The notes beneath the pieces are model-generated. The model did not search any database. It worked only from the letters and a program-made list of their open reading frames with translations, and was not told the origin of the DNA. Positions 1 through 64,000 of a stretch of 64,000 nt of DNA are shown here, one piece after another (within the stretch, counting starts at the first letter, position 1; each line of letters opens with the position of its first letter). Both the position numbers and the translations under genes were made by a program. The DNA comes from Urbifossiella limnaea (GTDB taxonomy: Bacteria; Planctomycetota; Planctomycetia; Gemmatales; Gemmataceae): positions 682,001 to 746,000 of the forward strand of contig NZ_CP036273.1 of NCBI RefSeq assembly GCF_007747215.1, in the 5' to 3' direction.

Positions 1-1176
1 GCGGGAGTGATGTTCGACCAGGTGCTCGGCGGGCCGGTCGGTGCCGCCGGGCCGCGAGTGATGAAGCTGATAGCCGACACGATTCCGGCGGTGCTCGCCG
101 AGGCCGCACGGCCCGGGAGCGGGGCCGTGCCCGCCGCCGTCTCCGACCTGTCCCGGGGGATCACGACGATGACGACGAACGTTCGCGCCCTGGCCGCGCT
201 GGGGCTCGCGGTGGGCCTTCTCGGCACGGCCGGGGCCGGCATGTACCTGACCGCGGCGCCCGAGCCGTCGCCCGTCGCGGCCGCGGCGCAGGAGCCGAAG
301 CAGGACGCGCCGCCGGCGAAGAAGAAGGCCGACCCGGTGCCTCAGAAGTGGCCGACCCCGGCGGGGGCGCTGGCGGTGGCCGCGCTGCTGGACGAGAAGT
401 TCGGCAAGGAGGTGCCGAACGGCACCCCGCTCCGCGAATTGCTGGACGACATCGAGGAACGCACGGAACTGATCGTGCGCGTGGACGTGGCCGCGTTCCG
501 CCGGCTGGAGGCGTTCAGCGGCGCAGAGGGCGAGTTCAACGCGGAGACGTTCCTGCAAACGCTCTACGACAGCAAGCCGATCCTGCCACGGCGGGCGGAG
601 CGGCTGCCAATCCGCGACGTGCTCGGCGACGCGCTGGCACAGGCGAAGGGGGCGATCCCCTGCACGTACCAGGTGCGCGGCAACCAGCTGGTGATCGTGC
701 CGGCGTACCGGCCGCCGCAGCGGCCGGGGTCGAACCCGCTGGCCCCGTCGGAGGACGAGGGCGACGCGCCGACGTTGTCGCCGAACGTGATCCACGAGCA
801 GATTTACGGCGGCGTGGTGTCGGTGGTGGCGGACAACAAGCCGCTGGAAGACATCCTGGCCGACCTGCGGAAGCAGACCGGGGCGAACATCGTACTCGAC
901 CCGCGGGCGAGCCTGAAGGAGGCCGGCGGGCGGAACGGGTTCAGCCTGACGATGAGCGACGTGCGGCTGTACGACGCGCTTCGGGTGATCGCCGATATGG
1001 CGGACCTGAAGATGGTGTACGCCGGCAACATCTACTACGTGACGACGGCAGAGAACGCCCGGACGTTCCAGCCGGCCCGGCCGACGCCGCAGGCACAGCC
1101 ACAGCCGTCCGTGTACCCGCCGGGCGTCGGCGTGCCGCTGGGCCTCGGCGGCACCGCGCCGGGGGGTGTCCGGTAG
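1..1176 (+). CDS. C-terminal part of a probable ECF-type sigma factor with membrane span and STN-like domains (5' partial)
   Basis: The frame is open to the left edge, so the true start lies outside the window. The first ~60 visible residues (VPAAVSDLSRGI, then the hydrophobic run ALAALGLAVGLLGTAGAG) resemble the linker and single membrane span found behind region 4 of long planctomycete ECF sigma factors. A Pro/Lys-rich linker follows, then two segments with the secretin/TonB short N-terminal (STN) look; the clearer one, about residues 275-350, contains NKPLEDILADLRKQTG and a final YYVTT strand. The tail is Pro/Gln/Gly rich. No sigma-2 or sigma-4 domain is visible here, so the sigma part is inferred from family architecture; a FecR-like or pilus-secretin-related membrane protein is the alternative. 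An inverted-repeat fragment and an IS follow directly. Confidence 0.55.
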   Translation, partial: AGVMFDQVLGGPVGAAGPRVMKLIADTIPAVLAEAARPGSGAVPAAVSDLSRGITTMTTNVRALAALGLAVGLLGTAGAGMYLTAAPEPSPVAAAAQEPKQDAPPAKKKADPVPQKWPTPAGALAVAALLDEKFGKEVPNGTPLRELLDDIEERTELIVRVDVAAFRRLEAFSGAEGEFNAETFLQTLYDSKPILPRRAERLPIRDVLGDALAQAKGAIPCTYQVRGNQLVIVPAYRPPQRPGSNPLAPSEDEGDAPTLSPNVIHEQIYGGVVSVVADNKPLEDILADLRKQTGANIVLDPRASLKEAGGRNGFSLTMSDVRLYDALRVIADMADLKMVYAGNIYYVTTAENARTFQPARPTPQAQPQPSVYPPGVGVPLGLGGTAPGGVR

Positions 1177-1204
1177 TGCAGTCGGTCGTGGCTCAAGTCT
1201 TGTT

Positions 1205-1237
1205 GCCGCTTGCGGCTTAGCGCCGGGCAGCGCTAAG
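1205..1237. repeat. Truncated copy of the GCCGC(T)-type intergenic inverted repeat
   Basis: The sequence GCCGCTTGCGGC then CTTAGCG-loop-CGCTAAG is the left part of a palindromic element seen complete at 46823, 50837, 55793 and 59051. The expected outer right arm (GCCGCAAGCGGC) is missing; the IS left end begins inside the inner stem. This shows that the IS landed in, or removed half of, an older repeat. Confidence 0.6.
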
Positions 1238-1319
1238 GATCTGGCCCACTTCAAGTTCCCGGTTTCGTTGATGGCGGGTAGAATCTCGGGCCTGGCGAAC
1301 GCGATTTCGGGAGGCGGGC

Positions 1320-2524
1320 ATGGACGCCTATCCGGCGGAAGTCGAGGCGATGATGAAGCGGCTGGCGGGCTGGTTGTCCGAGAAGGACCGCCGCCGGTAC
1401 GCCGCCGTCGAAGCGGCGAAACTCGGGCACGGCGGCGTCGAATACATCGCCCGCCTGCTGGCCTGCGATCCGAAGACCATCCGACAAGGCCTGCAGGATC
1501 TGGAACAACCCGACGACCCGGCCGACGGCCGGGTCCGAAAAAAGGGGGCGGACGTCGCCCGCTGATGGCGGCCCGACCGTCCCTCGGCGACAACCTCCGG
1601 CACCTGCTCCCGGAGTTCACCGCCGGGGACCCGATGCGGGACGGCGTACTCTGGACCAACCTGTCGCTGCGGGAACTGTCGCGGCGGTTGGCGGCGATGG
1701 GCACCCCGGCCGGTCGCCGGACGATCCGGCGGGCGTTGCGGGCCCTCCAGATCGGCCGCCGGACGGCCCGCAAGAAGAAGTCGATGGGCCACCACCCCGA
1801 CCGGAACGCCCAGTTCGAGAACATCGCGGACCTCCGGCGGGGGTACGAGGCGGCCGGCGACCCGGTGATCAGCGTGGGCACGAAGAAGAAGGAACTGCTG
1901 GGGAACTTCCACCGCGGCGGGGAGACGTATACGTCCCAGACGGTGGAGACCTTCGACCACGACTTCCCCCGGGCCGGGTCCGGCAAGCTGATCCCCCACG
2001 GCATCTTCGACGTGGCCCGCAACCACGCGTCCATCCACCTCAACACGTCGCACGACACCGGCGAACTGTGCTGCGACAGCATCGCGCTGTGGTGGCACGA
2101 GCACGGCCGTGCCGCCTACCCGGACGCGAAGCGGTTATTGATCCTGTGCGACGGCGGCGGCAGCAACAGTGCCACCCAGTACCTGTTCCAGGAGGACCTG
2201 CAACGCCTGGCGGACCGACTGGCGATCGAACTCCGGGTGGCCCATTACCCGCCGTACTGCTCGAAGCACAATCCGATCGAGCACAAGGTGTTCCCGCACA
2301 TCACGCGGGCGTGTCGGGGCGTGATCTTCCACACCGTGGAGGTCGCCCGGCAATTCATCGCCCGGGCGAGGACGGACGCCGGCCTGCGGGTGACCGTGAG
2401 CCTACTGGACAAGGTGTACGCCACCGGTCGGAAGTACGTCGAAGGGTTCCGGACGAGCATGAAGATCGCCTTCGACGACTACCTCCCGAAATGGAACTAC
2501 CGAGCCCTACCCCAAACCGCATGA
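1320..2524 (+). CDS. ISAzo13-family transposase, made by -1 frameshift
   Basis: Two overlapping frames encode one protein. The first starts at ATG 1320 and, unshifted, ends at 1565 after 81 codons; it carries an N-terminal helical DNA-binding part (VEYIARLLACDPKTIRQGLQ). The second, in the -1 frame, runs to the stop at 2522-2524 and carries the catalytic domain, with DFPRAGSGKLIPHGIFDV, the DGGGSN motif and a later NPIEH motif typical of ISAzo13 DDE transposases. The frames meet at the heptamer A AAA AAG (1538-1544) in the zero frame, a standard -1 slippery site. The fused product would be about 400 residues, the usual family length. The gene looks intact, so the element may be active. Confidence 0.87.
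1538..1544 (+). other. Programmed -1 frameshift heptamer A_AAA_AAG
   Basis: In the zero frame the codons read CGA AAA AAG GGG; slipping back one base gives AAA AAA GGG GGC GGA, which enters the long catalytic frame. Both the sequence and its phase fit the X XXY YYZ rule. GC-rich sequence follows at once and could stall the ribosome. The frameshift itself is inferred, not shown. Confidence 0.8.
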
Positions 2525-2558
2525 ATTCGGGAAGTAGTTGAGGACCAGATCCTTAGCG

Positions 2559-2983
2559 AAGCCGTCTTCCTGACCGACGCGTGCCTCGGCAAGTCGGTCG
2601 GGGAGGCGCTCCGCGCCGCCGGCTGGGTCGTCGAGTGGCACCTGGATCACTTTCCCGAAGGTACCGAGGACGTGGCCTGGCTCCCGGTCGCAGGGGAACG
2701 TGGCTGGGTGGTGCTGACCAAGGACAAGGCCATCCGCCGCAAGCCGGCCGAGCGAGAGAAGGTGATCGCCTACGGCGTGCGGATGTTCACGCTCCCGAGC
2801 GGGAGCATGAACGGCGAGGAGATGGCGCAGACGTTCCTCGACAGCGGCCGGGACATCGGCCGCACCCTCCACCGCCACCCGTGGCCGTTCGTGGCCCAAG
2901 TTTCGCGGCAGGGCGTAACCGTACTGCTCGAAGAGCCACCGTCGGAGCCGCCCGGCGAGGGAGCCGAATCGGACGACGAATGA
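2559..2983 (+). pseudogene. PIN-like (VapC45-type) toxin-like gene lacking its start at the IS border
   Basis: Translation in the frame ending at 2983 gives SEAVFLTDACLGKSVG, then EWHLDHFPEGTEDVAWLP and WVVLTKDKAIRRKPAERE. This is the conserved layout of PIN-like RNase domains of the VapC45 type: an early Asp, 'LGK', the D-H-FP segment and 'LTKDK'. The frame is open leftwards into the IS right end, but no ATG or GTG lies between the element and the conserved core; the first GTG (2672) would remove about 40 residues including the first acidic residue. The original start was probably an ATG just before SEAV, where the IS now ends. The protein tail is acidic. No antitoxin partner is visible. The family assignment is firm; loss of function is inferred from the missing start. 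Confidence 0.72.
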
Positions 2984-3001
2984 GACACACGTCGCGCCGT
3001 A

Positions 3002-3385
3002 CTACGCCAGCCCCAGCCGCCGGCGGGCGCTCTCCGAGTAGCTGAACACCAACTCCTCCCCCGCGGCGACCGGGCGGCGGGTCCGCAGCACCACCCGGCC
3101 GGGGTGCTCGACGCGCTCCAGGTTGGCGTCCGCGGCGTGGTTGACGAGGCCGCCAAGCCCCATCGGGATGAGCAGCAGGTCGGCGCCGACGCGGAACTTG
3201 TGGTGGTCGGCGAAGTGGGTGCAGCGGTCGGCGGGCGAGTCGCGGCGGACCAGCACGCCGACCACCTCCAGTTCCGCCCCCGCCGGCAGGTCGGCGCGGG
3301 CGAACACGCCGAGGCCGGCGCCGGGGATGAGCGACGGCCGCACCTCGAACCGGTCGTCGGGCGGCGGGTCGATCAGCGGGTTCAC
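3002..3385 (-). CDS. Small SET-domain protein
   Basis: This 127-residue protein is almost only a SET fold. It begins FEVRPSLIPGAGLGVFAR (the usual 'S.I.G.GLFA' opening), has HADLLLIPMG-like strands, the NHAADANLE segment matching the 'NHSC.PN' knot, and ends GEELVFSYSESARRRLG, matching 'GEEL.. DY'. Such stand-alone bacterial SET proteins are probable protein-lysine methyltransferases using S-adenosylmethionine; the target is unknown. The GTG start at 3385 overlaps the TGA of the upstream oxidoreductase (GTGA), so the two are very likely translationally coupled. The usual SET tyrosine is present (FSYSE), but the post-SET cysteines are absent. Confidence 0.78.
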   Translation of the reverse strand: MNPLIDPPPDDRFEVRPSLIPGAGLGVFARADLPAGAELEVVGVLVRRDSPADRCTHFADHHKFRVGADLLLIPMGLGGLVNHAADANLERVEHPGRVVLRTRRPVAAGEELVFSYSESARRRLGLA

Positions 3386-4677
3386 ACCAGCTTCCACTTG
3401 GCCCTCGGCTCGCGGCTCAGCTCGCGGTTCGCGGCGGCGTCGTTCACGAACCGCTCCGCCTTCGCGTCCCACGTCAGCTTGCGGTTCAGGCGGTAGCCGA
3501 TGTTGCCGAGGTGGCAGATGCTCGCGCTGCGGTGACCGACCTCCGCCGGGCAGATCGTCTCCTTCTTCGCCCGGATGCACTCCAGCCAGTTGCCGTGGTG
3601 GCTCGTCGCCGCGTACACCTTGCGGTCGTCCGCGCCGATCGGCCGCTCCAGGACCGTGCCCGGCCGGCTGCTGATGCCGCCGCGACCGACCAGGATCGTG
3701 CCGTCGGAGCCCTCGAACACGCAGTCGGCCTTGATCTCCATCCCGTCGGCGCCGCGGGCGAACTCGTTGTGGATCATCGTCACGCCGTTGGGGTAGACGA
3801 ATCGCAGGCCGCGGACCGCGCGCGGGTTCTCCGGCGGGATCACTTCGAGCGGGCCGGCGCCGTCCATGCGCATGGCCCACTGGGCGATGTCGAAGTGGTG
3901 GGCGCCCATGTCGGCGAGCTGGCCGCCGGCGTACTCCTGGTAGCGCCGCCACGCCGGGAACCCCTGGTGGACGCCGCGCGGGCACAGCACCGAGTTGTAC
4001 GGCCGCTCCGGCGCCGGCCCGAGCCACGCGTCCCAGTCGGTGCCTTCCGGCTTCTGCTCTTCCGGCAGGTTGCACGGCACGGCCGGCTCGCCGACGCCGA
4101 TGCGGACGGTGTGCAGCTTGCCGATGCGGCCGTTCCACACGTACTCGACGGCCTTGCGGAAGTGGCCGCCGAACTCGGTCCGCTGCTGGCTGCCGGTCTG
4201 GAAGATCACCTTCGCCTTGGCGATCTCGTCCACGAGCTGCCGGCCCTCGGCGAGGTTCTGAGTCAGCGGCTTCTCGCAGTAGATGTGCTTGCCGGCCCGT
4301 GCGGCGAGGATGGCGGGCATGGCATGCCAGTGGTCCGGCGTGGCGATGACGACGGCGTCGAGGCCCGGCGTGGCGAGCACCTCGCGGAAGTCGGCGACGG
4401 CGCGGACGCCGCGGTACTGGCCGGACTTGAGGCGGTCGGCGTAGCGGGTCTCGACCATCGTGCGGGCGCTGTCGCGGCGCTCCTTCACCACGTCGCACAC
4501 GGCGACGACCTCGACCTCGCGGCGGCCGAGGAACCCGCCGAGGTGGCCGCGGCCCATCGTGCCGACGCCGATGAACCCGAGGGTGATCTTGTTCGACGGC
4601 GCGTCCTGGCCGCGGAGGGCCGCGGTGGTGACGAGCGGCGCGGCCGCGAGGAACGAGCGGCGGGAGAGGCGGGGCAT
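3382..4677 (-). CDS. Tat-exported Gfo/Idh/MocA family oxidoreductase
   Basis: A 431-residue protein with a twin-arginine signal at its N-terminus (LSRRSFLAAAPLV), followed by the NAD(P)-binding Rossmann motif GFIGVGTMGRGHLGGF and the family signature YCEKPLTQN near residue 125. The C-terminal two-thirds is the alpha/beta dimerisation and substrate domain, including the GAHHFDIAQWAM helix with the usual catalytic His. Planctomycetes have many exported members that act on sugars or polyols; the substrate here cannot be deduced. It is the first gene of a pair with the SET protein. The gap upstream to the esterase is filled by a long inverted repeat, so the two are probably separate units. Confidence 0.9.
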   Translation of the reverse strand: MPRLSRRSFLAAAPLVTTAALRGQDAPSNKITLGFIGVGTMGRGHLGGFLGRREVEVVAVCDVVKERRDSARTMVETRYADRLKSGQYRGVRAVADFREVLATPGLDAVVIATPDHWHAMPAILAARAGKHIYCEKPLTQNLAEGRQLVDEIAKAKVIFQTGSQQRTEFGGHFRKAVEYVWNGRIGKLHTVRIGVGEPAVPCNLPEEQKPEGTDWDAWLGPAPERPYNSVLCPRGVHQGFPAWRRYQEYAGGQLADMGAHHFDIAQWAMRMDGAGPLEVIPPENPRAVRGLRFVYPNGVTMIHNEFARGADGMEIKADCVFEGSDGTILVGRGGISSRPGTVLERPIGADDRKVYAATSHHGNWLECIRAKKETICPAEVGHRSASICHLGNIGYRLNRKLTWDAKAERFVNDAAANRELSREPRAKWKLV

Positions 4678-4699
4678 GGGAACCTCGGGGAGGGTAGGG

Positions 4700-4801
4700 C
4701 CGGCGAGCCGCCCGCCGTCAGGCGGCGGGTGGCGCCACGAAGAACTTTCGCGTGCGTGATCGGGGGCGCCACCCGCCGCCTGACGGCGGGCGGCTCGCCG
4801 G
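4700..4801. repeat. Long perfect inverted repeat (37-bp arms), family B
   Basis: Arms at 4700-4736 and 4765-4801 are perfect reverse complements of 37 bases, separated by a 28-bp loop. The arms begin CCGGCGAGCCGCCCGCCGTC. Related shorter copies with the core CGGCTGACGCCG or GCGAGCGGC occur near 37070, inside the gene at 52957-52981, and (with a different core) at 63648-63728. It lies between two genes on the same strand and could end transcription, but the arms are far longer than a terminator needs; a mobile palindromic element fits better. Confidence 0.85.
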
Positions 4802-4804
4802 GTG

Positions 4805-5728
4805 CTACTGCTTCGCCAGGTGCGTGTCGAACCAGTCCACGCACTTCTCGATGTCCTTGCCGATGTCGCCCCAGCCGTGCGCGGCGCCGGGCTTCACCAC
4901 CAGCTCGGCCGTCGCCCCGGCCTGCTTGTACGCCGCCACCATCACCTCGGCCTGCTGGATTGGCACCAGCGTGTCCTTGTCGCCGTGGATGATGAGCGCC
5001 GGGGCGCTGTCCTTCGTCGCGTGGTACGCCGGCGAGATCTGCTTGCCGATCCGGCGGCGCTTCTCCTCGTCGGTGATCACGACGTACGCCTTGGTCGCGT
5101 CGTCGAACTCGACGAAGTTGAACGGCGCCCGGAAGCCCTTCAGCGTGCCGTCGCCGAGCGCCACGTTCCCGGTCTTGCCGTAGTTCAGGAAGTCGGTCGG
5201 CGGGAAGAAGCACGCCACCGCCGCCACCTTCGACGACTCCAGATCGACCTTGTCCTTGGTGAGCGGGTTGCCCGGCCGCGGCGCCACGCCCTGCATCAGC
5301 GACAGGTGCCCGCCGGCCGACGCCCCGCTGATGCCGAGGCGGTCCTTGTCGATGCCGTACTTGCCGGCGTTGGCGCGGACGAACCGCACCGCCCGGTGCA
5401 TGTCGTCGAGCACCTCGGGGATGCTGAACCGCGGCTGGCTGCCGTGGACGACCTGGAACACGGTGTAGCCGCGGTCGAGGTACGGCTTGGCGAACCCGAC
5501 GTTGACGCTGTCGTGGTTCGAGTACCACCCGCCGCTGACGCACCAGATGACGCCGGCGCCGTTGGCCTTGGCCTTCGGGGTGAACACGTCCATCGTCAGC
5601 GCCGTGCCGAACTTCCGGCCGTAAATCACGTCTTCGGTGCGGGTGAAGCCGGGGTCGGGCTGGGCGGCGGCGGGGGCGAGCGCGGCGAACAGCGGCACGG
5701 CCAGGAGCAGGGCTCGGAGGGGAGTCAT
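4805..5728 (-). CDS. Exported alpha/beta hydrolase (esterase/peptidase-like)
   Basis: A 307-residue protein with a cleavable signal peptide (hydrophobic residues 4-20, AAA-Q end). The hydrolase fold shows a WCVSGGWYS oxyanion-loop segment, the nucleophile elbow GISGASAGGH, the acidic residue in IIHGDKDTLVP and the catalytic His in PGAAHGWGD. This is the BD-FAE/prolyl-oligopeptidase-like group common in planctomycetes, often acting on acylated carbohydrates in the periplasm. The insertion YGKTGNVALGDGTLKGF before the Asp-bearing strand is typical of this subgroup. Substrate unknown. The gene stands alone between a long inverted repeat and the downstream end of the DUF4139-like gene. Confidence 0.85.
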   Translation of the reverse strand: MTPLRALLLAVPLFAALAPAAAQPDPGFTRTEDVIYGRKFGTALTMDVFTPKAKANGAGVIWCVSGGWYSNHDSVNVGFAKPYLDRGYTVFQVVHGSQPRFSIPEVLDDMHRAVRFVRANAGKYGIDKDRLGISGASAGGHLSLMQGVAPRPGNPLTKDKVDLESSKVAAVACFFPPTDFLNYGKTGNVALGDGTLKGFRAPFNFVEFDDATKAYVVITDEEKRRRIGKQISPAYHATKDSAPALIIHGDKDTLVPIQQAEVMVAAYKQAGATAELVVKPGAAHGWGDIGKDIEKCVDWFDTHLAKQ

Positions 5729-5813
5729 CGCGGCACCCGGGGTGGGGGGAAAGAGTGATCGTCGCCGGTCGGCGGCCCGCGGTCAAGGGTCGGCCGCGGG
5801 AACCCCCACACCC

Positions 5814-8039
5814 TCAGTCCGTCAGGTTCGCCAGGAAGTCCTCGAACGTCTTGCGCGACGTGAACTCCGCGGCCATCAGCGTCTTCTCGCGGGCCGTCAG
5901 GCCGTCGATCTCGCGCTCCTGCGTCGCCAGCCGCGTCAGGTACGTCTGGTACACCTCCGCCTCCCGCGGCGTCGCCGCCAGGTTCTTGCGGATGCGGTCC
6001 TGGTCGGTCCCCACCCGCGCCAGGTCGGCCTTCACCTGCGTCAGGTCGCGCAGCTGCCCGTCCCACGCGGCCTTCAGCTTCATCGCCTCGGCCAGCTTCT
6101 GCTTCAGCGCCGGCGTCGCCTCGTTCAGGCTCAGGAAGAAGCGGATCTGCCCGTCCGGGTTGTTCGACAGCGCCACCTGCGTGGACACGTCGCGCTCCTC
6201 CGTCACCGGGAACGTCTTCTCCTCGCCGGCCTTCACCGCCACCTGGAACCGGTACACCTCCTTGGTGTCCTCGACCGGCGCAGCGGTCTCGACGAGCTTG
6301 AACTGCTGGTTGGTGCGGTTCGCGTGCTCGATGACGAGCGTGCGGTCGGTCTGGCTGCGGTTGGCGACGCGGTACTTCTTCTCCTCGCGTACCTTCGTCA
6401 CCGTGGTGACGATTCCCTTCACCGCCTTCACGCTCGTGATGCGCGCCGAGCCCGGCCCGGACTGCGGATCGACTTCGGTGCCCAGGTCGATGGCGTAGCT
6501 GACGAGCCGCTCCTCGCCCGGCTGCACGTCCAGGACGCGGGTGTCGCCGGCGTACGTGCTCCCCTCGAACACCGTGATCGGTCCTTGCGACAGGTGCATG
6601 CCCGAGGTGTTCTTGAAGCGGAGCCCGAGCAGCGGGTGCTTCGGCTGCACGGCCGGGTTGTAGATGCTGACGCGGGTGCCCTCGACCTCCTTACCGACGA
6701 TCGGCAGCAGGGCGCTCTTCTGGCGGGCGAGCGACACCGGGTGGTCGATGGCGTACTGGAAGAAGTCGCCGAGCTTGCCGGCCGTGGCGGCGCTGCCGAC
6801 GGCCGCGGTGCCGAGCCGCGTCGCCAGCTCGCGGCCGAGTTGCCGCGACCCGTCGCCGGCGGTCGCCGCCGTGACCGACTTCCGCAACACCTCCGCCGCC
6901 TTCGACTCGCCCGGCCGACCGGGGTCGGCCTTCGCCCGTTTTGCGCTCTCGACGACCACGCCGGCGAAGGACTTCTCCGCCTCCCGCTCGATGTCGGGAG
7001 GCGCGGCTTGGTGCGGATCGAATCCGATGTCCTTGATCGTCAGGTCGGTCACCCGGTCGCGGCGGGCGAAGCCGCCGTCGTAGGTCGGCGGGCGCAGCGA
7101 TGCGAACAGCTCCGGCTCGACCGTCGGCCGCGGCACGTACAGCGGGTTGTACAAGTCCATCTTGAAGCTGATCGGCCGGCCGCTGATAAGCGCCATCCGC
7201 ACGCCGCTCCAGTCCTCGTCCGTCGGGTTCTCCACGACCGCCCACCCTTGCAGGTACGGTTTCCCGCCCTTGCCCTCGGCATCCAGCACGAGCCGGTAGC
7301 TCGTCTTCCAGATCGGCGCCTCGACGACGTACCCCACCTGCACGCGCCGCTTCCCGTCGCCGGCGAAGTGGAGGCTCACCGCCTTCTTCGCGGCGTCGTG
7401 GTTGAGCGCCAGCACCTCCAGGGCGCGGCGGAACTCGGACTCGATGACCGGGTTGAGGAATCGCAGCTGCTGCACCTCGGTCAGCTTGATGGCGCGCAGC
7501 CCTTCGGCGCACCAGAGGTTCAGCACCGACACCGGCACGCCATTCGGCCCGGCCTGTGGTTCGACGCCGACAATCGACCCCGTCACCTTGCCCGGCTGGT
7601 TCTGCGCCGTCGGCGTGGTCGTCACCTCGACCCGCTCGCCGCGGGCCTGCCGGAGGATGCCGGCGAAAGTGGTGTCGCCGTTCAGGTTGATCGAGAAGCT
7701 GGCCAGCGTCCGGGCGATCGGCTCGCGGCTGTCGTAGCTCACCGCGGCGACGCGGCCGCCGCCGAAGTCTTCCAGGACCATCGACTTGATCAAGTCGTTG
7801 ATGTCCGCTTCCTGGAAGGTGAGGTCGACGCGGGCGTCGCCGTCCACCTCGCCGCTGCGGCTCAGGTAGCTGACGACGCTGTTGAACAGCACGACCCGGC
7901 TGATCGGCAGGGTGACGGCGGGCCGGAGGTCTTGCCTGGCGTCCGCGAGGGCGGCGGCGGCGAGCCAGCGGTCGGCGACGGCGGCGGCCCCAACGGCGCC
8001 GGCCAGCGGCAGGCCCCACAACAGCGTCCGACGGAGCAT
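5814..8039 (-). CDS. Membrane-anchored DUF4139-like protein
   Basis: A 741-residue protein with one N-terminal hydrophobic segment (residues 6-25), then a long beta-rich region beginning ISRVVLFNSVVSYLSRSGEV. The middle part, about residues 230-500, resembles DUF4139 proteins (VGYVVEAPIWKTSYRLVL, ENPTDEDWSGVRMALISGRP), where a wall- or membrane-exposed beta domain is assembled from repeated strands. The C-terminal 150 residues are helical and charged, ending with KTFEDFLANLTD, and probably form a coiled coil. The function of this family is not established. The start at ATG 8039 puts the hydrophobic segment at the very N-terminus. It may share a transcript with the exported hypothetical gene upstream, about 100 bp away. 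Confidence 0.72.
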   Translation of the reverse strand: MLRRTLLWGLPLAGAVGAAAVADRWLAAAALADARQDLRPAVTLPISRVVLFNSVVSYLSRSGEVDGDARVDLTFQEADINDLIKSMVLEDFGGGRVAAVSYDSREPIARTLASFSINLNGDTTFAGILRQARGERVEVTTTPTAQNQPGKVTGSIVGVEPQAGPNGVPVSVLNLWCAEGLRAIKLTEVQQLRFLNPVIESEFRRALEVLALNHDAAKKAVSLHFAGDGKRRVQVGYVVEAPIWKTSYRLVLDAEGKGGKPYLQGWAVVENPTDEDWSGVRMALISGRPISFKMDLYNPLYVPRPTVEPELFASLRPPTYDGGFARRDRVTDLTIKDIGFDPHQAAPPDIEREAEKSFAGVVVESAKRAKADPGRPGESKAAEVLRKSVTAATAGDGSRQLGRELATRLGTAAVGSAATAGKLGDFFQYAIDHPVSLARQKSALLPIVGKEVEGTRVSIYNPAVQPKHPLLGLRFKNTSGMHLSQGPITVFEGSTYAGDTRVLDVQPGEERLVSYAIDLGTEVDPQSGPGSARITSVKAVKGIVTTVTKVREEKKYRVANRSQTDRTLVIEHANRTNQQFKLVETAAPVEDTKEVYRFQVAVKAGEEKTFPVTEERDVSTQVALSNNPDGQIRFFLSLNEATPALKQKLAEAMKLKAAWDGQLRDLTQVKADLARVGTDQDRIRKNLAATPREAEVYQTYLTRLATQEREIDGLTAREKTLMAAEFTSRKTFEDFLANLTD

Positions 8040-8140
8040 GGTTGTTCCCCGGGGGGTGGCGGCGCCGGTTGGCGCCGTGCCGCCACTGTACCCCGGTCGG
8101 GCGGCCGCGTCTGCCGGCCGTTACACGACGGTGCGTCGGC

Positions 8141-8815
8141 CTAATCGTCGAGCCACGAGCGGATGGCATCGCGGCGGGTCGGGCGGTCGTCGAACGCGCG
8201 GCGCGTCAGGCCGCAGTCGGCGACGCCGAGCAGGCCCAGCACCGCGTCGTGAGTCCGGCACGGCTCGACCACCCACGGGGCGTACAGGCCGACCGTTACC
8301 CCGCTCGCCGCGTCGCCGGCCGAGAACGCCCCCGACGCGCCGCGCGCCCGCAGCGGGGCCACCGGCATCCACAGCGCGTGGTAGCAGTTCTGCACCAGCG
8401 CCGCCGGGAATGCTGTGTCCGTCGGTTTGTACCGCACCCGGCCGCCGCCGAGCCGCTCGGCCTGCCCGCGCAGCCGACAGAATAGCTCGCCGTCGATGCG
8501 GTACGGCCCCCACACCGACACGCGCATCCCGAGCCGCTGCGCCCACGCCACCGTGTCCGGAATGCCGAGGTTCACGCCGGCCTCCGGAGCCAGCGTCAGC
8601 CCGCGCGGGTTCAACGACGCCGGCAGCCAGCTGATGCCGACCACCTCCGCGTCGCCGGCCGCCGGCACGCGTACGGCGGCGGCGAACGAGTGCGTCAGTT
8701 CCGGCTTGTACGGCACGGCTTCGGCAGAGAACACCGCCACGTAGTAGTCGTCGGCGTGGGCCGACACGGTCGGAACAACCGCGACAACCAGTGCGACCAG
8801 CATCCGGCGCATCAC
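8141..8815 (-). CDS. Exported hypothetical protein
   Basis: A 224-residue protein with a clear signal peptide ([21 protein letters not shown]) and a mature region without a domain I recognise. It has four Cys residues spread over the chain, conserved-looking aromatic motifs ([28 protein letters not shown]) and an acidic end. The motif layout suggests a small secreted alpha/beta protein rather than an enzyme with a known active site. Two ATG codons at the start are both acceptable. The gap to the divergent sdaA gene (8816-8978) must hold both promoters; I see no clear motif there. Confidence 0.6.
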
Positions 8816-8978
8816 AACCTCCGCGGGTGTTCGGCAGGTATCGCAAGTGGTGTGCCCGACTCTGGAGCGATTCCCGGCCCGCCCGCTTGCGCCGAAGCCG
8901 GGGCAGGGGGGTTCTTCGGGCCGCGGCAGGTCGTATCACCACGAAGACGGCCTCTCCGCGCACACCCCGGGAAGCGGC

Positions 8979-10343
8979 GTGAACCTCAGCGTCTTCGACC
9001 TGTTCAAGGTCGGCATTGGCCCGTCCAGCTCGCACACCGTCGGCCCGATGGTCGCCGCGGGGCGGTTCGTCGAATCGCTCCGCGCCGCGGGGCACCTCCC
9101 CGCCGTCGGCCGCATTGTCGCCGAGCTGTACGGCTCGCTGGCGCTCACCGGCCGCGGTCACGCAACCGACAAGGCCGTCATCCTCGGCCTCGCCGGCGAG
9201 CGGCCCGAGACCACCGACCCCGACACCGCCGACGCCCTGGTCGAGACGGTCCGCGGCACCGGCAAGGTCCGCCTCGGCGGCACCCACGCCGTCCCCTTCC
9301 GCGAGCCCGCCGACCTGCGCTTCCACGAGACCGAGACGCTGCCGTTCCACCCGAACGGGATGCGGTTCACCGCCACGGAAGCAGCCGGCGCCGTGCTGTC
9401 AGCGGAAACGTACTACTCTGTCGGCGGCGGCTTCGTGCTGAAGGAGGGCGAGGCCGGCGCGACGGACGAGCGGCAGGTGCCGCACCCGTTCGCGTCCGCC
9501 GCCGAGTTGCTGGCCGTCGGCGCGCGGACGGGCCGGAGCATCGCCGACGTGGTGGCCGAGAACGAGACCGCGTGGCGCCCGGCGGCCGAGACCGACGCCG
9601 GCCTCGACCGCATCTGGAGCGTCATGTCCCGCTGCATGGAGCGCGGCATGGCGACCGGCGGCGTACTCCCCGGCGGGCTGGAGGTGAAGCGCCGCGCCCC
9701 GGAGTTGCACCGCCACCTCACCACCACCACCGGCGCCGCCGACCCGCTGGCCGTGTTCGACTGGGTGAGCCTGTTCGCGCTGGCGGTGAACGAGGAGAAC
9801 GCCGCCGGCGGCCGCGTCGTGACGGCGCCGACGAACGGCGCCGCCGGCGTCATCCCGGCGGTGCTGGCGTACTACCACCGGTTCGTGCCGGGGGCGAGCG
9901 CCGAGGGCGGGCGGCGGTTCCTGCTGACGGCGGCGGCGGTGGGGATGCTGTACAAGCGGAACGCGTCGCTGTCGGCGGCGGAGGTGGGGTGTCAGGGCGA
10001 GGTGGGGGTGGCGTGCAGCATGGCCGCGGCCGGGCTGGCGGCGGTGATGGGCGGCACGAACGCGCAGGTGGAGAACGCCGCCGAGATCGGCATGGAGCAC
10101 AACCTCGGGCTGACGTGCGACCCGGTGGGCGGGCTGGTGCAGGTGCCGTGCATCGAGCGGAACACGATGGGCGCGGTGAAGGCGATCAACGCGGCCCGGC
10201 TGGCGGTGCTGCACGGCGACGGCACGCACCGCATCTCGCTGGACCACGTCATCGAGACGATGCGCCGCACCGGCGCCGACATGCAGGCCGAGTACAAGGA
10301 GACGTCGCTCGGCGGCCTGGCCGTGAACCGCGTCGAGTGCTGA
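8979..10343 (+). CDS. sdaA: L-serine ammonia-lyase, iron-sulfur-dependent, single chain
   Basis: The product, 454 residues from GTG 8979, converts L-serine to pyruvate and ammonia using a [4Fe-4S] cluster. It opens with the hallmark [20 protein letters not shown] of the beta domain and carries the alpha-domain motifs [30 protein letters not shown] and [18 protein letters not shown] with the cluster cysteines. Length equals that of E. coli SdaA. The frame extends 44 codons upstream, but that part is not conserved, so the GTG directly before NLSVFDLF is preferred. The DUF1294 gene follows after 6 bp. Together with the glycine cleavage operon at 33-38.6 kb it would feed glycine/serine carbon into pyruvate. 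Confidence 0.95.
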
Positions 10344-10349
10344 CCAGGA

Positions 10350-10655
10350 GTGTCGCCCGTGCCCACCGTCGTCGTCGCGTACCTGCTGCTGGTCGCCGTC
10401 GCGAGCGCCGCCGCGTTCGCCGCCTACGGGTTCGACAAGCGCCGCGCGGGCACCGCCGGCGCCCGTCGCATCCCGGAGCGCACCCTACACCTGTTCGCGC
10501 TCGTCGGCGGCTGGCCGGGGGCGCTGCTGGCGCAGCGGCAGTTCCGCCACAAGACGCAGAAGACGCGCTTCCGCGTGGTCTTCTGGGCGACGGTTGTGCT
10601 GCATGTGTCCGCGGTCGCGGCGGCGGCCTACGCCTGGCGTGCGTGGGGCGGGTAG
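10350..10655 (+). CDS. DUF1294 small membrane protein
   Basis: A 101-residue protein with two membrane spans (residues 8-24 and 78-96) and the DUF1294 signature between them: YGFDKRRAG, RIPERTLHLFALVGGWPGALLAQ, and the charged HKTQKTRFR. Members are small inner-membrane proteins of unknown function, sometimes fused to cold-shock domains. GTG 10350 lies 6 bp after the sdaA stop, so the two are probably co-transcribed; GTG 10359 is an alternative start. It ends 14 bp before the convergent response-regulator gene. Confidence 0.85.
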   Translation: MSPVPTVVVAYLLLVAVASAAAFAAYGFDKRRAGTAGARRIPERTLHLFALVGGWPGALLAQRQFRHKTQKTRFRVVFWATVVLHVSAVAAAAYAWRAWGG

Positions 10656-10669
10656 CCGCTCGCGGGCGC

Positions 10670-12076
10670 CTACGCCGGCGGCGCGCCCGCCCCGTCCGGG
10701 GGCGCGGCGCCGGCCAGGCCGTACCGCTCGAGCATCCGGTACAGGGTCCGCCGACTGACCCCCAGCGCCTTCGCCGCCCGGACCTTGTTCCCGCCCGCCC
10801 GCCGCAGCACCTCGACGACGTGACGACACTCGACGGCGTCCAGGCTGTCCGGGTCTTGGGGGGTCACGGGGCTCGCGGACGAGGCGGCCCGGACCACGGT
10901 TTCCGGCAGGTCGTCGACCGTGATCGTGTCCCCCTCGGCCAGAATCTGCGCCCGCTCGATGACGTTGGCGAGTTCCCGGACGTTCCCCGGCCAGGCGTAC
11001 CGGGTGAGGACCGTCATCGCCTCGGGCTCGATGTTCATGGGCGCTCCCCTGACCGCACGCGTGGTCAGGAAGTGCGTGACCAGCAGCGGGATGTCCTCCG
11101 CCCGCTCGCGGAGCGCCGGCAGCGTGACGGCGATGACGTTCAGCCGGAAGAACAGGTCCTCCCGGAACCGGCCGGCCTTCTGCTCGTCCTCCAGCGGCTT
11201 GTTCGTCGCCGCCACCACCCGCACGTCCGCGCGCCGCTCCTGCGTGCTCCCCACGCGCCGGTAGTGCCCGTCCTCCAGCACCCGCAGCAGCTTGGCCTGG
11301 AGGCCCGGCGACATCTCGGCCACCTCGTCCACGAACAGCGTCCCGCCCTCGGCCACCTCGAACAGCCCCGGCTTCACCCGGTCGGCGCCGGTGAACGAGC
11401 CGCGCTCGTGACCGAACAGCTCGCTCTCCAGCAGGCTCTCCTGCAGCGTCGCGCAGTTCACCGTGACCAGCGGCTTCTCACGCCGCGGGCTGTTCCCGTG
11501 GATCGCCCGGGCGACGAGTTCCTTTCCCGTGCCGCTCGGCCCGCGGACCAGCACGGTGGCGTCGCTCGGGGCCACCTTCTCGATCAGCCCGAGCACCTTC
11601 CGCAGCGCCGGGCTCGCGCCGACCATGTGGTACCGCGGGGACTCGAACGTGAGCGTTTGCACCACCCGCCGCAGCCGCGAGTTCTCCCGCCGCAGCCGGC
11701 GCACCTCCGTCGCGCGGTCGAGGACCGGCAGCACCTGTTGCAGGCGGAACGGCTTGAGGACGTAGTCGAACGCCCCGGCCTTCATCGCCTCGACCGCGGT
11801 CTGGATCGACCCCTGCCCGGTCATGATGATCCCGACCAGGTCGGGGTCGGTCTGAAGCCCCTGGCGGAGGAGCTGGATGCCGTCGGTGCCGGGCATCATC
11901 AGGTCGCTCAGCAGCACGTCGAACTCGCCGTCCCGCAGCGCGGCGAGGCCCGCGGCGGGGTCCGAGAAGCCGACCGCGTCGTACCCCTCGTCGCGGAGGG
12001 ACTCGCACAGGGCGGTCATCAGCTCGACCTCGTCGTCGACGACGAGCAGCCGCACGGAGCGGGCGGGCGCAGTCAT
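10670..12076 (-). CDS. NtrC-type sigma-54-dependent response regulator
   Basis: 468 residues in the order receiver, AAA+ and Fis-type HTH. The receiver has the acidic pocket (VVDDE) and phospho-acceptor Asp58 in LLSDLMMPG, with the conserved Lys in YVLKPF. The AAA+ domain has Walker A GPSGTGKE, the sigma-54 contact loop as GSFTGA (an accepted variant of GAFTGA) and Walker [10 protein letters not shown]. The C-terminal helix-turn-helix is [20 protein letters not shown]. This is a full activator of sigma-54 RNA polymerase. It is the last gene of a cytochrome/kinase/regulator operon, 29 bp behind the kinase. Its likely targets are the five -24/-12 promoters between 14.3 and 26.1 kb (inference); one of them lies upstream of its own operon. 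Confidence 0.94.
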
Positions 12077-12105
12077 GGTGATCCGTCCTCGTCGGTGCGG
12101 CCGGG

Positions 12106-13776
12106 TCACTCCGCGTGGAGGCCGGCGACGTTGGTGTCCGGGCGGACCGGCAGGGTGAGCCGGACGGTCGTCCCCTGGCCGGGCCGGCTCTCGACCTCCA
12201 GCGTGCCGTGGTGCTGCTGCACGATCCGGCGACAGATGGCGAGCCCGAGCCCGGTCCCCTTCCCCTCGTCCTTGGTGGTGAAGAACGGCTCGCACACCCG
12301 GCCGAGGAGCTCGGGCGGGATGCCGGTCCCGGTGTCCATGACCTCGACCACGACCGCCGGCCGGTCGGGGGGGAGCCGGCCCGGGCGGACCCGCGGCGCG
12401 AGCCGGCCGCCGGCGGGCATGGCGTCGGCGGCGTTCGTGAACAGGTTCAGGAACACCTGCCGGAGCTGCTGGCGGTCGGCGTGGATGTGCGGCACGCCGG
12501 CGGCGAACTCCGGCTCGACGCGGATCTGCCGCTTCCGCAGGTGGTGGCCCACCAGATCGACCGTCTTCACCACCTCGTCGGGCACGTCCACGGTGGAGAC
12601 CTGGTCGCGCCCCGCCCGACTGAACTGAAGGAGGTTCCCCACCAGCCCGGCCATCCGCTCGATCTCCTGCTCGATCACCTCCAGCTGGCGGCGCCGCGGG
12701 TCGTCGGCCGGCGTCCTGGCGAGGAGCCGCTCGACCCGCAGGCTGACCGTGGCGAGCGGGTTGTTCAGCTCGTGGGCGATGCTCGCGGCCAGCTCGCCGA
12801 CGCCCGCCAGCTTGGCCGCCTGCCACAACTGTTGGGTGGTCGCCCGCAGCTCCTCCGTCCGGGCGCGCAGCGCGTCCTCCGCCCGCCGCCGCTCGGTCAG
12901 GTCGGTGAACATGTCCAGCGCGCCGTCGAACCGCCCGGCGGCGTCGGTCAGCGGGCGGGCCGACATGAGGGTCCACACCTCGCCCCCGTCGCGGCGGCGG
13001 AACCGCACGTCGGCCTGCTCGCTCACCCCGGCCCGGCGGCGCTCGAAGAGGGCGCGGCCGGCCGCCCGGTCCTCGTCGAACAGGAAGTCCCACTTTTGCC
13101 GGCCGCGGACCTCGTCGGGGCGGTAGCCGAGAAGGTCGGCCATGCGGTCGTTGACGAACACCACGCGGGCGTCGGGGTCGAGCTGCCAGATCCCCTCGTG
13201 CGCCGTCTCGACGATCCGGCGGAACAACGCCTCGGAGTGCCGGGCCGCGGCCTCCGCGTCGGCGACGCGGGTGCGGGTGCGCAGGTCGTCCAGCTCGCGG
13301 GCGGCGGCCTCGTACCGCTTCCGCTCGGTCACGTCGCGGACGATCGCCGTGAACAGCGCCCTGTCGCCCGCCCCGAACTTCGAGATCGACACTTCGGCGG
13401 GGAACTCGGTCCCGTCCTTCCGCACGCCGAACACCTCCTGCCGCTCGCCCATGTGGCGGGCCGGTTCCGGGGCGCGGCCGAACCCGGCGACCTGGCCCGC
13501 GTGGGCCGCCAGGAAGCGGGCGGGGATGAGGAGGTCGAGCGGCCGGCCGAGGATTTCCGCCGGGTCGTAGCCGAAGAGATTCGCCGCGCCGCGGTTGAAC
13601 GCGACGACGACCTGCCGGGCGTCCACGGTGACGATGCCGTCCCCGGAGATGTCGAGTAGGCCGGCCAGTTGGTCGGCGGGGATGCGTGCGAGCACGGCGG
13701 CACCTGAGGGCCGCCGGGAGGCTCCCCGGCGGCCCACCTCGTCGCGACGACCGGTCGGGGCGTGGACAGTACCCAT
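12106..13776 (-). CDS. PAS-domain sensor histidine kinase (soluble)
   Basis: 556 residues from ATG 13776; a TTG 30 bp upstream is less likely. Two PAS domains (about residues 35-155 and 175-295) are followed by a short coil, the phospho-acceptor helix with His in SIAHELNNPLATV, and a HATPase domain with N, G1 (DTGTGIP), F and G2 (GKGTGLGLAI) boxes. No membrane span or signal is visible, so it senses something inside the cell. The first PAS ends with an FTAIVRDVTERKR linker, the form common in flavin- or heme-binding PAS domains, but cofactor residues cannot be confirmed. It lies between the cytochrome and the regulator gene and should phosphorylate the latter. Confidence 0.93.
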   Translation of the reverse strand: MGTVHAPTGRRDEVGRRGASRRPSGAAVLARIPADQLAGLLDISGDGIVTVDARQVVVAFNRGAANLFGYDPAEILGRPLDLLIPARFLAAHAGQVAGFGRAPEPARHMGERQEVFGVRKDGTEFPAEVSISKFGAGDRALFTAIVRDVTERKRYEAAARELDDLRTRTRVADAEAAARHSEALFRRIVETAHEGIWQLDPDARVVFVNDRMADLLGYRPDEVRGRQKWDFLFDEDRAAGRALFERRRAGVSEQADVRFRRRDGGEVWTLMSARPLTDAAGRFDGALDMFTDLTERRRAEDALRARTEELRATTQQLWQAAKLAGVGELAASIAHELNNPLATVSLRVERLLARTPADDPRRRQLEVIEQEIERMAGLVGNLLQFSRAGRDQVSTVDVPDEVVKTVDLVGHHLRKRQIRVEPEFAAGVPHIHADRQQLRQVFLNLFTNAADAMPAGGRLAPRVRPGRLPPDRPAVVVEVMDTGTGIPPELLGRVCEPFFTTKDEGKGTGLGLAICRRIVQQHHGTLEVESRPGQGTTVRLTLPVRPDTNVAGLHAE

Positions 13777-13830
13777 GGATTGTCCGGCCGATGGGGGTGG
13801 TGTCAAGGGCGGCGCGAGCCCGGCGTGGGG

Positions 13831-14283
13831 CTACTCCGCCGGCCGGGTCCGCGGGGCGAGCGGGCCGAGGTCCGGAACCCGGGAGATACCCTCGTCCCGC
13901 AGGTAGCGGTGGCACTTCACGCACGTCATCGTCATGTCGATGAACGCCAGCGTCGCGGCGTCACCCCGCTTGTCCTTGGCGGCCTTCTGGAGGCTGGCGA
14001 CCTCGCGGCCGAAGTCGTTGCTGAACATCAGGTACCGCTCCGTGTCGTTGATCCGCCAGGTGACGTCCTTCACGCACGCGGCCAGGCCGTCGGCGTGGGT
14101 GGCCAGCAGGGTGTAGTCCTCCCGGGCGAGGGCCTCGAGCACCTTCTGGGCGTGGGTGAGCTTTCGGACCATGACCGGCAGTTGCTTCTGCTTCGGCTGG
14201 GCCGGCCGCTCCTGGGCCGAGCCGACGCCGACCGTGACGAGGGCGACAGCGGACCAGAGCACAGGACGGACAGTGCGTCGCAT
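13831..14283 (-). CDS. Exported cytochrome c'-like monoheme protein
   Basis: A 150-residue protein with a signal peptide (residues 1-23, ending GSA-Q) and a single heme motif CVKCH at residues 121-125, close to the C-terminus. A late CXXCH after four helices is the layout of cytochrome c'/c556 four-helix-bundle proteins, several of which bind NO or CO at a five-coordinate heme. The distal Met or Leu cannot be identified from sequence alone. It heads the operon with the kinase and sigma-54 regulator, 54 bp upstream of the kinase start. A sigma-54 promoter match lies 40-53 bp upstream of its ATG. The context suggests a periplasmic redox or gas-responsive protein linked to the two-component system; how it would signal to a cytosolic kinase is unknown. 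Confidence 0.75.
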   Translation of the reverse strand: MRRTVRPVLWSAVALVTVGVGSAQERPAQPKQKQLPVMVRKLTHAQKVLEALAREDYTLLATHADGLAACVKDVTWRINDTERYLMFSNDFGREVASLQKAAKDKRGDAATLAFIDMTMTCVKCHRYLRDEGISRVPDLGPLAPRTRPAE

Positions 14284-14322
14284 GGGAACCTCCGTGGAAT
14301 GAGTCCGGCCGGTGTCGCCATC

Positions 14323-14336
14323 GCAAGCCCGGTGCC
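14323..14336 (-). promoter_or_regulatory. Sigma-54 (-24/-12) promoter P1 of the cytochrome-kinase-regulator operon
   Basis: Read on the minus strand: GGCACCGGGCTTGC. GG and GC elements are exactly 10 bases apart, and the sequence fits the consensus TGGCAC-N5-TTGC at all core positions except the first T. The predicted start point near 14311 leaves a 28-base leader before ATG 14283. The 19-bp dyad at 14409 lies 73 bp upstream. Confidence 0.75.
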
Positions 14337-14408
14337 GTGACGCGAAACGCATCAATCGGCCCACTTCACGGGTCCGGCGTGTGCCACTCCGGCGCGCCGC
14401 GCTGTGCC

Positions 14409-14427
14409 GTGTGCCGGCCCGACACAC
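14409..14427. promoter_or_regulatory. 19-bp dyad, candidate upstream activator site 1 (shared by P1 and P2)
   Basis: GTGTGCCGGCCCGACACAC matches the form GTGTGYC-N5-GACACAC found also at 21232 and 25916. A weaker copy with only the left half conserved (GTGTGCCACTCCGGCGCGC) lies at 14379-14397, as expected for paired sites of an NtrC-type regulator. Distances to the -24 elements are 73 bp (P1) and 102 bp (P2). The rest of the 324-bp divergent gap (14284-14607) shows only P1 and P2. Confidence 0.65.
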
Positions 14428-14528
14428 CGCGATCCCTGACGAACCCGGCGTGCGCGGGCGCGCCGGAAACGCGTATCCCCCGGTGCGGCCGGGCGGAAAT
14501 CGCGGTGGTTCGGGGTGGACGCCGGCGC

Positions 14529-14542
14529 GGCACCAGGTTTGC
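14529..14542 (+). promoter_or_regulatory. Sigma-54 (-24/-12) promoter P2 of the universal stress protein gene
   Basis: GGCACCAGGTTTGC, with GG at 14529-14530 and GC at 14541-14542, matches GGCAC-N5-TTGC fully. The predicted start near 14554 leaves about 54 bases before ATG 14608. Confidence 0.75.
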
Positions 14543-14607
14543 CTTGGGTCGTGCCGAGTCACCGGATTCACCCGCACCCCCCGAGCGGCCCAGCCGCGGA
14601 GGCAGCC

Positions 14608-15078
14608 ATGTTCGCGCTCCGCAACATCCTCCACCCGACCGACTTCTCCGAGGCGTCGCAGTCCGCCTTCGAGGTCGCTTCCGCCCTCGCCCACGACTAC
14701 GACGCGGAACTGCTGGTCTGCTACGTCGAGCCGTGGCCGGCCGCCGCGGTCATCGAGGGGGTCGCCCTCGACCTGCCGCAGGGGAGCTTCGACGCCGAGC
14801 TCGCCCGGCTGGAGTGCGTCGGGGCCGACGACCCCACGCTCCGGATCACCCGACGGGCTCTCCGGGGTGAGCCGTCGGCCGAGATCATCAAGGCGGCCGG
14901 CGAGTCCGCCGTCGACCTGATCGTGATGGGGACGCACGGGCGCGGCGGGTTGGCGCGCCTGGCTCTCGGGAGCGTCGCGGAGACGGTCCTGCGTCAGGCT
15001 CCCTGCCCCGTGCTCACGGTCCGTGCGGCCGGCCACCCGGCGCCCGCGAAGCCCGCCTCCGCGACGTGTAGCCGGTGA
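14608..15078 (+). CDS. Universal stress protein (UspA family)
   Basis: A 156-residue single-domain Usp. It starts NILHPTDFSEASQSAFEVA, has the LIVMGTHGRGGLARLALGS ATP-binding motif (G-2X-G-9X-G-S) near residues 112-135, and closes with the conserved APCPVLTVR strand. The complete motif argues for the nucleotide-binding type. Long upstream in-frame extension is not conserved, and ATG 14608 follows CGCGGAGGC, a ribosome site. The gene is divergent from the cytochrome/kinase operon and has its own sigma-54 promoter. A small membrane protein and a K+ channel follow on the same strand. Such proteins are standard outputs of low-oxygen or energy-stress regulons. Confidence 0.93.
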   Translation: MFALRNILHPTDFSEASQSAFEVASALAHDYDAELLVCYVEPWPAAAVIEGVALDLPQGSFDAELARLECVGADDPTLRITRRALRGEPSAEIIKAAGESAVDLIVMGTHGRGGLARLALGSVAETVLRQAPCPVLTVRAAGHPAPAKPASATCSR

Positions 15079-15149
15079 GGCTGCCGTCGGGGTCGTCGGT
15101 GCGTGGCTCCGGCGGCTCCTCCAAAACCCCCGCCCCAAAGGAGATGGCT

Positions 15150-15392
15150 ATGCTCAAGTTCACTCCGGGCACCCCGGACGAGATGCAGATCCTGATTGCC
15201 TGCGGGATCGCTACCTACCTGATCGCCTTCCCGATCGTCGTGTTCTGCGCGGCGGTGTGTGCGGAAGGGTGGCGCCGGTCGCAGCCCGACCAGCCGGCCG
15301 TCGCACGGCCCCCGGCGCCCGCCGCGGGGCACGACCGGGCCGGCGTCGCCGCGGCGGCGTCCAGGCGCGGCGAGCTGGCGACCGCGGTTTGA
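15150..15392 (+). CDS. Small single-span membrane protein
   Basis: An 80-residue protein with one long membrane segment (residues 13-35, ILIACGIATYLIAFPIVVFC) and an Ala/Pro-rich cytosolic tail. The ribosome site AAAGGAG at 15137-15143 is spaced well for ATG 15150 and too close for ATG 15144. I recognise no family. It sits 71 bp after the universal stress protein and about 200 bp before the K+ channel, so it may share their transcript and act with the channel, but this is only context. Confidence 0.55.
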   Translation: MLKFTPGTPDEMQILIACGIATYLIAFPIVVFCAAVCAEGWRRSQPDQPAVARPPAPAAGHDRAGVAAAASRRGELATAV

Positions 15393-15593
15393 TTCACAGC
15401 TCGGTCGAAGGAGCCGCTGGTCAGCCCCGCCCGCCCCTTCGGAGGGGGAGCGGGACGGCGGCTCCGTCGCCGCGTCGGCGGAAATGCCCGTGCGCGGCCG
15501 CTATCTGCTACAACACCTCGACACGCTCGCTCCACCCACCTGTACCGCCTCCGCCGGCCGACCCGCCGGCGGCGTGACCCGACCGAGGGTTCC

Positions 15594-16655
15594 GTGCCGC
15601 CGCGCGGCCTCCGCCACCTGCTGAGACTGCCGAATCGGCTGTACCGGCGGCTCCTGCCGCGACGGCTCCGTCGGCTCGTCCTGCTGCCGCTGGCCATCGC
15701 CGCCACCGGGACCGTCGCCTACCCGGTCATCGAGGGGCCGCCGTGGACCCTGTTCGACGGCCTGTACATGACCGTCATCACGCTCACCACGGTCGGGTAC
15801 GGGGAAATCCCCACCCCGCTGTCCCGCGGCGGCCGGGTGTTCACGATGGCCCTCGCCCTGGGCGGCATCTTCGTCCTCTTTTACATCGCCACCGACGTCA
15901 TCCGGAGCATGCTCACCGGCGAGCTCCGCGAACTCCTCGGGAGGGAGCGAATGAGCGACCGGCTGAAGCACCTCCGGGGGCACCTGATCGTCTGCGGGTA
16001 CGGCCGGATGGGGCGGATCGTGTGCGACGAGCTGGAGCGGCTCGGGCAGGCGTTCGTCGTGGTCGACACCGGCACCCCGCCGGCCGAGGAGGCGTACCGG
16101 CACGGGCTCCGGCTCCAGGGCAACGCGACCGACGACGAGGTGCTGCGGCGGGCCGGGATCGAGCACGCCCGGGCGCTCATCACGGTCGTCGGGTCGGACG
16201 CCGAGAACCTGTACATCGCCCTCAGCGCCCGGCTGCTGAACCCGACGCTGGTGCTGGTCGCCCGGGCCGAGGACGAGGGGGCGGAGGCGAAGCTGAAGCG
16301 GGTGGGCGTGAACCGGGTCGTGTCCCCGTACCTGACCGGCGGCCACCGGGCCGTGCAGGCGGTCCTCAAGCCGACCGTCCTCCAGGTGCTCGACGCCGCC
16401 GCCCGCGGGGCGTTCAGCGACCTGCAGGCGGTCGAGCTGCGGGTCGCGGCCGGCAGCCGGCTCGCCGGCGTCACCCTGCACCAGTCCCGCCTCGCGCCCG
16501 ACTACGAGGTGACCGTGGTCGGCGTCCTCCGCCCGAACGGGGACGCGGTGAACGCCCCGACCGGCGACACCGTCATCGAGCCGGGGGCGGTCCTGGTGGC
16601 CTTCGGCACGCGCGAGGCGCTGGACCGCGTCGCGGGGCTGGCCGCGGCGCCGTGA
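15594..16655 (+). CDS. Two-TM potassium channel with TrkA-N/TrkA-C (RCK) domains
   Basis: A 353-residue channel subunit: TM1 at about residues 26-44, pore helix and selectivity filter TVITLTTVGYGEI near residue 65-75, TM2 at about 83-102, then an RCK-N domain (LIVCGYGRMGRIVCDELE, a Rossmann GXGXXG) to about residue 240 and an RCK-C domain to the end. This is the MthK/Kch layout, a tetrameric K+ channel gated by cytosolic ligands (nucleotides or Ca2+). The GTG start at 15594 gives a short basic leader before TM1. It ends 8 bp before the convergent RMD1-like gene. A link to stress (membrane potential) fits the neighbouring universal stress protein. Confidence 0.93.
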   Translation: MPPRGLRHLLRLPNRLYRRLLPRRLRRLVLLPLAIAATGTVAYPVIEGPPWTLFDGLYMTVITLTTVGYGEIPTPLSRGGRVFTMALALGGIFVLFYIATDVIRSMLTGELRELLGRERMSDRLKHLRGHLIVCGYGRMGRIVCDELERLGQAFVVVDTGTPPAEEAYRHGLRLQGNATDDEVLRRAGIEHARALITVVGSDAENLYIALSARLLNPTLVLVARAEDEGAEAKLKRVGVNRVVSPYLTGGHRAVQAVLKPTVLQVLDAAARGAFSDLQAVELRVAAGSRLAGVTLHQSRLAPDYEVTVVGVLRPNGDAVNAPTGDTVIEPGAVLVAFGTREALDRVAGLAAAP

Positions 16656-16662
16656 CCCGGTG

Positions 16663-17733
16663 CTACCCGCGGAGGACGAGCGCGAGGAGGATTTCGAGGG
16701 CGATCAGGGCGGCGACCAGCAACTCCAGGACGAACATCCGCTGCTCCGCCACCTCCCCGCGGATCAGCTCGTACACCCGGTCGAGCTGGGCGACCCGCTG
16801 GTCCACGCTGGCCCGCCAGTCGTCCAGGTGGAACCGCTCCCGGGCCGCCAGGTACACCCGCGCCAGGTACCAGTCGCCGACGAACTTGGTCACGTTCGTC
16901 ACAGCGTCGGCCAGCTTGCTCGCGTCCACCCGCAGCCGCCGGAGCTCCCGCAGGACTGCCGCCCACCGCCCGGGCCACAGCCCCGGCCGCCGGCCGAGGT
17001 GGTCGTACGCCCGGTCGAGGTGGCGGTCGAGCGCCGCGTCCAGCGTCCGCAGTTCCTCCAGCTGGAGGTTCGCCAGCTCGAGTACGAGGAGCACGTCGTC
17101 GAACTCCCCCGTCAGATCCACCACCAGGGCGGCGTCCCAGTCGGGCACCACCGCGTCGCCGGCCGCGAACGACCGCTGGTGCCGGAACGACTCGGCGACC
17201 TGGTCGTCGCTCAGCCGGTCGGGGTCGGCGTCGTTGAGCAGCCCGGCCACCGCCCGCCGGTTCGCCCCGAGCCACCGCGCGGCGTCCGGGTCGCCCCCCA
17301 GGTCGGACAGGCAGAAGGCCGTGTACGCTTCCGGGTCACCGACGCCGGCGGGATCCCGGAGAGCCGCCCCGAGCCGGTCGCAGGCTTGCCGGCACAGGTC
17401 GCGGGCCGTCTCGGCGAGCGGGCGACCGTCCGCGGTGGTCGGCCGGTGGAACCGCCGCCAGCCGGCCAGCTCGCCCGCCACGCCGGACAGCCGAACGGTC
17501 ACCGTCACCACGCCGACTTCGTACGCCCGGACACCCGTCTCGGCCGGCACGCCGGCCACGACGGCCGCCGTCGGGGGCAGCTCCACCTTCTGCGGCCGCG
17601 CGGCCGGGATGTCCCGGGGCGAGACGGGCTTGCGACGGACCTCCCCGTCCGTGGAGCCGCCGCCGGCCGCCGCGGTCACGACCTCGCTGCCGACGTCGAA
17701 GGCGTACAGATAGACGACGGTGCCGCGGACCAC
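16663..17733 (-). CDS. RMD1/DUF155-like membrane-tail protein
   Basis: A 356-residue protein opening TVVYLYAFDVGSEV and ending with a helical, charged region (KFVGDWYLARVYLAARERF, DDWRASVDQRVAQLDRVYEL) and a C-terminal membrane span (FVLELLVAALIALEILLALV). This combination is the mark of RMD1/DUF155 proteins, whose role is unclear (mitochondrial RMD1 in yeast; stress-linked Sif proteins elsewhere). The GTG start at 17733 is preceded by GGAAAGGG at good spacing. It is divergent from the ArsR regulator gene and convergent with the K+ channel gene. The N-terminal half varies from the family, so the assignment rests mainly on the C-terminal third. Confidence 0.65.
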   Translation of the reverse strand: MVRGTVVYLYAFDVGSEVVTAAAGGGSTDGEVRRKPVSPRDIPAARPQKVELPPTAAVVAGVPAETGVRAYEVGVVTVTVRLSGVAGELAGWRRFHRPTTADGRPLAETARDLCRQACDRLGAALRDPAGVGDPEAYTAFCLSDLGGDPDAARWLGANRRAVAGLLNDADPDRLSDDQVAESFRHQRSFAAGDAVVPDWDAALVVDLTGEFDDVLLVLELANLQLEELRTLDAALDRHLDRAYDHLGRRPGLWPGRWAAVLRELRRLRVDASKLADAVTNVTKFVGDWYLARVYLAARERFHLDDWRASVDQRVAQLDRVYELIRGEVAEQRMFVLELLVAALIALEILLALVLRG

Positions 17734-17835
17734 GTTGCACCCTTTCCACCCCGGCCGAAAGCAACAGACCCGTTCGCGGCTGTTGTACGGGACTGGCGGT
17801 AGACCCCGCCGGCGGCAGCCCGCGGGTGGGACGGC

Positions 17836-17863
17836 TTGACGTGTCGTAAACTCACGATATATT
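17836..17863 (+). promoter_or_regulatory. Sigma-70-like promoter with dyad, upstream of the ArsR gene
   Basis: TTGACG and TATATT are separated by 16 bases, a good match in a GC-rich genome. The spacer holds TCGTAAACTCACGA, a partial dyad (TCGT/ACGA) that could be the ArsR protein's own operator. A second AT-rich stretch with CAAATA...TATTTG at 18211-18248, between the ArsR and rhodanese genes, may be another binding site. Confidence 0.55.
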
Positions 17864-17880
17864 TGCACGAGGAGGGCGTG

Positions 17881-18201
17881 ATGGGCACCCGGCCGAAGAC
17901 ACCGCCGCTGACCGACCTGACGGCCCTCGGGCAGGCCGCCGAGTGCCTGAAGGCGCTGGCCCACCCGCACCGGTTGCGGATCGTGCAGATGCTCCTGCGG
18001 GGGCGGTACACGGTCGGCGAGGTGGCCGCGGCCTGCGGCATCGCCAGCCCGATGGCGTCCGAGCACCTGCGACTGATGCAGCGGTGCGGGTTCCTCGCCT
18101 GCGACAAGGAGGGGCGGAACGCCTACTACCGGGTGACCGAGCCACACCTGAAGGACATCATGGCGTGCGTCGAGGCCCGGTTCGGGAGCGCCGCCGGGTA
18201 G
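17881..18201 (+). CDS. ArsR-family transcriptional repressor (sulfur-cluster type by context)
   Basis: A 106-residue winged-helix protein: CLKALAHPHRLRIVQMLL (helix 1-2), YTVGEVAAACGIASPMASEHLRLM (recognition helix) and ACDKEGRNAYYRV (wing). The metal box ELCVCDL of ArsR proper is missing. Cys residues occur at the start of the HTH and on either side of the wing (QRCGFLACDK), reminiscent of the thiol-based BigR/SqrR sensors that respond to persulfide. ATG 17881 is preceded by GAGGAGGG; the frame extends 15 codons upstream without similarity. Rhodanese and CoA-disulfide-reductase genes follow on the same strand, supporting a sulfur-responsive role. Which Cys pair reacts is inferred, not seen. 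Confidence 0.85.
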   Translation: MGTRPKTPPLTDLTALGQAAECLKALAHPHRLRIVQMLLRGRYTVGEVAAACGIASPMASEHLRLMQRCGFLACDKEGRNAYYRVTEPHLKDIMACVEARFGSAAG

Positions 18202-18272
18202 CCGTTTTTGCCTCCCAAATAGATCGAAATGTTCCGACGTATTTGATCGATCACCGCGACCAGGAGAGGGTC

Positions 18273-18830
18273 ATGACCGTCCCCACCGTCACCCCCCGGC
18301 AGCTGGCCGACCTCCGCTCGGCGGACCGGCCGGTCGACCTGATCGACGTGCGGACCCCGGTCGAGTTCCGCGAGGTCCACGTCCCGTTCGCCCGCAACGT
18401 CCCGCTCGACCGACTCGACCCGGCGGCGGTTCGGGCCGGCCGCGCCGCGCAGCCTAAGGAGCCGCTGTACGTCATCTGCCGCTCGGGCGGCCGGGGCCGG
18501 CAGGCGTGCGAAAAGCTCCTTGCCGCGGGGCTCGTCGTGTGCAACGTCGAGGGCGGAACCCAAGCGTGGGCGGACGCCGGGCTGCCGGTCGTCCGCGGGA
18601 AGAAGGCCGTCTCCCTGGAACAGCAGGTCCGCGTCGCGGCGGGACTGCTCGTCCTGCTCGGGGCCGCCCTCGGCTGGCTCGTCCACCCGGGGTTCGTCGG
18701 CCTGTCCGCGTTCGTCGGGGCCGGGCTGGTGTTCGCCGGCGTCACCGGCGCCTGCGGGATGGGGCTGCTCCTCGCCCGGATGCCCTGGAACCGCGTGACC
18801 GACCCCGCCGCGACCGGCGGCGTCCGCTGA
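18273..18830 (+). CDS. Rhodanese-domain protein with C-terminal membrane hairpin
   Basis: 185 residues. The rhodanese domain (residues 5-110) has VDLIDVRTPVEFREVHVPFA, the active-site loop ICRSGGRGRQAC and the closing EGGTQAWADAGLPV. Two membrane spans follow (about 120-140 and 145-168), a DUF2892-like hairpin often fused to rhodaneses of sulfide-oxidation loci. The enzyme would move sulfane sulfur between thiols at the membrane. ATG 18273 follows CAGGAGAGG. It lies 72 bp after the ArsR gene and 31 bp before the reductase gene, and all three probably form one operon. Confidence 0.9.
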   Translation: MTVPTVTPRQLADLRSADRPVDLIDVRTPVEFREVHVPFARNVPLDRLDPAAVRAGRAAQPKEPLYVICRSGGRGRQACEKLLAAGLVVCNVEGGTQAWADAGLPVVRGKKAVSLEQQVRVAAGLLVLLGAALGWLVHPGFVGLSAFVGAGLVFAGVTGACGMGLLLARMPWNRVTDPAATGGVR

Positions 18831-18861
18831 CCCTACCGGGGTCGCCCACGGAGGCTCGTCC

Positions 18862-20511
18862 ATGAAGCTGGTGATCGTCGGTGGCGTGGCCGGCGGGGCG
18901 TCCGCGGCCGCCCGCGCCCGCCGCCTGTCGGAAGACGCCGAGGTCGTGGTGTTCGAGCGCGGGCCGGACGTGTCGTTCGCCAACTGCGGCCTGCCGTACT
19001 ACGTCGGCGGGGAGATCGCGACCCGCGACAAGCTCCTCGTCGTCACCCCGGACCGGCTCCGCGAGCGCTTCCGACTCGACGTGCGGACCCGCTCGTCGGT
19101 GGAGGCGATCGACCGGGCGCGGAAGGTGGTCCGGGTGCGCGACCTGGCGACCGGGCGGGAGTACGAGGAGGGGTACGACAAACTCATCCTGGCCCCCGGC
19201 GCGGCGCCGGTCCGCCCGCCGCTGCCGGGGATCGACCTGCCCGGCGTGTTCACCCTGCGCACCCTTCAGGACGTGGACCGGATCAAGGCCCGGCTCGACG
19301 CCGGGGTGGCGCGGGCGGTCCTCCTCGGTGGCGGGTTCATCAGCCTGGAACTGGCCGAGAACCTGGCCCGCCGCGGCGTCGCCACAACGGTGGTGGAGAA
19401 GAACGACCAGCCGCTCACGCCGTTCGACCCGGAGATGACCACGCCGGTCGTCGCGGCCCTCGCCGCGAACGGGGTGACCCTCCGGCTGGGCGATACGGCC
19501 GAGGCCGTCGAGTCGGCGGCTGACGGGCTGTGCGTCCGGTTGAAGTCGGGGCTGTCGCTCCCGGCCCGGCTGGTCGTATTCGGCGTCGGGGTGCGGCCGG
19601 AGAACGCGCTGGCGGTCGGGGCCGGGCTGGCGGTCGGGCCGCGGGGCGGCGTGCGGGTCAACGAGCACATGCAGACCTCCGACCCGGACGTCTACGCCGT
19701 CGGGGACGCGGTCGAGGTCACCGACTTCGTGACGGGCGAGCCGGCGCAGGTGCCGCTCGCCGGCCCGGCCAACCGCCAGGGGCGGATCGCCGCCGACCAC
19801 GCCCTCGGGCGGCCCGCCGCCCGGTACCGGGGGACGCAGGGGACGGCCATCGTCCGCGTGTTCGACACGGTGGCGGCCATCACCGGGGCGTCGGAGAAGG
19901 TGCTGCGGCGGGCGGGCCGGGCGTACCGGAAGGTGTACGTCCACCCGGCCCACCACGCCGGCTACTACCCCGGCGCCGAGGGGATGACCCTGAAACTCCT
20001 GTTCGACCCGGCCGGCGGTAAGCTGCTCGGCGCCCAGGCGGTCGGCGGGGCGGGGGTGGACAAGCGGATCGACGTGCTGGCGGTGGCGATCCAGGCCGGG
20101 TTGACGGTGTTCGACCTGGAGGAGGCGGAACTGGCCTACGCGCCGCAGTTCGGGTCGGCGAAGGACCCGGTGAACATGGCCGGGTTCGTCGCCGCCGGGC
20201 TGCTCCGCGGGGACCACCCGCAGGTGGACGCAGAGGCGGCTCTGGGTGGGTACTTCTTGCTGGACGTGCGGACGCCCGCGGAGTTCGCCGCCGGGCACAT
20301 CCCCGGCGCGGTGAACGTGCCGGTGGACGAGTTGCGGGGCCGGCTCGCGGAACTCCCGCGGGACCGGCCGGTCGCGGCGTACTGCCAGGTCGGCCAGCGG
20401 GGCTATCTGGCCACCCGGGTGCTCCTCCAGGCGGGGTTCCGGGCCGCGAACGTGGGCGGGGGCTTCGCGACGTACCGGCTGCACCACCCGGGGCGCGAGT
20501 CGTCGCACTGA
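18862..20511 (+). CDS. CoA-disulfide reductase-like flavoenzyme with C-terminal rhodanese domain (CoADR-RHD)
   Basis: 549 residues. The FAD-binding start is VIVGGVAGGASAAARARRL; the redox Cys lies in SFANCGLPYYVGG near residue 43; the NAD(P)H Rossmann motif LLGGGFISLELAENLARRG is near residue 150; the second FAD motif PDVYAVGDAVEV is near residue 280. The dimerisation domain ends near 450 and a rhodanese domain follows with active-site Cys in AAYCQVGQRGYLA. This is the CoADR-RHD architecture, which reduces CoA persulfide or polysulfide with NAD(P)H. Start ATG 18862 has CGGAGG upstream. With the ArsR and rhodanese genes it makes a compact persulfide-handling operon. Confidence 0.93.
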   Translation: MKLVIVGGVAGGASAAARARRLSEDAEVVVFERGPDVSFANCGLPYYVGGEIATRDKLLVVTPDRLRERFRLDVRTRSSVEAIDRARKVVRVRDLATGREYEEGYDKLILAPGAAPVRPPLPGIDLPGVFTLRTLQDVDRIKARLDAGVARAVLLGGGFISLELAENLARRGVATTVVEKNDQPLTPFDPEMTTPVVAALAANGVTLRLGDTAEAVESAADGLCVRLKSGLSLPARLVVFGVGVRPENALAVGAGLAVGPRGGVRVNEHMQTSDPDVYAVGDAVEVTDFVTGEPAQVPLAGPANRQGRIAADHALGRPAARYRGTQGTAIVRVFDTVAAITGASEKVLRRAGRAYRKVYVHPAHHAGYYPGAEGMTLKLLFDPAGGKLLGAQAVGGAGVDKRIDVLAVAIQAGLTVFDLEEAELAYAPQFGSAKDPVNMAGFVAAGLLRGDHPQVDAEAALGGYFLLDVRTPAEFAAGHIPGAVNVPVDELRGRLAELPRDRPVAAYCQVGQRGYLATRVLLQAGFRAANVGGGFATYRLHHPGRESSH

Positions 20512-20539
20512 GGCTCGCCCGGGGCGGATCGGGCCGCGG

Positions 20540-21073
20540 TCAGCCGGCGGCCCGGGCGCACGCGATGCAGTAGCGGGCGTGCGGGAGGGCCTCGAGCCGG
20601 GCCTTCGACACGGGCTTCCCGCACGCCTCGCACCGTCCGAAGGCGCCGCGGTCGATCCGGTCGAGGGCAGCGGTCACCTCGGCGAGCGTGCCCTCCTCGG
20701 CGTGAAGCAACTCGAGGGCGGTGGCCTCCTCGGCCGTCCCCAGGGCGGTACCGGTCGGCTGTCGGGCCTCGACCTCCAGCGCCGTGACCTGACCGCCCAG
20801 GCGGGCGGCGGCCTCCGTCAGGCGCTGCCGGTACGTCGCGAGGTCGGCCGCGCTCGGCCCGTGGCCCGACCGGCACACCTTCTCCGCGCACCCCGCACCG
20901 GCCTCGGGGCCGGCCGCCGCGCCCGGTCCGAGTTCCGCCAGGAGCCGCTCGCACAGTGCTTCCCGGCGGGAGTGTTCGCAGACGCTGAGGCTCGCCCGGG
21001 GCAGGGCGGAGAGGGCGTCGCGGAGCACGTCGCGGAGGGTACGGGCCTCTTGATCGGTCAGGGTCAGTTGCAC
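20540..21073 (-). CDS. DksA/TraR-type C4 zinc-finger protein
   Basis: 177 residues from GTG 21073 (GAGG upstream). The N-terminal 40 residues are unlike DksA. The middle is a helical hairpin (LATYRQRLTEAAARLGGQV through ELLHAEEGTLAEVTAALDRI). The end carries the zinc finger CEACGKPVSKARLEALPHAR-YCIAC. DksA/TraR proteins insert the hairpin into the RNA polymerase secondary channel; whether the acidic tip needed for ppGpp synergy is present cannot be judged. The extra N-terminal segment contains three Cys and a His-rich spot (SVCEHSRREALC), an unusual addition that could be a second metal site. A sigma-54 promoter and dyad lie just upstream, placing it in the same regulon as the formate dehydrogenase. 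Confidence 0.87.
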   Translation of the reverse strand: MQLTLTDQEARTLRDVLRDALSALPRASLSVCEHSRREALCERLLAELGPGAAAGPEAGAGCAEKVCRSGHGPSAADLATYRQRLTEAAARLGGQVTALEVEARQPTGTALGTAEEATALELLHAEEGTLAEVTAALDRIDRGAFGRCEACGKPVSKARLEALPHARYCIACARAAG

Positions 21074-21121
21074 GGCGGCCTCGGGGGTAGGGTCGTTTGG
21101 TTCGGCTCCGGGTGTGTCAGA

Positions 21122-21135
21122 GCAAGGGGTGTACC
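21122..21135 (-). promoter_or_regulatory. Sigma-54 (-24/-12) promoter P3 of the DksA/TraR gene
   Basis: Read on the minus strand: GGTACACCCCTTGC, with exact GG-N10-GC spacing and a perfect TTGC. The predicted start near 21110 leaves ~37 bases before GTG 21073, which also supports that start against the longer frame. The dyad at 21232 lies 97 bp upstream of the GG element. Confidence 0.68.
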
Positions 21136-21231
21136 GTCGGCTCCACCGGCCGCGCCCGCGGCGAAACCCGCGGATTTCGCGGCCCACGCCGACGCTCGGG
21201 GTGTGCGGTTGCGGCACGTCTCGGGGCGCCG

Positions 21232-21250
21232 GTGTGTCCGTGTGACACAC
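21232..21250. promoter_or_regulatory. 19-bp dyad, candidate upstream activator site 2
   Basis: GTGTGTCCGTGTGACACAC is the most symmetric copy, with perfect 7-base arms GTGTGTC/GACACAC. A degenerate copy (GTGTGCGGTTGCGGCACGT) lies at 21201-21219, again giving a strong/weak pair. It sits between P3 and the end of the formate dehydrogenase gene. Confidence 0.65.
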
Positions 21251-21266
21251 CGGCGCCGCCGTCCCG

Positions 21267-24080
21267 TCACCCGTCGCCGTTCGTCGTGACCGGTTCCACC
21301 GCGACCGCGCAGGCCTTGAACTCGGGCGTCTTCGAGGTCGGGTCGAGAACCCCGGTCGTGACGTTGTTCACGTTCCCCGCGGCGGGGAAGTGGAAGTTCC
21401 CGAACACGCACCCCGGCGCCACCCGGTCGGTGACCGCCGCCCGGGACACGACCGCGCCGCGCCGGGAGCGGAGGCGGACGGCCGACCCGTCGGTCAGCCC
21501 GAGCCGCGCCGCGTCGTCCGGGCTCACCTCGACGACCGGCTCCGGGCACGCGGCCGTCAGCGCCTCCGCACGGCGGGTCATTTCGCTGCCGTAGTGCTGG
21601 AGCACGCGGCCGGTGGTGAGCACGAACGGGAACTCGGCGTCCGGCAGTTCCGCCGCGGGGGCGTGCTCGACCGCGTGGAACTTCCCCTTCCCGCGGGCGA
21701 AGCCGCCGACGTGCAGGATCGGCGTCCCCGGGTGGTCGGGCGACGGCACCGGCCACTGGAGGCGGTCGCCCCGTTCCAGCCGGGCGTGGCTGATCCCGGC
21801 AAACAGCGGCGCGACGGCCGCGACCTCGTCCATGATCTGAGCCGGGTCGCGGTACGCCCAGCCGGCGTGCGGCCCGACCGGGGCGCGGCCGTCGGCCGCG
21901 AGCGTCCGCCGCGCCAGGTCCGCCAGCACCGCCCAGTCCGGCCTCGCCTCGCCCGGCGGCGGCACGGCGGGGCGGATCAGCTGCACCCGCCGCTCGGTGT
22001 TCGTGAACGTCCCCGCCTTCTCCGCGAACGCCGCCCCGGGGAGCAGCACGTCGGCGAACTCGGCGGTCGCCGTCGGGAAGATTTCCTGGAGCACGAGGAA
22101 CTCGCCCGCCGCCAGGCACCCGCGGGTGTGGTTCAGGTCCGGGTTCGTGAGCGCCAGGTTCTCGCCCATCACGAAGAGGGCGCGCAGGTCGCCGGGGCCG
22201 AAGGCGTCCACGATCTCCGTCAGCGTCCGCCCCGGCCGGTCCGACAGGCCGAGGGACGGCGTTCCGCCCGCGCGGGGTGCCGGCGGGTCGAGCGCCCACG
22301 CCGCGTCGAATTTGGCGAGCGCGGCTGGGCTCGTCACCGGCTGGTAGCCCGGGAACAGGTTGAACAGCGCCCCCATGTCGCAGGCACCTTGCACGCTGTT
22401 CTGGCCGCGGAGCGCGTTCGCCCCGCCGCCGGGCACGCCCATGTTCCCCAGCAGCATTTGCAGGTTCGCCAGCGCGAGGACGTTCAACACGCCGGTCGTG
22501 TGCTGGGTGACCCCCACGCCCCACACGGCCGCCATCGGCCGGTTCCGCGCCAGCAGTTCCGCGGCCCGGCGCAGGTCCGCCGCCGGGACGCCGGTGAGCA
22601 CCCCCACCGCCTCGGGGGTGTACCGCTCGACGGCGGCCCGGAACTCCTCGAACCCCTCGCAGCGCTCCTCGATGTAGCGGCGGTCGTGCCAGCCGTGTTC
22701 GAGGACGACGTGCATGAGCCCGTTCAGCAGGGCCACGTCGGTCCCGGGCCGGTGCCGGAGGTGGACGGCGGCGAACTCGGTGATGTCGGTCGTGCGCGGG
22801 TCGGCGACGACGAGCGGCACCCCGCGGCGGAGCACGGCCTGGCGGAGGCGGGTGCCGAACACCGGGTGGCACTCGGTAACGTTCTCGCCGATCACGAGGA
22901 AGGCCTGGGCCTGTTCCGCCACGTCGTCCATCGAGTTGCTCATCGCCCCGGAGCCGAAGGCCATCGACAGCCCGGCGACGGTCGGGGCGTGGCAGAGGCG
23001 GGCGCAGTTCTCGACGTTGTGCGTGCCGATCACCTGCCGCGCCAGCTTCTGGACGAGGTAGTTCTCCTCGTTCGTACACAGGGCCGAGCCGATGAAGCCG
23101 ACCGCGTCCGGCCCCGCCGCACGCCTCACCGCCACGAGTTTCGCCGCGACGAGGTTCAGCGCCGTGTCCCAGTCCGTCTCGACCCACTCGCGCTCCGCGA
23201 GAGTGGCGGAACGCTTCTCGACGCCGGCCAAGAGGTAGCGGCGGACGCGGGGGCGGGTCAGGCGGTCCGGGTGGTGGACGAAGTCGAACCCGTAGCGCCC
23301 CTTCACGCACAGGCTCATCCCGTTCACCGGCGCCGCCGGGTTGGACGCGACCCGGACGACGCGGTCGTCCTTCACGTGCAGGTCGAAGTTGCACCCGACG
23401 CCGCAGAACGGGCACGTCGTGGTGACGACCCGGTCCGGCCGGCCGCGGCCGACGGACATGCGGTCGTCGAGGGCGCCGGTCGGGCAGTAGGCGGCGCACG
23501 CCCCGCACGACTCGCAGCGGGCGTCGAGGAGGGTGGTGTCGAGCCCGGCCACGGGGCGCACGTCGTCGCCGCGGTAGCCCATGCCCCACACGAACCGCCC
23601 CTGCACGTCGGCGCAGGCCCGGACGCACCGGGTGCAGCGGACGCACTTGTTCAGGTCCACCCGCAGGAACGGGTTCGGGTCGGCGTCGACGGGGTACCGC
23701 GGCGGCGGCGTGTCGGCGGGCGGCCGGGCCCCGTAGTGCCGGACCCAGTGCTCGAACTCCGTCTCCGCGCGCTCGCCCGTGCCGTACTCGGCGTCGTGGT
23801 AGTTGGCGAGGAGCATGTCCAGCACGAACCGCCGCGACTCGGCCAGTTCCGGCGTCTCGGTGCGCACCACCATGCCGCCGCGGGCCGGCGTGGTGCAGGC
23901 GGCCGGGTGGCCGTGGACGCCCTCGACCTCCACGACGCAGAGGCGGCACGACCCGTCGGGGGACAGGTCGCGGTGGTGGCAGAGCGTCGGGATGGTGATC
24001 CGCGCCCCGCGGGCCGCGTCCAGGATGGTCTCCCCGTCGCGCGCCTCCACCGGTCGGCCGTCGATGGTCAGCGTCGGCAT
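21267..24080 (-). CDS. NAD-linked formate dehydrogenase, molybdenum catalytic subunit
   Basis: 937 residues. The N-terminus is NuoG-like: a [2Fe-2S] site (Cys34, 45, 48, 62), then two 4Fe-4S ferredoxin motifs (CVRCTRCVRAC and CESCGACAAYC) and the CPFCGVGC cluster motif that opens the bis-MGD molybdopterin domain. The catalytic residue is Cys in NCARLCHAPTV, directly followed by His as in soluble NAD-dependent formate dehydrogenases; it is not selenocysteine. The C-terminal MGD cap ends GNVNNVTTGVLDPTSKTPEFKACAV. The enzyme oxidises formate (or reduces CO2) and passes electrons to the diaphorase encoded just upstream; its ATG overlaps that gene's stop (ATGA). The catalytic subunit is intact while its partner has an internal stop. 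Confidence 0.94.
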   Translation of the reverse strand: MPTLTIDGRPVEARDGETILDAARGARITIPTLCHHRDLSPDGSCRLCVVEVEGVHGHPAACTTPARGGMVVRTETPELAESRRFVLDMLLANYHDAEYGTGERAETEFEHWVRHYGARPPADTPPPRYPVDADPNPFLRVDLNKCVRCTRCVRACADVQGRFVWGMGYRGDDVRPVAGLDTTLLDARCESCGACAAYCPTGALDDRMSVGRGRPDRVVTTTCPFCGVGCNFDLHVKDDRVVRVASNPAAPVNGMSLCVKGRYGFDFVHHPDRLTRPRVRRYLLAGVEKRSATLAEREWVETDWDTALNLVAAKLVAVRRAAGPDAVGFIGSALCTNEENYLVQKLARQVIGTHNVENCARLCHAPTVAGLSMAFGSGAMSNSMDDVAEQAQAFLVIGENVTECHPVFGTRLRQAVLRRGVPLVVADPRTTDITEFAAVHLRHRPGTDVALLNGLMHVVLEHGWHDRRYIEERCEGFEEFRAAVERYTPEAVGVLTGVPAADLRRAAELLARNRPMAAVWGVGVTQHTTGVLNVLALANLQMLLGNMGVPGGGANALRGQNSVQGACDMGALFNLFPGYQPVTSPAALAKFDAAWALDPPAPRAGGTPSLGLSDRPGRTLTEIVDAFGPGDLRALFVMGENLALTNPDLNHTRGCLAAGEFLVLQEIFPTATAEFADVLLPGAAFAEKAGTFTNTERRVQLIRPAVPPPGEARPDWAVLADLARRTLAADGRAPVGPHAGWAYRDPAQIMDEVAAVAPLFAGISHARLERGDRLQWPVPSPDHPGTPILHVGGFARGKGKFHAVEHAPAAELPDAEFPFVLTTGRVLQHYGSEMTRRAEALTAACPEPVVEVSPDDAARLGLTDGSAVRLRSRRGAVVSRAAVTDRVAPGCVFGNFHFPAAGNVNNVTTGVLDPTSKTPEFKACAVAVEPVTTNGDG

Positions 24081-25804
24081 CACGACCCCTCCGACCGGCC
24101 GGCGGCGAACTCGTCGCCGAAGTGCCGCAGGGCGCTCTCGACCGGCAGCGCCACCGACTGCCCCAGGCCACAGAGCGAAGTGAGGTTCATCTGGCGGGTC
24201 AGCCACAGCAGCCGGGCCGCGTCGTCGGGCGTGGCCGCCGCGCCGAGCCGGTCCGCCGCGGCGCGGGCCTCGCGGGTGCCCTCGCGGCACGGCGTACACT
24301 TCCCGCACGACTCGGCCTCGAAGAACCGCAGGAGCCACGTCAGCAGCGTCGGCACCGGGAGCGAGTCGTCGAACGCGAACATACCGCCGGACCCGAGCGC
24401 GACGCCGTGGCGGGCCGAGTCGAAGTCGAGCGGCACGTCGAGCAGCGCCGGCGGGACGACGGTGCCGGCGGCGCCGCCGGCGAGCACGCCCTTCAGTCGG
24501 GTGCCGTCCCGCACCCCGCCGCCGAACTACTCGACGAGTTGCCGGAGCGTGACCCCGAGCGGCGCCTCGACCACGCCCGGTCGGTTCACGCAGCCGGTGA
24601 GGCAGAAGACCTTGGTACCCGGGCTGTGCGGCGTGCCGACCGACCGGAACCGCTCCAGGCCGTGCGCGAGAATCGCCGGGACGTGGCACAGCGTCTCGAC
24701 GTTGTTGACCAGCGTCGGCCGGCCGAGGTAGCCGTGGGTGGTCGGGTACGGCGGGCGCGACCGCGGCTCGCCGCGCTTCCCCTCCAGGGATTCGAGCAGC
24801 GCCGTCTCCTCGCCGCACACGTACGCCCCCGCGCCGCGGTGGACACGCACGCGGAACGTGAACCCGCGGCGGCCGATGTCGTCCCCCAGCCAGCCGCGCG
24901 CGGCGGCCTGGGCGACCGCGCGCTCGAGCCGCCGGGCGACCCACTCGTACTCGCCGCGGACGTACACGATACCCTCGTCGGCGCCGACCGCGTAGGCGGC
25001 GAGCGCCATCCCTTCGAGGAGCCGGTGCGGGTCGGCGTCCATCAGGACGCGGTCCTTGAACGTGGCCGGCTCGGACTCGTCGGCGCTACACACGACACAC
25101 TTCCGCGGGCCGGGCGCGGCGGCGACCATCCGCCACTTGCGGCCGGCGGGGAAGCCGGCCCCCCCGCACCCGCGCAGCCCCGCCCGGTCCACGGCATCGA
25201 GCACCTGTTCCGGCGTGCCGTCGAGTGCCTGTGCGAGGGCCTGGTACGCCCCTGCCGCGAGCGCGTCGTCGATCGAGTCGGGGTCGATGCGGCCGACACG
25301 CTCCATCGCAACCCGCACCTCGCCGGGCCGCGGGACCGAGTAATCCGGCATCGGGCCGGTCGGCCCGGCGAGCGCGGCCGCGGCGTTCTCCGCCGCGACC
25401 GGCCCGCAGGGTTCGAGTCCGACGAGCGCGGCCGGCGCGCGGTCGCACAGCCCGAGGCAGCTGCACCGCTCGACGGCCCGCTCGCCGCCCGCCGCCGCCG
25501 ACTGCACCGCCGCATGCGTCGCCGCGCCGCCCCGCGCCATGCAGACCGGGCCGTCGCAGACGCGAACCGCGTGCGGCGCGACCGCGAGTAGCGAGTAGAA
25601 CGAGACTGCGCCGTAGACCTGGGCGTCGCTCACCCCCAGGGCGTCGGCCGCCGCCCCGAGGGTGGCCCGGTCCAACGGCCGGCCCGTGTTGCCCTGGATA
25701 TCGCGGAGGACGGGTAGCGTCGCCAACGGCGACGCCCCGTGCCGCGCCACGGCCGCCTCGACGACGGGGTCGGTTCGCGTCACTCGGTACGGGGTGGGTT
25801 GCAT
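24080..25804 (-). pseudogene. NuoE-NuoF fused diaphorase subunit of formate dehydrogenase, interrupted by an in-frame TAG
   Basis: One frame from ATG 25804 encodes a NuoE part (helical N-terminus, then thioredoxin-like [2Fe-2S] domain with CDGPVC and CSCLGLC) joined to a NuoF part: FMN site GCGGAGFPAGRKW, CSADESEPATFKDR, NAD-binding GAGAYVCGEETALLESLEG, and the 4Fe-4S site ESCGKCTPCREG with a later SLCGLGQ. The layout is like HoxF. Codon 426 (24527-24529) is TAG, between LRQLVE and FGGGVRDG, where the family has an ordinary residue, often Glu. The frame continues intact to the proper stop at 24080, which overlaps the catalytic subunit start. A stop here would remove the 4Fe-4S site. Explanations are a true nonsense mutation, a sequence error, or (less likely) readthrough. 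A sigma-54 promoter lies 35 bp upstream. Confidence 0.85.
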
Positions 25805-25838
25805 CGAGAGCCACCAGGACGGGATGCGCAGGCGGTTC

Positions 25839-25852
25839 GCAAACGTGATGCC
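25839..25852 (-). promoter_or_regulatory. Sigma-54 (-24/-12) promoter P4 of the formate dehydrogenase operon
   Basis: Read on the minus strand: GGCATCACGTTTGC, matching GGCAY-N5-TTGC with exact spacing. Predicted start near 25827, 23 bases before ATG 25804. The dyad at 25916 lies 64 bp upstream. Confidence 0.75.
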
Positions 25853-25915
25853 GCAGCCGGGGCGAGACCGCCGTCGCGGCGTCCGCGGCGCCGGTCTGCC
25901 CGCCTCGTGATCGGG

Positions 25916-25934
25916 GTGTGCCATCCCGACACAC
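25916..25934. promoter_or_regulatory. 19-bp dyad, candidate upstream activator site 3 (shared by P4 and P5)
   Basis: GTGTGCCATCCCGACACAC, differing from site 1 only in the spacer. It lies 64 bp from P4 and 105 bp from P5, nearly the same geometry as site 1. A separate half-site TCTGACACCGG lies at about 25978-25988. Apart from these signals the 304-bp divergent gap (25805-26108) is empty. Confidence 0.68.
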
Positions 25935-26038
25935 CGTGAGCCTGGCCGCGCCCTCCTGGAGCACCGCTGCGGAGCGGTCTGACACCGGTGGGAACGGGTT
26001 GCGTCTGGTTCGACGACGCCCTCTAGTCTACAGGCGTT

Positions 26039-26052
26039 GGCATGACGGCTGC
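26039..26052 (+). promoter_or_regulatory. Sigma-54 (-24/-12) promoter P5 of the GNAT/acyl-CoA synthetase gene
   Basis: GGCATGACGGCTGC with a T before the GG (TTGGCATG) fits the -24 box fully and the -12 box as CTGCT. Spacing is exact. Predicted start near 26064, about 45 bases before ATG 26109. Confidence 0.72.
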
Positions 26053-26108
26053 TTTCCCGGTCGGCAGCACCTGGCCAACGCGGCGTCTCACCAGCCACGG
26101 GAGCGACG

Positions 26109-28395
<2,287 letters not shown>

Positions 28396-28429
28396 CGCGG
28401 GCGGCACCGGCTGCGGCTGCGGCAGCGCC

Positions 28430-28579
28430 CCGGGCTCGACGGCCACCTCGACCGTCGGCGGGGCGACGGACGGGAACAGCGACCGCGGCAGCGTGACGTA
28501 CCCCAGCACCCCCAGGAAAAAACAGGAGGATGGAGATCACCATGTCCAGGGCCGGCCGGTGGAGGATGTTCGTGAACAT
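28430..28579 (-). pseudogene. 5' fragment of an RND (HAE1-type) efflux pump gene, frameshifted
   Basis: ATG 28579 starts MFTNILHRPALDMVISILLFF, the cytosolic start and first membrane helix of an RND pump. One base too many in a run of six T (about 28518-28523, minus strand) then shifts the frame; the other frame continues LGYVTLPRSLFPSVAPPTVE, as expected. Similarity ends near 28430. About 50 of over 1000 residues remain. The piece is directly downstream of the MFP fragment, so it was taken from a normal adaptor-pump operon. Confidence 0.75.
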
Positions 28580-28655
28580 GAAGTCCGGTGGAGTCCCGTG
28601 CGGGTGGGGGGGGGACGGACGAATGACGAAGATTCCTCAGTCGTCACTCACTCGG

Positions 28656-29180
28656 CTACTCGGCGTGGAACTTCTGCGTCCCGAGGACCAGGTCGGCCGG
28701 CTTGAACTCGACATTCACCTTCTCGCCGTCGTGGACCTCGCGGACGCCCTCGACCACGATCCGATCGTCCGGCCCGAGGCCCGGCCCGACCACGTACACG
28801 TCCTCCAACTCGTGCGGGACGCGGATCATGCGCTGGTGCACCACGCCCTCGGCGTCCACCACGTAGACGTACCGCTTGTCGAGGATCTCGTCGTCGCCCG
28901 CTGGGGGATGACGACGGCGCCGGCGAGGCGGCGGTGGACCTGCACAGTGCCGGTCAGACCGTGGCGGATGAGCCCGTCCGGGTTCGGGAAGTCGGCGCGG
29001 AACGGGATGTTCTCGGCCTGCGGGTCGGACTTGCCGGTGATCGTGAGGAGCTGGGTCGGGTGCGGGAACTTGCGCCCGTTGGCCAGCACGAGCTCGATCT
29101 ACCGGGCCTCGATGGGGCTCGCACTGGACCGGTACTCGTAGTACCGGATCTCGGGCACGTTGAAGTACACCCACATCACC
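28656..29180 (-). pseudogene. 3' fragment of a membrane-fusion (adaptor) protein gene, with a TAG and a frameshift
   Basis: Reading down from 29180: VMWVYFNVPEIRYYEYR, then an in-frame TAG at 29099-29101, IELVLANGRKFPHPTQLL and LIRHGLTGTVQVHRR, VVIPQRAT, then a one-base loss near 28901 and the other frame EILDKRYVYVVDAEGVVHQ to the stop at 28656. This is the C-terminal half (beta-barrel and membrane-proximal domains) of a MexA/AcrA-like adaptor of the planctomycete type. The N-terminal half is missing; at about 29180-29196 the sequence switches to an Ig-like gene on the opposite strand. With three separate lesions it cannot work. Between this fragment and the pump fragment (28580-28655) lie a short copy of the GACGAATGACGA repeat and a G-run. 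Confidence 0.8.
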
Positions 29181-29416
29181 CGGTGCCGGTATGCGAACGT
29201 CGCCTCGGCGGCGGTGTCGGTCACGTATGACGCGACGGCGCCGGTCGTCACCGTCTCGTCGCTCGTCGCCAAGACCAGCCTGCCGACGCTCACCGGAACG
29301 GTGGACGACTCGACGGCGACCGTGAGCGTTACCGCCGGCGGCCAGACGGTGACGGCGACCGTCTCCGGCACGACCTGGACCGCCGCCCTCACGACGGCGC
29401 TGGCCGACGGCACCTA

Positions 29417-30476
29417 AGCAGTTGGCCCCGATTGCGTACCATGTTTCATGATCCGCGTTCACCTCACCGTTGCGACGCAGTCCGAGTTGCAGGCTCTCCG
29501 GCGGGACCCCCTCCCGCCCCGGGTACGGGATCGGCTGGAGATGGTCCTGCTGTCCGACGCCGGGTGGTCCCCGCCCCGGATCGCCCGGCACCTCGGGTGT
29601 GACCCGCAGACCGCCCGGGCCGTGATCCACGGGTTCAACGCCCGGGGGGTGCCGGCCCTCTACCCCGGCAAGCCCGGGCCGGCCCCCAACTACGCCCGCC
29701 GGGATCAGGTGGCCGCCCGGCTGACCGACCTGCTCGGCCAGGACCGGACGTGGACGGCGGCCCAACTGGCCGACGCCCTCCGCCCCAACGGGATCCGGCT
29801 CCGTGCCCGTCAGGTCCGTCGGTACCTCGCCCGACTGCGGGCCGGGTACCGGCGGACGGCCTCGACCCTGGAGCACAAGCAGAACCGGCCCAAGGTCGCC
29901 CGGGCGGCGGCCGTCCTGGGCGGCCTGCAACGGAAGGCCCGGGAGGGCCGGCTGGTCCTGGACTATCTCGACCAGTGCGGGTTCGCCCCGTCGCTGCCCG
30001 GTGGGTACTCGTGGTGCCTGCCGGGCCAGCGGAAGCGGGTCCGGTACGAGTACCCCCAAGGTCGGCGGGTCAACGTCCTGGCCACCTACGAGCCGCTCGG
30101 CCCGGCCCCCCGCTTGGATGCCGTGCCGTTCGAGCGGACGCTCACGTCGGACGACCTCGTGGCCTACCTGCGGGGGAGGCCCGCGGTCGGGCGACCCCGG
30201 GTGGTGGTTCTGGACAACGCCCCGATCCACACCAGCAAGGTGGTCAAGGCCGCCCGGCCCGAGCTGGCGAAGTCGGGGGTCTACCTGTACTACCTGCCGG
30301 CGTACAGCCCCGAGTTGAACCGGATCGAGGCCGTGTTCAAGCAGGTCAAGCACCACGAGATCCCGACCCGCAGTTACGCCACCCGGTCCGATCTGCGGGC
30401 GGCCGTCGAGCAGGGCTTCAACTCATATGCCCAAAAGCTCCGCCCAGAACCTGGGAAACAACTACGGCCGGCTGCT
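29417..30476 (+). mobile_element. IS630-type insertion sequence (Tc1/mariner-like, TA target)
   Basis: 1060 bp flanked by a TA duplication (29415-29416 and 30477-30478). Removing the element and one TA restores the host codons ACC TAC GAC. The ends are short imperfect inverted repeats starting AGCAGTTGGCC on the left and AGCAGCCGGCC on the right (complement). It carries one transposase frame. Both the target and the precise reconstruction make the borders certain. Confidence 0.93.
29448..30476 (+). CDS. IS630-family transposase, without a stop codon of its own
   Basis: 343 codons from ATG 29448. The N-terminal HTH part has WSPPRIARHLGCDPQTARAVIHGF; the DDE catalytic domain has DYLDQCGFAPSLPGG (first Asp), VVLDNAPIHTSKV (second Asp) and YSPELNRIEAVF (Glu). 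The element ends exactly after a GCT codon, so the next codon starts with the duplicated TA. With A or G after the TA the frame would end in TAA or TAG; here it is TAC, and the transposase is fused in frame to the Ig-like/FKBP protein up to 32093 (881 codons in total). Whether the fusion is made is unknown; the transposase domains are intact. Confidence 0.88.
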
Positions 30477-32124
30477 TACGACGTCACCGCCACCGCGACG
30501 GACGCGGCCGGGAACACGTCGTCGGCGACCGCCGCCGGCGGCCTGGTGATCGACGCGACCGCCCCGACGGCGACCGTGACCACGACCGCGCCCGACCCGG
30601 CGACGACGAACCCGATCCCGGTGACGGTGACCTTCAGCAAGCCTGTCACCGGGTTCGAGGCCGGCGACCTCGTGCTCACGAACGCCGCGGCCATCAACTT
30701 CACGGCGGTGGACGCGCAGACGTACACGTTCGACCTCGTCCCCGACGGCGGCGGGACCGTGAGCGTGCTGGTCAACGGCGGCGCGGCCGCGGACGCCGCC
30801 GGGTACACCAGTCTGACCTCAGGCGCCCTGATGCGAACCTTCTCCGGCCCGGTCACGGCCGTCCCGGTCGCCACCACCGCCGTCAGCCCGACGAACGCCG
30901 CGACCGTCCCGGTCACGGTCACGTTCAGCGGCGACGTGACCGGGTTCGATGCCTCCGACGTGACGGTTACGAACGGCACGGTCACGAACTTCACGGCGCT
31001 CGACGGCCGGACGTACACCGCCGACATCACCCCGACCGCGGACGGCGTGGTGAGCGTCACGGTCGCCGCCGGCGCCGCGACCGACGCGGGCGGCGGGCCG
31101 ACGGCAGCGGCGCAGCCGGTCGCGGTCACGTCCGACCGTACCGCGCCGACCGCGGCCGGGCCGACGAACACCGGCTCGCTCACCTTCACGATCACGTTCA
31201 GCGAGGGCGTGACCGGCTTCGACGCGTCCGGCGTCGCCGTCACCAACGGCACGCTCGACGCCCTGACGCCGGGGGACGGGCGATCTTTCACGGCAACGGT
31301 CACCTCTGCCGCGGACGGCACCGTGACCCTGACGGTCCTGGCCGGGAGCGCCGCGGACGCCGCCGGAAACCCGACCGCCGCCGACGCCCTGGGCAGCGCC
31401 GTCTATGACACCACCGGCCCGTCGCCGCTCGTCAGTTCCAGCGCGAGTGACCCGACCAGCAGCACGTCGATCCCGTTCTCCGTGACGTTCGACGAGGGCG
31501 TGACCGGGTTCGACGAGTACGACCTGACGGCCACGAACGGGATCGTGTTCAACTTCACGGCGGTGAGCGCCAGCACCTACACCTTCTCCATCTACCCGGG
31601 CGCCGCCGGCCTCGTGACGGTGGGCTTGGCCGCGGGCGTGGCGACGGACGCCGCCGGGAACGTCAACGCGGCCGCCGCCGCCGTCAGCCGCACGTACGCG
31701 TACACCTCCACCGACGCCTCGGGCCTGGTGGAGACCATGCCGGACGTGAACGCGGCGGAGTGGCAGACGCAGGCCGACGGACTGAAAATCTGGGACGCGC
31801 AGGTCGGGACAGATGACGCGGTCGCGGCGGGCTCGACCGTCGAGGTGTACTACACGGGCTGGCTCGCAAGCGACGGCACCGAGTTCGACTCGAACCGGAC
31901 CGCCGCCTCGGCGGCGTCGTTCGCGCTGAGCAACCTGATCGCGGGCTGGCAGGAGGGGCTGGTCGGGATGCAGGAGGGCGGCATCCGCCGGCTCTACATC
32001 CCGGCCGCGCTCGGGTACGGGTCGGGCGGCTCGAGCAGCATCCCCGCGGACGCCGACCTCGTGTTCGAGATCAAGCTCGTCTCGGTCAGCTGACGCGACG
32101 ACAGCGGCTGGTGGGCGAACGCGT

Positions 32125-32811
32125 TTAGCCGCGGGCCGGCCCCAGGTCCGCGGTCTGCGCCGCCTCCCACTGCGGCACGTTGCCGATCGGCAGCCAGTAG
32201 CCCGCCTCGACGACCTCGAACCGGCCGCGTGCCGCCAGCAGCGACACCGCCTCGGTGATCTCGTACTCGCCGCGCACGGATTCGGTCAGCGTCAGGTCGA
32301 ACACCGAGCGCGGGAACAGGTACGCCCCGATGTTCGCCAGTTGCGGCCCCGGCAGGTCCGGCTTCTCGATCAGCTCCTTCAGGGAGCCGTCCGCGTGGCG
32401 GAAGATGATGCCGTAGTCCTTCGGCGTGTCCACCGGCCGGGCCAGGATGCCCATCGGCACCGCCGCCAGCCGCGCCAGGTCGGCGCGGCCCATCAGGTCG
32501 TCGCCGTTGAGCACCATCACCCGGTCGGAGCGCACCGCCCCGCGGCAACTCATCAGCGCGTCGCCGGTGCCGCGCGGCACCGCCTGCCGCACCGTCACCC
32601 AGTCGCGGACGTGCGGCTGCCCCTTCAGGTACTCCTCGAGCTGCTCCGCGAGGTAGTTCACGACCACGACGAGCCGGTCGACCGGCGGCAGCGCGGCGAT
32701 GATCCAGTCGAGGATGGGGCGGCCCTGCACCGGCAGCAGCGGCTTGGGCACGTCGTTGGTGTGCGGGCGGAGGCGGGTGCCTTTGCCGGCGGCCAGGATG
32801 ATCGCGTCCAT
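32125..32811 (-). CDS. Sugar-1-phosphate nucleotidyltransferase
   Basis: 228 residues. The nucleotidyltransferase signature MDAIILAAGKGTRLRPHTND is followed by KPLLPVQGRPILDW, the NGDDLMG metal-binding Asp motif, the EKP motif (LKELIEKPDLPG) and a final strand with YWLPIGNVPQWEAA. It is the short RmlA/GlmU-N/GalU-like form without a C-terminal left-handed helix domain, so it should make an NDP-sugar from a sugar 1-phosphate and NTP. Base and sugar cannot be told apart. It is convergent with the Ig-like gene and stands alone. Confidence 0.9.
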   Translation of the reverse strand: MDAIILAAGKGTRLRPHTNDVPKPLLPVQGRPILDWIIAALPPVDRLVVVVNYLAEQLEEYLKGQPHVRDWVTVRQAVPRGTGDALMSCRGAVRSDRVMVLNGDDLMGRADLARLAAVPMGILARPVDTPKDYGIIFRHADGSLKELIEKPDLPGPQLANIGAYLFPRSVFDLTLTESVRGEYEITEAVSLLAARGRFEVVEAGYWLPIGNVPQWEAAQTADLGPARG

Positions 32812-33042
32812 TCGGCCCTCGTAACCCGTGAATCCGCTCCGGGCAGTGTATCGGGGGAAATCGGCGGGGGCGGCGGGTTCGGGTGAACCGTGGCGACCTC
32901 GGCGGCCGATACAACCGGCGTCGGGCGGGGCGTGGCAGGAGCCGAGCCCCGGCCGGCGCCGGCCCGCCGGCGCGGGGGCTTCGCGGCCCCGGTCGCGCCG
33001 GCGGGCCGGGTATTGGTAGCCCGAACCACGGATGGACCCGTC

Positions 33043-33291
33043 ATGACCCGCCGAGTACTGATGACCGCCGTCGTGGGGGTGCTGGCCGCCGGGTTCGGCT
33101 GCAAGCACGTGGGCGGGAAGTGCGACTGCGGCGCCCACCCGGGCGACGCCGTGATCACCGGCCCGACCCCGCCGTACCCGACGGCCCCGGCCCCCGGGAT
33201 GCCGACCACGACCCCGCCGAGCATCCCGCCGGCGAACAGCCCGACCAAGTCGGCCCCCGGCACGCTGCCGATGCCGATGCCGAAGTCGTGA
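33043..33291 (+). CDS. Small proline-rich lipoprotein
   Basis: 82 residues with a lipoprotein signal (hydrophobic VLMTAVVGVLAAGFGC, lipobox Cys at residue 20), then KCDCGAHPGD and a Pro/Thr/Ala-rich tail. Three Cys follow in HVGGKCDCGAHP, which could bind a metal or form a disulfide. I recognise no family; low-complexity lipoproteins of this kind are frequent in planctomycetes. It is followed directly by a perfect palindrome. Confidence 0.55.
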   Translation: MTRRVLMTAVVGVLAAGFGCKHVGGKCDCGAHPGDAVITGPTPPYPTAPAPGMPTTTPPSIPPANSPTKSAPGTLPMPMPKS

Positions 33292-33294
33292 GTT

Positions 33295-33332
33295 GAGCGA
33301 AGCCCGGGGACGGCCGTCCCCGGGCTTCGCTC
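33295..33332. terminator. 38-bp perfect palindrome between convergent genes
   Basis: A self-complementary sequence with 19-base arms (GAGCGAAGCCCGGGGACGG and its complement) starts 3 bp after the lipoprotein stop and ends 2 bp before the stop of the convergent gcvPB gene. It can fold in both directions. No T-run follows, so it is a terminator by position rather than by full motif. Confidence 0.65.
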
Positions 33333-33334
33333 GT

Positions 33335-34798
33335 TCACACCGGCGCGCGCCACCGCAGCACCGGCTCCTTCGCCGCCTTCACCTCGTCCGGCCGGCTCAC
33401 CACGTGCGTGTGCGGCGCCGTCTTCAGCAACTCCGCGTCCTCGCCCTTGATCGTCAGCAGCACGTCGGCGAACGCGTCGAGCGTCTCCTTGCTCTCGGTC
33501 TCCGTCGGCTCCATCATCAGCGCCTCGGGCACGACGAGCGGGAAGTACACCGTCGGGGCGTGGAACCCGTAGTCGAGCAGCCGCTTGCACACGTCCATCG
33601 CCCGCACCTTCCGCTCGCGCAGGAGCGACCGGCCGCTGGCCACGAACTCGTGCATGCACGGCCCCGGGTGCGGCACGTCGAACGCCTCGCTGACTCGCGC
33701 CCGCAGGTAGTTGGCGTTCAGCACCGCCGTCTCGCTGCACGCCTTCAGCCCGTCCGGGCCGAGCGTGCGGATGTAGCAGTACCCGCGGAACAGGATGCCG
33801 ACGTTCCCGAAGAACGACCGCACCCGGCCGATGGTCTTGTCGCGCGTGTCGCTCAGGCGGAACGTGTCGCCGTCCCTCACCACGACGGGCGCCGGGAGGT
33901 ACGGGGCGAGGAAGTCGCGGACGGCGATGGGGCCGCTGCCGGGGCCGCCGCCGCCGTGCGGGCCGGTGAACGTCTTGTGCACGTTGTAGTGCTGCATGTC
34001 GGCGCCGAAGTCGCCCGGCCGGGTGATGCCGAGGATGGCGTTCATGTTCGCGCCGTCGAGGTACACCAGCCCGCCGGCCGCGTGGACCAGGTCCGTGATC
34101 TGGCGAATCTGCACCTCGAACAGCCCGAGCGTGTTCGGGTTCGTGATCATGAACACCGCGGTGTCGGCGCCGAGCTTCGCCTTCAATTCCTCCAGGTCCA
34201 CCAGCCCCTTGGCGTTGCTCTTGACGGTGACGGTGTCGAACCCGGCGAGTTGCGCCGACGCCGGGTTGGTGCCGTGCGCCGAGTCGGGGACGAGCACCTT
34301 GCGGCGGTGCGTCTGCCCCTTGTCGCGGAAGTACGCGGCGGCGACGAGCAGCGCCGTGAGTTCGCCCTGCGCCCCGGCCGCGGGCTGGAGCGACACGGCC
34401 GGCAGGCCGCTGATCTCGGCGAGGAACTGCTGCATCTCGTAGAGGAGTTCGAGCATCCCCTGAACGGTGTCGTCGGGCTGGAGGGGGTGGAGGTCGGCGA
34501 ACCCCGGCAGCGCCGCGAGCCGCTCGTGCCGCTTCGGGTTGTACTTCATGGTGCACGAGCCCAGCGGGTAGAACTGGGTGTCGATGCACATGTTCCGCGT
34601 GGACAGGTTGGTGAAGTGGCGGATCAGGTCGATCTCGGCGACTTCGGGCAGCGGCGGCGGCTCCGCGGCGAGGAACCGGTCGGGGACGAGCGATGACAGC
34701 GGGGTGTCAGCGGGCACGTCGCACGGGGGGACGCGGTGCCCGCGGCGTCCGGGCCGGGACAGCTCGAACACGAGCTCGGTGGACTGGGTGTTGTTCAT
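33335..34798 (-). CDS. gcvPB: Glycine dehydrogenase (decarboxylating) subunit 2
   Basis: 487 residues, the C-terminal half of the two-piece P protein. It has the family start (TRNMCIDTQFYPLGSCTMKY), the glycine-rich QPAAGAQGELTALL, and the PLP Lys in YNVHKTFTGPHGGGGPG. With GcvPA it decarboxylates glycine and moves the aminomethyl group to lipoyl-GcvH. The ATG at 34798 is the only one before the conserved block; the longer frame upstream is unsupported. It is the last gene of the gcvT-gcvH-gcvPA-(DUF4058)-gcvPB series, separated from gcvPA by a broken DUF4058 gene. Confidence 0.96.
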   Translation of the reverse strand: MNNTQSTELVFELSRPGRRGHRVPPCDVPADTPLSSLVPDRFLAAEPPPLPEVAEIDLIRHFTNLSTRNMCIDTQFYPLGSCTMKYNPKRHERLAALPGFADLHPLQPDDTVQGMLELLYEMQQFLAEISGLPAVSLQPAAGAQGELTALLVAAAYFRDKGQTHRRKVLVPDSAHGTNPASAQLAGFDTVTVKSNAKGLVDLEELKAKLGADTAVFMITNPNTLGLFEVQIRQITDLVHAAGGLVYLDGANMNAILGITRPGDFGADMQHYNVHKTFTGPHGGGGPGSGPIAVRDFLAPYLPAPVVVRDGDTFRLSDTRDKTIGRVRSFFGNVGILFRGYCYIRTLGPDGLKACSETAVLNANYLRARVSEAFDVPHPGPCMHEFVASGRSLLRERKVRAMDVCKRLLDYGFHAPTVYFPLVVPEALMMEPTETESKETLDAFADVLLTIKGEDAELLKTAPHTHVVSRPDEVKAAKEPVLRWRAPV

Positions 34799-34883
34799 GG
34801 GTTCCTGTTCAGGCAATCGCCCGGTTACGGCAGCAGCCCCTTCTCCTTCAGGATCGCGTCCGCCCACGCCTTCTGCTCGGCCG

Positions 34884-35625
34884 TCAGCGGCGGGTCGGGG
34901 CGCGGTGCCCGTACTTCACCAGCCGGGCGAATCCGCCCTCGTCGTAGCAGCGGTCGAACACCGGCTGCAACTCCACCGCCACCGGCTCCCGGTCGAGCGT
35001 CAGCGGCACGCCGATGGTCGGCAGCCGGGCGGCGAGCGGGAACGGGGCCACAAAGTACTGCCGCTCGTCCGCTTCAAGGGTGACGCAGGCGTGGTAGTCG
35101 AACCCTCCCGGGGCGAGCCGGCGGAGGCGGCCCTCGGGTACCGCGGTAGTGTGCCGCCCGCCCCGGACGAGGTCGATCTCTACCAGATGCACGCCGCCAG
35201 TCCGGCACTCCTTCCGCTTCTTCAGGTACTCCCTCCGACCCGCGCCCGGCACCTTGTTCGACGGGCTCAGCACCTCGACGGCGGTCACCAACTGCTCGTC
35301 CTCGGTGGTGAGGACTTCCAGGTACGCCTCGGTGATCGGGTCCGGGGTGCGTTCCACCGCCCGCGGCGAGCATGCCGACCCGTGACAGCGCGGCGGAGGC
35401 GACTCCGCCCCCCTGGACCGGCGGCCCGAGTACCCCGAGGTCGGGTGCCCGCACCCGCCGCTGTTCCTCGTCGACGTACACCCGCGACTGGCCGTTGACG
35501 GCGAACTCCGGCGGGAGCACGGCGGCGAGGGCGGACCGCAGGTAGACCACGAACGCTTCATGGAACCCGGGGTAGACGGCCGGGCGTTCCAGCCACGGGT
35601 CCATGCCGGGGAACGGGGACGGCAT
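34884..35625 (-). pseudogene. DUF4058 family gene with a frameshift, inserted in the gcv operon
   Basis: ATG 35625 starts MPSPFPGMDPWLERPAVYPG, the DUF4058 signature, and continues to about LSRVGMLAA. One extra G near 35362-35368 then shifts the frame; the other frame continues AVERTPDPITEAYLEVLT, VLSPSNKVPGAGRREYLKKRK and DLVRGG to the stop at 34884. Both halves are otherwise clean and add to the usual ~245 residues. DUF4058 proteins (Gemmata and cyanobacteria) have a PD-(D/E)XK-like core and unknown function. The gene lies 20 bp after gcvPA and 85 bp before gcvPB, an odd place that suggests later insertion. A sequence error is the main alternative to a real lesion. Confidence 0.75.
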
Positions 35626-35645
35626 CGCTTCTCCTCCCCTCCGGG

Positions 35646-37007
35646 TCAGGCGGTCTTCGCCAGCTGCTCGCGCAGCGCCGCGGCCAGGGCGTCGATCTCG
35701 GCCTTCGTCCGCTTCTCGGTCACGGCCACGGCCACGGCGTCGGGTAGGTCCGGGTACCAGTCGCCGAGCGGCAGCCCGGCCAGGAACCCGGACTCGCGCA
35801 GGCCCGCCAGCACCGCCGGCACGTCGGCCGCCAGCCGCACCGTGAACTCCTTCACGAACGGCCGGTCGAACGCCAGCCGCACCCCGCCCACCTTCGCCAG
35901 CTCCGCCGCGGCGTAGTGCGCCTTCCGCAGGCACAGCTCGGCCGTTTCCCGCAACCCCGTCGGACCCAGCGCCGTCAGGTGGACCGCGGCGCGGAGCGCC
36001 AGCAGCCCCTGGTTCGTGCAGATGTTGCTCGTGGCCTTCTCGCGCCGGATGTGCTGCTCGCGCGTCTGCAGCGTCAGCACCCAGCAGCGCTTGCCGTTGC
36101 GGTCGGTCGTCTGGCCGACGAGCCGGCCGGGAATCTTCCGCAGGTACTCGGTGTCGCCGCGGCACGCGAGGATGCCGAGGTACGGCCCGCCGAACCCGAG
36201 CGGCACGCCGAGCCCCTGGCCTTCGGCCACCGCGATGTCGGCGCCGTCGTCGCCCGGCCGCCGGAGCAAACCGACGGACACCGGGTCGAACACGGAGACG
36301 AACACCGCCCCGCCCTTCTTCGCGGCGGCGCCCACGGCCGCGCTCTCTTCGAGGCAGCCGAACACGTTCGGGCTCTGGAGGATGACGCACACCGTGCTGT
36401 CGGTGACGGCCTTCGCCACGTCGTCGGGGTCGAGGAAGCCGTGCGGCGTGGGGAGCACGCGGACGCGGCACGGGAGGTTCTCGGTGAGCGTCCGCAGCGT
36501 CTGCACGTACTGTGGGTGGACGCTTCCGGCGACGAGCACCTCGCCGGTGCGGCCGGTGACGCCGAGCGCCATCAGCACGGCTTCGGCGACGGCCGACCCG
36601 GCCTCGTACAGCGACGCGTTGGCGACCTCCAGCCCGGTGAGCTGGCACATCAGCGTCTGGTACTCGAACACGGCCTGCAGCGTGCCCTGGCTGGCCTCGG
36701 CCTGGTACGGCGTGTACGCGGTGTAGAACTCGCTGCGGCCGGCGACCGCGTCCACGACGGCCGGCACGAAGTGGTCGTAGGCGCCGCCGCCGAGGAAGCA
36801 CACGAGCTCGCCGGCGGGCCGGTTCTTCGCCGCGAGGCGCTGCATGTGCGCGGTGAGGTCCTGCTCGCAGAGCGCGGCGGGGATGTCGAGCGGGCGGGTG
36901 AGGCGCAACTCGGCCGGGATCGGGGCGAACAGGTCGTCCACCGACGTCGCCCCGATCTTCGCCAGCATGGCGGCGCGGTCGGCGTCGGTGTTCAGCAAGT
37001 ACGGCAC
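35646..37007 (-). CDS. gcvPA: Glycine dehydrogenase (decarboxylating) subunit 1
   Basis: 453 residues, the N-terminal half of the P protein, with the conserved FLGGGAYDHFVPAVVD and FYTAYTPYQAEASQGTLQ near residues 75-110 and QTREQHIRREKATSNICTNQ near residue 320. GTG 37007 starts PYLLNTDADRAAML, the usual start of the family. It pairs with gcvPB to form the alpha2beta2 PLP enzyme. About 100 bp separate it from gcvH; that gap carries a copy of the CGGCTGACGCCG repeat. Confidence 0.96.
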   Translation of the reverse strand: MPYLLNTDADRAAMLAKIGATSVDDLFAPIPAELRLTRPLDIPAALCEQDLTAHMQRLAAKNRPAGELVCFLGGGAYDHFVPAVVDAVAGRSEFYTAYTPYQAEASQGTLQAVFEYQTLMCQLTGLEVANASLYEAGSAVAEAVLMALGVTGRTGEVLVAGSVHPQYVQTLRTLTENLPCRVRVLPTPHGFLDPDDVAKAVTDSTVCVILQSPNVFGCLEESAAVGAAAKKGGAVFVSVFDPVSVGLLRRPGDDGADIAVAEGQGLGVPLGFGGPYLGILACRGDTEYLRKIPGRLVGQTTDRNGKRCWVLTLQTREQHIRREKATSNICTNQGLLALRAAVHLTALGPTGLRETAELCLRKAHYAAAELAKVGGVRLAFDRPFVKEFTVRLAADVPAVLAGLRESGFLAGLPLGDWYPDLPDAVAVAVTEKRTKAEIDALAAALREQLAKTA

Positions 37008-37110
37008 GAACGGTCTCCGGGATGCGGGAACGAGATTCGGTCGCCGTCTGCGACCTTCATCGGCGGCGCGGACGCACCCGGCGGCTGACGCCGCTCGGCT
37101 CGCCCTCCAG

Positions 37111-37530
37111 TTAGTGGCCTTCGGCCGCGAGCTGGGCGTCGTACTGCTCGGCCGTCAGCAGGTGGTCCAGGCTCCCGCCCGCGGCCGGGCGCAGCTTGAG
37201 CATCCAGCCGCGGCCAAACGGGTCGTCGTTCACCGGGCTCAGGTCGGCCTTGCGGCCCGTCGCCTTGTCGTCGAGCAGCACCTCGTTCCGCTCCACCACC
37301 ACACCGGCCACGGGGGCGTTCACGTCCGACGTGCTCTTCACCGACTCGATCACGCCGAACGCGGCGCCGCCCGTCAGCTCCTTGCCCACTGCCGGCAGCT
37401 CCAGGAACGTCGGCTCGGTCAGTTGCTCGACCGCGAACGCGGTGATGCCCACAACCACGAAGTCGCCGTCGGGCTTGGCCCACTCGTGGCTCGTCGTGTA
37501 CCGGCGGTCGGTCGGGTTCGCGGCGCTCAT
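37111..37530 (-). CDS. gcvH: Glycine cleavage system H protein
   Basis: 139 residues with the lipoylation site Lys in VIESVKSTSDVNAPVAG near residue 66 and the hybrid-fold start YTTSHEWAKPDGDFVVVG. It carries the aminomethyl intermediate between P and T proteins. Its ATG overlaps the gcvT stop (ATGA at 37527-37530), so translation is coupled. Slightly longer than the usual 125-130 residues because of an extended tail. Confidence 0.96.
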   Translation of the reverse strand: MSAANPTDRRYTTSHEWAKPDGDFVVVGITAFAVEQLTEPTFLELPAVGKELTGGAAFGVIESVKSTSDVNAPVAGVVVERNEVLLDDKATGRKADLSPVNDDPFGRGWMLKLRPAAGGSLDHLLTAEQYDAQLAAEGH

Positions 37531-38606
37531 GCGGTCTCCTTCGGGCGGCGGTAGAACGGGAGCGGGACGACGGCGGCCGGCAGATGCGTGCCGCGGGCGT
37601 CCACCAGCAATCGGGTGCCGGGGGCGGCCAGCTCGCGCGGTACGTACCCCATGGCGATCGACTTGCCGAGCCACGGGGCGAAGCTGCCGCTCGTCACGGT
37701 GCCGACCGGCGCCGCGTCGGGCGCGAGAATCGGGCAGCCTTCGCGGGCGGCGCGGGTGCCTTCGAGTTCGAGCCCGACGCGCACCGGGCCGGACACCTGC
37801 TTCAAGGCGTCGCGGCCGATGAAGTCGCCCTTGTCGAACTTCACCGCCCAGCCGAGGCCGGCGCGGATGGGGTCGGTCTGCTCGTTCAACTCGTGGCCGT
37901 AGAGCGGCATCGCGGCTTCGAGCCGCAGCGTGTCGCGCGCCCCGAGGCCGCAAGGGGCGGCGCCGCGGGCCAATAGTTCGTCCCACAGCGTCGGGCCGAG
38001 GGCGTTCGGCAGCATCACCTCGAAGCCGTCCTCGCCGGTGTAGCCGGTGCGGCTGACGACGCAGCCCTTCCCCTGGTAGCGCGTCGGGGTGGCGAAGTAA
38101 TACTTCAGCGCCGACACGTCGGCGTCGAACAGCCCGGCCACGATCTCGACCGACCGCGGGCCTTGCAACGCGATCATTGTCGTGCCGTCGGTCTGGTCCT
38201 GAATCTCGACGCTCAGCCCCGCGCGGTGCGCTTCCAGCCACGCGCAAATCTTCGCGCGGTTGGAGGCGTTCACGACCGCGGCGAAGCCGTAGGGCCAGCG
38301 GTAGACGAGGATGTCGTCGAGAATGCCACCGGCCTCGTTGCACACGAGGCCGTAGCGGACCTGGCCGTCCTTCATCGTGGCGACGGAGTTGGTGAACACC
38401 TTCTCGAGCAGGGCCAGCGCGTCCGGGCCGCCGAAGCTGAGGCGGGCCATGTGGGAAACGTCGAACAGGCCGGCGGCGGTGCGGACCGCCTTGTGCTCGG
38501 CGGCGATGCCGGCGTACTGGACGGGCATGTCCCAGCCGGCGAACGGGACGACGCGGGCCTTCAGCGCGACGTGGCGGTCGTACAGGGCGGTGCGGCGGTT
38601 GGACAT
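37527..38606 (-). CDS. gcvT: Aminomethyltransferase (glycine cleavage T protein)
   Basis: 359 residues. Conserved parts include ARVVPFAGWDMPVQYAG, FDVSHMARLSFGG, SRTGYTGEDGFEVML and the GLGARDTLRLEAAMPLYGHEL block. It releases ammonia from the aminomethyl-lipoyl intermediate and forms methylene-tetrahydrofolate. It is the first gene of the operon, with 176 bp upstream before the convergently placed end of the PRC-barrel gene. I looked there for a glycine riboswitch and found none of its conserved boxes; the stretch holds only GC-rich inverted segments. Confidence 0.96.
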   Translation of the reverse strand: MSNRRTALYDRHVALKARVVPFAGWDMPVQYAGIAAEHKAVRTAAGLFDVSHMARLSFGGPDALALLEKVFTNSVATMKDGQVRYGLVCNEAGGILDDILVYRWPYGFAAVVNASNRAKICAWLEAHRAGLSVEIQDQTDGTTMIALQGPRSVEIVAGLFDADVSALKYYFATPTRYQGKGCVVSRTGYTGEDGFEVMLPNALGPTLWDELLARGAAPCGLGARDTLRLEAAMPLYGHELNEQTDPIRAGLGWAVKFDKGDFIGRDALKQVSGPVRVGLELEGTRAAREGCPILAPDAAPVGTVTSGSFAPWLGKSIAMGYVPRELAAPGTRLLVDARGTHLPAAVVPLPFYRRPKETA

Positions 38607-38782
38607 GCGGACCCCTCACGCCGCCGGCGGGAGAGGTGGCCGGCGGAACGGCACAGGGCGGCCCCGGTGGGAGCCGCCCCGCGATGAGAGTATCCTAGCC
38701 GAACGGTCCGACTTTTCCACCCGTCCGACCCGCTGGCGGCCTCGCACCGTGGCACGCCGCCGCACGCGGCCGGGGTACCGCC

Positions 38783-39295
38783 TTACCGGCGCTCGATGCG
38801 GCGCTCGATGCGGCGGAACTCGCCCGGGGTCAGCCCGTAGGCCCGGTACACCTCGGTCCGGTACGTCGGGGTGAAGAACTGCGGGTACGCCTGGACGGTG
38901 TAGGTGGGCATCATCTGCCACCGCTGCACCGGGATGTCCACGACGGCCGTCCGCTGCGCCGGGTTGAACGTGGCCGCGGCCCACGGCACGGTCGTCAGCT
39001 TGCCGTCGGCGGCGGCGACGATCAGGTACTCCACGTCGCCGCCGGCGCTGAACACGATGTCGTCCACGGTGCCGACGGCCGTGTTGCTCTGGATGGCCAC
39101 CTTCGTGCCGATGATGTCCTTGGCCCGGTAGGCCGCGAGGTTCGCGGCGGGCTGCACCGGCTGCGCGGGCTGCACCGCCGTGCCCGGCTGCACCGGCACG
39201 GGTACCGGCTGGACGGCGGGGGCGGGCTGCTGGGCGGTGGCGACACCGGCCGCGGCGAGGGTGGCGGCCAGCGTGCGGAACAGGTTACGGGTCAT
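38783..39295 (-). CDS. Exported PRC-barrel domain protein
   Basis: 170 residues with a signal peptide (residues 1-21), a Gln/Pro/Val-rich linker of about 25 residues, then a PRC-barrel-like domain (RAKDIIGTKVAIQSNTAVG, DIVFSAGGDVEYLIV) and a basic tail (EFRRIERRIERR). Exported PRC-barrel proteins are common in planctomycetes, and their role (surface binding or stress) is not established. The basic end repeats RIERR twice. It stands alone. Confidence 0.75.
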   Translation of the reverse strand: MTRNLFRTLAATLAAAGVATAQQPAPAVQPVPVPVQPGTAVQPAQPVQPAANLAAYRAKDIIGTKVAIQSNTAVGTVDDIVFSAGGDVEYLIVAAADGKLTTVPWAAATFNPAQRTAVVDIPVQRWQMMPTYTVQAYPQFFTPTYRTEVYRAYGLTPGEFRRIERRIERR

Positions 39296-39354
39296 TATTC
39301 GAGCACTCTCGGGTTGCGGGCGACCACCCCACCCCCGAGCATCCGGCGTGCCGC

Positions 39355-39615
39355 TCAGTCGCTCCCGCCGAGGTCGTGGTCGTCGACGACGGCACGGAGG
39401 CGGTGGAGCCTACGGGTCGGGGCGGGGGTGTCGTTGGCGGAGCGGGCCGGCTCGGCGCCGAAGTCGGGTCGGTCGGCGGCCGGGATGAGCCGGAGCCGGA
39501 TGGCCAGCGGTTCGGCGTCCCGCCGGTCCACGGACACGAGCAGTTCCTGCGTCTCGGCGAGCAGGAATCCCACGGGCACGTCCACCTTCAGCGAGTCGCG
39601 TTCGGCCTGGGCCAT
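39355..39615 (-). CDS. Small hypothetical protein
   Basis: 86 residues starting at ATG 39615 with GGAGG upstream: SLKVDVPVGFLLAETQELLVSV looks like one small alpha/beta unit; the rest is charged and Pro/Arg-rich. No family recognised. The longer upstream frame runs through an inverted repeat and is not supported. Confidence 0.45.
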   Translation of the reverse strand: MAQAERDSLKVDVPVGFLLAETQELLVSVDRRDAEPLAIRLRLIPAADRPDFGAEPARSANDTPAPTRRLHRLRAVVDDHDLGGSD

Positions 39616-39655
39616 GGTCAACCTCCAGAAGGGGCAGAAGGGCGGCTCCGGCGGG

Positions 39656-39748
39656 GTTTCGAGCTTCGAGTTGGTACGCACCAACCCGCGCGGCAGAACC
39701 TCGGAGGGTGCTCCGACCACACGAAGCTTTGAACTCGAAACTCGAAAC
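39656..39748. repeat. Inverted-repeat element, family E (GTTTCGAG arms)
   Basis: Arms GTTTCGAGCTTCGAGTT (39656-39672) and the complement of 39732-39748 match at 16 of 17 bases and contain tandem TTCGAG units. The loop also has a small dyad TTGGTACGCACCAA. Lower GC than the neighbourhood. The remaining non-coding sequence to 40008 shows no gene; the WD40 gene promoter must be in it. Confidence 0.7.
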
Positions 39749-40008
39749 GATTCCGGGAGCCGTGCGGGGCGACGGGACCGGCGGCTGCGAGCAACCCGCC
39801 CGGTGGGAGAGGGGATACCGGGTGGGGGGCCGCGCTTCAACAGCGCCAAATTACACGACGCGCGGGACGATTCCGAGAACAAAGTCGGAAAAAATGACAA
39901 ACGGGTCGGAATACGAGGTTCGGTCCGATCGACCGGGCAAGCGCCGGGGTTTGGGCGCTGGGCGGGTCCGACGTTGAACCCGCAACCCCGGCGTGCTACG
40001 ACGGCGGC

Positions 40009-40923
40009 ATGCGGGTACTCGACACAACCGACGTGAAAGACGTGCAGGCGCTAGCGTTCTCGCCTGATGGCCGGTACCTCGCCGCCGGGACGAACCGCCA
40101 GGGGTTCGTCGTCCACGACCTCGCCGGCGGCGGCGCCGCCCGCGTCGGGCCGGACGGGTTCCGGTGGGCGCTCCGTATCGGCTTCGAGCCCGGCGGGGCG
40201 GTCGTCGCGACGACGACCGACGGCCGGACCCGGTTCGACCCGGCGACCGGGGGCCGCCTCGGGGTCGGGCCGTTCGACCCGGACGGCCCGCGCCCCGTGC
40301 CTTTCTTTGACTCGTCGGCCGCGGGCACCCGGCTGGCGACCGTTCAGTTCTGGAGCCCGCGGTCGCGGCTGATCTGTTGGGACGCAGCCGACGATGGTTG
40401 GGAACGGAGGTGGTTCGTGGACGACCGCCCCGCCTACTGCCCCCCGGCGGTGTCCCCGGCCGGCGACCGCGTCGCCTTCTTCGCCGCCGAAACCCTCGGC
40501 GCCGGGGCCGCGCAACAGTTGCTCGTGTTCGACGCCGACTCCGGCGAGCCGGTCGGGGCAGGCACGTACCCGTTTGCGGAGCTACACGGTCCGTGCTACC
40601 AGCCGGGGGGGCGGCAGATCGTCGTGCCTCACGCCGGCGTGTTGGTGGTGTGGGACGCCCGCGTCCTGGGGAAGCCGGCGCGGGTGAAGAACGACACGCG
40701 GCAGCACTTCACCGCGGCGGCGTTCCACCCGTCGGGCCGCTACCTGTTCACCACCAGCAACGACGCCACCGTCACCGTGTGGGACACCGACGAGTGGGTG
40801 CGGGTGAAGCGGTTCGCGTGGGAGGTCGGCCGGCTGCGCTCCGTGGCGGTCAGCGCCGACGGGCTCCTCGCAGCCGCGGGGTCCGACCGCGGCCGCGTCG
40901 TCGTGTGGGACGTGGACGTCTGA
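40009..40923 (+). CDS. WD40 repeat protein
   Basis: 304 residues with at least five WD40-like blades. The clearest are ALAFSPDGRYLAAGTNRQGF (start), AAFHPSGRYLFTTSNDATVTVWD and SVAVSADGLLAAAGSDRGRVVVWD (end). The central blades are degenerate. There is no signal peptide or extra domain, so it should be a cytosolic seven-bladed propeller used for protein binding. It is convergent with the PQQ-repeat gene, 2 bp between stops. Confidence 0.85.
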   Translation: MRVLDTTDVKDVQALAFSPDGRYLAAGTNRQGFVVHDLAGGGAARVGPDGFRWALRIGFEPGGAVVATTTDGRTRFDPATGGRLGVGPFDPDGPRPVPFFDSSAAGTRLATVQFWSPRSRLICWDAADDGWERRWFVDDRPAYCPPAVSPAGDRVAFFAAETLGAGAAQQLLVFDADSGEPVGAGTYPFAELHGPCYQPGGRQIVVPHAGVLVVWDARVLGKPARVKNDTRQHFTAAAFHPSGRYLFTTSNDATVTVWDTDEWVRVKRFAWEVGRLRSVAVSADGLLAAAGSDRGRVVVWDVDV

Positions 40924-40925
40924 CC

Positions 40926-42161
40926 TCACTTCTCCCCGACGCAGCACACGTAGCGGTTCGTCCGCAGGTACAGCCGACCGCCGGCTACCGCGGGGCTGGA
41001 GAGGAAGTCCCCCCGCTCGCCGAACGTGTTCGAGGCCAGCAGCTCGAACGCCGGCTTCGCCGCCACCACGTACATCGTGCCGCTGCGGCCGGGGTAGTAA
41101 ATCCGCCCGCCCGCCAGCACCGGCGAGCCGTACACCCCGTCGCCGCGGCCGACCCGCTCCTCGTACACCACCCGGCCCGTCTTCGCGTCGGCGCAGAAGG
41201 CCATCCCCTGGTTGTCGTGCATCCAGTACAGGTGCCCCTCGTGCAGCACCGGGCTCGGCACGTTCGTCCCCTTCTTGCTCGTCCACAGGCGGTGCGTCCG
41301 GGTCACGTCGCCGGTGCCGCCGAGCTTCACCGCCAGCCCGCCGCCGGGTCGGCCGCCCAGCGCGTACGCCACGCCGTCGCCCACCACCACCGACGGCACC
41401 ATGTACCACGGGATGTCGGTGGCGCTGCTCCACAACTCCCGGCCGCTCGCCGGGTCCACCGCGAACAGCTTGCCGAACGACGCCATCACTAGTTCCGGCC
41501 GGCCGGCGTGCGTCGTCAGCACCGGCGTGTTCCACGACTCCTTCACGTTCCGCACCCGCCACGCCTCCTTCCCGGTAGCCGGGTCCAGTGACACCAGGCT
41601 GTCACTCTCGACGCTGGCGTTCACGACCACCTTCCCGGCCGCGAGCACGACCGACGCCGCCGAGCCCCAGCCGTTCAGGCCCGAGCCCACGTCGGCGCGC
41701 CACAATTCCTTGCCGCCGTGGTCGAAGGCGACGACGCCGGACTTGCCGAAGAACGTGTACAGCCGGGTGGCGTCGGCGGCGGGCGTGGCGGAGGCGTAGC
41801 CGTGGCCGTCGCGGATGTTCTCCTGCTCCGGCAGCTTCGGGGCCACGTCGCGGGTCCACAGCAGCTTGCCGGTGCCGCGGTCCAGCGCGACGACGTGGAG
41901 CTTCAGCCCGCTCTGGTTCGGGCCGCGGCCGTCGTACCCGGAGTAGCAGGTGACGAAGACGCGGTCGCCGACGACGACCGGCGTGGCCGTGCCGGCGCCG
42001 GGCAGGTCGGTCTTCCACACGACGTTCTTGGTGGCGCCCCACGTGAGCGGCGCGGCCGTGGGGCTGGTGCCGGAGCCGTCGGCGCCGCGGAACGCGGGCC
42101 AGTCCTGGGCGGCTGCGGTGGCGGCGAGGAGGAACACGGCGGGCACGGCGACGCGGCGCAT
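40926..42161 (-). CDS. Exported PQQ-like beta-propeller protein
   Basis: 411 residues with a signal peptide (MRRVAVPAVFLLAATAAAQ), the planctomycete opening DWPAFRGADGSG, and repeated propeller strands with the A-W motif: ALDRGTGKLLWTRDV, AFDHGGKELWRADVG, SLDPATGKEAWRVRN, AVDPASGRELWSSAT. PQQ-binding enzyme residues are not apparent, so this is a structural or binding propeller (BamB/PQQ_2-like) rather than a dehydrogenase. Paralogues are very numerous in planctomycetes. Stand-alone gene. Confidence 0.87.
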   Translation of the reverse strand: MRRVAVPAVFLLAATAAAQDWPAFRGADGSGTSPTAAPLTWGATKNVVWKTDLPGAGTATPVVVGDRVFVTCYSGYDGRGPNQSGLKLHVVALDRGTGKLLWTRDVAPKLPEQENIRDGHGYASATPAADATRLYTFFGKSGVVAFDHGGKELWRADVGSGLNGWGSAASVVLAAGKVVVNASVESDSLVSLDPATGKEAWRVRNVKESWNTPVLTTHAGRPELVMASFGKLFAVDPASGRELWSSATDIPWYMVPSVVVGDGVAYALGGRPGGGLAVKLGGTGDVTRTHRLWTSKKGTNVPSPVLHEGHLYWMHDNQGMAFCADAKTGRVVYEERVGRGDGVYGSPVLAGGRIYYPGRSGTMYVVAAKPAFELLASNTFGERGDFLSSPAVAGGRLYLRTNRYVCCVGEK

Positions 42162-42283
42162 GGGAGAGCTCCGGAAGTTGGTGTGAGCGTACCCCGCCGC
42201 GCGGGCGGGGTCAAAGCGTTTGCGGGCCGGCGCCGGCTCCGGTAGCATGGCCGCCGGTCCGGCTCACTGGCAGGGAGTGCGGC

Positions 42284-42544
42284 ATGAAGAACGGCGTCTG
42301 CCCGAAGTGCGGCTGTACGGTCGTGATCCAGGGCGTGCGGGTGCTCGACCACGGGCACGGGAACCGGACCCACGACCTGTCGGTGGCGGTGGACGCGAAG
42401 CCGGACGCCTGGGTGTTCAAGGGCCGGGTGACCGGCGAGCTGTGGGCGTGCGTGTGCGGGGCGTGCGGGTTCACCGAGCTGTACGCGACCAACCTGGATG
42501 AGCTGGTGAAGGCTGCTGCGGTGGTGCCTCCGGCGGAGGCGTGA
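42284..42544 (+). CDS. Small zinc-ribbon protein
   Basis: 86 residues with two Cys knuckles, GVCPKCGCTVV at the start and WACVCGACGFTELYAT in the middle, the layout of a zinc ribbon in which the second knuckle ends in a strand. Between them lies a His-rich stretch (VLDHGHGNRTHDL). Similar small proteins occur widely without assigned function. It is followed by a perfect hairpin terminator. Confidence 0.75.
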   Translation: MKNGVCPKCGCTVVIQGVRVLDHGHGNRTHDLSVAVDAKPDAWVFKGRVTGELWACVCGACGFTELYATNLDELVKAAAVVPPAEA

Positions 42545-42551
42545 AACGCGA

Positions 42552-42577
42552 AACGCCGGGCCTTGCGGCCCGGCGTT
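42552..42577. terminator. Bidirectional hairpin terminator
   Basis: An 11-bp perfect stem (AACGCCGGGCC / GGCCCGGCGTT) with a TTGC loop lies between the zinc-ribbon gene and the convergent tRNA. The outer A/T pairs give short A and T tracts on both strands. Confidence 0.8.
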
Positions 42578-42583
42578 CACGAG

Positions 42584-42656
42584 TGGAGCGAGGGGGAGTT
42601 GAACCCCCGACCTCTGCAGTGCGATTGCAGCGCTCTCCCAACTGAGCTACCGCCCC
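42584..42656 (-). tRNA. tRNA-Ala (anticodon CGC)
   Basis: 73 bases fold into a full cloverleaf: 7-bp acceptor, D-arm GCTC/GAGC, anticodon stem CTGCA/TGCAG with loop ATCGCAC (anticodon CGC), variable AGGTC and T-arm GGGGG/CCCCC with TTCAACT. The G3-T70 wobble pair, the alanine identity element, is present. The 3' CCA is not encoded (A73 is followed by CTC), so it must be added after transcription. It reads GCG, a frequent codon in this GC-rich genome. Confidence 0.95.
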
Positions 42657-42833
42657 GTGCCACCCATCTTAGTACCACCCCCGGCCCGCCGACAAGGGGG
42701 ATACCGCCCGGCAACGAGGGCGGGAAAAATTTGTGTACATCCGTACCCTAAGTTCCGATTCGGGGTGTGTCAAGTCAATCGCGGCAGGTTCGCGGCGAAT
42801 TCCCCTGCGGACCCGCGCCGCCCGAGGCTGCCC

Positions 42834-43904
42834 ATGTCGCTCCGCCTCTCCGCCCTCGTGCTGACGACACTCACCCTCCCCGCTCCGGTTCGCGCCCGGG
42901 ACGACCCCGCCGTGTCGTTCGACGCCGTGCTGGCGAGCGCCGGCGCGCGGAAGCAGCTGTACCACGACAACAAGCGGATCACCTTCACCGCACGAATCTA
43001 CGCGCTGGAACTGAAGGACGGCCGGGTCACGTCCACGCTCGGGGCGGACTTCGACGCCGAAGAAGTCCTCGACGCCGCGGGGCGCCGGCGGGCCACGACC
43101 ACCGCATCCCGCCTCCCGTCGCGGAAGGTGAACGTCGGGTCGTACTCGGCGCCGGACTTCTACTTCCGGGTGGTTCCGGACCAGGACCGGTTCACCATCG
43201 ACGAGTTGAACAGCCGGGCCAGTTCCGTCCAGCGCTACCTCACGCACGCCACCCACGGCCCCGGCCTGCTGCCGTCGTCGTTCGACGGGCACCGCAGCGT
43301 CGAGCTCCTGACATTCCTGCTGGCGGACGGCAGCAACTACGCGTACGCCGTGACCCTCGGCCCGCCGACGTTGGAGGCGAAGTTCGGCCGGGAGGTGCTC
43401 GCCGTCCCGTCGACGCTGACCCCGCTGAGGGGCGTGGACCCGAAGTGGGGCGACGGCGTGATCCGGCAGACGAGCTACTTCGACCCGGCCCACGCCCACG
43501 TGTTCCTGGGGTCGGAGGCCGAGCACCCGGGCACCGAGGCCCGGCCGTGGCCGCACCGGCAGACGTGCGTGCTGGAGTACGAGCCGCGCCACGACGGCCG
43601 GCCGGTGCCGCGGCGGTTCGCCCGCCACGTCCGGCCCGAAGGGGGGGAGCCGCTGGTGGAGTACGAAGTGGAGTTCACCCGCTACGAGGACTACGCCCCG
43701 ACCGCGGACGACTTCCGGCTGGAGGCCCGGTACGGCCTCACCACCCCGGCCGGGCCGGACGACAAGAAGCTGGTCGGGGTGCGGTCGGGGACTGAATCGC
43801 CGGCGTGGCCGTGGAGGTCGGTCGCCGCCGGCGCGGTGGTGGTGGCCGGGGCCGGGGTGGTCGGGCTTGTGGCGTACCGGCGCCGCCGGCGGACGGATCG
43901 CTGA
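42834..43904 (+). CDS. Exported hypothetical protein with C-terminal membrane anchor
   Basis: 356 residues with a signal peptide (LSALVLTTLTLPAPVRA) and a C-terminal span (VAAGAVVVAGAGVVGLVAY) followed by RRRRR, giving a periplasmic or surface domain anchored from the C-terminus. The central region is beta-rich with no motif I know (FYFRVVPDQDRFTIDELN, SYFDPAHAHVFLGSEAEHPG). The gap after the tRNA (42657-42833) shows no other feature. Function unknown. Confidence 0.65.
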   Translation: MSLRLSALVLTTLTLPAPVRARDDPAVSFDAVLASAGARKQLYHDNKRITFTARIYALELKDGRVTSTLGADFDAEEVLDAAGRRRATTTASRLPSRKVNVGSYSAPDFYFRVVPDQDRFTIDELNSRASSVQRYLTHATHGPGLLPSSFDGHRSVELLTFLLADGSNYAYAVTLGPPTLEAKFGREVLAVPSTLTPLRGVDPKWGDGVIRQTSYFDPAHAHVFLGSEAEHPGTEARPWPHRQTCVLEYEPRHDGRPVPRRFARHVRPEGGEPLVEYEVEFTRYEDYAPTADDFRLEARYGLTTPAGPDDKKLVGVRSGTESPAWPWRSVAAGAVVVAGAGVVGLVAYRRRRRTDR

Positions 43905-43966
43905 CCCCGCCTCTGGCCCCGCGTGCCCCGCGGCGGTAGGATGCGGCCGACCCCGGAGCCGCCGCC

Positions 43967-45013
43967 GTGACCGAACTGCCGCCGTGGCGCGACCCGTCCG
44001 CCGTGCGCACCGCCGCCGCCGCCGTCATCGCCGCCGCCGCCGGGTGGTTCCTCCTCCGCGAACTCGGGCCCGTCGTCCGGCCGCTGCTGTTCGCCGTCAT
44101 CCTCGCCTACGTCATCCTGCCGTACCACAGCCGCCTCCGACACAAGATGTCGGCCGCCGCGTCGCTGGCGCTGCTCGGCGGGGCGGCCGTCCTCGTCGTC
44201 GCCGGGATCGCGGTGGTCGTGTACGCCAGCGCCCTCAGCCTCGCCGAGGAGCTGCCGGCGCTCCAGAAGCAGGCCGTCGCCCTGCTCCACGGCGGCGACG
44301 ACTGGGTGAAGGACCGGCTGCCGTGGCTCCACCGGGCCGAAGGGGGCAAGCAGATCGAGGAGCAACTCGCCGCGCAGGTGGCCGGGGTCGTGGCCCCCAT
44401 GCTGGCCGCGGCCGCGGGCATCGTCGGGGATGCGGTCGTGATCGGGCTGTACCTGCTGTTCCTGCTCGGCGAGGCGGCCCAACTGCCGGAGCGGGTGCGG
44501 GCCTCGTACCCGCCCGAGCGCGCCGACTCCATCCTGAAGGTGGCCGGCGACGTGAACGCGGCGATCGTCAGCTACCTGAAGGCGAAGGTGATTTCGAGCC
44601 TGGCCATCGCCGCGCCGGTGGGGCTGATCCTGGCCGCGTTCGGCGTGCCGTTCGCGCCGCTGTGGGCGGTGCTGACCTTCCTGTGCAACTTCATCCCCTA
44701 CATCGGCAGTGTGGTGGCGTACCTGCTGCCGGTGGGGTTCGCGTTCCTGCGGCTGCCGCTCGGGTGGCAGCCCGTGGCCGTGGCCGTGCTGGTGCTCGGG
44801 TGCCACTTGGCGAGCGCGATGCTGGTGGAGCCGATGCTGCTCGGCCGGGCGGTCGGCCTCAGCCCGCTGGTGATCCTCGGTTCGCTGGCGTTCTGGGGGC
44901 TGCTGTGGGGCGTGCCGGGGATGTTCCTGGCGGTGCCGCTCACAGTGGTGGCGGTGATCGTGATGGGGCACTTCGACACGACGCGGCCGCTGGCCCGGCT
45001 GCTGGGCGGGTAG
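43967..45013 (+). CDS. AI-2E family (PerM-like) transporter
   Basis: 348 residues with about eight membrane spans in the PerM pattern: two spans near residues 15-55, one near 65-85, a long soluble stretch (residues 100-190), then PVGLILAAFGVPFAPLWAVL, IPYIGSVVAYLLPVGFAFL and the signature LVEPMLLGRAVGLSPLVIL. The family exports autoinducer-2 or acts as a Na+/H+ antiporter; substrate is not deducible. GTG start at 43967. Confidence 0.88.
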   Translation: MTELPPWRDPSAVRTAAAAVIAAAAGWFLLRELGPVVRPLLFAVILAYVILPYHSRLRHKMSAAASLALLGGAAVLVVAGIAVVVYASALSLAEELPALQKQAVALLHGGDDWVKDRLPWLHRAEGGKQIEEQLAAQVAGVVAPMLAAAAGIVGDAVVIGLYLLFLLGEAAQLPERVRASYPPERADSILKVAGDVNAAIVSYLKAKVISSLAIAAPVGLILAAFGVPFAPLWAVLTFLCNFIPYIGSVVAYLLPVGFAFLRLPLGWQPVAVAVLVLGCHLASAMLVEPMLLGRAVGLSPLVILGSLAFWGLLWGVPGMFLAVPLTVVAVIVMGHFDTTRPLARLLGG

Positions 45014-45084
45014 CGCCGGCCACGTTGACCCCCACCCGCGAACCGGGTACACTGCCCCACGTCCACCGCCTTCCGGGGAATGCC

Positions 45085-45432
45085 GTGTTCGCGGCCGTGG
45101 TGCGAGTCCTGCTGCTGCTGGGGTGCGTGCCCCTGCTCCACCCGCCGGGCGTGTGCGCCTGCCGGGCGTGGGCGGCCGTCCTCCCCGCGCCGGACGCCGA
45201 CCACCACGACCACCACGACGACGGCGACTGCCCCCACTGCCCCGGCGCCACCGCCGACGCGGCGACGCCCCGCGCCCCGGATTCGGCGCCCGACCCCGTC
45301 ACCCTGTCCGTACCCGTCGTCGCCGCGGCCGCGGCCGCGGCGCCCGTCGTGGTGGGGACGCTGCCGCGAACCTCGGCCGCGTGGCCGTCCGCGCCACCGC
45401 TCTACCTGTCGCACTGCGCGCTCGTCTGCTAA
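45085..45432 (+). CDS. Small His/Cys-rich exported protein linked to metal efflux
   Basis: 115 residues from GTG 45085: hydrophobic N-terminus (VVRVLLLLGCVPLLHPPGVC), then a metal-binding-looking patch DADHHDHHDDGDCPHCPG and an Ala/Pro/Val-rich rest ending SHCALVC. Seven Cys and eight His in so short a protein argue for metal binding. It lies 53 bp upstream of the efflux adaptor gene and on the same strand; it may be a periplasmic metal chaperone or sensor, in the way CusF-like proteins precede CusBA, though it is not a CusF homologue. Confidence 0.6.
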   Translation: MFAAVVRVLLLLGCVPLLHPPGVCACRAWAAVLPAPDADHHDHHDDGDCPHCPGATADAATPRAPDSAPDPVTLSVPVVAAAAAAAPVVVGTLPRTSAAWPSAPPLYLSHCALVC

Positions 45433-45485
45433 CGGCTCCCGGCCCCCCGCTGGTTAACCCCCGGGCCGCGTAGGAGCACGTACCC

Positions 45486-46814
45486 GTGTCCGCACTCTCG
45501 TTCCGCGGCGTCGCCCGCGCGCTCGTCGCCGCCGTAGTTCTGGGCGGGGCCGCGGCGGCCGCCGTACACACCCGCGAGCGGTGGCAGCCCCTCCTGTTCC
45601 CCGTCGCCGCCGCGCCCGCCGACGACCACGCCGCCGCGCCGGCCGCGGCGACGGGGCGCGTCGTGCTGTCCGAGCAGGCGCAGAAGAACCTCGGCCTCAC
45701 GACCGCGCCGCTGACGCCGACCACGTTCTGGAAGACGGCCACGCTCCCCGGCATGGTCGTGGACCGGCCCGGCGTTACCGACCGCGGCGTGATCGCGCCG
45801 GCGACCGGCGTGGTGGCGAAGGTCCACAAGGCGGCCGGCGAGGCGGTGCGGCCCGGCGAGGTGCTGTTCACGCTGAAGCTGCTCAGCGAGTCGATCCACC
45901 TGACGCAGACGGAACTGTTCAAGGCCGCCCAGGACGCCGAGCTGGCGAAGGCGCAGCGGGCCACGCTCGCCTCGTCCGGCGTGGCGCCGCCGGCCCGGCT
46001 CACCGAGATCGACAACCAGCTGACGCGCCTCGCCGCCGCCGCGCGGGCGTACCGCGCCGACCTGCTCAACCGCGGCCTCACGCCCGAGCAGATCGACGCC
46101 GCCGCGGCCGGTACGTTCGCCACCGAGATGCGCGTGACGGCCCCGAGCCGGGCCCACGACGCGACCGGCGTCGAGCTGGAGGTGCAGGAGATTCGTGGCG
46201 AGCTCGGCCGGCTCGTGCAGAGCGGCGAGACGCTGTGCCTGCTGTCCGACCACCGGCTGCTCGCCGTCGAGGGGCGGGCGTTCCCCGACGAGGCGCCGCT
46301 GATCGACCGGGCGGCGCGGGGCGGGTGGCCGGTGGAGGTGGACTTCGGCGACGAGGGCTGGCCGTCGCACGGCCAGACGTTCCGCGTCGAGTACGTGGCT
46401 GCCACCATCGACCCCGAGAGTCGTACGTTCCGCTTCCGCTTCCCGCTGGACAACCAGGCCCGCGGCGACGGCAAGGACGAGTGGCGGTTCCGCCCCGGGC
46501 AGCGGGTGCGGGTGCTGGTGCGCGTCGAGAAGCTGGACGACGTGTTCGCGCTGCCTGCGGACGCCGTGGTCCGGGAGGGCGCCGAGGCGTACGTGTTCCG
46601 CCGCAACGGCGACAGCTTCGACCGCAAGCCGGTCCACGTGGTGTACCAGGACCGCCGGCACGCGGTGCTCGCCAACGACGGCAGCGTGTCGCCGGGGGCG
46701 CAGGTGGCGCAGTCGGGCGCGGCGCAGCTGAACCGGATGGCGAAGGCCGGCACCGGCGCCGCCCCGCCCGGCTACCACGTCCACGCCGACGGCAGTGTCC
46801 ACGCGAACCACTGA
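45486..46814 (+). CDS. RND efflux adaptor (CzcB/CusB-like membrane-fusion protein)
   Basis: 442 residues: N-terminal membrane anchor (residues 10-27), His/Ala-rich linker, the lipoyl-like half motifs (GVIAPATGVVAKVHKAAGEA and VRPGEVLFTLKLLSES), a coiled-coil hairpin (residues 130-215), the second lipoyl half, a beta-barrel (VDFGDEGWPSHGQTFRVEYV) and the membrane-proximal domain. The tail GYHVHADGSVHANH is His-rich, suggesting metal handling. It pairs with the pump gene 62 bp downstream; that gap is filled by an inverted repeat. Metal (Cu, Ag, Zn or Co) cannot be told apart from sequence. Confidence 0.9.
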   Translation: MSALSFRGVARALVAAVVLGGAAAAAVHTRERWQPLLFPVAAAPADDHAAAPAAATGRVVLSEQAQKNLGLTTAPLTPTTFWKTATLPGMVVDRPGVTDRGVIAPATGVVAKVHKAAGEAVRPGEVLFTLKLLSESIHLTQTELFKAAQDAELAKAQRATLASSGVAPPARLTEIDNQLTRLAAAARAYRADLLNRGLTPEQIDAAAAGTFATEMRVTAPSRAHDATGVELEVQEIRGELGRLVQSGETLCLLSDHRLLAVEGRAFPDEAPLIDRAARGGWPVEVDFGDEGWPSHGQTFRVEYVAATIDPESRTFRFRFPLDNQARGDGKDEWRFRPGQRVRVLVRVEKLDDVFALPADAVVREGAEAYVFRRNGDSFDRKPVHVVYQDRRHAVLANDGSVSPGAQVAQSGAAQLNRMAKAGTGAAPPGYHVHADGSVHANH

Positions 46815-46822
46815 TTGGGTTT

Positions 46823-46866
46823 CGCCGCTCGCGGCGTAGCGCCGCGGCACTACGCCGCGAGCGGCG
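46823..46866. repeat. GCCGC-type inverted repeat, family A
   Basis: Perfect 17-base arms (CGCCGCTCGCGGCGTAG at 46823-46839, complement at 46850-46866) with a 10-base loop, between adaptor and pump genes. It ends 10 bases before the pump start, so its hairpin may hinder or space translation of the second gene. Confidence 0.85.
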
Positions 46867-46876
46867 GGAGAACACT

Positions 46877-49800
46877 GTGTTCGACGCGATCATCCGAACA
46901 TCGCTGAGCCGCCGCGGCCTCGTGCTCCTCGCCGCGGCCGCCGTCCTGGCCGCCGGCGGCGCCCTCGCCGCCGGGCTGCGCATCGACATCTTCCCCGACC
47001 TGGACCGGCCGCGCGTCGTGCTCCTGACCGAGTGCCCCGGCCTGTCGCCGGAGGAGGTCGAGGCGCTCGTGGGGCAGCCGGTCGAGACGGCCATCCTCGG
47101 CGCCCCCGGCGTCGAGGCGGTGCGCAGCCAGGCGAGTCAGGGGCTGGTCGTCACCACCGTCGAGTTCGGCTGGGAGACGGAGGTGCGGGTGGCCCGGCAG
47201 GTGGTGCAGGAACGGCTGACGGCGCTCGCCGGCGCTCTGCCGCCCGGCGTCCGCCCGCTGATGACGCCGCCGACCTCGATCATGGGGCAGATCATCCACG
47301 TCGGCCTGTCGCGGCAGCCCGGCCCCCGCGGCGGCGAACTCGCCCCGGTCGGGAAGACCGGCCTGCTCGCCGAGCGCGGCAAGGACGACGCCGTGACCGT
47401 GTGGAAGGTCGTGGACCGCCACGACCCGCGGACGTGGGCGCAACTGCCGAAGGCGACCGTCACGCGGGCCGGGGACGCGTCGTTCGTCATTCGCCATTCG
47501 TCGTTCGGCGAGGCCGCCGTCGCCTTCCGCACCCCCGAGCAGTTGCGGATGGACCTGCGCACCACGGCCGACTGGGTCGTGCGGCCGCGGCTGCTGAAGG
47601 AGCGCGGCGTCGCCGAGGTGATCGTCCTCGGCGGCGACCGGAAGCAGTACCAGGTGCTGATGAACCCCGAGAAGCTCCTCGAGTACGGCGTCGCCGTGCC
47701 GGACGTGGACCGGGCCATCAAGGCCAACAACCTCAACGCCAGCGGCGGTGTCACCGAGGAGGGCCAGACCGAGCGGCCCGTCCGCGTGCTGGGGCGGCTC
47801 GGCCCCGAGCCCGCGAAGGTGCTCGCCGACCTGCGGCTGATCCCCGTGAAGGGCGGCGACCGCCCCGTCCGGCTCGGACAGGTGGCGACGGTCGCCGAGG
47901 GCGCGGCCCCGAAGCGCGGCGACGGCGGCGTGGACGGCCGCGACGCGGTCGTGGTGACCGTCGTGCGCCAGCCCCACTCCGACACCCGCGACGTGACCGA
48001 CCGCGTGACCGCGGCCGTGGGCGAGGTCGAGGCGTCGCTGACCGCCGACTACGTGGCGACGACCGACCTGTTCCGCATGAAGGACTTCATCGACCGCGGC
48101 GTGTACTACGTCGGCGAGGCGCTGGCGCTCGGGGCCGGCCTCGTCGTAATCGTGCTGTTCCTGTTCCTGCTGAACGTCCGCACCACGTTCATCACCCTCA
48201 CCGCCATCCCGCTGTCGCTGGTGGTGACGACGCTGGTGTTCCGCCTCGTCGGCGCCCTCACCGGCACCGAGCTGTCGGTGAACGTGATGACGCTGGGCGG
48301 CATCGCGGTGGCGATGGGCGAGCTGGTGGACGACGCCATCGTGGACGTGGAGAACATCTTCCGCCGGCTGCGGGAGAACGCGGCGCTCCCGCTACCGGGG
48401 GCCGTCGATTCCGCGGATTCGTCGTTCGTCAGTCGTCAGTCGTCATTCCGCCGCCCCGTCTTCGACGTGGTCTACGACGCCAGCCGCGAGGTGCGCGGGG
48501 CCGTCGTCTACGGCACGGCCGTGGTGGTGCTGGCGTTCCTGCCGCTGTTCGCGCTCAGCGGCGTGGAGGGCCGGCTGTTCGTGCCGCTCGGCGTCGCCTA
48601 CATCGTGTCGATCCTCGCGTCGCTGCTCGTCTCGCTCACCGTCACGCCGGTCCTGAGTTACTACCTGTTGAAGAACGTCGGCGCCGGCGGCGGCCACCGC
48701 GACGGGCTTCTCCTGCGCCTGCTCAAGTGGGGCGCCGGGTACGTGGTCCGCTTCAGCCTGCGGCACGCGCGCCTGCTGCTGCTGCTCACGTGGGTCGCCG
48801 TCGGGTACTGCGGCTGGCGGCTGACCACGATCGGCGCCGACTTCCTGCCGAAGTTCGACGAGGGCTCGGTGCAGATCAACGTCGTCCTCCCCGCCGGGTC
48901 GTCGCTGAAGGCGTCCAACGACGCGGCCCGGATGATCGACGCGAAGCTGACCTCGCTACGGCAGACGCCGACGAACCCGGACGGCCCGGTGCGCCACTTC
49001 GTGCGCCGCACCGGCCGCGCCGAGCTCGACGAGCACGCCGAGCCGGTCAGCCGCAGCGAGTACATCCTGTCGATGAACCCGGCGGCACAGGCCGGCCGCG
49101 ACGAGTTCCTGGCCCGCGTGCTGAAGGAACTCCGCGACGAGGTGCCGGGCGTCGAGTTCGAGGCCGACCAGCCGCTGTCGCACCTCATCTCGCACATGCT
49201 GTCCGGCGTCAACGCCCAGCTCGCGGTCAAGATTCACGGCGACGACCTGGACCAGCTCCAGGCGCTCGCCCTCCAGGTGAAGGCGGTGCTGGCCGAGCTG
49301 CCCGGCCTGACGCCGCCGGTGATCGACCCGCAGGAGACCGTGGACGAGCTACACGTCGTGCTCCGGCCCGACGACCTCTCGCGGTACGGCCTGAGCCGCG
49401 AGTACGTCGCCGAGTACGTCGAGGCGGCGATGCGCGGCGAGGTGGTGTCCCAGGTGTTCGAGGGGGCGCGGCGGTTCGACCTGGTGGTGAAGCTGGACGC
49501 CGCGTACCGCACGGACTACCCCCGGCTCGGCGAGTTGCGGATCGACCTGCCGGACGGCAAGGGCCAGGTGCGGCTGAAGGACGTGGCCGACCTGCCGGCC
49601 GCGGCGGGCGGGCCGAACCAGATCAACCGCGAGAACGTGCGCCGCCGTGCCGTGGTCCGCTGCAACACGACCGGCGGCGACCTGGCCGGCATCGCGGCCG
49701 AGGCCGAGCGGCGCGTCCGGGCGCGGGTGCCGCTGCCGGAGGGGTACTTCCTCGAACTCGGCGGCCAGTTCGAGGCACAGAAGTCGGCCACGCGCCGCAT

Positions 49801-50305
49801 CGCGCTGCTGGCCGTGCTGTCGGTCGCCGGCGTGTTCGTGGTGCTGCTGTCGCTGTACCCGTCGTGGCGGGTGTGCCTGCAAATCCTGAACGCGGTGCCG
49901 ACCGCCTTCATCGGCGGCGTGCTGGCCCTGGTCGTCACGAACCAGACGCTGACGGTGGCGAGCCTGGTCGGGTTTGTGTCGCTCGGCGGCATCGCGGTGC
50001 GAAACGGCGTCCTGCTGGTGACGCACTACGTGCACCTGATGACCCACGAGGGCATGCCGTTCGCCCCGGAGACGGTGGTGCGCGGCAGCCTGGAGCGGCT
50101 GGCGCCGGTGCTGATGACGGCGCTCACGGCCGGCATCGCGCTGGTGCCGCTGGTGGTGGGCGGGAAGAAGCCGGGGCTGGAGATCCTGTACCCCGTTTCG
50201 ACGGTGATCCTGGGCGGGCTGGTGACCTCGACGTTCTGCGAGTTCCTGATCCACCCCGGGCTGTTCTGGACGTTCACCGGCAAGGACGCCGGGCGACTGA
50301 AGTGA
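46877..50305 (+). CDS. Heavy-metal RND efflux pump (CzcA/CusA family) with two repeat-derived insertions
   Basis: 1142 residues from GTG 46877, the inner-membrane proton-driven pump of the tripartite system. It has the family pattern: TM1 near residues 12-32 (then IDIFPDLDRPRV), porter domains, TM2-6 (RGVYYVGEALALGAGLVVIV onward) with the helix-4 motif MGELVDDAIVDVENIFRRL, and the second half starting near 640 (FLPKFDEGSVQINVV). Two stretches, about residues 202-210 (SSFVIRHSSF-like) and 514-524 (DSSFVSRQSSF), are translated copies of the ATGACGA-type DNA repeat and have no counterpart in relatives; one lies in a periplasmic porter domain and the other in the cytosolic loop after TM4. The frame is kept throughout, so the pump is probably functional. 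Confidence 0.92.
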   Translation: MFDAIIRTSLSRRGLVLLAAAAVLAAGGALAAGLRIDIFPDLDRPRVVLLTECPGLSPEEVEALVGQPVETAILGAPGVEAVRSQASQGLVVTTVEFGWETEVRVARQVVQERLTALAGALPPGVRPLMTPPTSIMGQIIHVGLSRQPGPRGGELAPVGKTGLLAERGKDDAVTVWKVVDRHDPRTWAQLPKATVTRAGDASFVIRHSSFGEAAVAFRTPEQLRMDLRTTADWVVRPRLLKERGVAEVIVLGGDRKQYQVLMNPEKLLEYGVAVPDVDRAIKANNLNASGGVTEEGQTERPVRVLGRLGPEPAKVLADLRLIPVKGGDRPVRLGQVATVAEGAAPKRGDGGVDGRDAVVVTVVRQPHSDTRDVTDRVTAAVGEVEASLTADYVATTDLFRMKDFIDRGVYYVGEALALGAGLVVIVLFLFLLNVRTTFITLTAIPLSLVVTTLVFRLVGALTGTELSVNVMTLGGIAVAMGELVDDAIVDVENIFRRLRENAALPLPGAVDSADSSFVSRQSSFRRPVFDVVYDASREVRGAVVYGTAVVVLAFLPLFALSGVEGRLFVPLGVAYIVSILASLLVSLTVTPVLSYYLLKNVGAGGGHRDGLLLRLLKWGAGYVVRFSLRHARLLLLLTWVAVGYCGWRLTTIGADFLPKFDEGSVQINVVLPAGSSLKASNDAARMIDAKLTSLRQTPTNPDGPVRHFVRRTGRAELDEHAEPVSRSEYILSMNPAAQAGRDEFLARVLKELRDEVPGVEFEADQPLSHLISHMLSGVNAQLAVKIHGDDLDQLQALALQVKAVLAELPGLTPPVIDPQETVDELHVVLRPDDLSRYGLSREYVAEYVEAAMRGEVVSQVFEGARRFDLVVKLDAAYRTDYPRLGELRIDLPDGKGQVRLKDVADLPAAAGGPNQINRENVRRRAVVRCNTTGGDLAGIAAEAERRVRARVPLPEGYFLELGGQFEAQKSATRRIALLAVLSVAGVFVVLLSLYPSWRVCLQILNAVPTAFIGGVLALVVTNQTLTVASLVGFVSLGGIAVRNGVLLVTHYVHLMTHEGMPFAPETVVRGSLERLAPVLMTALTAGIALVPLVVGGKKPGLEILYPVSTVILGGLVTSTFCEFLIHPGLFWTFTGKDAGRLK
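47480..47507. repeat. ATGACGA/TCGTCAT-type repeat inside the RND pump gene (copy 1)
   Basis: TCGTTCGTCATTCG and following CCATTCGTCGTTCG are degenerate heptamers of the element at 56792-56854. The insertion keeps the frame and reads SFVIRHSSF. Confidence 0.8.
48418..48448. repeat. ATGACGA/TCGTCAT-type repeat inside the RND pump gene (copy 2)
   Basis: TTCGTCGTTCGTCAGTCGTC with a following AGTCGTCATTC is a second degenerate copy, giving SSFVSRQSSF in the cytosolic loop. Two independent insertions in one gene in frame are notable. Confidence 0.8.
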
Positions 50306-50341
50306 CCGCCGCGCGGCGGTGCAACCCCAACGGAGGCAACG

Positions 50342-50830
50342 ATGTTCAACTGGAAACCCCTGGCGGTCGCGCTGCTCGGCTGCGCCCTGGTGGTCGGCTG
50401 CGGGCAGCCGGCGGCGCCGTCGAAGGCGGCGCCCGAGAAGAAGGGCGGCGACGACGACCCCCACGAGCACGGCGAGGGGCCGCACGGCGGCACCATCATC
50501 GACATCGCGGGCGTCCACGCCGAGTTCACCGTGGACCACAAGGCGAAGTCGGCGACGGTGTACATCCTGGACGGCAAGAAGGCGAAGAAGGCCGAGCCGA
50601 TCGCGGCGGCGGCGCTGACGATCAGCGTGAAGAGCCCGGCGTTCCAGGTGGACGCGAAGGCCAGCCCCGAGGCCGGCGACCCGGCCGGGAAGGCGTCGCG
50701 GTTCGTGGCCGTCCACGACAACTTCGGCAAGGAGCAGGAGTTCGCCGGCACCCTGACGGTGACGCTCGACGGCAAGCAGTACAACGAGGACTTCAAGGAG
50801 GAGCCGCACGACCACGACAAGAAGAAGTAG
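50342..50830 (+). CDS. His-rich metal-binding lipoprotein of the efflux locus
   Basis: 162 residues with a lipoprotein signal (LAVALLGCALVVGCG), a Lys/Ala-rich linker, a His cluster (HEHGEGPHGGTIID), a beta-rich domain (AEFTVDHKAKSATVYILDGK) and a His tail (EEPHDHDKKK). This architecture is recurrent next to planctomycete cation efflux systems and probably buffers or presents metal in the periplasm. It is 36 bp after the pump gene, so it should be the last gene of the efflux operon. Confidence 0.78.
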   Translation: MFNWKPLAVALLGCALVVGCGQPAAPSKAAPEKKGGDDDPHEHGEGPHGGTIIDIAGVHAEFTVDHKAKSATVYILDGKKAKKAEPIAAAALTISVKSPAFQVDAKASPEAGDPAGKASRFVAVHDNFGKEQEFAGTLTVTLDGKQYNEDFKEEPHDHDKKK

Positions 50831-50836
50831 GGTTTC

Positions 50837-50870
50837 CGCCGCTCGCGGCGGTGCACCGCCGCGAGCGGCG
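50837..50870. repeat. GCCGC-type inverted repeat, family A (perfect 34-bp palindrome)
   Basis: A fully self-complementary 34-base sequence (half: CGCCGCTCGCGGCGGTG) lies 6 bp after the lipoprotein stop and may also end transcription of the efflux operon. Confidence 0.85.
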
Positions 50871-50960
50871 TAACATGATCTTCATGCGCCCCCCTGTTAC
50901 GATTCCGCCGCCGGGTCGTCTTCCCGGCGACCCCCGCCGCGCCCCCGGCAGGCCGTGGTG

Positions 50961-51536
50961 ATGCCGACCGGACGAGCGAGCCGTGCCCCGGACCCGGGCG
51001 CCGCCCGGCGGGCGGAGTTCGAGGCGCTGCACGCGCGGCTCGGCCGTGAGGTCTGGGCCATCGCCTACGCCCGCTGGACCGACCCCGACCTGGCCCTCGA
51101 CGTGACCCAGGAGGCGTTCCTCCGGCTGTGGAAGCAGTGGGAGGCCGGCGAGACGATCGAGAACCCGCGGGCCTGGCTGCTGCGCGTGGCGCGCAACCTG
51201 GCCGAGGACCACGCCAAGAGCGCGTTCCGCCGCAACGGCACCCAGCCGCCGGAACTCCTCAACGGCGTGCGGTCGGCGCAGCCTACCCCCGCCGAGGCGC
51301 TGGAGCGTGAGGAACTGTTCGCGAGGATTCGCGCCGAGCTTGAAGGCTTGCCCCCGGCCGACCGCGACATCCTGACGCTCCGCTACGCCCTCGACTACGA
51401 CGCGACGAAGATCGCCGAGTTGCTGGGCGTGGCGGTGACGGCGGTTCACATGCGCCTGAGCCGGGCGCGGCAGCGGCTCGCCGACAAGCTCGGCCCCCTG
51501 GACGGCTACACCCCCGCGAGCGGGACGCACACATGA
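50961..51536 (+). CDS. ECF-type RNA polymerase sigma factor
   Basis: 191 residues from ATG 50961 (two GTG codons just upstream are alternatives). Region 2: WAIAYARWTDPDLALDVTQE (core-binding and -10 recognition), with ENPRAWLLRVARNLAEDHAKS ahead of the linker. Region 4: LPPADRDILTLRYALDYDATKIAELLGV and the helix ARQRLADKLG. This is the short RpoE-like group used for envelope or metal stress. Its last codons overlap the next gene (ATGA at 51533-51536), a probable anti-sigma factor. It follows the metal efflux operon after a palindrome, so metal stress is a reasonable but unproven signal. Confidence 0.92.
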   Translation: MPTGRASRAPDPGAARRAEFEALHARLGREVWAIAYARWTDPDLALDVTQEAFLRLWKQWEAGETIENPRAWLLRVARNLAEDHAKSAFRRNGTQPPELLNGVRSAQPTPAEALEREELFARIRAELEGLPPADRDILTLRYALDYDATKIAELLGVAVTAVHMRLSRARQRLADKLGPLDGYTPASGTHT

Positions 51537-51898
51537 CGCGAACCCCACCCCCGACGGACGGCCTCGACGCGGCGCTGTCCGACTTCTTCCGCAGCGAGAT
51601 GCCGAAGCCGTGGCCGGCCGCCCCGGCGCTGGCGACGGTACCGACGCGCCGCGACCCCGGCCGCCGGGCGCGACTGACGCTGGCCGCGTCGGTGGCTTTG
51701 CTGGCCGCCGGGTGTTGGCTACTGTCGGGCGGCGGCGGCGGCGGCCCGGCCGGCGGCGCGAAGCCGGGCGCTCCGGCGGACGTGCTGCAGAACGCGACCG
51801 CCCGCCACCCGGCGGCGACGGACAAGGCGAAGGCGAAGGCCGCCGCGACCACGGACCCGATGAACGGCTTCCCGCAGGGCGCGCTGCCGATGCCGTGA
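51533..51898 (+). CDS. Probable anti-sigma factor (single membrane span)
   Basis: 121 residues: a short N-terminal part (LDAALSDFFRSEMPKPWP) that could be the sigma-binding helix, one membrane span (LTLAASVALLAAGCWLLSG), then a Gly/Ala/Lys-rich outer part. The start overlaps the sigma stop, the usual arrangement of ECF sigma/anti-sigma pairs. No zinc-binding HXXXCXXC motif is present. The pairing rests on position and topology. Confidence 0.65.
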   Translation: MTRTPPPTDGLDAALSDFFRSEMPKPWPAAPALATVPTRRDPGRRARLTLAASVALLAAGCWLLSGGGGGGPAGGAKPGAPADVLQNATARHPAATDKAKAKAAATTDPMNGFPQGALPMP

Positions 51899-51905
51899 GC
51901 GTGTT

Positions 51906-51968
51906 GTTAGGCCGGGGCGCAAGCCCCGTCGGGGTCTGATCCCGACGGGGCTTGCGCCCCGGCCTAAC
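51906..51968. repeat. Inverted repeat with 28-bp perfect arms, family F (convergent terminator)
   Basis: Arms 51906-51933 and 51941-51968 (starting GTTAGGCCGGGGCGCAAGCC) enclose a 7-base loop. The right arm contains the stop codon of the convergent squalene-cyclase-like gene. It can work as terminator for both genes, but its length and GGGGCGCAAGCCCC core suggest a mobile palindromic element. Confidence 0.85.
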
Positions 51969-53721
51969 GGCTTGAAAGCCGTCGCGCCGCAAGGCCCAGC
52001 GCCGCGACGGTGAAGATGAGCGGGTACAGCTTCTCGAAGTACCACAGCTTGGCGAAGTAGAACCCGATCGGGCTCGCCTCGCGGAACCGGCCCGTCTCCA
52101 CGGCGTCCACCAGCCACGCCAGCCCGCGCCCGACGGCTTCCGCGTCCGGCTCCAGATCGACCAGCACCTCGACCGCCACCGCCGTCTCCTCGACGCTCGA
52201 CGGACACCCGGCCGCGCCGCCCCAGCCGCCGTCGGCGTTCTGAACGCTCCGCAGGTAAGTGACACCGCGTTGACACTCGGGGGCGTCGGCGCGGCCGAGG
52301 TCGCGGTATGCGGCGAGGACGCGGGCGGTGCCGTAGACGGGGTTGATGTCGTCCGGCGCGTGCTGGTTGCCGAACCACAGCGGCAGCCAGCTGCCGTCCG
52401 TCCCCTGGTGGTCGGACAGATAATGAACCCCGCACGCCAGCGCCATACACTCCCGCTTCTCGTACGGCGGGGATGGGGGCCGGATCGCGGCGATGGCCCG
52501 GATGGCGTGTGCGGTGAGGTCGGACCCGCTGCGGTCGAACGGGAGCTTTCCCCAGCCCCGGCAGAACGTCGGAAACCCCCAGTCAGAGTTCCACACACCG
52601 AGCATCCAGCGGACCCCGGAGCGCATCTCAGCGGTCACCTGACCCGTAAGGTGTTTCACTGCAAGCACCGCGCCCGGGGTGTCGTCGCAGTCAGGGACGC
52701 CGCCCGGGAGATCGGTCCAGGCCCAGCCGCCGGGGTCGGCGCCGGTGTACGGGTGACGCTCCGTGTACTGCTGATTCAGCAGCCAATTGTAAATCGCGTC
52801 GCGCGAGTCGAGCGCGTCCAGGTCGTCGGCCGCGGCCAGGGCGTTCACGCTCAGCGTCGTCACCCACGTCGCCAGGTTGGTGTCGATCGGCCAGCTGCCG
52901 TCAGGGCGAACGGAGGATACCAGGAAGCGGACGCCCTCCGTGACGACGGAAGAAACAGCCGGCTGACGCCGGCCGCTCGCCGTGCCCATCAGCGCCATCA
53001 CCACGAAGCTCGTCAGTGGCGTCGCTTCGAGGTAGCCGCCGCTCGACGGCTGGATGCGGCGCAGCACCGCGAGGCTGCGGCCGCGCGCCAGCCAACGAAC
53101 CACGTTCCGCAGCGGGTTCCACGACCGGCGGTTGGCGTGGACGCACTGGCCGATGGCGACCAGCGCCGGCAGCGCGTAGCTGACCACCGGCAGCCGGGCG
53201 AACCGGTACCAGCTCTGCGGCAGGCACGCCAGCTCGAACGGCAGCCGCGGCACCTCCGCCCACGGCACCAGCCCCGCCAGCGCGCACGCCATCAGGATCG
53301 GCACCGAGAACGTGCGGTCCGTCCCGTACCGCCGGCGGATCGCCTCGGCGCGCTCCGCCGGGGTGGTGCCGGCGTGCGCCGTCAGGTACGCCTCGACGCG
53401 GCGGAGGGTGTCGGGGAGGTCGGCCGCGACCAGCGCCAGGGCGGCGCGGCAGAGCATCGTCGTGGAGATGTTCGAGAACGACTTGGTGGTGTCGCCCCAG
53501 CCGCCGTCGGGGTTCTGGTGGTCGGCGAGCCAGCGGACGCCGCCGGCGACGAGGGCGCGGTGGGCGGGCGCGTCGGCGAGGTGCAGCGCCATCACCGCGG
53601 TGGCAGTCGAGAGGGCGGACGTGGACAGCTCGCCGACCCAGTGCCCGGCGGGGACGCGCTCAGCGAGGAGGGCGTCGCGGGCGGCGGCGTAGGCGGCGCG
53701 GAGGCGGGCGGGGTCGGTCAT
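51964..53721 (-). CDS. Squalene-hopene-cyclase-like class II terpene cyclase
   Basis: 585 residues with alternating alpha-barrel repeats and QW-type motifs (NPDGGWGD, RPDGSWPID, GTDGSWLPLWFG, NADGGWGGA). The class II cyclase acid motif is present as PDCDDTPG (DXDD) around residue 346, so a protonation-driven cyclisation of squalene or a related prenyl substrate is plausible. It is somewhat shorter than hopene cyclases (about 630-650) and has a hydrophobic C-terminal segment (YPLIFTVAALGLAA) for membrane attachment. The stretch ASGRRQPAV is a translated copy of an intergenic repeat (52957-52981) within a helix-connecting loop. Its ATG overlaps the stop of an upstream toxin gene, so it is translated as part of that operon. 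Confidence 0.85.
   Translation of the reverse strand: MTDPARLRAAYAAARDALLAERVPAGHWVGELSTSALSTATAVMALHLADAPAHRALVAGGVRWLADHQNPDGGWGDTTKSFSNISTTMLCRAALALVAADLPDTLRRVEAYLTAHAGTTPAERAEAIRRRYGTDRTFSVPILMACALAGLVPWAEVPRLPFELACLPQSWYRFARLPVVSYALPALVAIGQCVHANRRSWNPLRNVVRWLARGRSLAVLRRIQPSSGGYLEATPLTSFVVMALMGTASGRRQPAVSSVVTEGVRFLVSSVRPDGSWPIDTNLATWVTTLSVNALAAADDLDALDSRDAIYNWLLNQQYTERHPYTGADPGGWAWTDLPGGVPDCDDTPGAVLAVKHLTGQVTAEMRSGVRWMLGVWNSDWGFPTFCRGWGKLPFDRSGSDLTAHAIRAIAAIRPPSPPYEKRECMALACGVHYLSDHQGTDGSWLPLWFGNQHAPDDINPVYGTARVLAAYRDLGRADAPECQRGVTYLRSVQNADGGWGGAAGCPSSVEETAVAVEVLVDLEPDAEAVGRGLAWLVDAVETGRFREASPIGFYFAKLWYFEKLYPLIFTVAALGLAARRLSSR
52957..52981. repeat. Family B repeat core inside the squalene-cyclase-like gene
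   Basis: The AGCCGGCTGACGCCGGCCGC sequence and following TCGCC match the repeat core seen near 37070 and in the arms at 4700-4801. It adds about eight residues (SGRRQPAV) in frame. Confidence 0.7.
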
Positions 53722-54023
53722 GCGTCGTCGTCGAGCGCTGGGCCGAGGTTGCGCTCCGCCCGTACGATCACCTGGATCTCGGAGGTCGTTCCGTCGAACA
53801 CGTAGATGACCCGGAACGGCCCGACGATCCACTCCCGCAGCCCGTCATTCCCGCCATCCTCGACGGGGGCGCCGAGCTCGGGGGTGGATTCGATTCGGCC
53901 GACGGCCGCACGGATGCGGGCGGCCCACTTCCGGGCGGTAGCGGGCGAGGCTACCCGGCGGAGGCGGGTTACGACCCGGCGGAGGTCGGAGTTGGCCCGG
54001 TCGGTCCAGGTGACTCGAGCCAT
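53718..54023 (-). CDS. ParE/RelE-type toxin
   Basis: 101 residues with the ParE/RelE fold: VTWTDRANSDLRRVVTRLRR (first helices), GAPVEDGGNDGLREWIVGPF and RVIYVFDGTTSEIQVIVRAERN (central strands and end). ParE-like toxins poison gyrase, RelE-like ones cut mRNA; the sequence does not decide. ATG 54023 lies 55 bp inside the antitoxin gene and the stop overlaps the start of the cyclase gene, so toxin and cyclase are translationally coupled. Confidence 0.87.
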   Translation of the reverse strand: MARVTWTDRANSDLRRVVTRLRRVASPATARKWAARIRAAVGRIESTPELGAPVEDGGNDGLREWIVGPFRVIYVFDGTTSEIQVIVRAERNLGPALDDDA

Positions 54024-54196
54024 TCGTCCAACTCCTTCATCACCTGATCGTTCGTGTACACCCGGCCGGCGGCCGAATCGGCAGCCGCCTGTGCGAGCCG
54101 GAGCCGGAGGCCGACGAGATAGGCGATCTTCTCCCACGTCGCGTCGTCGGGAAGCTTCTGGATCAGCGCCAGGGCGGCGGCCTTCGCGGTGCTCAT
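53969..54196 (-). CDS. Antitoxin of the ParE/RelE pair
   Basis: 75 residues, ATG 54196, overlapping the toxin by 55 bp. The chain is helical and ends RVYTNDQVMKELDEWLESPG, the common end of antitoxins that bind RelE/ParE toxins ('t.eev.. .l..wl'). The N-terminal half (LIQKLPDDATWEKIAYLVGL) probably contains the dimerisation/DNA-binding part but no clear RHH or HTH. Confidence 0.75.
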   Translation of the reverse strand: MSTAKAAALALIQKLPDDATWEKIAYLVGLRLRLAQAAADSAAGRVYTNDQVMKELDEWLESPGPTGPTPTSAGS

Positions 54197-54214
54197 GCGG
54201 TCCTCCTCACCCCA

Positions 54215-55261
54215 CTATAACCCGAGAGCGTCCAGGTCATCTACGAGCTTGTCCAGGTCGTCCTTCGGGGCCGCGGGGCGGTCGGCCTGGCGCTTCGCCA
54301 GCCCCACCGCCGCCCCCACCGCGCTCCGACCGTCGTTCAGCAGCTCGCGGTCGCGCTCGGCCACGGCCGTGTTCACCGCGTCGCCGGCGTCGCCGCCGAA
54401 CAGCCGGCTCAGGTCGATCTTCAGCCCGCCGACGGCGCCCGTCTCGGCCCCCGCGATCGCCGCCGACTTGTACTCGGGGAAGATGATCGCCTGCTGCGGG
54501 CACACCCGGCTGCACGCCGGGCAGCCCTTCTTGCACTGGTCCTGGTTCTCCGTCACGATCCGTTCCAGGCTGTCCACCCCGTACACGCCGAACAGGCAGA
54601 AATCCAGGCACTCCAGGCAGTTCGTGCAGCGGCTGTAGTCGATCACCGGGTACCAGCGGCGGTTCGCCGGCGCCAGCAGCGCCTCGGGGGTGAATGCGGC
54701 GAACGCGGGCGGCACCTCGGGCGCCGGGTTCGACACCGCCAGCCCCAGTTGCAGGATCGCGGGGCTGTTGGCGGCCTTCTCCCGGGTCTTCGCGTCGCGG
54801 CGGTCGCGGCACTCGGCGGCGATGCGGCGCACCTCCGCCACGAACGGCTCGGCCCGGTTGGCGTCGCGCAGGTCGAGGGTGTAGATGTGCCGGTCCGGGA
54901 GCGTCCCCGCGGCGCCGATCGCCGCCGGCTTCTCGGCCGCGGGCTCGGCGGGGGTGTCGTCCTCGTCGTCGTCCGCGGGCGGCTTCAGCTGCGTCTCGCC
55001 GAAGTGGCCCTGGATGCCGTCGCGGTCGAGGAGCCAGAACGCGGCGCGGGGGTACAGCCAGCTCAGCACGACGAGGTCGCCGCGGACGGCGCCGAGGAAC
55101 AGCCGGCCGGTGTGGTCCGGGCCGAGGTCGTACAGGTTCGGCACGACCGACACTTCGAGCCCGGGTTCCATCAAGAGCGCGGCGACGACACTCTCCTCGA
55201 GCGCGCGCTTGGCCGGGTGCTTCCCGGGTGCCTGGGAGACGACGACGGTCAGACGGGTCAT
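54215..55261 (-). CDS. Ferredoxin-domain iron-sulfur protein
   Basis: 348 residues. The N-terminal 170 residues are an uncharacterised alpha/beta domain (TVVVSQAPGKHPAKRALEES, LGAVRGDLVVLSWLYPRAAF) with an acidic linker (PPADDDEDDTPAEP). A double 4Fe-4S ferredoxin domain follows near residues 212-275: YSRCTNCLECLDFCLFGV and DQCKKGCPACSRVCPQQAI. The C-terminal 70 residues are helical. It probably carries electrons or forms part of a larger redox complex, yet no partner gene is adjacent. ATG 55261 is used; the upstream extension overlaps a repeat-like G-run. Confidence 0.8.
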   Translation of the reverse strand: MTRLTVVVSQAPGKHPAKRALEESVVAALLMEPGLEVSVVPNLYDLGPDHTGRLFLGAVRGDLVVLSWLYPRAAFWLLDRDGIQGHFGETQLKPPADDDEDDTPAEPAAEKPAAIGAAGTLPDRHIYTLDLRDANRAEPFVAEVRRIAAECRDRRDAKTREKAANSPAILQLGLAVSNPAPEVPPAFAAFTPEALLAPANRRWYPVIDYSRCTNCLECLDFCLFGVYGVDSLERIVTENQDQCKKGCPACSRVCPQQAIIFPEYKSAAIAGAETGAVGGLKIDLSRLFGGDAGDAVNTAVAERDRELLNDGRSAVGAAVGLAKRQADRPAAPKDDLDKLVDDLDALGL

Positions 55262-55347
55262 GCGGACGGCTCCGGCGGCCGGAGGGGGGGTGGGCTCCCC
55301 ACTAGTATAACGGACGCCGTCGCCCCGCAATCCCCAGAGGGTTCCCG

Positions 55348-55788
55348 ATGCTCCGTCCGCTCGCCGCCGCCGCCCTGGTCGCCGCCGTCGTCGCCACCGC
55401 CGGGGCGCAGGACCCGCCGGCCAAGGCGAAGGGCGGCCCGCTGATCGGCCACATGGTGTACTTCAAGCTGAAGGACGGGTCGGCGGCCGGGCGGCAGAAG
55501 TTGGTGGACGCCTGCGACAAGTACCTGGCGGCGCACGACGGCGTGGTGTTCTACTCGGCCGGCCCGATCGCGGCGGAGTTCAAGCGGGACGTGAACGTGA
55601 CGGACTGGGACGTGGCGCTGCACCTGGTGTTCGCCGACAAGGCCGCCCACGACCGCTACCAGGACCACCCCGACCACGTGAAGTTCATCGAGGAGAACAA
55701 GGCCGACTGGGCCGCGGTGCGGGTGTTCGACTCGGCGCTGAAGTCGGCCAAGGGCGGCAAGAAGGGCGCGAAAAAGGACGGGAAGTGA
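55348..55788 (+). CDS. Exported Dabb-domain (stress-responsive A/B barrel) protein
   Basis: 146 residues with a signal peptide (LAAAALVAAVVATAGA-Q), then a ferredoxin-like Dabb barrel: GHMVYFKLKDGSAAGRQKLV, VVFYSAGPIAAEF, DVALHLVFADKAAHDRYQ and HPDHVKFIEENK. The tail is Lys/Gly-rich. Dabb proteins are small dimeric proteins of unclear role, some induced by salt. Stand-alone gene. Confidence 0.85.
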   Translation: MLRPLAAAALVAAVVATAGAQDPPAKAKGGPLIGHMVYFKLKDGSAAGRQKLVDACDKYLAAHDGVVFYSAGPIAAEFKRDVNVTDWDVALHLVFADKAAHDRYQDHPDHVKFIEENKADWAAVRVFDSALKSAKGGKKGAKKDGK

Positions 55789-55792
55789 TTCG

Positions 55793-55841
55793 GTCGCCGC
55801 TTGCGGCTTCGCGTCGCCCGGCGCGAAGCCGCAAGCGACGG
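55793..55841. repeat. GCCGC-type inverted repeat, family A
   Basis: Arms GTCGCCGCTTGCGGCTTCGC (55793-55812) and a near-complement at 55822-55841 differ by about two bases, loop about 9 bases. It starts 5 bp after the Dabb stop. Confidence 0.8.
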
Positions 55842-56652
55842 AGTTGTGGCGACCGGCGACGGCGCCGGCGGGAGTGACCTTCCCGCCTGTGCCGAGCCTG
55901 CCGTCGGTCCGCGAAATCTCGGCGTTCTTGGAAGCGTTCTCCCAATTACGGACATTGCCACACATGATTAAGGTGGACGGCACGGGCCTGCTCAGCACCT
56001 CGTCGACGAGGTGCGGGTGGTGCCGGTAGGTGAAGCGCCGGGCTTGAGGCGAACCGGGGAAAGCTTGCCGGTCCGGCGGAGTCGGCGGGCGCACGGGAAG
56101 CCGAACCCGCGTGCCGAAACCGGGTGTCGCGTCCGGCGCAAGGGTGCCCGGTGGCGCGTCGGGGAAGTGCGAAGCGGGATTCGGCACACGGTTTCCTTCA
56201 AGCCGCGCGGGCTTGAGCGGATCGTGTGAACCCCGGGGCGGAAAACGGGTTCCGGCGACCGCGCGATTCGCCCGCCGCGCGCCTTCGGGGCGACTCGCCC
56301 GTCGGACGCGTCCGCGAAAAGGAACGTCACACGGGTGGCGGAAATCGGTGTCGAGTTCGTGGCGACTCCGACGATGAGAGGGGCGTAGAATGGGCCGCGG
56401 GTCACTGAACGGGTGAACCGTATCCCGGGCGGCGGAGCCGCTGAGGTAAGCCGCCCGTGCCGGACCGGGGGAGAACGGCCCCTGCCCGACACGCCGAACG
56501 ACGGCCGCGACCCCCGCAACCGGGCCGCGGCCCCAGACGAGAGACCCATGCGAGACGCACCCCAGTGTAACTGGCGGCGGTGGCGGGTGGCACCGGTTGA
56601 GGGACCGGCCACCCCGTCGCCCGCCCCCCGGTTCGCCCGCCGGACGACCACC
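55842..56652. other. 811-bp stretch without a recognisable gene
   Basis: No frame here has similarity I can recognise or an adequate start. Codon-position bias typical of the neighbours is missing. Short similar motifs recur: GGGCTTGAGGCGAACCGGGG near 56040 and GCGGGCTTGAGCGGATCGTG near 56207, both followed by purine-rich GGAAA runs, and CGAAACCGGGTG near 56117. It may hold a structured RNA, a decayed gene, or long control sequences for the short gene at 56653. Confidence 0.4.
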
Positions 56653-56796
56653 ATGACCGCGACGTTGCCCGCCGACGGCATCCGCCACGACCTCGTAGCC
56701 CGCGTCCGGGCCGAGATCGCCGCCGGCACCTACGACACCGACGAGCGCTGGCTCGTCGCCGAAGAGGCGCTGATGCGCCGCGCTTCGGCGAAATGA
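56653..56796 (+). CDS. Short FlgM-like anti-sigma-type peptide
   Basis: 47 residues from ATG 56653: RHDLVARVRAEIAAGTYDTD and RWLVAEEALMRR resemble the sigma-binding C-terminal helices of FlgM-like anti-sigma-28 factors ('VR..IA.GtYd...').  Because it is so short and low in information, this is tentative. The frame is open a further 80 codons upstream but that part looks non-coding. Its end runs into the ATGACGA repeat. Confidence 0.45.
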   Translation: MTATLPADGIRHDLVARVRAEIAAGTYDTDERWLVAEEALMRRASAK

Positions 56797-56854
56797 CGAA
56801 TGACGAATGACGAATGACGAGGCTTTCGTCATTCGTCATTCGTCATTCGTCATT
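56792..56854. repeat. Tandem-heptamer inverted repeat (ATGACGA), family C
   Basis: Arms of 29 bases at 56792-56820 and 56826-56854 are perfect complements; each is four copies of AATGACG, and the loop is 5 bases. When translated it gives the SFVIRHSSF runs found inside the RND pump, and a short copy lies near 28620. Confidence 0.92.
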
Positions 56855-56908
56855 CGGCCGCGGCGGTTATAATGCCCCGGGTTGCCCCGCGGTCCCGGAG
56901 GCCGAGCC

Positions 56909-57394
56909 GTGTCGCTGCAGTCGGTGTCGGTGTCGCAGAGCCCGGAGGCGCGGTTCCGCGAGTACCTCGCCAGCCGGCCGGAGCCGAAGCGGTTCACCAC
57001 CCAGCACCGCGAGCTGCTCGACCACATCTTCGCGCGGCACAAGCACTTCGACGCCAACGAACTCCTCGACGACCTGAAGGCCGCCGGCAGCGAGGTCAGC
57101 CGGGCGACCGTGTACCGCACCCTCACCCTGTTCGTGGACGCGGGCCTGCTGAAGCGGATCGAGGTCGGCAACCGCACCGTGTTCGACCACGACTACGGCT
57201 ACCCGGCGCACGACCACTTCGTGTGCGAGGCGTGCGGCACGATGATCGAGTTCGCGCACCCGCGGCTGGACGAGGTGCTGAAGGAGGCCGCGGCCGCGAA
57301 CCAGTTCCGGGCGACGGCGCACAGCCTGGTGATCCGCGGCACCTGCGCCGCCTGCGACCAGGCCCGCGCGGCGCGGCGGCGGCTGGTGATGTGA
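56909..57394 (+). CDS. Fur-family transcriptional regulator
   Basis: 161 residues from GTG 56909 with CGGAGG upstream. Winged helix: FTTQHRELLDHIFARHKHFD, LLDDLKAAGSEVSRATVYRTL; metal/dimer domain: DHDYGYPAHDHFVCEACGTMIEFAHPRL and GTCAACDQAR with two CXXC pairs for a structural zinc. The HDHF motif is the usual regulatory metal site. It could be Fur (iron), Zur or PerR-like; the sequence does not settle it. It is separated from the next gene by an AT-rich inverted repeat. Confidence 0.93.
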   Translation: MSLQSVSVSQSPEARFREYLASRPEPKRFTTQHRELLDHIFARHKHFDANELLDDLKAAGSEVSRATVYRTLTLFVDAGLLKRIEVGNRTVFDHDYGYPAHDHFVCEACGTMIEFAHPRLDEVLKEAAAANQFRATAHSLVIRGTCAACDQARAARRRLVM

Positions 57395-57401
57395 CGGGTG
57401 T

Positions 57402-57518
57402 AATTGGTAATTTGTCAGTTGTAATTTGGGTGGCTTCCCGACCTGATAACGTGAATGGTGAACGGGTCAGGCGAACCCGGCGGGTGCCGACCAAATTGCA
57501 ACTGACAAATTACCAATT
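57402..57518. repeat. AT-rich inverted repeat (MITE-like), family D
   Basis: 28-base arms (57402-57429 and 57491-57518) match at 27 positions; one arm starts AATTGGTAATTTGTCAGTTG. The arms are only about a third GC in a 70% GC genome, and the 61-base centre is ordinary. It ends 9 bases before the next start codon, so it may supply its promoter. Confidence 0.88.
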
Positions 57519-57527
57519 GCAAAGCGG

Positions 57528-59033
57528 ATGAACCGCACCCCGGTCCTGTTCCTGAACGTGCTGGTGGTCGCCACCTGCGGGCTCGTCTACGAGCTCCTCG
57601 CCGGCACCCTCGCCAGCTACCTCCTCGGCGACTCCGTCACGCAGTTCTCACTCGTCATCGGCATCTACCTGTCGGCGCTGGGCGTCGGCGCCTGGCTCAG
57701 CGGGTTCGTCGGCGACAACACCGCCCGCGTCTTCGTCGAGGTCGAGCTCGGCGTCGCGCTGATCGGCGGGGCCAGCGGGCCGCTGCTGTTCGTCGCCTAC
57801 GGGCAGATCGGCGCCTTTCAGCTGTTCCTGTACGGCACCGTGTTCCTCATCGGCGTGCTGGTCGGCCTCGAACTGCCGCTGCTGATGCGGATCGTGAAGG
57901 ACGAACTCGAGTTCAAGGAGCTGGTGGCGCGGGTGCTGGCGTTCGACTACCTCGGGGCGCTGTTCGCGTCGGTGCTGTTCCCCATCCTGCTGGTGCCGAA
58001 GCTCGGGTTGGTCCGCACGTCGCTGGTGTTCGGCATCCTGAACGCCGTCGTCGGCCTGTGGGCGACGTGGCTGCTGCTGCCGCTGCTGCCGCGCGGCGTG
58101 TTCGGCCTCCGCGCCCGCGGCGTTCTCGTCATCGCGCTCCTCACCATCGCGCTGGTGAAGGCCGACGCCCTCTCCACGTTCGCCGAGGCGCAGCTGTACA
58201 CGGACGAGGTGGTGTACGCGAAGACGAGCCCGTACCAGCGCATCGTCGTGACCAACGGCCGGGCCGGGTTCAACCTGTACCTGAACGGCCACCTCCAGTT
58301 CGCGTCCGCCGACGAGTACCGCTATCACGAGGCGCTCGTCCACCCGCCGCTGGCGCTCCACGGCGCCCCGCGGCGCGTCCTCATCCTCGGCGGCGGCGAC
58401 GGGCTGGCGCTCCGCGAGGTGCTGCGCTGGCCGAGTGTCACCGCGGTGACACTGGTCGATCTCGACCCCGCGATGACGGGCCTGTCCGACGCGTACCCGC
58501 CGCTGGCGCGGCTGAACGGCAACGCCTTCGCCGACCCGCGGGTGACGGTGGTGAACCGCGACGCCTTCCTGTGGGTGGACGAGCGCGACGAGCCCTACGA
58601 CGCGGCGGTGGTGGACTTCCCGGACCCGTCGAACTACTCGGTGGGGAAGCTGTACACGACGCTGTTCTACCGCAAGCTGACGGCCCGGCTGGCGCCGGGG
58701 GCGGCGGTGTCGGTGCAGTGTACGTCGCCGCTGTTCGCACGGACCTCGTACTGGTGCGTGGTGCGGACGCTCGAAGCCGCGGGGTACGCGGTGCGGCCGT
58801 ACCACGCGGCGGTGCCGTCGTTCGGGGTGTGGGGCTTCGCGCTGTGCCGCCGCGAGCCCTTCGCGGTGCCGACGACGGCGCCCGGCGGGCTGCGCTTCCT
58901 GACGCCGGCGGTGCTGCCGGGGCTGTTCGAGCTGCCGCCGGACCTGGGGCCGCTGCCTGTGGAGGTGAACCGGCTCGACAACCAGGTGCTCGTGCGCTAC
59001 CACGAGACCGACTGGCGGACGTACGAGAAGTGA
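57528..59033 (+). CDS. Membrane-bound spermidine-synthase-like protein
   Basis: 501 residues: six or seven membrane spans in the first 210 residues, then a spermidine-synthase (Rossmann methyltransferase-like) domain with [20 protein letters not shown], the nucleotide motif [16 protein letters not shown], ValValAsp of TLVDLDPAM and [22 protein letters not shown]. In soluble enzymes the last motif binds polyamine substrate. Membrane-fused members are frequent in planctomycetes; the substrate is uncertain, and they may not be polyamine enzymes. ATG 57528 follows the AT-rich repeat directly. Confidence 0.88.
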
Positions 59034-59050
59034 CCGCGGCTCGGGGCTTC

Positions 59051-59094
59051 GCCGCTCGCGGCTTCGCGCTGCCTAGCGCCAAGCCGCGAGCGGC
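59051..59094. repeat. GCCGC-type inverted repeat, family A
   Basis: Arms GCCGCTCGCGGCTT (59051-59064) and AAGCCGCGAGCGGC (59081-59094) are perfect complements with a 16-base loop holding CGCGCT...AGCGCC. It lies between two convergent stops and probably ends both transcripts. Confidence 0.85.
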
Positions 59095-59235
59095 AACGTA
59101 ACCACTCGCGTCACGGCCCCGCGGCGAAGTTGTAGCGGTACGCCGCCGCGCCCGGCGCCTCGGCCACCCGCCCGCCGCGGCCCAGCCCCTCGGCGTAGGC
59201 CGTCACCACCGACTCCTCGTTCTGGTGCCGGTGGC

Positions 59236-60732
59236 CAGGCCATTCACGGTGTGAGACTCACGGATTCCGGCTGACTTTCGCCTGACGGGTCTTCTTCCCC
59301 TCGTCGAGCAACCGGGCCGTGGAAACATGTGGGCTCTTGTCCTTGATCCGTCGGGTCGCCGTCCTCGTCGGCTTCCGGGGCGGCGCTTTCTTGATCCTCC
59401 CAAGGTCGACCTTGCCCGCCCACTCGCGGAGGTGGCCGGCCAACTCCGGGCTGGGCATCGGACCGAACGCCTCCCATTCCGACGCGGGCAGGGCGATCAT
59501 CATCCCCGCGTACACCATCGCCCACTCCAGCGCCAGGTAATACCCCGACACCTCCTCCTGCACCTTCTTCTCACCATGCACCGCCCGCAGGGCCGCCTTC
59601 AGTACGGCCAGCACGTTGTACGCGGCCACCGCCACGCAGAACCCGAACAGCGCGGCCCTGGGGTACCCCAGGGTGTTCACCTCACAGTTCAAGGCGACTG
59701 TCAACTCGTGGAAGGCCCCCTCGATCTTCCACCGCTTGAGGTAGATCTCGGCCACCTTCTTGGCCGGCACCTTCGCCGGCAGGTTGGTCAGGATCTCCAC
59801 CTCCGCGTCCCCGTCCGCGGTCGGCGCCCGCAGCCGCACCCGCACCTGCCGCAGGCGCACCAACCGCGCCCCACCCCAGCAGACCCAGACCCGCCGCTCG
59901 CCCACCCAGCCCCGGTCCGTCGCGACCTCGGCCCCGTACCCGGCTTCGGCCTCGACGCTCAGGTTCCCGTGGCGTCGGATGACGACGTAGGCCCGCCGGG
60001 CGGCCACCTCACACAGGAACTCCGCCGTGCAGAAGTTGCGGTCCGCGACCCACACGTCCCGCTCCCGCACCAGCGGCACAATCTGGTCGATCAGCGCCCG
60101 CTCCTGGGTGTGGGCGTCCTCGCACGGGACGATGTCGGTGACCAGCATCAGGGCCGGGTCGAGCACGACCAAACTCTGCCCGGGCAAGGGGCCGGCGGTG
60201 TGCCCCCGGGTGACGCCCAGCCGCCGCTGGGTGGCGGCCAGGTGGTTGCCGTCGAGGACCCGCACCCGGTAGCCCGGCAGCAGGCTCTTGCACCCCCCGC
60301 CCAGCGCGGTGATCAGCCCCTCGCACCGGCCCGACACGTGCGCGACCAGCCCCGCGGACACGCCCGTCTCGATGTTCCGGAGCTTGTCGTAGACGCACTT
60401 GAGGGTGACCGGGACGCGGTCCCGCAGGTGCCGGTAGGCGGCCTGGACGTGGAGGGCCTTGCCGCCGACCACCAGGGTCATCAGATCGACCGTCGTGGAG
60501 AACAGCAACTCCCGGGTGTACCCGCGCTCGGCGGTCCGGTCGAACAGCGCGTCGAGGGCCGAGGCCGAGAGGGCGTGCTCGATGGTCGCCCGGGACATCA
60601 CGCTGAGCGGGCTCTCCTCTAGGAACCGCTCGAAGACCCCACCGAACAGCATGGGCGCGCCCTCTCCCTGGCTTGGCCAAGTCCCTGCCAGCGGACGGCT
60701 TACGACCGGGATGCGTCACCGTGAATGGCCTG
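59236..60732 (-). mobile_element. IS4-type insertion sequence
   Basis: 1497 bp with 16-base terminal inverted repeats (CAGGCCATTCACGGTG at 59236-59251 and its complement at 60717-60732) and an 11-bp target duplication GTGCCGGTGGC (59225-59235 and 60733-60743). The reconstruction of the glycosyltransferase frame across the joint confirms the borders. It holds one complete transposase and looks recent, because the duplication is perfect. Confidence 0.95.
59258..60652 (-). CDS. IS4-family transposase
   Basis: 464 residues with the DDE pattern: VRVLDGNHLAATQRRLG (first Asp), VWVADRNFCTAEFL (second Asp) and the YREK block YLKRWKIEGAFHELTVAL with the catalytic Glu. Between them is the beta-strand insertion domain typical of IS4 (RLRQVRVRLRAPTADGDAEV). 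The Arg/Lys-rich tail is PPRKPTRTATRRIKDK. It is complete, so the element may still move. Confidence 0.93.
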   Translation of the reverse strand: MLFGGVFERFLEESPLSVMSRATIEHALSASALDALFDRTAERGYTRELLFSTTVDLMTLVVGGKALHVQAAYRHLRDRVPVTLKCVYDKLRNIETGVSAGLVAHVSGRCEGLITALGGGCKSLLPGYRVRVLDGNHLAATQRRLGVTRGHTAGPLPGQSLVVLDPALMLVTDIVPCEDAHTQERALIDQIVPLVRERDVWVADRNFCTAEFLCEVAARRAYVVIRRHGNLSVEAEAGYGAEVATDRGWVGERRVWVCWGGARLVRLRQVRVRLRAPTADGDAEVEILTNLPAKVPAKKVAEIYLKRWKIEGAFHELTVALNCEVNTLGYPRAALFGFCVAVAAYNVLAVLKAALRAVHGEKKVQEEVSGYYLALEWAMVYAGMMIALPASEWEAFGPMPSPELAGHLREWAGKVDLGRIKKAPPRKPTRTATRRIKDKSPHVSTARLLDEGKKTRQAKVSRNP

Positions 60733-62271
60733 GTGCCGGTGGCTGAACACCAGCCACACCCGCGCGGCCCCCTTCAGCTCCGCCAACTGCGTGCGGTACT
60801 CCAGGCGGTTCGCCCGGGCCTCGGTGCCGAGAGTCACGGCCTCGGCGGGGAACGGGTTGTCGCGGGTGTAGTGGAGGAACGCCGGCACCGCGCCGTAGTA
60901 GACGTACACCTTGTCGCCCGGCCGCAGTTCCGCCCGCACGGCGTCGAGCACGGGTCGCAACTGCTCCTCGCGCATCGGCCGCTTCGTCCCCTGGTACGCC
61001 TCCAGCGCCGGGGCCGCGACCAGTACGCCGAGCAGCGCCGCCGCCGCGAACGCCTGTTTCGGTCGCAGCGCCGCCGCGACCGCGTGGGCACCGTACCCCA
61101 CGCCCAGAACCATCAACGGCACCAGGAACAGCAGCAGCCGGCCGGCGAACGGGTAGGCGTGCAGCCCGGACGCCAGCAGCGCCAACAGGCCCGGCAGCGC
61201 CACCGCCACGGCCACCGGCCAGCGGTCGCGCGCCAGGTTCCACAGGCCGACGGCGAAGAACACCGCCGCCAGCCCGCCGGCGCGGACCTCACTTCCCGCC
61301 AGCCCGCCGGGCATCGAGAACGGGCCGAAGTAGTGCTCGGCCAGCCACGCCAGGTCGCCCGCGTTCCGCGGCGGCAGCGGCAGGAAGTGGCCGGCCCAGT
61401 AGCCCATCAGGTAGTCGTTCCCGCGCAGGTGCCGGGTGAACAGCACGTAGCACGCCGCGAAGCTGACGAGCCACACCGCGGACGTGACCGCCGCGGCGAG
61501 GAAGCGACGCCGGTCGCGCTTCACCGCGGCGTCGGCCATCAGCGCGACGCCGATGCCGCCGAGGACGAACGCGGCCGGGTGCGAGCACCACACGGCGGCG
61601 GCGCCGGACGCCGCCAGCACGGCCCACCGGCGCGCGCCGCCGTGCCCGGTCAGCAGGCCGGCGGCGGCGGCGAACAGGCCGACGGTCAGCGCCGCGTCGG
61701 TGGCGTACTGCTTGCACTCGGCCGAGTAGCTGACCATCACCGGCGACAGCGCCAGCAGCGCGACCGCCAGCAGCGCCGCCGGCCGCGGCAGGAGCCGCGG
61801 CGCCACCCACGCCAGCCCCGCCAGCCCGAGCAGCGACGCGACGAACGGCAACAGCCGCAGCGCCCACTCGCTCGCGCCGAGTTGCGCGATGACGGCCTTC
61901 ATCGCCAGCAGGAAGCCGACGGGGGCGCCCTGGTTCCAGTCGAGCGGCTTCAGCAGCCCGGCGGCGTCGCGCTCGACGAGGTTGAGCGCCAGCATCGACT
62001 CGTCGATCCACAGGTCGCGGCCGCCGCCGAGGGCCGCGGCGCGCAAGCCCACGCCGACGAGGAGCACGGCCGCGACCGCGGCGGGGCCGGTCCAGTTCGT
62101 GCGGCGGACGGGTGCGGGAACGGTGACGACGACCGGGGCGCGGACGGGGTCGAGGCGGTTGTGGACGGACGACGGGGCGGGTACGGCCTCGGTGGGTCGC
62201 ATGTGCGGCGGCTCCGGGTGCGGCGGGCGGCCCGGGAGCGTATCACCGCGGCGCGCGGCCGGTCAACCCCG

Positions 62272-63624
62272 CTACTTGCCGCGCTTCAGGAACTCGCGCT
62301 CGATGAACGTCGTGTCCACCTCGCCGGCGATGAACTCGGGGCACTCGAAGATGCGGCGGTGGATCGGCAGCGTCGTGTGGATCCCCTCCACCACGAACTC
62401 CCGCAGCGCCCGCCGCATCACCGCGAACGCCTCGGCCCGCGTCGGCTGGTACACCAGCAGCTTCGCCACCATCGAGTCGTAGTTCGGCGGCACCCGGTAG
62501 CCGGTCACCACGTGCGTGTCGAGCCGCACGCCGGGGCCGCCCGGCGGCCGCCACGTCGTCACCACGCCGGGGCTCGGCTGGAAGTCCTTGTCCACGTTCT
62601 CGGCGTTCACCCGCACCTCGATCGCCGCCCCGCGGTGCACGATGTCCTTCTGCTCGAACGGCAGCTTCTCGCCGGCCGCGACGCGGATCTGCTCGCGGAT
62701 CAGGTCCACGCCGGTGACGAGCTCCGTGACCGGGTGCTCGACCTGGATGCGGGCGTTCACCTCGATGAAGTAGAACTTGTGGTCGCGGTCCACGAGGAAC
62801 TCGCAGGTGCCGGCCGAGTAGTACCCGGCGGCCTTCGCCAGCCGCACCGCCGACTCGCACATGGCGATGCGGACCTTGTCCGGCAGGTTCGGCGCCGGCG
62901 ACTCCTCGACCAGCTTCTGGTGGCGGCGCTGCAGCGTGCAGTCGCGCTCGAACAGGTGGACGACGTTGCCGTGCTTGTCGCCGAGCAACTGCACCTCGAC
63001 GTGCCGCGGGCGGTCCAGGTACTTCTCCAGGAAGACGCTGCCGTCCTTGAACGCCGCCTCGGCCTCGGTGCGGGCGGCCGACAGCCCCTTCACGAGGCCG
63101 TCGTCGTCCCACGCCTGCCGCATCCCCTTGCCGCCGCCGCCGGCCGACGCCTTGATGAGGACCGGGTAGCCGACCTTGCGGGCGAAGTCGAGCGCCTCCT
63201 TCTCGGACTCGACGAGCCCGTCGCTGCCGGGCACCGTCGGCACGTTCGCGGCCTTGGCCACTTCCTTCGAGCGGGCCTTGTCGCCGAGCTTGTTCATGGC
63301 CTCGGCGGACGGGCCGATGAACTCGAAGCCGTTCTCGCGGCACATCTGCGCGAACCGGCTGTTCTCGCTGAGGAAGCCGAACCCGGGGTGGATGGCGTCG
63401 GCGTCCACGCCCTCGGCCGCGGCGATGATGCGCGGCATCTTCAGGTAGCTCTCGGTGGCGACGGCCGGGCCGATGCACACCGCCTGGTCGGCGAGCTTGA
63501 GGTAGGGGGCGTCCTTGTCGGCCTCGGAGTAGACGACGGCGACCTCGACCCCGAGGTCGCGGCAGGCGCGGATCACGCGGAGGGCGATCTCACCCCGGTT
63601 GGCGACGAGCACTTTGCGGAACAT
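62272..63624 (-). CDS. accC: Acetyl-CoA carboxylase, biotin carboxylase subunit
   Basis: 450 residues: [20 protein letters not shown] at the start, the [15 protein letters not shown] biotin-carboxylase motif, ATP-grasp glycine loop [14 protein letters not shown], and the catalytic [14 protein letters not shown]. The enzyme carboxylates biotin on AccB with ATP and bicarbonate, the first step of fatty acid synthesis. It follows accB on the same strand, with 108 bp between stop and start that contain an inverted repeat. Confidence 0.97.
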
Positions 63625-63647
63625 GAAGGGGGCGTCCTCGGGGGGCC

Positions 63648-63728
63648 GGCGAGCGGCCCGCGTGAGCGGGCTGTTGCGGAGGCGCATGGTGGCGGGGAGG
63701 AACAGCCCGCTCACGCGGGCCGCTCGCC
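63648..63728. repeat. Inverted repeat with 28-bp perfect arms between accB and accC
   Basis: Arms 63648-63675 and 63701-63728 (starting GGCGAGCGGCCCGCGTGAGC) with a 25-base loop. Its outer part is related to the outer part of the 4700-4801 repeat (GGCGAGC...). It lies inside an operon, so it may tune accC expression or arise from a passive insertion. Confidence 0.85.
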
Positions 63729-63732
63729 GCCC

Positions 63733-64000
63733 TCACCCCGGGTCCACCCGGAACAGGACGGTGTTGAAGTCCACGAAGTCCTCGTTCTTGGCGACGACCT
63801 CGGTGACGGTGCCGCTGACGCCGGCCTTGATCTCGTTGTTCACCTTCATGGCCATGACGATGCAGACGGTGGTGTCCGGGGTGACCCGGCTGCCGACCTT
63901 CACGAACTCCGGCTTGTCCGGCGCCGGGCGGGTGTAGAACGTGCCGATCAGCTCCGACTTGATCTCCAGCCCCTTCTTGGCGGCGGGGGCGGCGTGCGGC
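63733..64000 (-). CDS. accB: Biotin carboxyl carrier protein of acetyl-CoA carboxylase (5' part outside window)
   Basis: The visible C-terminal 88 residues are the biotinyl domain: KSELIGTFYTRPAPDKPEFV, the biotin site in CIVMAMKVNNEIKAG with Lys of the MKV/MKM motif, and the closing strands VVAKNEDFVDFNTVLFRVD. The family motif is usually EAMKLMNEI; here it reads MAMKVNNEI, a mild variant. The N-terminus lies past the right edge. Confidence 0.93.
   Translation of the reverse strand, partial: PHAAPAAKKGLEIKSELIGTFYTRPAPDKPEFVKVGSRVTPDTTVCIVMAMKVNNEIKAGVSGTVTEVVAKNEDFVDFNTVLFRVDPG

Follow-up and report, generated by a model that had tools for sequence, protein, structure and literature searches.

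The window analysed here is a stretch of 64,000 nucleotides of the Urbifossiella limnaea genome (G000, C1, positions 682001-746000), which is available as a single contig of 7,795,793 bases and is 97% complete. At the locus under study, parts of three unrelated genes follow one another on alternating strands (Table 1): a plus-strand frame for an acyl-CoA synthetase (ACS), a minus-strand relic of an efflux operon and a plus-strand Ig-repeat/FKBP gene. The left gene carries the Pfam domains Acetyltransf_1, CoA_binding_2, Succ_CoA_lig and ATP-grasp_5 (positions 4-82 of 221), and its break falls inside the ATP-grasp domain. Its product is 69-70% identical to intact relatives, the last matching residues being ...GLADAEAVR, and the relatives extend well beyond 100 aa further in frame. 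The middle piece (28427-29179; 753 bp) aligns over its full length to positions 2388-1642 of contig C495 of the congener G001 (77% DNA identity, E 7e-159), where a complete adaptor gene (1072-2169) and a complete RND pump gene (2234-5896) are found. It begins near residue 190 of the adaptor, includes the adaptor stop codon and the spacer behind it, and takes in the first ~50 residues of the RND pump, with sharp ends on both sides; tblastn searches with the two frames of the adaptor remnant matched 22 relatives. The right gene shares 80% DNA identity with a gene on G001 contig C370 from ~29193 onwards and 65.5% protein identity over 606 aa; the congener's gene extends further on the N-terminal side. 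A first-pass annotation of this DNA had described a piece of a membrane-fusion protein (MFP)-RND operon between two unrelated truncated genes, and our alignments confirm both the limits of similarity that it gave and the loss of the gene ends that face the piece. As judged by alignment, the matches and breakpoints exceed chance by far.

Table 1 Features of the locus (window coordinates).
Feature	Position	Strand	Basis or remark
GNAT and NDP-forming acyl-CoA synthetase pseudogene, without C-terminus	26109..28388	+	Pfam, protein alignment
In-frame TAG in the ACS gene	27198..27200	+	same frame open again from 27201
Left joint, GC-rich, 38 bp	28389..28426	.	no match to ACS relatives or RND gene
RND pump 5' remnant	28427..28579	-	~50 codons from ATG at 28579; 77% DNA identity with G001:C495
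T-run (A6 on plus strand) in RND remnant	28517..28522	-	alignment; frame shifts from MFTNILHRP.. to LGVLGYVTLP..
Membrane-fusion (adaptor) gene 3' remnant, N-terminal half missing	28656..29179	-	alignment to G001:C495; tblastn
Right joint, ~13 bp	29180..29192	.	between adaptor identity end 29179 and Ig identity start ~29193
Ig-repeat (Big_12)/FKBP gene without N-terminal part, IS-interrupted	29193..32093	+	Pfam Big_12 x4, FKBP_C
IS630-like element (DDE_3 transposase), 1060 bp	29417..30476	+	Pfam DDE_3, HTH_23; TA duplicated at 29415-29416 and 30477-30478

Decay of the three genes and their missing parts

The middle piece is, to judge from its sequence, a pseudogene remnant, left over from an MFP-RND efflux operon. 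Its adaptor part contains a TAG at 29099-29101 (CTA on the plus strand) and a base loss near 28898, and its pump part, recognisable by the peptides MFTNILHRP.. and ..SLFPSVAPPTVEVA, contains the T-run; all three lesions had been reported before and are visible both in the sequence and in the alignment to the G001 operon. In addition to these disabling changes, the distal parts of both genes are gone from the genome. Complete adaptor and pump genes, as a working RND efflux pump comprises, are not present here; the relic has no function of its own, and no frame in it can yield an adaptor or a pump. Window-specific changes number 46 in adaptor segment A (19/13/14 by codon position) against 16 in G001, with an excess at codon positions 1 and 2, whereas segment B displays no such excess.

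The ACS gene was compared in the same manner, in a three-way comparison of the segment 3' of its TAG with a relative (L119) and an outgroup (L122), and additionally with a second relative (L120). Window-specific changes were distributed over the codon positions as 50/48/50 versus 23/9/120 in L119, and as 44/39/60 versus 27/14/82 when L120 was used. Such an even spread would be the pattern expected of relaxed constraint, although the relatives used are divergent and unequal in GC3. At the FKBP end of the right gene, window-specific changes were not in excess. The Ig-FKBP side is otherwise open and may not be dead, which forms a counterpoint to reading all three genes as debris.

The first-pass annotation had also suggested a search of the genome for the intact operon and for the missing ends of the outer genes, and none of these was found at comparable identity. 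The whole G001 operon retrieved only the relic (77%) and RND/MFP paralogues with at most about 70% identity when longer stretches are aligned. Long intact pump genes are present in all three of the paralogue regions that we read. An adaptor at E<1e-70 is absent from the genome, and one is present in 31 of the 95 family genomes, including the congeners G001, G003 and G005. Likewise, neither a DNA search with the ACS region nor one with the G001 Ig gene revealed a further copy at comparable identity, and the middle piece has no second copy in its own genome. These results bear on an assembly misjoin of unrelated contigs, an explanation that might come to mind for pieces of three unrelated genes within 800 bp but is very unlikely, because the missing halves of intact loci were not found elsewhere in a genome assembled as a single 7.8 Mb contig; furthermore, disabling mutations are present within the piece itself. 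As far as the assembled sequence can tell, the arrangement is probably real rather than an assembly artefact.

The Ig-repeat gene is split by an IS630-like element located 237 bp from the right joint. Assignment to the IS630 family follows from the DDE_3 transposase, the TA target duplication and the presence of several copies, with nine insertion sites genome-wide; the eight others, complete or interrupted, lie at C1:1235536, 1634507, 3131079, 3531820, 4633979/4636083, 5644261, 6686096 and 7792698. The proximity of one copy to the right joint, together with the number of sites in the genome, could suggest that this element or an earlier copy mediated an adjacent deletion. That scenario is the least probable of those considered here: the element abuts neither joint, and the exact duplication of TA and the Ig-gene sequence matching continuously on both sides point to a later simple insertion. 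The earlier statement that no IS, repeat or tRNA lies at the joints holds for the joints themselves, with no tRNA nearby (the only one of the window is at 42583), but it leaves out the element at 29417-30476.

The transposase frame of these elements lacks a stop codon of its own, and the eight other insertions are in CTAG, where the duplicated TA followed by G provides a TAG stop at once. A stop borrowed at CTAG is known for IS870. The copy in the window sits in CTAC, and its transposase frame reads through into the Ig-FKBP sequence, creating an open frame of 882 aa (29448-32093) that gene callers could misreport as a transposase-Ig-FKBP fusion. In the copy at C1:4633979-4636309, about 1.3 kb of unrelated sequence splits the element.

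Joints and chromosomal setting

Neither joint could be traced to a source. The longest exact match of the left joint elsewhere is 17 bp, equal to that of random 38-mers, and no source was identified for the right joint. Between the two joints, the longest direct match is 5 bp. The right joint contains CCGGTGCCG (29181-29189), the reverse complement of CGGCACCGG (28405-28413) in the left joint, and such an inverted pair raises the prospect that the segment was flipped by inversion through short inverted repeats. We regard this as very improbable, since in a window this rich in GC 1.8% of random site pairs share a match of at least 9 bp, and a flip leaves the four missing facing gene ends unaccounted for. 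Terminal repeats, a target duplication or an integrase, as expected of a mobile element or cassette, were not found at the joints, where the matches are within the range of chance, and neither joint displays junction homology indicating a mechanism. A search for the junction pattern across genome contigs, whose scope may not have included the records of this genome itself, produced no match.

Comparison with relatives did not reveal an ancestral arrangement. ACS, MFP-RND and Ig-FKBP matches, compared by eye across 95 family genomes, are never found next to one another, and the nearest MFP and FKBP matches sharing a contig are about 83 kb apart (G082, C34). On the contigs of ten ACS relatives, on four NTP-transferase contigs and on the congener MFP-RND contigs, the other two genes were never adjacent, and no relative presents an intermediate or pre-event locus. 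An RND gene upstream of ACS in G055 was considered as the ancestral neighbour and rejected, being of a different type and on the other side. The first-pass reading of the piece as an internal operon segment, in reverse orientation and decayed, is supported, whereas its term ‘spliced’ implies an insertion, which is one of two possible histories.

On the left, the ACS gene adjoins a minus-strand formate dehydrogenase (FDH)-like cluster (window ~20.5-25.9 kb) with NuoE/NuoF-like and molybdopterin subunits. Comparable sets of FDH, hydrogenase, ACS and universal-stress genes occur in G004 (C1136 and C1096) and also near ACS in other genera. The ACS/FDH side is part of an island with a counterpart in G004, where it lies next to another ACS type; that ACS, with a C-terminal GNAT domain, was rejected as a congener orthologue, and the searches made in the congeners revealed no close relative of the ACS gene. 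To the right, synteny breaks at 33216-33340, between an NTP-transferase region (32132-33216) and a block from 33340. The NTP-transferase gene and this block, adjacent here, are divided between contigs (in G002, G003, G004 and G005) or lie far apart in those congeners that have both, and this split, together with the ACS/FDH side, points to a rearranged boundary zone.

Origin of the patchwork and its known counterparts

The locus is a pseudogene patchwork, genuine, old and ordinary as biology: genome debris from rearrangement and deletion, with no working device. The history that we consider very probable begins with illegitimate joining. Under this reading, at least two non-homologous joining events would have united the three gene remnants, and the MFP-RND efflux operon would have disappeared from the genome save for the 753 bp across the adaptor/pump boundary. 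The joining events would have been deletions or rearrangements within this lineage, most likely through erosion of a once larger region bordering the FDH/ACS island, with mutational decay setting in after joining and the IS630-like insertion arriving later.

A more specific history, in which a double-strand break between the ACS and Ig genes was repaired with a short piece of efflux-operon DNA as filler, is possible but doubtful. Several features agree with such capture: the piece is short, ends within a gene on both sides and runs opposite to the genes around it, the bases at both joints are unexplained, and none of the 95 family genomes has the three genes next to one another. Conversely, the genome contains no donor copy, and the absence of a match to Ku (PF02735), a protein that the control search detected in Bacillus subtilis, is evidence against classical end joining. 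The same picture could also arise from two plain deletions. Given that no relative retains the pre-event locus and that the genes are never neighbours in 95 genomes, the sequence is explained equally well by insertion of a fragment and by what two deletions would have left behind. Broader still, and highly improbable in our view, is the notion that Ku-independent end joining or template switching joins short inverted fragments, with untemplated joints, between unrelated genes, and that such patchworks are common in this genome.

Returning to the debris of at least two joinings, the locus is of low importance on its own, as what it records is that a single lineage lost one efflux operon. Should such patchworks prove frequent, large planctomycete genomes would contain an archive of illegitimate recombination events. 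Our literature survey on Gemmata pseudogenes, gene remnants and IS630/CTAG stop codons yielded nothing specific.

Three known systems provide a frame for the locus. The inserted element resembles the IS630 family in its transposase, TA duplication and length, and differs from the eight other copies in the genome, all in CTAG, in its CTAC target. The middle piece shares with the HAE1-type RND efflux operon of G001 (C495, L019) the adaptor-then-pump order and 77% of DNA positions from the end of the adaptor through the spacer into the pump, but it has lost the N-terminal half of the adaptor and about 95% of the pump, and contains a stop and frameshifts. Finally, the locus as a whole resembles bacterial pseudogenes and gene remnants in its truncations, in-frame stops, frameshifts, absent partners, signs of relaxed constraint and nearby IS; unlike in those, three unrelated remnants, the middle one inverted, meet here within 0.8 kb, which is unusual only as a coincidence.
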